Shown here: piece by piece, positions 1 to 28,509 of the stretch
How the letters are laid out: each line of letters begins with the position of its first letter
Position numbering within the stretch: position 1 is the first letter of the stretch
Virus record (IMG/VR): IMGVR_UViG_3300030085_002066
Location: 1-28,509 of that record
Direction: 5' to 3' (one strand)
From: a virus
Length of the DNA stretch: 28,509 bases
The notes under the pieces: model-generated
Told to the model about the DNA's origin: nothing
Seen by the model: only the letters and a program-made list of their open reading frames with translations
Databases searched by the model: none
Position numbers and translations under genes: made by a program

Positions 1-357
1 GGCGTTACAAGCGGCTCTAAGCCGCTTCCTCTTGAGTCTCAACTCGAAGGAAGAATGTTGCCTGGTGCCAGTGGTGATCAGTTCTACTACCGTGGATTCG
101 CGTTACAAAAAGCACCTCTAGGCAATGGCAATTGGCTTGGTGATCTAAGTGGATTGACGTTTACGGATATCACTGCACAAGAGTCATTCCTACTGCCAGG
201 AACTGAGGTTGAATTTAAGTTTGGCAATGACCCTGATATGTTTGCAACTGTGCAACGTTCTAGCGGTCAATTTGGTGGTGATGGTATCGACGAAATTTTG
301 TATCCGGCACTTGGCGGCGTAGAGATACAACTGACGGCTTCAGAGGTTATCTCCTGA
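1..357 (+). CDS. Virion connector/neck-region protein, probably 5'-partial
   Basis: The frame is open from base 1, so the gene probably begins before the window. An ATG at 55 with a purine-rich GAAGGAAGA just before it is an alternative start giving 100 residues. The upstream codons read naturally as protein (PLPLESQLEGR before the Met), which favours the partial reading. The product is small, rich in Gly, Phe and acidic residues, and has no membrane segment or enzyme motif. I do not recognise the family. Its stop overlaps the start of the next gene (TGATG), and that gene looks like an HK97 gp10-type neck protein. A head-tail adaptor or head-closure role is therefore inferred from position only. 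A 7-bp inverted repeat (AAGCGGC at 9-15, GCCGCTT at 21-27) lies in the 5' part and would be a leader hairpin if the ATG at 55 is the true start. Confidence 0.6.
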   Translation, partial: GVTSGSKPLPLESQLEGRMLPGASGDQFYYRGFALQKAPLGNGNWLGDLSGLTFTDITAQESFLLPGTEVEFKFGNDPDMFATVQRSSGQFGGDGIDEILYPALGGVEIQLTASEVIS

Positions 358-926
358 TGGGATACAGTTTGAAGATGACTGGCTTGACGGAAGTCAAGAG
401 AATGTTGGGCGACTACAAGAAACTTGTTAATGAAACAGTTGATGGATTAAATGGTGACGTTCGATTGCCTATACCAAATATTGGCGTAGATTTAGTAATT
501 ACTGGCCTAGATAAAGCTAAAAAGCCTTTTGATGTATTACAAAAACAAATCAAAAAAGCACATCTTAAAGCTGTCAGGTTGATGGCTGACGAGTTCAGCA
601 AGGCTCTTGATGATGCAATGGAGAGCAATGTATGGGACTGGAATGGCGACAAAAGAGATATCATTGACACTGGTGAACTTAAAAAAAGCAAAAAAGTGAT
701 TGTAGATTCTGATGGCGACATACATATCTTCTATGGAACTGATTATGCTGCTATTGTCCATTATGGCGGATATTTTTACCCTTATGGGAACGAAAATGCC
801 AAGACTTTTTACCCTGGCAGGCCATGGGTGACAGCTTTAATTAAAGGCGGCGGACCTATCGATCAATTTGATTTTGGCAAGATTTACGGAACATTTTTGA
901 TCAGTGAGTTAAATACTATGATTTGA
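357..926 (+). CDS. HK97 gp10-like neck / tail-completion protein
   Basis: A 189-residue soluble protein whose ATG overlaps the stop of the upstream gene (TGATG), indicating translational coupling. The middle and C-terminal part resembles the HK97 gp10-like group of head-tail joining proteins. It has a DTGELKKS motif near residue 105, like the DTGxLxxS of that family, then an IHIFYGTDYAAIVHYGG block matching the usual Y-A-x-x-V-H-x-G signature, then a PGRPWV segment near the C-terminus like the family's GRPW/F ending. The N-terminal ~50 residues are an extra segment not needed for this fold. In siphophages such proteins sit between head-closure and tail-terminator genes and help finish the neck. 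The assignment comes from motif resemblance and context, not from a search. Confidence 0.6.
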   Translation: MGYSLKMTGLTEVKRMLGDYKKLVNETVDGLNGDVRLPIPNIGVDLVITGLDKAKKPFDVLQKQIKKAHLKAVRLMADEFSKALDDAMESNVWDWNGDKRDIIDTGELKKSKKVIVDSDGDIHIFYGTDYAAIVHYGGYFYPYGNENAKTFYPGRPWVTALIKGGGPIDQFDFGKIYGTFLISELNTMI

Positions 927-942
927 TAGGTATCCTAGCTCG
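925..942 (+). promoter_or_regulatory. Copy of the late intergenic motif before the tail chaperone gene
   Basis: GATAGGTATCCTAGCTCG matches the motif before the scaffold gene (GATAGGAACACTAGCGCG) at 14 of 18 positions and lies 13 bases before the ATG at 956. This placement favours ATG 956 over the TTG at 923 as the chaperone start. Candidate promoter or leader element; function inferred. Confidence 0.35.
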
Positions 943-955
943 CTTATTTGCGACT

Positions 956-1495
956 ATGGCGAAATTACCGTTTGTTGTTGCACCAAAAATTAAGACCTGT
1001 AAGGTCCGTTTAGGTAATGAAGAGACAGGTGTTATTGAGATTGAAAAACGGGGATACCTGTCAGTAGCTGAGAAAAGCTTTGTTGATAGCGTGTTGCAGC
1101 AAAGTGACGGCGTAACTCAAATTGTGAAATTGGCAAGCACAATTGCGAGGAACCGCAAGATCTCTGTTGAAACCGCTTATACGCAAGTTGTTGCTGCAAT
1201 CAGCGCTGAAAAAAAGACTAAAGCTCAAGAAGAGATTGCTGCTGAATATGCCAGCGAGATTAGCGACATTCAGGCTGGAATGATGGAATCTATGAGTCGC
1301 AAGTCGATTGCCTGTACAACTATTTTAATTCAAACCAGAATCAATCCAGATTGGACGATTGAAGATACGATGACTCTTCAACCAGAACTACTGGCAGAAT
1401 TTAATCGCTTCTATGATTCTGAAGAGGCTAAGGAAGATTTCGAACCGACGGAAGTTGATAGCGAGAAAGAGGCTGCAGAAATTGTGGGAAAGTAA
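956..1495 (+). CDS. Tail assembly chaperone, short form (lambda gpG-like)
   Basis: A 179-residue protein from ATG 956 (a TTG at 923 would add 11 residues but overlaps the previous stop and lacks a ribosome site). It is mostly helical in appearance, rich in Glu, Lys and Ala, with a very acidic C-terminal tail ending in EAAEIVGK. Lambda gpG-type chaperones coat the tape measure during tail assembly and are absent from the finished virion. The strongest evidence is the 3' end: a GGGAAAG slippery heptamer immediately before the stop, followed by a hairpin and a long -1 open frame. This is the G/GT arrangement of siphophages. In those phages the gene normally lies directly before the tape measure. 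Here a terminator-like gene and the tube gene lie between them. Sequence similarity to named G proteins could not be checked. Confidence 0.72.
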   Translation: MAKLPFVVAPKIKTCKVRLGNEETGVIEIEKRGYLSVAEKSFVDSVLQQSDGVTQIVKLASTIARNRKISVETAYTQVVAAISAEKKTKAQEEIAAEYASEISDIQAGMMESMSRKSIACTTILIQTRINPDWTIEDTMTLQPELLAEFNRFYDSEEAKEDFEPTEVDSEKEAAEIVGK

Positions 1496-1517
1496 AGTCT
1501 GGCACATGGAACCAGAC
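1486..1517 (+). promoter_or_regulatory. Programmed -1 ribosomal frameshift site (slippery heptamer plus hairpin)
   Basis: The heptamer GGGAAAG (1486-1492) is read in the zero frame as G GGA AAG and is directly followed by the TAA stop at 1493. It is the same heptamer used by the lambda G/T frameshift. Slipping back one base gives GGG AAA followed by an open frame of 208 codons to 2118. Four bases after the heptamer a perfect 6-bp hairpin can form: GTCTGG (1497-1502) with CCAGAC (1512-1517) and a 9-base loop, at a plausible spacing for stimulating frameshifting. No in-frame ATG lies in the first ~85 codons of the -1 frame, so that stretch needs frameshifting or a rare start to be made. Confidence 0.82.
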
Positions 1518-2118
1518 AGTCCCATTTGACAAGGTTTTCTGGGAATTAAAAGGAGCCTTTCCTGGAGATCAAGAGTTTACAGTAGATAAGTATTATAACT
1601 TACCTTATCAGTATGTTTTAGATGCATATGATCATGCGCTGAAGCAAAAACAAAGAAGGCTTCATGAACATGAGTCTCCTATTGCGTTGCTGACATCATT
1701 AACTGCTAATGTAAACAGAGATAGTAAAAAGCAAAAGAAACCTTACAGGATGAATGACTTCTTCTTGTTTGAGCCTAACGAAGATAGGAATATACCGACT
1801 GGCACATACGGTGCTGCGGCAATGAAGCTTATCGAAATTGATCAGTTTCCGACTTGGGCATTGTTCGTTTACAAAGACTTATCAGCCAGCTCCAATGGCG
1901 CTCCGCCAAGTCTTCTGGCTTTTATTCACAAAGAAGCAATACTTTTAGCTCCTATTGTCAAAGGTGATCTTGTCACAGGCATGTTAATTTGCACAGAAAA
2001 AGCCTACAAGAAGAGACTTGAAATGAAGTCCCCTTGCGGAGAGGTAATCAGTGTAGATATACCTCCCTTAAAAGGTGCTTATGTTGCCATTGAGGATATC
2101 GAGCTAGAACTTAACTAG
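1492..2118 (+). CDS. T part of the frameshifted tail assembly chaperone (lambda gpG-T-like)
   Basis: This -1 frame continues the upstream chaperone after slippage at 1486-1492 and should be made only as a fusion of about 387 residues. The first residues after the shift include WNQTVPFDKVFWELKG, an aromatic-rich segment, then a Tyr-rich helix-like stretch and a more globular C-terminal half. A start at TTG 1687 would discard the well-formed first 65 codons, and the first in-frame ATG is near 1750, so independent translation is unlikely. In lambda the T domain recruits tail tube protein to the chaperone-coated tape measure. The stop at 2116-2118 overlaps the 3' end of the convergent HNH gene by 8 bases, which suggests the HNH gene was inserted tightly at this boundary. 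Confidence 0.7.
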   Translation, partial: VKSGTWNQTVPFDKVFWELKGAFPGDQEFTVDKYYNLPYQYVLDAYDHALKQKQRRLHEHESPIALLTSLTANVNRDSKKQKKPYRMNDFFLFEPNEDRNIPTGTYGAAAMKLIEIDQFPTWALFVYKDLSASSNGAPPSLLAFIHKEAILLAPIVKGDLVTGMLICTEKAYKKRLEMKSPCGEVISVDIPPLKGAYVAIEDIELELN

Positions 2119-2521
2119 CTTTGTAAAACTCATGGCAATCGTAAACATCTCCTGATTTAGGCATGTTTGCCTGATTGGATTCAATCCATGCGCGAATTCG
2201 ATACTCCCGTTCGATGGAGTAAAACTCTTGTCGTCCAAACCACTCTACCCAGTTTTCTGATCCTTTTGAGTGATTACAACGTTTGCAGGCTGGAATACAA
2301 TTGCTTGTGCGGTCTTCTCCTCCTTTTGCTTTTGGCCTAACGTGATCTAGCGTTAATGATGCGTCATCAATTGGTGGGGTGTCGCAATATGCACAGCGAT
2401 TTTGCCAGGCGTCTTTGATTGACTGACGCCAAAGCTGCTTAGCTTCTCTTCTTGTCATTGCCTCAAGGTGAAAAAGGTAGTCGTGGATCCTCTGCCGGAC
2501 CGTTATTCCTTTTGCACTCAT
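2111..2521 (-). CDS. HNH endonuclease, free-standing, likely homing-type
   Basis: A 136-residue protein on the opposite strand to the rest of the tail operon. The HNH core is clear: a CAYC zinc pair (C43, C46), the LDHVRPKAKGG segment with catalytic-type His60, Asn74, then CKRC (C79, C82) followed by NHSKG. These form a beta-beta-alpha metal fold that cuts DNA with a divalent metal, braced by a four-cysteine zinc site. The N-terminal ~40 residues are basic and helical and may bind DNA. Its stop overlaps the stop of the chaperone T frame, and its start lies about 120 bases before the probable start of the next tail gene. The placement resembles mobile free-standing HNH genes lodged between conserved phage genes. 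A role in DNA packaging, known for HNH proteins next to terminase, is less likely because no terminase is nearby. Confidence 0.88.
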   Translation of the reverse strand: MSAKGITVRQRIHDYLFHLEAMTRREAKQLWRQSIKDAWQNRCAYCDTPPIDDASLTLDHVRPKAKGGEDRTSNCIPACKRCNHSKGSENWVEWFGRQEFYSIEREYRIRAWIESNQANMPKSGDVYDCHEFYKAS

Positions 2522-2644
2522 TGAGTCAATATTGTGACATTACCGCGAAAGAATGGAGCAAGTGGGCTTCTCATAAGCGCTTTAGCGGCTGTCGTGTTTA
2601 TAGTTCCACACATGGGCAGACTAAAACACGGATTTTTAGGTCGA

Positions 2645-3106
2645 ATGGCACAAACTTTTGCCAGTACACCAGTAACTATATACAACGTTCTTGCAAACGA
2701 TAGTACTTTCTCCAATCTGTTAGGTACATATACTTTTAGTGGAGGGAGTACAACAGATTCAATTGCAATATTAACTCCAGGAGAAAAGCTTCCGCGTTTA
2801 GAGTCACAGGTTGGGCTTGAGTGTATTATTCATGACGCAGGTGATATCAAAAGAATTGATTATGTGAATGATGATTCTGAGCTGTTAACGACTTGGAAGA
2901 TATTTTTGATAAGTTGGGATGGATCAACTGGCAGCGATCTAAACGCCGCTGCAAAGCGTGCTTGTCACCTATTCTATGGAAGTACATCTATTGAAACGCT
3001 GTCGGTCTCACAGGGCCTTGGAGCGCGTGTACAGACGATGATTATGATTCCAGAGAATGGTGGATTACATCAAGACGCTGTTGATATCTTGGACTCCTTG
3101 CCATAG
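2645..3106 (+). CDS. Putative tail terminator / tail completion protein
   Basis: I chose ATG 2645 (153 residues; MAQTFASTPVTIYNVLANDS...), which follows TTTTTAGGTCGA, a weak ribosome site. The frame is open back to a GTG at 2534, but the added ~37 residues are a hydrophobic stretch in the strip between this gene and the HNH gene and do not resemble a virion protein. The ~150-residue size, the alternating beta/helix look and the segment TTWKIFLISWDG followed by a helix and a C-terminal strand resemble siphophage tail terminators (lambda gpU type), which cap the tube and join it to the head. Position directly before the tube gene also fits that role. No diagnostic motif is present, so the call is moderate. 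Confidence 0.5.
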   Translation: MAQTFASTPVTIYNVLANDSTFSNLLGTYTFSGGSTTDSIAILTPGEKLPRLESQVGLECIIHDAGDIKRIDYVNDDSELLTTWKIFLISWDGSTGSDLNAAAKRACHLFYGSTSIETLSVSQGLGARVQTMIMIPENGGLHQDAVDILDSLP

Positions 3107-3132
3107 GGCTAATTAATAGAATACCAGACATG

Positions 3133-3201
3133 TAGGAACACTAGCTCAGTGGGGTGAATCCCCCATATTTGCTCAGTTTTCAGCATTCTGGAAATTCACC
3201 C
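3133..3201 (+). promoter_or_regulatory. Leader of the tail tube gene: late motif, hairpin and start-site pairing
   Basis: TAGGAACACTAGC (3133-3145) is identical to the element at 15158-15170 before the scaffold gene. It is followed by a hairpin GGGG/CCCC near 3151-3164 containing GTGAAT, similar to the GTGAT-loop hairpins before the scaffold and capsid genes. GGGTGAAT (3152-3159) is also perfectly complementary to ATTCACCC (3194-3201), which abuts the ATG at 3202, so two mutually exclusive foldings are possible. No Shine-Dalgarno sequence is visible. The regulatory role is inferred. Confidence 0.45.
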
Positions 3202-3849
3202 ATGGCTAATTATTCAGCAGCCTTTGGCTATAAGTTCTACTTGTTGCCTGTTCATTCTGATGAGGTCGATCTGACCTTCTCTGGAATTACGACTGGTACT
3301 GGTTTGAGCGGTGCCTCTACCGGCTTTTTAAAAACTGACAGCAGCTCTGCTGGCGATGAAGGCAATCTTGCCGCTGACAACGACACTGTTTCTTACGACA
3401 GCTCGACTGGTATTTTTACCATCGAAAGTCAGGCTTATGCAATGGATGGCACGACCGCCACTGACAAGCCTTTGAAAATGATTGGGTTGACTAACGCTTC
3501 TTTGGAAACTGACACTTCCAGTGAAGACGTGATCACCTACGATCGCACCACCAAGGGTTACAACACCAACATTGCAACCACCAAGTCCTTCTCCATCTCT
3601 CTGGAAGGCGTGGCTGACTTTAAGAGTGCTGCTTATCAGGTGCTGCGCCTGACTGAAGCCAACGCTGTTAACAACAGCCTGCGCGTTAAGTTCGCTCGTG
3701 TTGGCCCTACCGGCACTGACGAGACTATTTACGGCTATGGCACCCTTGAGGGCTATTCTGAGTCGATCGAGGCTGGCTCCGTGGTGTCCTACAGCGCAAC
3801 CCTGAACGGCTACGGTCCTTACATCCTGGACGTTGACGCTAACGCTTGA
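3202..3849 (+). CDS. Major tail tube protein (putative)
   Basis: A 215-residue protein from ATG 3202 (MANYSAAFGYKFYLLPV...). An upstream ATG at 3154 would place the start inside the leader hairpin and is rejected. The sequence is beta-rich with many Ser, Thr, Gly and Asp and no Cys, as expected for a tube subunit. The central ITYDRTTKGYNTNIATTKSF and C-terminal YGTLEGYSESIEAGSVVSYS resemble strands of siphophage tube proteins. Codon use shifts sharply toward C-ending and CTG/CGC codons in the second half, matching the capsid gene and unlike the AT-richer neighbours, which points to very high expression. A strong terminator follows, and the tape measure gene is next, as is usual for tube genes. 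The call rests on context, composition and codon bias more than on a named motif. Confidence 0.68.
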   Translation: MANYSAAFGYKFYLLPVHSDEVDLTFSGITTGTGLSGASTGFLKTDSSSAGDEGNLAADNDTVSYDSSTGIFTIESQAYAMDGTTATDKPLKMIGLTNASLETDTSSEDVITYDRTTKGYNTNIATTKSFSISLEGVADFKSAAYQVLRLTEANAVNNSLRVKFARVGPTGTDETIYGYGTLEGYSESIEAGSVVSYSATLNGYGPYILDVDANA

Positions 3850-3867
3850 TAACAATCTAAATAGCTC

Positions 3868-3894
3868 AAAAGCCCCGCTACGGCGGGGTTTTTT
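3868..3894 (+). terminator. Rho-independent terminator after the tail tube gene
   Basis: Perfect GC stem CCCCGC (3873-3878) with GCGGGG (3883-3888), a TACG tetraloop, A-tract before the stem and six T after it. It would insulate the tube transcript from the long tape measure gene. Confidence 0.9.
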
Positions 3895-3908
3895 CTTGGC
3901 AGACTAAT

Positions 3909-3918
3909 TTAGTCTAAT
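3909..3918 (+). promoter_or_regulatory. TAGTCTAAT element before the tape measure gene
   Basis: TAGTCTA (3910-3916) recurs before three fibre genes (13145, 19260, 20683). Here it runs into TCTAAT, like the TCTAAT at 17090-17095, and lies 9 bases before the ATG just downstream of a strong terminator. It is a candidate -10 element or leader motif restarting transcription. Confidence 0.35.
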
Positions 3919-3926
3919 TATGGTCG

Positions 3927-6900
3927 ATGGCTGAACAGAGCTTCGGTATTGAGTTAAGAGCTGGTGCCGATGTCTCAGAGTTCAGGAGAGAATTAAAGGC
4001 AGCGCAAGGCGATGTAGAAGCGCTTGCCAAGGTTATTGATAAATTCAAGCGTCAAGCAGGTGATGTTGCCACAGGTCAAAGAGCGCTGATTACCTTAGAA
4101 GGTAAGGATGCAGCCAGCGGCACCATCGGGGTCGTTACGGATAAATTAAATAAGTATGGTAAAGAAGCCAGGGAAACGATTAGTCAGTTAAACAAGTTAA
4201 CTGGTGCTGAAAAACGCTCAGCAATGGGCTTAGCACAGAAGCTATCGTTTTTAAAACAGGCACAAAGTAGAGTCGAAAAGACAAGTAGAAGTTATAGGAC
4301 TTTAGAAAAGGGCATCAGAGCGTACACTGCTGCGATCAGGCAAAACAATGGTGTACAGAAGGGGTCTATTGCTGATCTAACTGAGCAAGCAAACAAACTG
4401 CAAAAACTTAGTGAGTTATACACGCTTGGTTCAGCTCAACAAATCCAATACGCAAACGCTGCAAGGAAGATACGGGATGAAATTAAGGGAACTACAAGTC
4501 CGTTAAGCAAGTTTTTTGGCGTCCTTAATCGTATTGCAACTGTACAAGCTGGCTTTACTGCATTTGCTGCGATTATCGGTTCATTCACTGGCTCACTGAA
4601 CAAGTTCGTTGGTCAGCAAAAGGCGCTTGAAGGTTTTGAGCTGGCATTGAAAAATGTTGGTCTGTCTACGGCAGAAGTTAATGAGCGTTTAGCAGATGCA
4701 GCAAAGATTTCTGCAGAACTTGGTGCGCCGTTAGAGCAGGTCGAGAAGTCATTTAAGCGGATGGTTCCTGCATTAGAAGCTGTAGGTGTAAACGCTGACG
4801 ATAGTGGTAAATTCTTGGAAGGAATTGCAGCACGGACGCAGACGTTAGGTCTTAACACAGAGCAGACCGGTCGCTTCATGGAAGCGTTCGCTCAGGTGCT
4901 GTCCAAAGGCAAGCTGCAGTCAGAGGAACTTAATCAGCAAATTTCTGAACTTGACGGTGCCTTCAGGGGGCAACTTGCTAAGTCTCTTGGTGTTACGACG
5001 CAACAGCTGGAGGATATGATTAAAAATGGCGAGATCACCTCAAAAGTTTTCGTCAAAGCATTTAATGATATGGCGAATGGCGCAGATGCTCTGCGTGAAA
5101 GAATTGCATCAGGTAATGCAACGATTCAACAGTTACAAAACCTGATTGATTTAATTGATACGCAAAATATCAGGCGTATTGGTAAGGCGATTGAGCCTGG
5201 TATAAAGGCTTTTTTAGAGATTCAAGTTGTTGTCGCTGAATTTATTGAAACTGTTAGTAAGTCACAAGTCGGTCAATTCCTGGCGACAATATTTAATGAA
5301 GTTGCAAAAGGTGCCAGAGATTTTGTAAAAGCTGTTACAGAAGTAAGCAAGATAATCGTTGCATTGCTAGAACCAATTGCAGGAATTACTAAGCTTTTCG
5401 GTGGGTTGATTAGAGCTGTCACAATAGCAACTCTGGCTTTTGTGAGTTTCAAGGCAAGCCTTGCCATCAAAGGACTCTTGGTAACTGTTGCTGGAAGCAT
5501 GACGCTTGTAAGTACTGCTGCTACTAAGTTGTCTACAGCGCTTGCTCTTGTACAAGCTGTTGGGATTGGTAAGACACTTTTATTGTTGAAGGGAGCTTTA
5601 TTAAAGCTTGTGCCTTTGATTGCGGCATTTGCGATTAAATTTGCACCAATTGTGGCAGTGCTTGCATTAGCTAAAGTCGGAATGGATCAATTTGCCAAGA
5701 CCACGAAAAAGGTAAACAAGCCTGCAAATGATTTTAAAGAGGGTTTACAGGGTATAATTGAGGAATTAGAGCAGATTCCTGACAAGGCTAAAAAAGCAGC
5801 AGATCAATTAAACAAATTACCGGGTGGCGAAGGCGGAAAAAAAGGAAAACCTGTTGACGCCACTACTTTTCGTGGTGGTAGTGGTCAAGAGGGTGTCAAT
5901 GAATTTATTCGAGTAACTAAATTGACCAATGAAGCCGCAAAAGGAATATCTAAAGTCAAGGAGGAATTAATCAGAGTTGGTGTTTTGTCTAAAGAGGGTG
6001 GTGCAATAGCTGTTGGTGCTTTTGAAGCGACTGACAATGCAATTGCTACCAGTAGAGGGTCACTGCAAAAACTTGTAGTCCAGTTAAACGAAACTATAAA
6101 AGCTGAAGAAGATTACGCGAAAACTATTGATACATCTACAAATGCTGGTAAAGATGCACTGGAGAAATCTAAAGCACTTACGTCTGGCCTGAAGGAACAA
6201 GTAACAGGCTACAAAATGGTATTAGGTCAAGTAGAAAAAGAGACGATTTTAAGATCTGAATCAGGCGAAATTGTACGCAAGATGGCTAAAAATATGGGCG
6301 AGTTGAACGATCAATTAAAGGAAGAGGGCAAGATAAGAGATTTAGCGGAAATGCGGCTCGAAACCAGATTCATGAAAGAGTTTGGTGACAGCATGGAAGA
6401 AGCGTCGAGTAAAGCAATCATATTAGCAGCAGCAAGACAAAAGCTTGCAGAACAAAACCTGAAGGATTTAAATGCACAATTAGCAAGAACTAGAGAGGAG
6501 GGTCCAGGCGAAGACAAGGGTGCTGACAGAGATGCAAGAATTAAAGCATTAACGGCACTGCAAATTGAAGCACAGAAAAAAGTCAAAGAGGCTAGCAATG
6601 CTACAAATGAAGCTATTCAGGCTGATCTGCGATTAACACTAGATGCTATTAACGCTACTGCTGATGGCTTTCAAAAACTTGCAACAACAATCAGTAACAC
6701 GTCAAGTAAACTTGCCAGCTCGACGACAGGCGCACTTAGTGACTTTAGAAGCTTATTAGATGTTGTTGTTGAAGCTGAAAAACGAGGTAAAAGCCCACAG
6801 CAGCAACGAAATATTGAAGACAAACGCCTCAAGATGTTGGCGAGAATAAATAAAATCGAAGATCTTATCGCAAGATCTAGGCTCACTACTGAATTCAGGG

Positions 6901-7970
6901 TTGCACAGCTACAAAACCAGCAGCTGCAATCAAGATTAAGACTTGAACGAGTGATGGCACAGGAACGTGGAGACACTGCTGCTGTACGAGAAATAGATCA
7001 GCAACTCGCTCAAAGCAAATTAATTGGAGCAGAACAGGAGAAGATCTTTAAACTCGAAACGCAAAGGCTTAATATTCAAAAACGCCTCAAGGATCAGATG
7101 TTATTGCAACAGGCAGTAGAAAAAGGAATGTTCAAACGATTTAAGAATCGAAATGTACAAGAACAAAAAATCAGAAAAGAACTTGGCTTGCAAAAAACAG
7201 ACTTAAAAGATATGCAAAACATATTGGGCAATATTGAAAACAAAGGAGCAGTTGAGGTCTTTAAGTTAGATAAGGTTGCTATCAAGGCCGCAGAAACAGG
7301 ACTCAAAAAACAGGGAGAGGCTGCTAAAAAGATGTCAGATAGGTTTAAGGAAATCCAAAAAACAAATGAGAAATTAGTTGGCACAGGGGCGGTTTTGAAA
7401 GACGCTTATAATGGTGTCGCAAGTCAGCTTACCGGCGTCAACACGGAAGCTAGAAAGTTTTCGGACAGCATGAGAGACACTCTCGGCTACATAAGGTCAA
7501 TGGTTTCTGCTTTAAGTGGTCAGACCTCAGCAAGATTTATGGGTGGTCCTGTTGAAGCTGGTCAAACATATCGAGTTAATGACGCTGGCCTCGGTCGTGA
7601 AGCATTTATGAATAAATTTGGCGATGTTAAAATGCTGCCTGCGGCTTCCAACATGAATTGGACTGCACCATCCAGCGGTACAATTATTCCAGCAAAAGTT
7701 GTTAAGGCGATGCAAAAAAATGCCGACATTAATGCAAATATTTCTGCAAAACAAACTCGACAATCGCCTAATATGTCTAACATCGCATCCTCTGCTGCAA
7801 GTGGTGTTTCTGGCAGCCTAGCTAAGCAACTAGGCTCTGCGGTGTCTGGATCTACGTCAAACCGTATCACCAACAACGTAACGATCCAAAGTCAAAGCCC
7901 TGTCAATGACGCCTCTGATTTGATGACCAATGTGGCTCGCATGCGCCTTCGTAACAGCCGGAGGTTCTGA
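3927..7970 (+). CDS. Tail tape measure protein
   Basis: A 1347-residue protein, the largest in the window and following the tube gene. The N-terminal ~200 residues are long Lys/Gln-rich helices. Residues ~230-410 match the conserved tape-measure N-terminal domain, including GFELALKNVGLSTAEVN, the KSFKRMVPALEAVG stretch, and QSEELNQQISELDGAFRGQL. Hydrophobic segments lie around residues 480-600, as in tape measures that enter the cell envelope during DNA ejection, and long coiled-coil stretches follow (~680-1150). The C-terminus has an ARFMGGPVEAGQTYRVNDAG segment like the Gly-rich ending common in this family. It sets tail length, and at about 1.5 angstrom per residue it predicts a tail near 200 nm. 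An in-frame ATG is absent upstream; the codons at 3920 and 3927 are in different frames. Confidence 0.93.
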   Translation: MAEQSFGIELRAGADVSEFRRELKAAQGDVEALAKVIDKFKRQAGDVATGQRALITLEGKDAASGTIGVVTDKLNKYGKEARETISQLNKLTGAEKRSAMGLAQKLSFLKQAQSRVEKTSRSYRTLEKGIRAYTAAIRQNNGVQKGSIADLTEQANKLQKLSELYTLGSAQQIQYANAARKIRDEIKGTTSPLSKFFGVLNRIATVQAGFTAFAAIIGSFTGSLNKFVGQQKALEGFELALKNVGLSTAEVNERLADAAKISAELGAPLEQVEKSFKRMVPALEAVGVNADDSGKFLEGIAARTQTLGLNTEQTGRFMEAFAQVLSKGKLQSEELNQQISELDGAFRGQLAKSLGVTTQQLEDMIKNGEITSKVFVKAFNDMANGADALRERIASGNATIQQLQNLIDLIDTQNIRRIGKAIEPGIKAFLEIQVVVAEFIETVSKSQVGQFLATIFNEVAKGARDFVKAVTEVSKIIVALLEPIAGITKLFGGLIRAVTIATLAFVSFKASLAIKGLLVTVAGSMTLVSTAATKLSTALALVQAVGIGKTLLLLKGALLKLVPLIAAFAIKFAPIVAVLALAKVGMDQFAKTTKKVNKPANDFKEGLQGIIEELEQIPDKAKKAADQLNKLPGGEGGKKGKPVDATTFRGGSGQEGVNEFIRVTKLTNEAAKGISKVKEELIRVGVLSKEGGAIAVGAFEATDNAIATSRGSLQKLVVQLNETIKAEEDYAKTIDTSTNAGKDALEKSKALTSGLKEQVTGYKMVLGQVEKETILRSESGEIVRKMAKNMGELNDQLKEEGKIRDLAEMRLETRFMKEFGDSMEEASSKAIILAAARQKLAEQNLKDLNAQLARTREEGPGEDKGADRDARIKALTALQIEAQKKVKEASNATNEAIQADLRLTLDAINATADGFQKLATTISNTSSKLASSTTGALSDFRSLLDVVVEAEKRGKSPQQQRNIEDKRLKMLARINKIEDLIARSRLTTEFRVAQLQNQQLQSRLRLERVMAQERGDTAAVREIDQQLAQSKLIGAEQEKIFKLETQRLNIQKRLKDQMLLQQAVEKGMFKRFKNRNVQEQKIRKELGLQKTDLKDMQNILGNIENKGAVEVFKLDKVAIKAAETGLKKQGEAAKKMSDRFKEIQKTNEKLVGTGAVLKDAYNGVASQLTGVNTEARKFSDSMRDTLGYIRSMVSALSGQTSARFMGGPVEAGQTYRVNDAGLGREAFMNKFGDVKMLPAASNMNWTAPSSGTIIPAKVVKAMQKNADINANISAKQTRQSPNMSNIASSAASGVSGSLAKQLGSAVSGSTSNRITNNVTIQSQSPVNDASDLMTNVARMRLRNSRRF

Positions 7971-7972
7971 TC

Positions 7973-8392
7973 ATGGCAGGCAGTATTACAGTCAGCTATG
8001 GAAGCAACTCTGTCGAGTTCACAGACTTCTCTGGAGATGATCTGCCAGGTCAGACCTTAGGGCAAGCTTCACTTGAATTTACACAAATTGGTTTAGGCTA
8101 TTCACAAGGTCCAGCTCGCCGGCAAAGAAAGATTTGGGCGATTGCTGCATTTGCGACCCCGGCACAGATAGCTACCTTAAATACAATCTTTGACGCATGG
8201 GATCTTGCCAGATCTTCAAGTGTGAACAACGCACTTGTCAATGTTGTTGATGACTTGCTAAGGGAGAAAACTGGCGATACAAACATACCTGCAGTGTCAA
8301 CAACAGCGTTCTTTACGACACCCCCAAGTGTTTCATTAGTTGGAAATTCTAATCAAATTTATCTTATCAGCTTTGGATTGACGGAGGCATAA
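7973..8392 (+). CDS. Distal/minor tail protein (small, after tape measure)
   Basis: A 139-residue protein starting 2 bases after the tape measure stop, with a good GGAGG ribosome site 8 bases before ATG 7973 inside the tape measure 3' end. It reads as a beta-rich N-terminal part (MAGSITVSYGSNSVEFTDF), a basic and aromatic RRQRKIWAIAAF segment, a helix (TPAQIATLNTIFDAWDLAR) and a beta-rich end. In siphophages the gene after the tape measure encodes a distal tail protein or a lambda gpM-like minor tail protein that starts the tail tip. I cannot tell which from motifs, so the specific role is inferred from position. Confidence 0.55.
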   Translation: MAGSITVSYGSNSVEFTDFSGDDLPGQTLGQASLEFTQIGLGYSQGPARRQRKIWAIAAFATPAQIATLNTIFDAWDLARSSSVNNALVNVVDDLLREKTGDTNIPAVSTTAFFTTPPSVSLVGNSNQIYLISFGLTEA

Positions 8393-8396
8393 ACCC

Positions 8397-11300
8397 ATGA
8401 TGAATGCTACGGGCAAGATTAAAGTATATATCAATGGAGTAGATTATAGTGATTTTTTGGTCGATGGTTCTGTAAGTGACGATTCTGCATATTCGACAAA
8501 TATAATTACAAGTCGCGGCACTATGAAACTTGCTGGTAGTGCAGATGTTTTAGATTACAATAAAACAAAATTTCCCGTTGGTAGTCTTGTAAGCATTTAT
8601 GTGACACTTAGTAATGGCAAGCTTGCAAAGATGCCAAGAGGTAGTCTTTTAATTTTAGAATCCTCTATCGACATAAAAGAGCCTAGTATTACTTTTGAAC
8701 TTGGCTGTAGCTTGAATTACCTGTCAGCAAGAGAAGCAAATTACGAGTCAGAAATAGAAACATTAATTAATACTTTCATCCCTGCGGACATCAAAAACTC
8801 TTTTGTTATAGAAGAAAAAGATATAGCCACCCTGAATAATTTACTTGATATATCTGGCTTAATTATATTCCAGAATGCTTATGGCACCATACAAAAGGCT
8901 AAAAAGTTTGGCGGCGACGGCATAGGAGCTAATGTAGGTGGTGGTAAATTAGTAAGTTTTGACAAATTCACTACTGTTGATGTTGAAAGCTTGGGCGGTG
9001 CTATCGAAGAATTACCGTCGTCAGTTATTGTGCAGGCATCTGTCGAAATACCTACTTTTGGAAGTGGCACAGGAAGCGGCGGGTCTGGAGCCGGTGCCGA
9101 TGGCAAACCTCCACCGTTTGTTACATCGAGCACTACAAGGACAATTAGAGTTCCTGATGCAGAAGCATTAGATCCTTTTTTTCAGGTTAAAAATATTCCG
9201 AATGCCCCTGAGGCTCAATCTGAAAGTATCCCAGCTTGTGGGTCGATCTCTGATCCTGACTCTCCGTCAGTAGCAAGTTATGGATATACCGTAACAGGCG
9301 AAGTTGTTGCAGTTGAGAGAGAAGTAAAAGAAACAGTAACACAAGGTAGTTACACAAGCTATACAGGCCCAGGCAATCAAGTTGAGTACGAATATGACTT
9401 TGAGCATTCCTCCGCTGGAACATATGCTGGTCCGGTCTTAAATGGACTGCTAAATAAGTATGTTGATGCTATCAATGGAGAGACACAAGAAGCGCAAGCG
9501 ATGTGCGGCAAAGCCAACCAAGCCTTTACGACCCGTGACGACCATAATAGTAGAGAGCAAACAGTTATTTATTTTTATGAAGAAGACGCGAACGGAAATA
9601 GAACCTTAACCAATCAAGAGCTAAGCGAAGAAAGTGAAATCAACGCTAATGCAGCAGAATATTATGCTTGTATTGGTCAGCATTATTTAACTGCTGCCAA
9701 AGGTATTGCAGATGGTGCACAGTTTTTGAGTCGAAATGCTGTAAGCATTGTTGATAATTACTTAAAAAAGTATGGCTATTCTAGTTATAATTTAACACAT
9801 TATTTTTACAACAAAGACGATTCCTTAGCTCAAAAAATTACTAAAAACTATATACATCCTGCTGCTACAAATGCTGCACAAAAGGCTACAAACGGACTGG
9901 TTTATAATAAAACAAATAGATCAACAGGGTTTTTCTTTGATGAAGGAATAAATTATTTTTATGCTACTGGTGAATTTAATTTTTCATCTTTTCGGCTTAC
10001 TGGGCAAACATTTGATGGGTTAGTGTCTGGAGACAGCTTAATAACCTCCCATGACAGTAGAAATTTAGATCCAGAAGGGAGCTTTAACTTATTTTTAGCG
10101 GCAACTACAATAACAAGTTATAAATATGGGAAGTTGTATGTTGAAGAGACTGTTGAATATATTGACCACGAAAGCCCACTTAACAGTTATAAACGTGTAA
10201 ATTATTCATCTACTGGCAGCAAAAACCCTGTAGAGCCTGACCGTATTGAAATACAAAGAGACGCTAATGGAAATATTTACAGCGCTGGCAATAATGCAGG
10301 AGAAAGTAAAACAGAAGAATTAGAATATAAGCAAGCTGTTAACTTAAAAGGTGATTATACATCTGTGCAATCGAGTTGGCTTGGGCAACCAGGACCACAA
10401 GAAAAAATTATCAACTTGCCTATCGATTTTGCACCAATAAGAAGAAAGTTTACCAGCAATGGAACTCCAATTTTTATAAATGTGCAAGCAGAATTATCTC
10501 AATATAAGAAAATCTTAGAGAAATATGCAAAAAACGAAGCCCTGAAAATTGCAGCAGATAATTCCGGTTTTAGAATTACAGAAATAGGCACAAGGGCGGA
10601 GTTATTTGGATACTACCCATATTACCCGATATCTTTAAATCTTTCGAGTTTAGGGAAACGTTACGGCTTAAGAGCAGCGTCTTCTAATTGGGTTTTTGAT
10701 AGAGACAATATATTATGTTCTTTAGATTGTTTCAGGACATCTGAAATAACGTCTAGTGTTGACCAAGACGAAATCAGCCCATACATCTATACAACAATAA
10801 CTAAGGTTGAGGGGGCCTCTACTATTACGACCAACGATGTTAACGTAGCGTCGACGGCAACAAGCATACAGATCAACTCATTGCCTCAATCTGGTACTTT
10901 AACACTCAATGGAAATCCAGTATCTATTGGTGATATCATAAGTATTTCAGATATACAAGCTGGGAATTTAGTTTACACACCCCCTACAAACGATACGACA
11001 CAAGTTTCATTTTCTTATGAAGTTTTAGACACCAATGGCAATCAAATAGGTTCAGGCGACGATATATTTCCTGTTGATCAATATGTCTTCCTAGAAAATA
11101 TTGTTGCCGATGCTGGTGAATTTGACGACAACACATCAGCAGGAGACGCATCGGGTGGCGGTGGAGATTTTGATTTAGGGACAAGACCTGGCGGAAACTA
11201 CAACATGAATGCTGGAGACTTTGATACTGGTGAGGAGGTAGCAGCACTTGAACCGCTGCCTATAGGGCAAGGTAATGCCCAGAACGGCGAAGCGAATGTA

Positions 11301-11609
11301 GAAGACGATTATGGTAGCAATGTAGTTGACGCAGACGGGAATTTAATCGGAACCGATGAATTGCCTGGTCCTGGCGGGGATGAAGAAGCATTGCTAGAGA
11401 TCGAAATTGATTTTAGTTTCAAAACTTTTAACCTTGTATCGATTACTTCTGAGATAATTTTACAACTGGGATGGGATTATGGATTTGTTTCTGTCAGCCA
11501 AGGCACTCCCATCGATAACGGCACTATTACAACACCGATTAATTATAATCTCAACTTTGGTACTATTGCAAGTCCTATCGAGCCAGTCTTAAGCTCATCA
11601 GTAAGCTAG
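8397..11609 (+). CDS. Large tail tip / hub protein with cadherin-like domain
   Basis: A 1070-residue protein with GGAGG 9 bases before ATG 8397 (a second ATG follows directly). The N-terminal ~230 residues, beginning with KIKVYINGVDYSDFLVDGSV, look like the start of tail hub proteins that bind the distal tail ring. A Gly/Ser linker follows near residues 222-235. The middle is Tyr/Asn-rich and unassigned. Residues ~805-890 look like a cadherin-like bacterial adhesion domain: GTLTLNGNPVSIGD, AGNLVYTPP and FSYEVLDTNGN are typical strands. Residues ~900-950 carry repeated Gly-Gly-Asp-Phe-Asp type motifs also found at the ends of fibre proteins in this window. The C-terminus is beta-rich. Size and position suit a central tip protein that carries adhesive fibres. 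No peptidase motif is visible. Confidence 0.62.
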   Translation: MMNATGKIKVYINGVDYSDFLVDGSVSDDSAYSTNIITSRGTMKLAGSADVLDYNKTKFPVGSLVSIYVTLSNGKLAKMPRGSLLILESSIDIKEPSITFELGCSLNYLSAREANYESEIETLINTFIPADIKNSFVIEEKDIATLNNLLDISGLIIFQNAYGTIQKAKKFGGDGIGANVGGGKLVSFDKFTTVDVESLGGAIEELPSSVIVQASVEIPTFGSGTGSGGSGAGADGKPPPFVTSSTTRTIRVPDAEALDPFFQVKNIPNAPEAQSESIPACGSISDPDSPSVASYGYTVTGEVVAVEREVKETVTQGSYTSYTGPGNQVEYEYDFEHSSAGTYAGPVLNGLLNKYVDAINGETQEAQAMCGKANQAFTTRDDHNSREQTVIYFYEEDANGNRTLTNQELSEESEINANAAEYYACIGQHYLTAAKGIADGAQFLSRNAVSIVDNYLKKYGYSSYNLTHYFYNKDDSLAQKITKNYIHPAATNAAQKATNGLVYNKTNRSTGFFFDEGINYFYATGEFNFSSFRLTGQTFDGLVSGDSLITSHDSRNLDPEGSFNLFLAATTITSYKYGKLYVEETVEYIDHESPLNSYKRVNYSSTGSKNPVEPDRIEIQRDANGNIYSAGNNAGESKTEELEYKQAVNLKGDYTSVQSSWLGQPGPQEKIINLPIDFAPIRRKFTSNGTPIFINVQAELSQYKKILEKYAKNEALKIAADNSGFRITEIGTRAELFGYYPYYPISLNLSSLGKRYGLRAASSNWVFDRDNILCSLDCFRTSEITSSVDQDEISPYIYTTITKVEGASTITTNDVNVASTATSIQINSLPQSGTLTLNGNPVSIGDIISISDIQAGNLVYTPPTNDTTQVSFSYEVLDTNGNQIGSGDDIFPVDQYVFLENIVADAGEFDDNTSAGDASGGGGDFDLGTRPGGNYNMNAGDFDTGEEVAALEPLPIGQGNAQNGEANVEDDYGSNVVDADGNLIGTDELPGPGGDEEALLEIEIDFSFKTFNLVSITSEIILQLGWDYGFVSVSQGTPIDNGTITTPINYNLNFGTIASPIEPVLSSSVS

Positions 11610-11620
11610 TGGAATACTAC
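11610..11620 (+). promoter_or_regulatory. GGAATACTAC late-motif copy
   Basis: TGGAATACTAC lies in the 28-base gap after the tip protein gene. It matches the GGAAYACTAG element seen before the tube, scaffold and fibre genes, and is followed by AAAAGGA, a good ribosome site for ATG 11638. Confidence 0.4.
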
Positions 11621-11637
11621 TACGAATAAAAGGATCA

Positions 11638-12051
11638 ATGGCACTTCTAACATCTGCAGAGGTTATTGATCAAGCTGAAGCGAATTACATTCAGGGCACT
11701 TATAAAATTGCTTTAACATATAATTTAACTGATTATACTGATGCGGTCTCTTTAAGTACTGTTGAGGCTGATGAAATTAATACAGGAGACGGTGGATACG
11801 CCAGATTAAGCTATGCATATACTTCATCAGACTTGGAGACATATAATAACGGTCAATCATTTACAGAAAAGACAGCAGAGTTCGTCCACGACGGATCTTC
11901 TACCGAAATTAGATTCAATCATATTGTATTGCTTCGTGACGTAAGTGGCACCGTATCGGTTGTAGGTTTTCAGACATTGGATGAAGTCGCCGTTTTAGCT
12001 AACGGAAGCACTGCAAGAATTAAAATCAACATTCTTCATGGGGCTCAGTAA
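11638..12051 (+). CDS. Tail-associated protein of unknown function
   Basis: A 137-residue, beta-rich soluble protein with an AAAAGGA ribosome site 4 bases before the ATG. It has no Cys, no membrane segment and no recognised motif. The first ~25 residues (ALLTSAEVIDQAEANYIQG) look helical, and the rest alternates short strands with Gly and Ser turns. Its stop overlaps the next start (TAATG), so it is translated with the following two genes. Placement between the tip protein and the first receptor-binding-type fibre suggests a minor tail or fibre-attachment part. I do not recognise it beyond that. Confidence 0.5.
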   Translation: MALLTSAEVIDQAEANYIQGTYKIALTYNLTDYTDAVSLSTVEADEINTGDGGYARLSYAYTSSDLETYNNGQSFTEKTAEFVHDGSSTEIRFNHIVLLRDVSGTVSVVGFQTLDEVAVLANGSTARIKINILHGAQ

Positions 12052-12305
12052 TGAATTTACAAGAAAAGCTCAAGGAAACGCAAACAGCTTCCCGAATTAA
12101 TGCTATTGATGCGGCGTACAGAGGCAATCCATATCGTGGCTCAAACTTTAAGGTATCTTGGCAGGGATATAATGATAATGGATTAGCAGTTGTGAAATAT
12201 AAAAATCGCACATATTCGGCAAGAAATATTGCTGGTAGGTCTACAACAGGGAACAGTAAAGTTACATTGAGGATTGCTAGAGGCTTTAAGCAAGTGAACT
12301 ACTAA
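12051..12305 (+). CDS. Small basic protein sharing a WxGYND motif with its neighbour
   Basis: An 84-residue basic protein whose ATG overlaps the previous stop. After a helical N-terminus it contains KVSWQGYNDNGLAVVKYKNR. The next protein has KVQWKGYNDDGMPNVKKG, which aligns closely, so the two probably share a small domain by duplication. The remainder is Arg, Asn and Ser rich. No family is recognised. The position inside the tail cluster suggests a minor virion or assembly role, which is inference only. Confidence 0.5.
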   Translation: MNLQEKLKETQTASRINAIDAAYRGNPYRGSNFKVSWQGYNDNGLAVVKYKNRTYSARNIAGRSTTGNSKVTLRIARGFKQVNY

Positions 12306-12306
12306 A

Positions 12307-13107
12307 ATGTCTTTAAAAAATAGACTTAAAATATTTGCAGAAGAAGCTAGGAATAAACTCATGGCTCAGATTGAGTCAGAAATGGACGCTGATACCGCAA
12401 AAGTGCAATGGAAAGGATACAATGATGATGGCATGCCTAATGTAAAAAAAGGCTCTAAAACTAAAACAGCCGACGGCCAAGGGTATACATCTAATCCTCA
12501 AAATAAAAACATGATACTTGACAAAACTGGTACTGTTGAATATGCGAAGAAGACAGATTTAATTACGCCAAGATACAAAAAAACTCCCTTAGCACCTCAA
12601 AAGCCTGCAGTCAAGAAAAAGAAAGTAGCGGCTCAACCGCCATCTAGCGTAACAGAATTTGCGCTTGCGATTATTAAACGTCGTGTTACTGTAGCAGTTG
12701 TGATAGAATATTCATGGTTTGATGGTAGAGACTTAGATAACACAACACAGATTGTTAATCCGATTAGTGACGGGCCAGTTGGATGGGCACATGGCTCAAC
12801 TTCAACATATATGAGTTGGTCAGGAGACGATACATCATCATCTGGATCTGAATTAGTCACTGTAGATCTCGCTTCATTATATGAAGACCATGGTGTTAGA
12901 GATATCACTTTAACAATGAGAGCAAACTGGTACGCAACAGCAGGCACGCAGGTTCATATAGCGGTAGGGGTTTTGGATGAGGATGGTGATGAAAGAGGAC
13001 AGGCGATCTGGACAGCTCCGATAACGTATAGAGCCCAGGGTGGTATCGGGGTGCCAGTTGGTTCAGTATTAGTTAAACCTAACGGAACTGTGACTAGGAT
13101 TTCTTGA
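12307..13107 (+). CDS. Tail-associated protein with basic N-terminal half and beta-rich C-terminal half
   Basis: A 266-residue protein starting 1 base after the previous stop. Residues 1-120 are Lys-rich, start with an amphipathic helix and include the WKGYNDDGMPNVKKG motif shared with the upstream protein. A proline/lysine linker (around residues 95-117) separates this from a compact beta-rich domain containing WFDGRDLDNTTQIVNP and HGSTSTYMSWSGDD. That second domain looks like a small carbohydrate-binding or jelly-roll fold, but no signature confirms it. It ends just before the motif-bearing gap and the first fibre gene. A minor tail protein or fibre adaptor is the likely role. Confidence 0.5.
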   Translation: MSLKNRLKIFAEEARNKLMAQIESEMDADTAKVQWKGYNDDGMPNVKKGSKTKTADGQGYTSNPQNKNMILDKTGTVEYAKKTDLITPRYKKTPLAPQKPAVKKKKVAAQPPSSVTEFALAIIKRRVTVAVVIEYSWFDGRDLDNTTQIVNPISDGPVGWAHGSTSTYMSWSGDDTSSSGSELVTVDLASLYEDHGVRDITLTMRANWYATAGTQVHIAVGVLDEDGDERGQAIWTAPITYRAQGGIGVPVGSVLVKPNGTVTRIS

Positions 13108-13135
13108 AAAAAAATGCTCCCAAATATATGGACTC

Positions 13136-13152
13136 AAGGAATACTAGTCTAG
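13136..13152 (+). repeat. 17-bp direct repeat / late motif (left copy)
   Basis: AAGGAATACTAGTCTAG is identical to 19251-19267. It contains the GGAATACTAG core and TAGTCTAG element and lies 16 bases before the GTG start of a fibre gene that has no closer ribosome site. The two copies flank the fibre, scaffold, capsid and small-gene block. Confidence 0.6.
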
Positions 13153-13168
13153 TCTTTGACCATTAGTC

Positions 13169-15157
13169 GTGGGTTTACAATTCAGAAGAGGTACTGCAGC
13201 TGATGTAACTTCTGAGAATTTTATCCCTGCTATTGGCGAGCCGGTATATATTACTGATGAAGATAAGTTTTATATTGGCGATGGCGCAACTGTCGGTGGC
13301 AATTTAGTTGGCGGAGCAGGAGATTTAGCAGATTTAACAAATGTACATTTAACTACTGAAGATATTGGTGCTATACAAAGTTATAGCGTGAGCAGTAACA
13401 CTGTAACTATAAATACATCAGAAGGTAATCCTTATGTAGTAAACCAACAAATAACGATCAGCAACGCGGGTGTAGCCACTTTAAACGGTACGCATACAAT
13501 TGTAAGCAAACCAGCCGCTAACCAGTTTTTATTTGAACTGACTACTGCAGACGTATCAAACACTGTTACTACCGGCACAACAACGCCAGTGATTGCTAAC
13601 GGCGAACTCTTGTCGTTCGACTCAACAAATTCTAGATTTACAAATAAAAAACAAAGCGAAGCTATCGGTAAATTATCAAACCACTCAGACGTAGATGGCT
13701 ACGATAGCACCAGCACCGCTCCAAAAAATAACTCTTTAGGTAAGATCCTAAGGTATGACACTGACAACAATTGGAGTCTGAAGCGTCCCGGTGAGGCTAT
13801 AAAAATAACTTCGGGTCAGCATTTTATTGGTGTTGATTTCTCTGCTGGCACTACTGGCAATATTTACACTGGCAACGCATCTGATTGGACTGAAGATACC
13901 ACCAGCTCAACTGGAAACAACGGTACTGACCTTCACTCAGCGAGTCCAGGGTCAATCCCCCCACCACCTTATGGTGATGCGGCTTATGACAGCAATAGTC
14001 ATGACTACAACCCGGTAGGATCATTTACAGACTCAACTGACTTCACTTTAGACTTTTGGTTGTATAAACCCACCGGTAGTGGTGCATGGGTGGACGCAAT
14101 GCTGTTTTACAGCAATAACAGCCCATCTTATAAATTTTTCTACCCTGAATATTCTGGCACTGCACTTAGTTTGTATAGCGCTGCTACCACTAGCGGCACT
14201 GTAAGTATTATTGCTCAAAAGGTAATTGAATGGACTGTTCCTGAGTTACTTGATCAATGGGTTCACGTTTCGATTGTTAGAAAAGGCACAGACTTTAGGG
14301 CTTGGGTGAATGGCGAAGACGAAGGAGCAGGAACGCTGCAAGGGTCGTTTACTTCTGACCATAATTTCTTATTTAGCAGTGCTGGATCGTTTTATTCAAT
14401 CCAATATGAAAACGATACTCGTTTGATTGGACCTCATTATGTAGATCTACAAAAGGCACACCGTGATCCAGCTGGCGGCAACATCGATGTACCAATTGAA
14501 CGTGTCGACTTTAACAACAACAAGTCTGGTGTAAACGTTAGCGAATTACTCGATGTAACAAATAATGCATTTATCGATGGAGATATTCTTACTTATCACC
14601 AGGGTTTATGGACTACCAAAAAACCTACTTATGCAAAACTATTCTACAGGCAAACAACTGCACCAACTAGCACAATTCAGTTTTCAGACAGAATCGGTGA
14701 ATGGACAGGCTTAACAGGCGTTTGGCGAGATATGACGTATGAAAATCTAAGCGATAACAACAACCAAGGGCCAAAGAGTCCCAATAATGATCCAACTCTA
14801 TTACTTGAAGATTCTGTCAGCGGAACTAATACGATAAGTGGTATAACGCCAGGCATTTATCAAATAGACCTTGTTGCTGATTTTGTTTTAAACAATCTTA
14901 GCGCTAATAGTTATAATTCTCATTGGCTTGAAATTTTATTTTCTCAAGGCGCTGGCCTTGATGATGTTGATACTAGGACGCATTTCACGTTCCCTGCTCA
15001 TACAGCAACCAGTACTGCGATTACTTTGACTCAAAAAGCTTCAATTGTGGCATGCGTCACTAGAAGTTCAGCATTTCTTGAATGCAAAATAGATCAAGAA
15101 CAAGGTGCTGATTATTACATCAGCCAAGCAGTATTGTCTGTTTCAAGAATTGGCTGA
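13169..15157 (+). CDS. Tail fibre with anchor domain, LamG-like lectin and C-terminal jelly-roll domain
   Basis: A 662-residue protein with a GTG start (GLQFRRGTAADVTSENFIP). Residues 1-50 match the small N-terminal domain seen in Mtd-type and other fibres, with the RRGTAA...PAIGEPVYITDEDKFYIGDG pattern. It attaches the fibre to the tail. Residues ~285-435 look like a LamG/concanavalin-type lectin domain: DFTLDFWLYKP, VHVSIVRKGTDFRAWVNGE and an HYVDLQKAHRDP ending. Residues ~490-662 are beta-rich and end in YYISQAVLSVSRIG, like a C1q-type jelly-roll receptor domain. The role is host surface recognition. There is no template repeat or reverse transcriptase nearby, so it is not part of a diversity-generating element in this window. 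It lies immediately before the scaffold leader. Confidence 0.75.
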   Translation: MGLQFRRGTAADVTSENFIPAIGEPVYITDEDKFYIGDGATVGGNLVGGAGDLADLTNVHLTTEDIGAIQSYSVSSNTVTINTSEGNPYVVNQQITISNAGVATLNGTHTIVSKPAANQFLFELTTADVSNTVTTGTTTPVIANGELLSFDSTNSRFTNKKQSEAIGKLSNHSDVDGYDSTSTAPKNNSLGKILRYDTDNNWSLKRPGEAIKITSGQHFIGVDFSAGTTGNIYTGNASDWTEDTTSSTGNNGTDLHSASPGSIPPPPYGDAAYDSNSHDYNPVGSFTDSTDFTLDFWLYKPTGSGAWVDAMLFYSNNSPSYKFFYPEYSGTALSLYSAATTSGTVSIIAQKVIEWTVPELLDQWVHVSIVRKGTDFRAWVNGEDEGAGTLQGSFTSDHNFLFSSAGSFYSIQYENDTRLIGPHYVDLQKAHRDPAGGNIDVPIERVDFNNNKSGVNVSELLDVTNNAFIDGDILTYHQGLWTTKKPTYAKLFYRQTTAPTSTIQFSDRIGEWTGLTGVWRDMTYENLSDNNNQGPKSPNNDPTLLLEDSVSGTNTISGITPGIYQIDLVADFVLNNLSANSYNSHWLEILFSQGAGLDDVDTRTHFTFPAHTATSTAITLTQKASIVACVTRSSAFLECKIDQEQGADYYISQAVLSVSRIG

Positions 15158-15193
15158 TAGGAACACTAGCGCGTCAACTAGGGAGTGATTCCC
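15158..15193 (+). promoter_or_regulatory. Leader of the scaffold gene: late motif plus GTGAT-loop hairpin
   Basis: TAGGAACACTAGC (15158-15170) is identical to the tube-gene element. Ten bases later GGGA-GTGAT-TCCC (15181-15193) forms a small hairpin whose pentaloop matches both hairpins in the capsid leader. No Shine-Dalgarno sequence precedes ATG 15201. Role inferred: promoter plus RNA control element. Confidence 0.5.
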
Positions 15194-15200
15194 GTTTACC

Positions 15201-15938
15201 ATGTCTGAAGAAAACACCAAAGCCCCCGAGATGGAGGCTGGCGGCACAGATCCTGTCAATCAGCCTAGTGCTGATGAGAAGTCTCAATACAGCCCTGATG
15301 AGGTAGCAAACCTTGTCAAAGCTTTGCGTTCTGAACGTGAAGCGCGTAAAACTTACGAGCGTCAATTCAAAGAGAAAGAAGCACAGCTTCTCAAGCTAAA
15401 AGATGTTGATCTAGACCGGTATCAACAACTGGAAGCAGATGCTGCTCGTGCTGCTGAAATTGAATCCCGCTATGGCGAATCAATTCAAGCAATCGAGGAA
15501 AAGTATGGTCGACTAGCAGCTGAAGCTGAAACCAAGGCAAAAAAGGCAGAGACTCAAGTATTTGAGTTTCAAAAAAAATACGCATTGGAAAAGGTTTTCC
15601 ATGCCGCTGGTGGTCGTACTGATGCTGCAGATGGCGTATCGTTCTTTGATATGTTTGCAGAGCAGCTTAGCAATCGTTTCCGTCAGGAATTTGATGGCAG
15701 CCTGACTGTTGTTGATGCACAGGGTGATCCAGTTTTAGATCCAGAATCTGGCAAGCGATTATCTCCTGATGATTTTGTTGCCAGCTACAAGTCTCACCCT
15801 ATTTATGGCACTTTCTTCAAAGGTGTTAAGGGCTCTGGGGCTGGTCTTAACTATGCAGGTACGGATGCAAATGGCATGCCTGTAGAAGATTTGTCACAAC
15901 TGTCTCGCGAAGAATTATTCTTGCGAGCATTCGGTTGA
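15201..15938 (+). CDS. Capsid scaffolding protein
   Basis: A 245-residue protein directly before the capsid gene. The N-terminal ~35 residues are acidic, Pro/Gln-rich and disordered in appearance. Residues ~37-130 are a highly charged coiled coil (Glu, Lys, Arg and Ala heptads). The C-terminal part contains YALEKVFHAAGGRTDAADG and a short compact tail ending in REELFLRAFG. This is the standard build of phage scaffolds, which template procapsid assembly and leave or are degraded before DNA packaging. No Ser-His protease motif is present, so it does not look like a fused maturation protease, and none is seen elsewhere in the window. A terminator follows at 15945. Confidence 0.8.
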   Translation: MSEENTKAPEMEAGGTDPVNQPSADEKSQYSPDEVANLVKALRSEREARKTYERQFKEKEAQLLKLKDVDLDRYQQLEADAARAAEIESRYGESIQAIEEKYGRLAAEAETKAKKAETQVFEFQKKYALEKVFHAAGGRTDAADGVSFFDMFAEQLSNRFRQEFDGSLTVVDAQGDPVLDPESGKRLSPDDFVASYKSHPIYGTFFKGVKGSGAGLNYAGTDANGMPVEDLSQLSREELFLRAFG

Positions 15939-15944
15939 GATCCC

Positions 15945-15964
15945 AAGCCCCGAAAGGGGCTTTT
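15945..15964 (+). terminator. Rho-independent terminator after the scaffold gene
   Basis: AAGCCCC (15945-15951) pairs with GGGGCTT (15956-15962) around a GAAA tetraloop, followed by a short T run. It should reduce scaffold transcript read-through into the capsid gene. Confidence 0.8.
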
Positions 15965-15966
15965 AT

Positions 15967-15999
15967 GTTGGGAAGCATATAATTTCGGAATTATATGTT
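15967..15999 (+). promoter_or_regulatory. Candidate capsid promoter with palindrome over a TATAAT box
   Basis: GTTGGGAA (15967-15974) recurs at 17081-17088, also just after a terminator. TATAAT sits at 15978-15983 within a perfect inverted repeat: CATATAATT (15976-15984), TCGG, AATTATATG (15989-15997). No good -35 hexamer is visible at normal spacing. The palindrome could be an operator over the promoter or a stabilising 5' hairpin, depending on the true transcript start. Confidence 0.5.
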
Positions 16000-16003
16000 A
16001 GAA

Positions 16004-16072
16004 AGCACCCGGTTTTGACTGGCCGTGATGGTTAGCAGGCAGGGTGTTCCGACTATGGGCGTGATGCCTGTA
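16004..16072 (+). promoter_or_regulatory. Structured leader RNA of the capsid gene with two GTGAT-loop hairpins
   Basis: Stem AGCACCC (16004-16010) with GGGTGTT (16042-16048, one G-U pair) encloses hairpin CTGGCC-GTGAT-GGTTAG (16019-16035, two G-U pairs). A second hairpin TATGGGC-GTGAT-GCCTGTA (16054-16072, two G-U pairs) follows. Both pentaloops equal the one before the scaffold gene. CAGGCA (16036-16041) can alternatively pair with TGCCTG (16065-16070), opening the second hairpin. Seen by hand folding only. Confidence 0.5.
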
Positions 16073-16117
16073 TCGTGTTTCACCTTTCCTTTTATTTTCT
16101 GACCACAAGGAGTCAAA

Positions 16118-17017
16118 ATGGCACTTAATCTTTCCGAGGCTAAAAAGCACTCTCGGAACCCACAGGAACTGGCAATCGTAACCGAATTAGCTGCCGGTCC
16201 TCTCCTGTCGGTTCTCCCCTTCCGCGAAATTCAGGGCAACGGTCTGTTCTGGAAGCGTGAAGAGAATCTCGGCGACGTTGGTTTCCGTAACTACAACGCT
16301 AGCTATACCGAAAGCTACGCTGAAGTTAGCCAGCACTCTGAGAGTCTGCGCCTTTTCGGCGGTGATATCAAAATTGATAAAGCCATCCTCGACCTTGAAG
16401 GTAACGATTCTCGCGCCTATCAGGTTCAGTCCAAGACTCGCGCAATGCGTCTGTCCTGGGAGTCCCTGTTCATTAATGGCGATTCGAACCAGTCTCCTTC
16501 CGAGTTCGACGGTCTGGCTGCTCGCTTACCTGCTGCTGACCACGCTACCAACTCTCAGGTGATCCGCAACAGCTCTTCTGCTGCTACTCTGGATCTCGGC
16601 GCTCTCGACGAAGCCATTGATGCTGTGGATGCCAACGGCGGCACCAAGTATCTGGTGATGTCTAAGTCTGCACGTCGTCACCTGACCACCAAGGCTCGCG
16701 CTTCCGCTCAGATCGACATCGCTCGTAACGAGTTCGGCTACCAGCAAATGGTGTATGCCGGTCTGCCTGTGATCGAACTGGATCGCGACCATCAGAACGC
16801 TGCAATCCTCGACAGCACTGTCGCTGATCAGTCCATCTACGTTGTAACCTTCGGCAACGACACCCTGACCGGTATCCAGAACGGCGGTATTCAGGTCCGT
16901 GACCTGGGTGAGTCCACGACTTCTCCTCAAGTCATCGTTCGTGTTGAGTGGTATTGCGGTTTAGCTCTGGTTAACGGCCGTGCAGTTGCTCGCCTGACCA
17001 ACGTTGACGCCAGCTGA
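16118..17017 (+). CDS. Major capsid protein, HK97 fold
   Basis: A 299-residue protein with an AAGGAG ribosome site 5 bases before ATG 16118. It fits HK97-fold capsid proteins of this size class: an N-terminal helix and arm, an E-loop-like segment (~45-75), a SWESLFINGD segment, the P-domain helix (LDLGALDEAIDAV), and a C-terminal A-domain with FGYQQMVYAGLPVIELD, SIYVVTFGNDTLTGIQNGG, VRDLGE and RVEWYCGLALVNGRAVARL. These last blocks are typical of phage coat proteins. Codon use is strongly biased to C-ending and CTG/CGT codons, as in the tube and decoration-like genes. Scaffold lies upstream and strong terminators lie on both sides. The gene sits downstream of the tape measure and tip genes, which is an unusual order. 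Confidence 0.9.
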   Translation: MALNLSEAKKHSRNPQELAIVTELAAGPLLSVLPFREIQGNGLFWKREENLGDVGFRNYNASYTESYAEVSQHSESLRLFGGDIKIDKAILDLEGNDSRAYQVQSKTRAMRLSWESLFINGDSNQSPSEFDGLAARLPAADHATNSQVIRNSSSAATLDLGALDEAIDAVDANGGTKYLVMSKSARRHLTTKARASAQIDIARNEFGYQQMVYAGLPVIELDRDHQNAAILDSTVADQSIYVVTFGNDTLTGIQNGGIQVRDLGESTTSPQVIVRVEWYCGLALVNGRAVARLTNVDAS

Positions 17018-17048
17018 TAACTAGCTATCTTTAATCTGGAAAAGCACA

Positions 17049-17076
17049 AGAGAGGGGTCGCACCCTCTCTTTTTTT
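17049..17076 (+). terminator. Strong rho-independent terminator after the capsid gene
   Basis: AGAGAGGG (17049-17056) pairs perfectly with CCCTCTCT (17063-17070) around a 6-base loop, followed by an uninterrupted T run to 17076. Confidence 0.93.
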
Positions 17077-17080
17077 GCCT

Positions 17081-17126
17081 GTTGGGAACTCTAATACAGA
17101 ACCGAGTCGTCATCTGTTGGACGCAG
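17081..17126 (+). promoter_or_regulatory. Candidate promoter/leader of the decoration-like gene
   Basis: GTTGGGAA (17081-17088) repeats the block before the capsid gene and is followed by TCTAAT (17090-17095), a -10-like hexamer also found before the tape measure gene. GGGAACTCTAAT also resembles the GGAAYACTAG motif. A weak hairpin CGTC/GACG lies downstream. There is no Shine-Dalgarno sequence before ATG 17152. Confidence 0.4.
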
Positions 17127-17151
17127 GTTTTAGATCTTTCTTTTTTTAATC

Positions 17152-17502
17152 ATGGCCGCACGTTCTTCGGGAATGTTTCCCCGCGAGAAGTTTGATATTG
17201 ACGCAGACTTCCTCGTTACCGCTTCTGATGCCGCAGCTCCTGTCACTCTGAAGTTCATCAAAACCATCCGCGTTGGTCTGGTCAACACGACCATCACTGG
17301 CGATGCTACCGTTGTGTTCAACATTGGCGGTCAAGATGTGACCTTCACCGCTACCGATTTTGACGAGAACGGCACTGCTATCGCCCACCTCCGTGGTGCT
17401 CTCTGCGATGCCGACAACAACATCAAGTACACCGCCACTGCTGGCTCTGGCACTGTGTCCGTTGGCACTGCCTTCCTCGATGTCGTCGACAACGTCGCCT
17501 GA
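17152..17502 (+). CDS. Small virion protein, probable capsid decoration protein
   Basis: A 116-residue protein right after the capsid gene with its own leader and terminator. It is Ala, Thr, Val and Asp rich, beta-rich, with one Cys and no membrane segment (MAARSSGMFPREKFDIDADF at the start). Codon use is as biased as in the capsid gene, with almost all C- or G-ending codons. This implies a highly abundant product. Size, position and bias fit a head decoration or stabilisation protein (lambda gpD-like role). No motif proves it; a second abundant tail or fibre component is possible. It lacks a ribosome site and starts after a T-rich stretch. Confidence 0.6.
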   Translation: MAARSSGMFPREKFDIDADFLVTASDAAAPVTLKFIKTIRVGLVNTTITGDATVVFNIGGQDVTFTATDFDENGTAIAHLRGALCDADNNIKYTATAGSGTVSVGTAFLDVVDNVA

Positions 17503-17522
17503 TATCTAATCACTGGAATAAT

Positions 17523-17549
17523 AAGGGTGGCTTTTAGTCACCCTTTTTT
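17523..17549 (+). terminator. Rho-independent terminator after the decoration-like gene
   Basis: AAGGGTG (17523-17529) pairs with CACCCTT (17539-17545) around a 9-base loop and runs into TTTTTT. It ends 3 bases before ATG 17553, so the next gene depends on read-through. A TGGAATAATAA motif copy lies at 17514-17524. Confidence 0.85.
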
Positions 17550-17552
17550 GTT

Positions 17553-17777
17553 ATGCATTTACCTGAGCTGCCAACCATCTTCGTCAAGGGTGACGAGGAA
17601 CGCAAAGCATATTTCACCATTCAAGCCAAAGAACTTCTTGCTGCTGGCTGGAAAGTCAAAGGAACTGAAGAGGTTGTTGAAGAGAAGGTTGAAGAAAAGC
17701 CTGCTCCTAAACCTAAGGCACGTCGAGTCGCTAAAAAGCCTGTTGAGACTTCCGAACCTGAGGCTACTGAAGAATGA
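17553..17777 (+). CDS. Small charged protein of unknown function
   Basis: A 74-residue protein starting 3 bases after a terminator T run. The N-terminal ~40 residues (LPELPTIFVKGDEERKAYFT, then a helix ending AAGWK) look compact. The rest is a disordered Lys/Glu/Pro-rich tail with EEKVEEKPAPKPKARR. Its stop overlaps the next start (ATGA). Similar short proteins with charged tails are common near capsid genes of marine phages, but I cannot name a function. A minor head or head-completion role is possible from position. Confidence 0.55.
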   Translation: MHLPELPTIFVKGDEERKAYFTIQAKELLAAGWKVKGTEEVVEEKVEEKPAPKPKARRVAKKPVETSEPEATEE

Positions 17778-17959
17778 ACGACGATATACAGTATCTGAAG
17801 GGTCCGCGTTACATTGATGGCGTCAATATTGATGCTGATATCGTTGCAGCACATCCTAAAGTTATTGTTCGTCAAATTGATGACCCTGTCAATGACGGTA
17901 GTCTTGGTCAGCCTGCATACGCTCCAGGATCTCGGAATTTAGACGGGTCTCCGTTGTAA
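17774..17959 (+). CDS. Small protein of unknown function
   Basis: A 61-residue acidic protein coupled to the upstream gene by a 4-base overlap. It contains GPRYIDGVNIDADIVAAHPK and ends in a Gly/Asn/Pro-rich, probably flexible segment. No membrane segment or known motif. It belongs to the run of small genes between the capsid and fibre modules. Function unknown. Confidence 0.5.
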   Translation: MNDDIQYLKGPRYIDGVNIDADIVAAHPKVIVRQIDDPVNDGSLGQPAYAPGSRNLDGSPL

Positions 17960-17989
17960 AGCGGAAAACTATTACGATGCAGGGGACCA

Positions 17990-18148
17990 ATGGCAATGTC
18001 ATTATCGATTGCCAGGCAACTGGGCAAGTCGAAAGCCAAAAAAGGCAAAGTTATTAGTGAATACGGTGGCAAGGCATCGCCTGTCAGCAAGAAAACTCGT
18101 AGTGGGGCAACTGGTCGCTTGAAGCGAGGCAAGAAGAATGGCCGCTAA
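17990..18148 (+). CDS. Very small, highly basic protein
   Basis: A 52-residue open frame with a strong ribosome site (AGGGGA, 3 bases before ATG 17990). The product starts MAMSLSIARQLGKSKAKKGK and ends RLKRGKKNGR, with about 17 Lys or Arg and almost no acidic residues. It overlaps the start of the next, also very basic, gene by 11 bases. Overlap, ribosome site and matching composition support it as real. A nucleic-acid-binding or internal virion role is possible. A shorter alternative frame from ATG 17977 (about 26 codons) is less convincing. Confidence 0.55.
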   Translation: MAMSLSIARQLGKSKAKKGKVISEYGGKASPVSKKTRSGATGRLKRGKKNGR

Positions 18149-18431
18149 GGGACGCACTGCCAAATTTTACGCTGCAAATCCTGAAGCGTATAAGAAGAAA
18201 CTTGCTTATGATAAAAAACGGAATGCCAAGCCCGAACAAAAGAAATACAGGGCGGAATTAGCGCGTGAACGCAGGGCTCGTGGAATCATGGGTAAGGGAG
18301 GTAAGGATGTAAGTCATACTGCCGGCGGTGGATACAAATTAGAAGATCCGAAAAAGAACCGAGCACGAAACGGTCACGGCAAAAACGGTAGGCTTGCGCC
18401 AGGTAAAGGCACGAAAAAAGCTAAACGCTAA
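18138..18431 (+). CDS. Conserved basic protein of marine-phage type, function unknown
   Basis: A 97-residue protein with a large excess of Lys and Arg. It reads AKFYAANPEAYKKKLAYDKK, a Glu/Arg-rich helix with RAELARERRARG, then IMGKGGKDVSHT and a C-terminal KKNRARNGHGKNGRLAPGK block. I recall this pattern (FYxxNPEAxxKKLxYDK ... GKDVSH ... NRARNG) from small proteins in many marine tailed phages, though no function is known to me. Strong positive charge suggests DNA or RNA contact, perhaps inside the head. It is coupled to both neighbours (11-base overlap upstream, TAATG downstream). Confidence 0.6.
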   Translation: MAAKGRTAKFYAANPEAYKKKLAYDKKRNAKPEQKKYRAELARERRARGIMGKGGKDVSHTAGGGYKLEDPKKNRARNGHGKNGRLAPGKGTKKAKR

Positions 18432-19252
18432 TGGCTGTAAAGATTACATCTGCCGATTCAATCCGCAAGGCGATTGTCAACGATGCGCTGCTTCGCGAGT
18501 TATTTGACACGGTAGAAGTTAATCGTAGTGGCATGGCACCCATTGGCATGGGTCCAACAATTGGTATTCTTGGCTTGCCGGCAATAGATGGATTTGAGGC
18601 CACTTGGTCTTTACAATTCTTAGGCTTAACATCTGGAGAAACAAGGCAAGTCATCGAGATCTTTTCTCGGATATTTCCAGGCTCAGTATTCAAAAAAAGC
18701 AATGAGATTGTTGTCGTAGAAATCTTTTCGCTAGTTACAAAGGAAGTCCTTGATGCAGTTAAGGAGCAGCAAGACATTGCTCGGCAGGAGCAAAAAGAAC
18801 GCGAACTAGATTCAGCAATACGCTATGCGTCGAATGTCAAGGATGGCAAGTCTGGGGCCAGGGGTGAACGTGGTGAGCAAGGATTGCGTGGTGAGCGCGG
18901 TCTTGTGGGGCCGCCAGGTAGGGATGGAAGGGACTTAGACGCAACATCTGTTTCGCTTGGTGATTTAAATGGCGTATTTATTGCTGAGCCCAAGGTTGGT
19001 CATGTTCTGACTTGGGATGGCAGCTCATGGGTTGCATTATTTGTGCCGCAAGTTCACAAGGTTGCCGGTGGAGGTGGTGGCATATCAGAGGCTCCTTTAG
19101 ATGGAGAGACTTATGTAAGAAGAAATGGAGATTGGTTTAAGTTGAGCGATGCCTTGAATGCACTATCAAACCTGGATGGAGGCGACTTCGACACTGCGTC
19201 TTCAAATGCAAGCCAAATTCTTAGTGGAGCAGACGCGGGATCCTTTGACTAA
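18431..19252 (+). CDS. Collagen-like tail fibre protein
   Basis: A 273-residue protein. Residues 1-110 form an alpha/beta N-terminal domain of unknown fold, followed by a charged helix (~105-130). Residues 139-168 are ten uninterrupted Gly-X-Y triplets rich in Arg and Glu (for example GERGEQGLRGERG) with a GPPG triplet, which should form a collagen-like triple helix and make the protein trimeric. After it come VGHVLTWDGSSWVALF, a motif common in fibre proteins, and a Gly-rich linker. The C-terminus has LDGGDFDT and ends in ADAGSFD, motifs related to those ending the next two fibre genes. The ATG overlaps the previous stop (TAATG). Likely a slender virion fibre or appendage. Confidence 0.7.
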   Translation: MAVKITSADSIRKAIVNDALLRELFDTVEVNRSGMAPIGMGPTIGILGLPAIDGFEATWSLQFLGLTSGETRQVIEIFSRIFPGSVFKKSNEIVVVEIFSLVTKEVLDAVKEQQDIARQEQKERELDSAIRYASNVKDGKSGARGERGEQGLRGERGLVGPPGRDGRDLDATSVSLGDLNGVFIAEPKVGHVLTWDGSSWVALFVPQVHKVAGGGGGISEAPLDGETYVRRNGDWFKLSDALNALSNLDGGDFDTASSNASQILSGADAGSFD

Positions 19253-19267
19253 GGAATACTAGTCTAG
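19251..19267 (+). repeat. 17-bp direct repeat / late motif (right copy)
   Basis: AAGGAATACTAGTCTAG, identical to 13136-13152. It overlaps the last bases of the collagen-like gene and lies 13 bases before ATG 19281, which has no other ribosome site. Likely a promoter or recombination joint. Confidence 0.6.
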
Positions 19268-19280
19268 AAATTTTCAGACG

Positions 19281-20678
19281 ATGCCAACCCCTGCTAATAG
19301 AGCCAAGATTCAATTAGTTCGGGGTTCGTTTAGCAACATCTCGGCAAGTATTTCAGATCTAGTTGATGGCGAACTTTGTTACGCCAAGGATCAGAATCGT
19401 TTGTACATGGTAGAGGGTACTACCCTTACACAAGTAGAAGCAGATGCAGAAGGAATAGAAGATGCGATTGCCGCAGCATTAGCTGGTGGTACTGGGATTG
19501 GTGTTACATACGATGATCCAAACGATACCATTACAGTTGCGCTTTCAGACACTGCTGTAACGCCTGCTCAATACGGATCGTCTAGTGCGATACCGATTAT
19601 TACTGTTGACCAGCAGGGGCGGATCACTGCAGCCAGCACTACATCTATCGATACAGATGTACTGTTGCTGTCTGTACATAATCAAAGCGGTGCAACAATT
19701 AATAAAGGGGATGTTGTTTATGTATCAGGGACACACAGCTCTGGCAAACCAATCATTCAATTAGCTGATAACAATGGTTCCAATACTTATCCAGCAATTG
19801 GATTAGTACATGCTGATATTGCTAACGGCGCTGACGGAAATGTAATTATTAGCGGTCAACTTACTAATGTTGACACTAGTAGTTTTAGTGCAGGAGATGC
19901 ACTTTATTTGCATTCCACTGCCGGCGAGCTAACGGCAACACGTCCAACTGCAGCGACTGATAAGGTTCAGAAGGTTGGTCTAGTTACTAGATCACATGCC
20001 AGTAACGGCAGCATCTTGATCATTGGTGCTGGTCGCACTAATGATGTAAATAACGAGATTACTGCACTTACTGGCGTTGCATTAAATGCAAGCGACTTAG
20101 GCACTTTTACTGGGTCCATTATTACTGATAGCAGCAGCATCAAGACTGCTCTGCAAGAACTAGAAACAAAAGCTGAAACTGCAGTTGTTAATGCTGATAT
20201 TTCAGCAACTGCTGAGATAGCTGTAAGCAAATTAGCCAATGGTTCCGCAAGGCAACTGCTGCAGACTTCGGCAAATGGTAATGACGTTGAATTCACTAGC
20301 AATATTGATGTCCCTGGAACTCTTGACGTAACAGGTAATGCAACTTTTGATCAGGCTGTAACAATTACGGGCAATTTAACTGTCAATGGTACGACCACAA
20401 CTATCGACTCTACGACATTAGTTGTTGAAGATCGAAATATTGAATTAGGCACTGTAGGAACTCCTACTGATTCGACTGCCGACGGTGGTGGTTTAACATT
20501 GAGAGGATCCACCGACAAAACTATCAACTGGGTTGATTCTACAGACGCCTGGACTTTAAGCGAGCACGTTAATATTGCAGACACAAAAGAATATCGAATG
20601 AACGGGACTGCAGTGTTAGCATACAGCGGTTCAGATAAGATTTTAGACAACGTAATTGTCGACGGCGGAACTTATTAA
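19281..20678 (+). CDS. Tail fibre protein with Mtd-type N-terminal anchor
   Basis: A 465-residue protein starting MPTPANRAKIQLVRGSFSNI. Residues 1-55 are an anchor domain related to those at 13169, 20743 and 21993, with the conserved VDGELCYAKDQNRLYMVEG stretch. Residues ~90-125 hold one copy of the TAVTPAQYG...ITVDQQGRITAAS repeat found four times in the next gene. The middle (~130-245) is a beta-rich domain with INKGDVVYVSG. The end carries the fibre-shaft motif LTVNGTTTTIDSTTLVVEDRNIELG known from cyanophage and other marine fibres. The protein ends in VDGGTY. It has no C-terminal S74-type chaperone domain, so trimer folding must rely on other factors. Likely receptor-binding or side fibre. 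Confidence 0.7.
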   Translation: MPTPANRAKIQLVRGSFSNISASISDLVDGELCYAKDQNRLYMVEGTTLTQVEADAEGIEDAIAAALAGGTGIGVTYDDPNDTITVALSDTAVTPAQYGSSSAIPIITVDQQGRITAASTTSIDTDVLLLSVHNQSGATINKGDVVYVSGTHSSGKPIIQLADNNGSNTYPAIGLVHADIANGADGNVIISGQLTNVDTSSFSAGDALYLHSTAGELTATRPTAATDKVQKVGLVTRSHASNGSILIIGAGRTNDVNNEITALTGVALNASDLGTFTGSIITDSSSIKTALQELETKAETAVVNADISATAEIAVSKLANGSARQLLQTSANGNDVEFTSNIDVPGTLDVTGNATFDQAVTITGNLTVNGTTTTIDSTTLVVEDRNIELGTVGTPTDSTADGGGLTLRGSTDKTINWVDSTDAWTLSEHVNIADTKEYRMNGTAVLAYSGSDKILDNVIVDGGTY

Positions 20679-20682
20679 TTGG

Positions 20683-20727
20683 TAGTCTAGATCGCCGTTA
20701 TATAACGGTTTACCGGCCTATATAGGC
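20683..20727 (+). promoter_or_regulatory. Tandem palindromes before a fibre gene
   Basis: After a TAGTCTAG element (20683-20690) come two perfect palindromes: CCGTTATATAACGG (20695-20708) and GCCTATATAGGC (20716-20727). Their centres are 20 bp apart, two helical turns, and both have TATATA-type cores. A third overlapping inverted repeat CGGT-TT-ACCG lies at 20706-20715. The ribosome site AAGGGAG follows before ATG 20743. Candidate operator or promoter. Confidence 0.5.
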
Positions 20728-20742
20728 ACACAAGGGAGCCAC

Positions 20743-21993
20743 ATGGCTAACACCATCAAGCTAAGGCGTTCAGCAACGTCTGGAGCGACTCCTACTACGT
20801 CTCAGCTTGCTCTAGGCGAAGTAGCGATGAACACTTACGATGGTAAGTTGTTCTTAAAAACTGATCAATCAGGTACTGAAGCGATTGTCGAAGTCGGCAG
20901 TGATGCTTCGGCTATTGTCAGTGGCACTTTAGCTGTAGATAGAGGTGGGTCAGGTCAGACCAGCTATACAAACGGTCAATTACTAATTGGTAATAGCACA
21001 GGAAATACACTCAGCAAAGCAACCCTTACGGCAGGCTCTGGCGTTTCGATTACGAACGGCAATGGCAGCATTGAGATCAGTGCCACAGGAGCCGGCGGCA
21101 CCGTAACTAGCGTTAATGTTGCTGGTGGAACCGGCTTGTCATCATCTGGCGGCCCAGTTACTGGCAGCGGAACAATCACCCTTGATCTTGACAACACCGC
21201 AGTAACTGCCGGAAGCTACACCGCAGCCGACATCACCGTTGATGCACAAGGTCGAATCACTGCCGCTTCATCAGGCACGATCGGCACCTCCGAGATTGCC
21301 AACGATGCTGTAACAGCTGATAAATTGGCCAACACGAGTGTCACGGCTGGCAGCTACACAGCGGCAGACATCACTGTTGATGCTCAGGGTCGAATTACTG
21401 CTGCAGCGGCAGGCACAATCGGCACTAGCGAAATTGCTAACGACGCCGTAACGGCTGATAAATTGGCCAACACAAGTGTGACGGCTGGTAGTTATACAGC
21501 TGCTGATATTACGGTTGACGCGCAAGGCAGAATCACCTCTGCAGCATCAGGAACTATTGGAACAAGTGAAATTGCTAACGATGCTGTAACCGCAGATAAA
21601 CTTTCAAACACTTCTGTCACTGCTGGCAGCTATACCTTGAGCAGCATCACAGTTGATGCCCAGGGCAGAATCACAGCGGCGTCTAGCGGCACAGCTGGAA
21701 GTGCAGACAAGATCACAGAGGGCAACACTGAAGCCGAGGTTGTTGATACAGGTTCAAATGGTCATTTTAAAATTAAGACAGAAGGCGTCGAACGTATTAG
21801 AGTAGGACCAGCTGGGCAGATTGGAATTGCTGGGGCTAATTACGGTACAACTGGTCAACTTTTATCTAGCGGAGGGTCTTCAGGTGTCGTAGCCTGGGTC
21901 GATCCTATTATTGTTGTGGATGGAGGGAATTTCGCCACCGGCGGTTCTCTTGCCACTTCATCTACTGCTATTAACGGAGGATTATTCAACTAA
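20743..21993 (+). CDS. Tail fibre protein with 46-residue repeats
   Basis: A 416-residue protein with AAGGGAG before ATG 20743. Residues 1-52 are an anchor domain (IKLRRSATSGATPTTSQLALG...). A Gly/Ser-rich linker with GGTVTSVNVAGGTGL leads to three full and one partial 46-residue repeats (residues ~151-320), each with NTSVTAGSYTAADITVDAQG and IGTSEIANDAVTADKL. A final GNTEAEVVDTGSNGHFKIKT and IRVGPAGQIGIAG segment resembles shaft-end modules of other fibres. It ends with IIVVDGGNFATGG and AINGGLFN, related to the endings of the two previous fibre proteins. Repeats differ mostly at synonymous sites. Likely a long thin fibre whose length depends on repeat number. Confidence 0.7.
   Translation: MANTIKLRRSATSGATPTTSQLALGEVAMNTYDGKLFLKTDQSGTEAIVEVGSDASAIVSGTLAVDRGGSGQTSYTNGQLLIGNSTGNTLSKATLTAGSGVSITNGNGSIEISATGAGGTVTSVNVAGGTGLSSSGGPVTGSGTITLDLDNTAVTAGSYTAADITVDAQGRITAASSGTIGTSEIANDAVTADKLANTSVTAGSYTAADITVDAQGRITAAAAGTIGTSEIANDAVTADKLANTSVTAGSYTAADITVDAQGRITSAASGTIGTSEIANDAVTADKLSNTSVTAGSYTLSSITVDAQGRITAASSGTAGSADKITEGNTEAEVVDTGSNGHFKIKTEGVERIRVGPAGQIGIAGANYGTTGQLLSSGGSSGVVAWVDPIIVVDGGNFATGGSLATSSTAINGGLFN
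21193..21699 (+). repeat. 138-bp coding tandem repeats within the fibre gene
   Basis: Units begin at 21193, 21331, 21469 and 21607, each 138 bp (46 codons); the fourth is partial and diverges after about 93 bp. Proteins of units 1-3 are almost identical while the DNA differs at many third codon positions. A single related copy lies in the neighbouring fibre at 19281. Confidence 0.85.
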
Positions 21994-22517
21994 TGCCAAC
22001 ACCTTCTACCAGAACACCCGTCCGTGTTGCTCGCGGCACTTACAGCAACCTCAACAGCAGCGTTTCTGACCTGCAAGAAGGAGAGGTTTGCTATGCAACT
22101 GATCAAAACAAGATCTATGTAAAAGAAGGCTCATCGCTGATTGAGCAGCCCGGCCTGGAAACGGCGCAGACTTTTACTGCGGCACAGCGTGGCGCAATCT
22201 CAGCCATCAGTGTTGCGTCAAGTGACACAACAAAAACGCTGGATTTTGCTACGGCTAACAACTTTGCGTTGACGATGGCTAACACGTCGTCATGCCAACT
22301 TGCTAATCCGTCAAACTTGACGGCAGGACAAAGCGGTTCAATTTTTGTTGTGCAGGACGGCACGGGAAGCCGTTTGCTGACTTATGGATCGAAATGGTCC
22401 TTTCCTGGCAACGCAGTGCCGACGCTCTCAACTGCTGCATCATCTGTTGATCGTATTGATTACATCGTGCGGTCTACGTCTTCTATCCACGCTGTCTTTA
22501 CCGCTGCTTACCCATGA
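21993..22517 (+). CDS. Short fibre protein with anchor domain
   Basis: A 174-residue protein coupled to the upstream fibre gene (TAATG) and to the adhesin gene downstream (ATGA). Residues 1-55 (MPTPSTRTPVRVARGTYSNL..., LQEGEVCYATDQNKIYVKEG) are a close paralogue of the anchor domain of the 465-residue fibre. The remaining ~115 residues are a compact beta-rich domain with SGSIFVVQDGTGSRLLTYGS, a pattern I know from small C-terminal domains of phage fibres. It may be an adaptor linking the large adhesin that follows, or a short fibre in its own right. Confidence 0.65.
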   Translation: MPTPSTRTPVRVARGTYSNLNSSVSDLQEGEVCYATDQNKIYVKEGSSLIEQPGLETAQTFTAAQRGAISAISVASSDTTKTLDFATANNFALTMANTSSCQLANPSNLTAGQSGSIFVVQDGTGSRLLTYGSKWSFPGNAVPTLSTAASSVDRIDYIVRSTSSIHAVFTAAYP

Positions 22518-25500
22518 GCGTCATTGGTTCTAACATTCTTGCTGGCGCATCTGGCCAGGGTGCGGGTGACAGTACGATTGAACGCAGCTTGCGATTCAAC
22601 AGTGCTGATGATGCAAGACTGACTCAGACTTTTTCGTCTAATGGCGACCGCCAAAAATGGACCTTTAGCTTTTGGATTAAGCGTTCGAAGCTAGGAACAA
22701 AACAGCAAATTTTTGGATCTCAGGGCACTAGCGATAGTGACTATGCGGAGATGTATTTTGACACGGATGACAAGCTGTTTATCCGTTTCGGCTATACCTC
22801 TGTAGTTGATGCAAAGCCTGCTGCAGTCTTCAGAGATGTGAGTGCTTGGTATCACATTGTTATTGCGCTAGATACGCAGAACAGCACCGCAAACGACAGG
22901 CTGAGGGTTTATGTAAACGGCACAGAGCTTGACGATTACAGCGATGATTCAAGGTCAAGCTTTACGGGAACTTATGGCATTGGCCGTGCTGGCGCACATA
23001 AAATTTCAGGTGAACCAAATAGCTCCGGCAATGAGATTGATGCATATTTGGCATCGGTGCATTATGTAAATGGGTCGCAACTTGCTGCGTCTGACTTTGG
23101 TGAACCCGACGACAACAATGTTTGGCAGCCGAAAGCATACTCTGGATCGTATGGCACCAACGGCTTTCACTTAGATTTTGCTGACAACAGCAGCGCCACT
23201 GCGCTTGGCTATGATGCGGCTGGTAGTAATAATTGGACTGTTAATGGCATTCATGGTGGCGGTAGTTTTGTTGATTATACTGGTAAATTGTCTACAAATG
23301 TCACCATTAATAGTGGCCAGAAGTCTAACTCCTTCGATGGTGATACTTCTACTGATGTTTACGGTGAGCACCCAAATTCTGGATATTTTCTGTTAAGCGG
23401 AATATCTATCGCTTACTCTTCTTCGGTCGAAGTTTATTGGAAGAGTGGTAGGCCTAGTGCAACCTTTGAACTTAATGGCAGCAGTGTAAGTGGTTTAAGT
23501 TCAGGTCAGTGGAATACCATTGCAACAGGATCAGGCACTCTTACTTCACTTAAAGTTTCTAGAGGTGGTGATTCGTGGTTTTTTTCAGCAGTAAGGGTTG
23601 ATGGCACTATTCTTGTAAACAATGATGCAGATAGCACAATCGATACCCCAACATCCTACGAGGCAGATTCCGGTAACAACGGTGGAAACTATGCGACGTT
23701 GAATCCGTTAAATTCAGACTCCAATACAGTATTGAGTAATGGGAATCTAACTTTAAATAAAACCGGCACTAATGGTTATGGTATGGTTACAAGTACCATG
23801 GGTGTTAGTTCAGGTAAATGGTACTGCGAATATACACTTTCTGGAGGTGAAACAACTTTAGGTATTGCGCGTGCCTCCACCAATGTTACCACTGGTAGTT
23901 ATATGCATAATTCAGGGGGAGTTGGTTATTACAGTGGTAATGGTTATATTTACGATTCGGGTACAACTGCGTATGGAGCTACGTTCACCACTGGAGATAC
24001 TATTGGAATTGCTTTAGATCTTGACAACGGGAAAGTATTTTTCAGTAAAAACGGCACATTTCAAAATAGTGGCGATCCCGTAGCAGGCACCAACCCTGCA
24101 GCTTCAGGTCTTAGTGACACGTATGTTTTTGGCTTAAACGGTGGATCTACCTCCACCACAGCAACTGGTGGTGATTGGAACTTCGGGCAACGCCCATTTG
24201 CGTACACGCCACCAACAGGTTATGTCAGCTTGTGTACTGAAAATTTAAGCGAGTCTGCTTACGCCTCGATTCCCGATGGTTCGACGGCGTTTGATGCCAT
24301 CACTTATGAGGGCACCGGCAGTAACAGGTCCATCACTGGCCTGAACATGAGTCCTGATTTTCTGTGGATCAAAGCCAGGACTTCATATCAAGGCGGCAAT
24401 CAAGATCACGCGCTATTCGATAAACTTCGCGGGACCGGAAAACAACTGCGGTCAAACACCACCGGCGCAGAGACCAGTAACAACTACGGGGTGACGGCCT
24501 TTAACTCAGACGGCTTCAGTCTTCATGGCAGCTTCAGTGGTCCAACCAATGGTAGCCACGCTGGGACAGCTACTGAGTATGTAGCCTGGGCCTGGGACGC
24601 CGGAGACGATGCAAACCCGACTTCAATTAGTGCTGGCAGCCTGAATAGCTCTGCTTACGATCAAAGCCAGACGTGGAGCACTTATGGAAGTGCAAGTTCT
24701 GGTGGATACGCTTCTGGGTTAGGTATTGCAAGAGGTTTTAATGGTGACTTGTCTACCCAAGTTGAAGGTGACACTACTGGAGCTTATTTTTCTATTCCAT
24801 TTAGCACCACGATTGCAAGCGGCGACGTAGGTTTTGTTTCTTACGCAAGTAGCGGAGATGGTCGCATGAAACTGTATAACGGATCCAGTGAGGTGGACGA
24901 TGTTGGTTCTTCAGGTAACAGTCAATTTAGATATTCAACATACGCTGGTGCAATTACTGAAATTCGTATTTCGCGTAATGGTAGAGCATTTGAGTTTGCT
25001 GCTGTGAGCGTTTTTGGTAAGATCCTTGTAGATAGCAATCAAACTCCTCCCAACAAACCATCAATCCCTTCAGACCTCCGCGCCAATCAGTCTACTGGGT
25101 TTAGTATTATTAGTTATACCGGCAATAACACCAGTGGTGCGACCGTTGGGCATGGTCTGAACAAAAGACCGGATTTTATTATTGCTAAGAGTCGAGACAC
25201 TTCACAGAACTGGCTTGTATTTCACTCCAGTTTTGGTGCTTCTTATCACTCTGATCTTAATTTTACCGGAGGCTTTTTCTCTGGCGGATCAAAATGGACA
25301 AGCACGGAGCCAACATCGTCTATGTTTTCTATTGCTACTGATGGTGCAATCAATGCAAGCGGTATTGACTATATAGCTTATGCCTGGACTGCTGTCGAAG
25401 GCTATAGCGCGTTTGGTTCGTACACCGGCAACGGTTCATCTGATGGTACGTTCGTATACACCGGATTTAAAGTTAAATTCCTCATAATTAAACAAGACGG

Positions 25501-25732
25501 CACTAACGGGTGGTTTATGTGGGACACGAAACGAGATTCTTTAAACCCAAATACCGCTTTATTCTCTGCCAATGCAAGCAATACTGAGCAATCTCAAGCA
25601 AACCACGCTATTGACTTTTTAAGCAATGGTTTCAAAACAAGAGACTCAAATGGAGCTTTTAATGGCAGCGGAAATGACTACGTTTACATCGCATTTGCTG
25701 AGCATCCCTTCAAAACCGCCCGTGCGCGGTAA
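22514..25732 (+). CDS. Giant multidomain adhesin: LamG, SPRY and repeated C-terminal modules
   Basis: A 1072-residue protein, overlapping the previous gene by 4 bases. Residues ~25-230 form a LamG/concanavalin-type lectin domain (WTFSFWIKRSKLG, WYHIVIALDTQ, RLRVYVNGTEL). Residues ~270-370 and ~715-845 are two copies of an unnamed module with FDGDTST/FNGDLSTQ, then ITEIRISRNG / LTSLKVSRGG and a final GTILVN/GKILVD. Between them is a SPRY-like domain (~433-560) with KWYCEYTLSGG and IGIALDLDNGKVFFSKNG. Residues ~595-700, ~862-962 and ~975-1070 are three related modules (PDFLWIKARTS, PDFIIAKSRDT, VKFLIIKQDGT; each ending near AWAWDAG, AYAWTA or IAFAEHP). This is typical of marine phage receptor-binding proteins. 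It probably binds host surface sugars. Confidence 0.78.
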   Translation: MSVIGSNILAGASGQGAGDSTIERSLRFNSADDARLTQTFSSNGDRQKWTFSFWIKRSKLGTKQQIFGSQGTSDSDYAEMYFDTDDKLFIRFGYTSVVDAKPAAVFRDVSAWYHIVIALDTQNSTANDRLRVYVNGTELDDYSDDSRSSFTGTYGIGRAGAHKISGEPNSSGNEIDAYLASVHYVNGSQLAASDFGEPDDNNVWQPKAYSGSYGTNGFHLDFADNSSATALGYDAAGSNNWTVNGIHGGGSFVDYTGKLSTNVTINSGQKSNSFDGDTSTDVYGEHPNSGYFLLSGISIAYSSSVEVYWKSGRPSATFELNGSSVSGLSSGQWNTIATGSGTLTSLKVSRGGDSWFFSAVRVDGTILVNNDADSTIDTPTSYEADSGNNGGNYATLNPLNSDSNTVLSNGNLTLNKTGTNGYGMVTSTMGVSSGKWYCEYTLSGGETTLGIARASTNVTTGSYMHNSGGVGYYSGNGYIYDSGTTAYGATFTTGDTIGIALDLDNGKVFFSKNGTFQNSGDPVAGTNPAASGLSDTYVFGLNGGSTSTTATGGDWNFGQRPFAYTPPTGYVSLCTENLSESAYASIPDGSTAFDAITYEGTGSNRSITGLNMSPDFLWIKARTSYQGGNQDHALFDKLRGTGKQLRSNTTGAETSNNYGVTAFNSDGFSLHGSFSGPTNGSHAGTATEYVAWAWDAGDDANPTSISAGSLNSSAYDQSQTWSTYGSASSGGYASGLGIARGFNGDLSTQVEGDTTGAYFSIPFSTTIASGDVGFVSYASSGDGRMKLYNGSSEVDDVGSSGNSQFRYSTYAGAITEIRISRNGRAFEFAAVSVFGKILVDSNQTPPNKPSIPSDLRANQSTGFSIISYTGNNTSGATVGHGLNKRPDFIIAKSRDTSQNWLVFHSSFGASYHSDLNFTGGFFSGGSKWTSTEPTSSMFSIATDGAINASGIDYIAYAWTAVEGYSAFGSYTGNGSSDGTFVYTGFKVKFLIIKQDGTNGWFMWDTKRDSLNPNTALFSANASNTEQSQANHAIDFLSNGFKTRDSNGAFNGSGNDYVYIAFAEHPFKTARAR

Positions 25733-25756
25733 TCTTTAACTACTACCCTTAAGGTT

Positions 25757-26356
25757 ATGTTTACCCTAAACGGTCAAACAGTTCGATATGATCGCCCCTG
25801 GACTCATCCAGACACAGGCGTTCAATATCCAGCAAATTGGATGCGCCTCACGTCTTTAGCTGAAAAACAAGCCGTCGGACTTGTTGAAGTTCCAAACCCT
25901 GTCACTCCGGTTTATGATGGGCGCTTTTATTGGAGCGCAGACAACCCTAAGCAGCTCAATGATGAGGCGATTCTTGATGAGGATGGCAACGACACTGGCG
26001 AAGTGCGGACCGGCTTAAAGACGCTGTGGAAGGCGAAGCAAAACGACATTGCTGCCAGCCTGCTTGCTCCCTCTGATTGGCGTGTTATCAAGGCCCAAGA
26101 AACTGGCGGTACAGTGGCAACGGAATGGACGACTTATCGTTCTGCGGTCCGTAGTGCCTGTAATGCCCGTCAAACTGAAATTGATGCTTGTGCCGATGTT
26201 CCTGCACTGAAGGAGTTGCTTTTTGGTAATGCGACAATTACACGAGCGCAAACCGATGCCGACGGTAACGAAGTAGTGGATGATGACGGTAACACTGTCA
26301 TGGAAACTGTTGCCAACCCTGCTCTTGCTACTGCTTGGCCTGCTGAGGTAGCCTAA
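25757..26356 (+). CDS. Tail fibre assembly-type protein (phage tail assembly chaperone-like domain)
   Basis: A 199-residue protein directly after the giant adhesin, with AAGG close to ATG 25757. The first part contains VRYDRPWTHPDTGVQYPANWMRLTS. Residues ~90-145 have the signature of a small tail-fibre-assembly domain: a helix with TLWKAKQNDIAASLLAPSDW followed by a variable loop and WTTYRSAVRSACN. In that family (PF16778-like, as I recall it) the consensus is R-x-x-x-L-x-x-x-D-W ... W-x-x-Y-R-x-x-L/V. Such proteins help fold or attach fibres and may also be virion parts. The C-terminal ~50 residues are acidic. Adjacent position to the adhesin suggests it is its dedicated helper. Confidence 0.62.
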   Translation: MFTLNGQTVRYDRPWTHPDTGVQYPANWMRLTSLAEKQAVGLVEVPNPVTPVYDGRFYWSADNPKQLNDEAILDEDGNDTGEVRTGLKTLWKAKQNDIAASLLAPSDWRVIKAQETGGTVATEWTTYRSAVRSACNARQTEIDACADVPALKELLFGNATITRAQTDADGNEVVDDDGNTVMETVANPALATAWPAEVA

Positions 26357-26369
26357 TCTTGTATTAGGT
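26351..26369 (+). other. Hairpin over the stop codon before the lysis genes
   Basis: CCTAAT (26352-26357) pairs perfectly with ATTAGG (26363-26368) around CTTGT, spanning the TAA stop and ending 8 bases before the GTG at 26377. There is no T run, so it is not a clear terminator; it could tune translation of the next gene. Confidence 0.4.
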
Positions 26370-26376
26370 AAGAACT

Positions 26377-26616
26377 GTGGAGCTTATCGCCGCTATTGTT
26401 GGCACCATGGTAGGTGTTGCTGGCATGGGCATAGGCTCCGTTATTAAAAGAGAAAATGACGGTCGTGAGGCGATCGTCAAGTTGTCTATGGGCGTTGAAC
26501 AGATCGGTAAGGAGCTACAGGCAATGAGAGAAGACATGAAAGAGGATCGCCATGAAATCTACGGACGCCTTGGCAGTATTGAACAGAGAATCTCTAAGTT
26601 GGAAGCACGTCGCTGA
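26377..26616 (+). CDS. Small membrane protein with coiled coil, possible holin or spanin-like
   Basis: A 79-residue protein starting at GTG 26377. Residues 1-23 are a Gly-rich hydrophobic membrane segment (LIAAIVGTMVGVAGMGIGSV), and residues ~25-79 form a charged, heptad-like helix with EQIGKELQAMREDMKEDRHE and a basic end. One membrane span plus a soluble coiled coil resembles small holin-associated or XhlA-like proteins, though there the membrane segment is usually C-terminal. Together with the next two genes it belongs to the lysis group. It could be an accessory holin, antiholin or inner-membrane lysis partner. Confidence 0.5.
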   Translation: MELIAAIVGTMVGVAGMGIGSVIKRENDGREAIVKLSMGVEQIGKELQAMREDMKEDRHEIYGRLGSIEQRISKLEARR

Positions 26617-26626
26617 TGTAGGCAGC

Positions 26627-26652
26627 CTATGGCGCTATTTTGGTCGCCATGG
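26627..26652 (+). promoter_or_regulatory. Hairpin sequestering the holin-like start codon
   Basis: CTATGGCG (26627-26634) pairs with CGCCATGG (26645-26652) over 8 bp (one G-U pair) around a 10-base loop. The paired strand contains ATG 26649, so the start codon of the holin-like gene is buried in the stem. Translation from upstream or RNA melting would be needed to expose it. Confidence 0.55.
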
Positions 26653-26834
26653 AATTCATCGCTCTGATTATTGCCAACGGTCCTGAGATCATCAGCGCTC
26701 TTTTTGCGATTCATGCTGCTGCATTAGCGGTTGTTAATCTGACTCCTACTCCTAAGGATGACGAAGTTGTAGCTAAGTACTATCGTGTCATCGAAGTTCT
26801 TGCCGGCGTAGTTACAAAGGTTGCTAAAAAGTAA
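26649..26834 (+). CDS. Putative holin
   Basis: A 61-residue protein; ATG 26649 is preferred to the TTG at 26640. Residues ~3-30 are a hydrophobic helix (ALIIANGPEIISALFAIHAA AALAV region), then a conserved-looking NLTPTPKDDEVVAKYYRVIE and a second amphipathic helix ending in a basic tail (VTKVAKK). I know the TPTPKDD pattern from small membrane proteins beside endolysins of marine phages. It would make inner-membrane lesions that let the muralytic enzyme out or trigger it. It lies 3 bases before the glucosaminidase gene. The start codon is within a stable hairpin, fitting tight timing. Confidence 0.6.
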   Translation: MEFIALIIANGPEIISALFAIHAAALAVVNLTPTPKDDEVVAKYYRVIEVLAGVVTKVAKK

Positions 26835-26837
26835 TTA

Positions 26838-27248
26838 ATGATTGTAGTTGCAGTAACATGGACGCTAATTGCATCATTAGCGCAAGACGCTGGTGCGAAG
26901 TGTCCAAACCTTGTTGCGGCTCAATGGGCACTTGAGTCTGGTTGGGGAGAGCACGAATCAGGCAAAAACAACCCGTTTGGCATTAAAGGTAGAGGAGTAG
27001 TTGTTGATACAACTGAATGGAATGGCAGAGAATATGTTAAGAAAAAAGCTGAGTTTAAGAGCTATCCATCTGTAAAAGCTGCAGTAGAAGAGCTTGTCGA
27101 TAGATGGTATAAAGATTACAACGGATACAGTGGAGTGAATAACGCATTGAGTTGCAATGCAGCGGCAAAAGAACTGCAGAAACAAGGATATGCAACAGCG
27201 CCTGATTACGCCGAAAAGCTAATTCGATTGATGAATAGGAACTCTTAA
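26838..27248 (+). CDS. Endolysin: glucosaminidase (GH73/FlgJ-like)
   Basis: A 136-residue enzyme made of one domain. It has the family's AAQWALESGWGEH motif, with Glu33 as the likely catalytic acid, and NNPFGIKG further on (about residues 44-51). A YPSVKAAVEELVDRWY helix and the C-terminal CNAAAKELQKQGYATAPDYAEKL segment match the usual GH73 end. These enzymes cut the beta-1,4 bond after N-acetylglucosamine in peptidoglycan. The hydrophobic start aligns with the first helix of the domain, so no signal peptide is needed and release probably depends on the holin-like neighbours. The length is close to the minimal family domain, with no cell-wall-binding domain. Confidence 0.82.
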   Translation: MIVVAVTWTLIASLAQDAGAKCPNLVAAQWALESGWGEHESGKNNPFGIKGRGVVVDTTEWNGREYVKKKAEFKSYPSVKAAVEELVDRWYKDYNGYSGVNNALSCNAAAKELQKQGYATAPDYAEKLIRLMNRNS

Positions 27249-27266
27249 CAGGTTATATAAAACGCT

Positions 27267-27974
27267 GTGACTCGTAACGTCAGACTGCTTGATGCTGTCA
27301 AGTACTACAACGGAGAAGTACATCAGAATTTTGCGTGGTTGACGTTAGAGGATATGTTGACTGATGCACAGCTAGAAGCATTCACTCGTTTATATCGCAC
27401 TGGCAGCAAACCTTCTAGAAAGCAGGAAGGCTTTCCATTGAATGTCGAGTATTTTTACCAACGGGACAGCAAAACTGGTCATGGTGAGAGGTCTTGCCAA
27501 GCATCTGCGATTGCAATGGTGCTGAACTATCTGGATCCGAACCTGATTATTGATGACGACGATTATCTGACCGACGTGCTTTGCTATGGGGATTGCGTTT
27601 CGCAGTTATCACATAAGAGTGCATTAGATGCAATGAGCATCAAGAATCAATTCAGGATGAACGGGCGTGAGCAAGACTTAATTGACTTACTTGACAAAGG
27701 ATATCCAGTTCCGATTGGCATTCTTCACAAAGGCCTGATCGATGCGCCGTCAGGTGGTGGTCATTGGATCACACTAATTGGTTATACCGATACTGAATTC
27801 ATTGCCCATGATCCGTTTGGATGCATGAGCCTTTACGAGGGGGTTTATCTTCGTGACTGGCCAGAAGATGGGAAGAATGTCATGTATTCCAGGGAATTAT
27901 TGATGAAGCGTTGGTTGATTGCTGACGATTCTGATGGCTGGCTTTGGGATTTATCTGACAATAAAATTTTGTGA
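27267..27974 (+). CDS. C39-like papain-fold cysteine peptidase
   Basis: A 235-residue protein from GTG 27267. An N-terminal ~65-residue helical region precedes the peptidase core. The core shows GERSCQASAIAMVLNY with catalytic-type Cys77, then GGHWITLIGY with His166 and FIAHDPFG with Asp182. That is the Cys-His-Asp order of C39-like peptidases. There is no ABC transporter or leader-peptide substrate gene near it, so a bacteriocin-processing role is unlikely. Placed right after the glucosaminidase, it probably cuts peptide cross-links in the host wall, either at lysis or from the virion during entry. Its stop overlaps the next start (TGATG). Confidence 0.72.
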   Translation: MTRNVRLLDAVKYYNGEVHQNFAWLTLEDMLTDAQLEAFTRLYRTGSKPSRKQEGFPLNVEYFYQRDSKTGHGERSCQASAIAMVLNYLDPNLIIDDDDYLTDVLCYGDCVSQLSHKSALDAMSIKNQFRMNGREQDLIDLLDKGYPVPIGILHKGLIDAPSGGGHWITLIGYTDTEFIAHDPFGCMSLYEGVYLRDWPEDGKNVMYSRELLMKRWLIADDSDGWLWDLSDNKIL

Positions 27975-28174
27975 TGTCACAGATTGTTTTACCATTTTTG
28001 CCAGGATATTATTGGGATGGCAGTACTTTAAAAAGTACTGGTGTTGCGCTGCATCCTACGCAGCACATTAATCAAAAGACTGGTGAAGTGCAGTATTATG
28101 TAAAGCCGGTTGGCTGGTGCCACTCGGCTTATATAAGGCATCAAGGTCTTGTTGACTATGTTAAATCACTCTGA
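27974..28174 (+). CDS. Small protein of unknown function
   Basis: A 66-residue protein from ATG 27974, which overlaps the peptidase stop (a GTG 3 bases earlier is an alternative). It is aromatic-rich, with FLPGYYWDGSTLKSTG, a HINQKTGEVQYYVKPVGWCH segment and one Cys. No membrane segment or named motif. Translational coupling suggests cooperation with the peptidase, or a late-operon leftover. It converges with the reverse-strand gene, sharing a 9-base tail-to-tail overlap. Confidence 0.5.
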   Translation: MSQIVLPFLPGYYWDGSTLKSTGVALHPTQHINQKTGEVQYYVKPVGWCHSAYIRHQGLVDYVKSL

Positions 28175-28509
28175 CGGCATCGATTCTGCTGCACGTTCGA
28201 TAACTTCTGTAAGGTAACGATGTACTTCATCAACATCCCAGTCGTGCTCTGTGTAAAGCATATTGCCAAAGAAGTTTAGTTTAGTCTCGTGGTCTTCATT
28301 CCAGCCACCGACATCAATTGCGTCGTCGACGACTTCACTGATTAAGCCGAAAACCCGCAGTTCGCTAATAGCATTCTTCTGCTCAACTGTAGAACGAACG
28401 TGATCCATGCGATCATTGTCGATCATGGAAAACATTGCATGAGCAGAATGCACAACCAACATCGTTAGGGTCTCGTTCAACTTCTTGATCTCATTCAAGA
28501 TTTGTTGAT
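28166..28509 (-). CDS. Reverse-strand protein of unknown function, probably partial
   Basis: On the reverse strand the frame remains open to the window edge, so its start is probably beyond 28509; a TTG at 28498 (110 residues) is only a possible start. The visible product is helical and acidic: KKLNETLTMLVVHSAHAMFS, then a DNDRMDHVRSTVEQKNA helix, GGWNEDHETKLNFFGNMLYT and an EVHRYLTEVIERAAE ending. No membrane segment or known catalytic motif. It converges on the late operon and likely belongs to the neighbouring, differently transcribed region. Confidence 0.55.
   Translation of the reverse strand, partial: QQILNEIKKLNETLTMLVVHSAHAMFSMIDNDRMDHVRSTVEQKNAISELRVFGLISEVVDDAIDVGGWNEDHETKLNFFGNMLYTEHDWDVDEVHRYLTEVIERAAESMPSE

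Follow-up and report, generated by a model that had tools for sequence, protein, structure and literature searches.

A candidate cis-regulatory hairpin common to the scaffold and capsid mRNAs of tailed phages, with a predicted two-state capsid leader and the scaffolding protein as proposed factor

The mRNAs for the scaffolding protein and the major capsid protein of a marine Synechococcus siphophage, and of many of its relatives, appear to carry a common cis-regulatory hairpin; on balance we favor this reading, in which the capsid leader would be a two-state RNA and the scaffolding protein is proposed as the acting factor. For a capsid to assemble correctly, scaffold and capsid protein must be present in a fixed ratio, and it is known for few tailed phages how this ratio is set. 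The leader element, a short hairpin with a G-N-G-A-Y loop (GNGAY), appears to be an undescribed means of keeping the two shell proteins in balance. It is kept in phages of cyanobacteria, Pseudomonas, Bordetella, Xanthomonas and Rhodobacter, with another loop in a sister group. If our reading is correct, a loop-coded element on both mRNAs would be a general and testable answer to the setting of the ratio, and the loops with their readers would form a new set of orthogonal protein-RNA pairs.

Results

The viral DNA analysed here (a 28.5 kb stretch, hereafter the window) is from a marine Synechococcus siphophage of the S-CBS2/S-CRES type. The nearest named phages by capsid protein are the Synechococcus siphophages S-CRES1-3 and S-CBS2 (68-70% identical), the capsid of Prochlorococcus phage P-SS2 is 49% identical, and megablast for the DNA of the nearest phage gave no match to the window. 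On the plus strand, which also carries the leader elements described below, the gene for the head scaffolding protein (15201..15938; phrog_206, PHROGs 2e-24) is followed by that for the major capsid protein (16118..17017; phrog_212, PHROGs 1.4e-73). We drew capsid homologues from IMG/VR by protein similarity alone and not by hairpin, so that the leaders were not selected for hairpins, and obtained 107 distinct capsid leaders and 99 scaffold leaders. Two leaders of the window-phage type lie in contigs binned as Proteobacteria or Bacteroidetes MAGs, which are probably mis-binned virus contigs. Elsewhere in the window, a tail-fibre-like gene contains three direct repeats of 168 nt with 138-nt spacing (21192-21635).

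An initial annotation of the window had singled out three hairpins with differing stems and a constant GTGAT loop, GGGA-GTGAT-TCCC before the scaffold gene (15181..15193) and CTGGCC-GTGAT-GGTTAG (HP1, 16019..16035) and TATGGGC-GTGAT-GCCTGTA (HP2, 16054..16072) before the capsid gene, and had taken this combination as the signature of an RNA hairpin recognised by a protein. All three are found at exactly these positions and are the only plus-strand GNGAY hairpins with at least four pairs in the window. As permuted-loop controls yielded a mean of 1.7 hairpins per window, the count in one genome alone is little proof. Among the homologues, a G-N-G-A-N pentaloop hairpin with at least three pairs was present at both the HP1 and the HP2 position in 107/107 capsid leaders, and a GNGAN hairpin (at least three pairs) in 92/99 scaffold leaders; for most of the other seven scaffold leaders the automatic choice of ATG was wrong, and in several the hairpin sequence is still visible. 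In the window and in its cyanophage relatives, a single genome carries GNGAN hairpins ahead of both the scaffold and the capsid gene. Because these counts relied on the loop pattern, we also ranked all hairpin loops without it, and GnGAn came out first by far (102/107 capsid and 94/99 scaffold leaders), with the runner-up class occurring in 19 capsid and 10 scaffold leaders.

The HP1 loops of the 107 capsid leaders are GTGAT, GAGAT, GAGAC and GTGAC, rarely GAGAA or GAGAG, and HP2 additionally uses GCGAT, GCGAC, GTGAG and others. What is invariant in the homologues is thus the loop class, GNGAY, and not strictly GTGAT as had been supposed. Compensatory stem changes accompany this invariant loop class in hundreds of homologues of the scaffold and capsid genes, in line with the contrast between variable stems and conserved loop that had drawn attention to the hairpins. 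The comparison of related capsid leaders that the initial annotation had called for accordingly turned up the expected compensatory changes, around a GNGAY loop rather than an unvarying GTGAT. RNAalifold closes the loop by a G-Y pair, so that the motif may instead be an NGA triloop with G-U or G-C as its closing pair. Pairing of the GUGAU loop with a downstream AUCAC was rejected as the cause of loop constancy, because leaders with GAGAC and GAGAT loops keep the same 3' ATCACCC.

In the window the scaffold-leader hairpin ends 7 nt before the ATG, and in the 92 scaffold leaders with a hairpin the distance from its 3' end to the ATG is 1-10 nt (median 7), with a Shine-Dalgarno-like motif in the intervening segment in 0/92. 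In these 92 leaders the hairpin therefore adjoins the translation start, the arrangement of RNA-phage operators, which overlap or adjoin the start. The stems are freely rewritten (CAGGC/GCCTG, CAGGG/CCCTG, GAGCA/TGCTC, CGGGT/GCCCG, CCAAGG/CCTTGG), and about 13 nt separate the hairpin from an upstream promoter motif (see below).

The capsid leader holds, besides HP1 and HP2, a helix P1 whose 5' strand AGCACCC (16004..16010) pairs with the central strand GGGTGTT (16042..16048) and whose inner four pairs are kept in 50/50 aligned leaders; P1, HP1 and HP2 together constitute state A. A blind scan of all column pairs in the 50 aligned capsid leaders returned stem pairs of HP1 and HP2 as the top covarying pairs, the strongest being those of HP1, and compensatory changes are seen in HP2. 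State A has 89.4% paired cells compared to 71.4% in shuffled alignments and 151 double changes compared to 50.5, with 0/500 shuffles reaching the observed pairing, although such shuffles, like the permutations used below, only partly remove the relatedness among the leaders. A mini-hairpin H0 (5' CCC with the following GGG) is paired in about half of the cells and is not claimed.

The same leader can form a second set of helices (state B). The invariant GGGTG of the central strand has alternative partners, the 5' CACCC (P1) or a 3' CACC (16081..16084), with which it forms helix P3, paired in 99.2% of cells. Helix P4 joins the right strand of HP1, together with the bases that follow, to the segment immediately preceding the Shine-Dalgarno: in the window GGTTAG (16030-16035) pairs with the anti-HP1 strand CTGACC (16099..16104), ahead of the Shine-Dalgarno-like AAGGAG of the capsid gene (16107..16112, read directly), and elsewhere the pairs are GACAAAGG/TCTTTGTC, GAAGTTG/CAACTTC and AGTTGGAC/GTTCAACT. 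P4 pairing in 68 leaders beats 300/300 permutations. Both members of each mutually exclusive pair, P1 versus P3 and HP1 versus P4, are conserved. In ensemble folding the probability of HP1 was 0.89 for the 5' prefix but 0.16 for the whole leader; when the 3' end was dinucleotide-shuffled it was 0.70, the natural leader being lower in 65/68 cases. Likewise, prefixes of the window leader are predicted to adopt state A up to about 100 nt and the full leader to adopt state B. Bistability of the capsid leader, as predicted by folding and by the conserved alternative helices, is well supported; this two-state nature is absent from the initial annotation. In the window, the unpaired probability of the Shine-Dalgarno and AUG is 0.11 in the free leader and 0.54 with HP1 and HP2 enforced. 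Over the 107 leaders, state A makes the Shine-Dalgarno more open in 29 and less open in 6, so that the effect, though clear in the window, does not hold generally, and with this mixed outcome the sign of regulation is, unlike bistability, not well supported.

The scaffold and tail-tube leaders had also been reported to share a 13-mer, TAGGAACACTAGC. It is present at 3133-3145 and 15158-15170, but corresponds to a late-promoter-like motif, TWGGNANNNTA, that many hairpin-less genes have as well, and we rejected it as part of an RNA operator. The motif occurs before the scaffold gene (ATAGGAACACTAG, 15157..15169, containing most of the shared 13-mer; found in 83 distinct scaffold leaders), the capsid gene (TTCGGAATTATAT, 15984..15996), the tube gene and other structural genes. 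Its sites in the window start at 3132, 15157, 15984 and 19250 and have no evident -35 box; the motif could be a target of the sigma factors, annotated SigF, that S-CBS2 and S-CRES2 encode. Among the leaders listed with the motif, GNGAY hairpins are found in those of scaffold and capsid genes, and many other genes have the same promoter and no hairpin, the exceptions being a GTGAA hairpin in the tube leader of S-CRES2 and a weak hairpin ahead of gp011 in S-CBS2. Among the isolates checked, the former (CGGGCC-GTGAA-GGTCCG, in the leader at 8835-8913 of S-CRES2) is the only clear case of a GNGAN hairpin located elsewhere than in a scaffold or capsid leader. Between the scaffold and capsid genes of the window lies an intrinsic-terminator-like hairpin, AAGCCCCGAAAGGGGCTTTT (15945..15964, read directly), and similar ones lie in many relatives.

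The hairpin before the tail-tube gene, GGGG-TGAAT-CCCC (3151..3163), had been regarded as a near copy of the three. We rejected it as a member of the family: its loop, TGAAT, differs and is complementary to ATTCA (3194-3198), so that it resembles a pseudoknot, and homologues do not keep a GNGAY loop there. The ATTCA partner immediately precedes ATG 3202, which, rather than GTG 3154, is probably the true start, and the tube leaders of S-CBS2 and S-CRES3 have a similar complementarity between loop and downstream sequence (GACTA/TAGTC).

The loop class extends beyond cyanophages. The capsid of Pseudomonas phage YuA shares about 30% identity with that of the window, and this phage carries TGGCGG-GTGAT-CCGCCG before its scaffold gene and both GGA-GTGAT-TCC and CCGG-GTGAT-CCGG before its capsid gene. 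In YuA-like sequences from IMG/VR, a GnGAn hairpin with at least four pairs is present in 57/72 capsid leaders and 31/56 scaffold regions, and the probability of HP1 is 0.70 in the prefix, 0.18 in the complete leader and 0.49 with a shuffled 3' end. Among phages fetched afterwards, Bordetella phage CN2 and Rhodobacter phage RcRudolph have GNGAN hairpins in both leaders and Xanthomonas phage Mallos has one in its capsid leader. A covariance model of the cyanophage leaders found P-SS2 weakly and did not find the YuA leaders, and a single model spanning both groups was therefore rejected. Cyanophage and YuA leaders cannot be aligned over their full length, so the two groups may have inherited one leader that was later rearranged or may have converged on one loop. 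Upstream of its scaffold gene, which belongs to phrog_233, Gordonia phage Dogfish has three five-pair GNGAN hairpins within 211 nt, and it might represent a further branch of the hairpin family.

In a sister set, hairpins with GGT or GGG triloops (GGK) occupy both leaders: the Dolichocephalovirinae phiCbK, Bajun, Kikimora and BL47, and RcXuper-like phages. In Mwe-JY26 and EliS-L02 such hairpins were seen before the scaffold gene only. The stems of the GGT/GGG hairpins are variable, and phiCbK and Bajun carry two in the scaffold leader.

Discussion

We propose that a single factor, most likely encoded by the phage, recognises the G-N-G-A-Y loop of the short hairpin. On the scaffold mRNA the hairpin would lie inside the ribosome footprint at the AUG, so that bound factor would block translation. 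On the capsid mRNA, the 5' part would fold during synthesis into state A (P1 and HP1, then HP2); once the 3' part arrives, GGGTG would leave the 5' CACCC for the 3' CACC (P3), and the right strand of HP1 would pair immediately ahead of the Shine-Dalgarno (P4), so that state B results. Factor holding HP1 and HP2 would keep the leader in state A, with the ribosome landing site freer. With factor free in excess, then, less scaffold would be made, and capsid output would rise or stay level. Our evidence, comparative throughout, covers the hairpins and their loop class, the covariation and alternative helices, the predicted bistability and the restriction to two genes; binding, the identity of the factor, the transcript ends, the co-transcriptional order and the sign of regulation are steps that we infer. 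In its widest form, which we put forward tentatively at somewhat short of even odds, one phage-encoded assembly protein would read the same hairpin on its own and the capsid mRNA and set the scaffold-to-capsid ratio, an arrangement conserved in cyanobacterial and proteobacterial tailed phages, with distinct loop codes, GNGAY and GGK, in at least two lineages, as co-evolution of protein and RNA would predict.

Whether the reader would come from phage or host had been left undecided in the initial annotation. RcRudolph (GNGAY) and RcXuper (GGK) list the identical host strain, Rhodobacter capsulatus YW1, and as one strain supports phages of either loop class a host protein is an unlikely reader, and a phage-encoded one is probable. 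A ubiquitous bacterial protein could in principle give conserved recognition, but loop class does not track host phylum either (GNGAY in Synechococcus phages, GGK in Microcystis phage Mwe-JY26), and we regard a host RNA-binding protein as a most improbable reader. We consider it very improbable, too, that the hairpins serve only to protect abundant mRNAs from ribonuclease attack at their 5' ends. The position of P1 within a few nt of the 5' end of the capsid mRNA, as predicted from the promoter-like motif, would suit such a role, but stabilisation needs neither a fixed loop class in three places nor a conserved fold that removes HP1, and in the scaffold leader the hairpin is set back from the promoter motif by the spacing given above. 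Modification of RNA polymerase, in the manner of N/boxB or HK022 put, for passage of the terminator between the scaffold and capsid genes is highly improbable in our view: GNRA-like loops just downstream of phage promoters, the terminator-like hairpin itself and a protein annotated SPT5 in the S-CRES phages speak for it, but the late promoter motif before hairpin-less operons argues against a general antitermination signal, as do the closeness of the scaffold hairpin to the start codon and the promoter-like motif of the capsid gene's own.

As to which phage protein reads the loops, the scaffolding protein is our leading candidate, proposed with less than even confidence, and a reading by the capsid protein or another phage RNA-binding protein within the same architecture is a possibility to which we give roughly one chance in three. 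All scaffold proteins examined from phages with hairpins in both leaders match phrog_206, and Unity (phrog_2303 scaffold) and Rowa (phrog_4708) have close capsids but other scaffold families and lack the hairpins, which argues against the capsid. On the other hand, the elements accompany capsid genes of phrog_212 as well as scaffold genes, and phrog_206 does not suffice, since B1VFA, PhiR41 and a Klebsiella prophage have scaffolds of this type without such hairpins. Loop class and capsid similarity do not go together: the capsids of cyanophages match the GGK group at 1e-39 to 1e-52 and the YuA group at 1e-16 to 1e-27, whereas the window scaffold, in single-sequence phmmer searches, matches scaffolds of the YuA group only and not those of the GGK group. 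Profile comparison shows the three scaffold groups to be homologous and about equally distant, so that this correspondence is suggestive only and is weakened as proof that the scaffold is the reader. The modelled scaffold protein is acidic (net -13), with no recognisable RNA-binding fold and no PDB match with E of at most 0.001, features that would fit another reader; we treat the structure as uninformative on RNA binding.

Searches of Rfam with the window and six relatives gave no relevant match at the curated gathering score, and the open-access literature, subscription papers being mostly outside the scope of the search, held no earlier description of the hairpin element. In lambda-type N/boxB antitermination, too, a pentaloop hairpin lies near a phage promoter, and its loop is GNRA-like. 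Here, however, the loop is GNGAY/GNGAN and not GNRNA, the hairpins are confined to the scaffold and capsid leaders rather than marking operon starts (other late genes with the same promoter have none), and the scaffold hairpin abuts a start codon. The leaders of ribosomal-protein genes and of lambda cIII are protein-responsive or two-state mRNA leaders that control translation, a mode of control predicted here as well, but they are unrelated in sequence and structure. The manA and wcaG RNAs of T4-like cyanophages are structured 5' leaders that precede metabolic genes (PMC2864571). They resemble the present element as structured RNA in a cyanophage 5' leader and differ in the metabolic genes that they precede; neither was matched here.

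The scaffolding protein of phage P22 autoregulates its synthesis. Our search of the open-access literature found none on this autoregulation, and we know of no shared GNGAY hairpin in P22. The likeness lies in a proposed post-transcriptional response of scaffold synthesis to free scaffold protein; in the phages described here the capsid gene would also be wired in. With the coat-protein operators of the RNA phages MS2, PP7 and Qbeta the element shares a short hairpin at the start codon, a conserved loop and a proposed reader that is a virion-assembly protein. By contrast with those operators, it belongs to dsDNA tailed phages whose capsid is a tailed-phage head protein (phrog_212) and not an RNA-phage-type coat protein, it has a different loop and occurs in several copies on two genes, and in the capsid leader it adds a predicted two-state switch.
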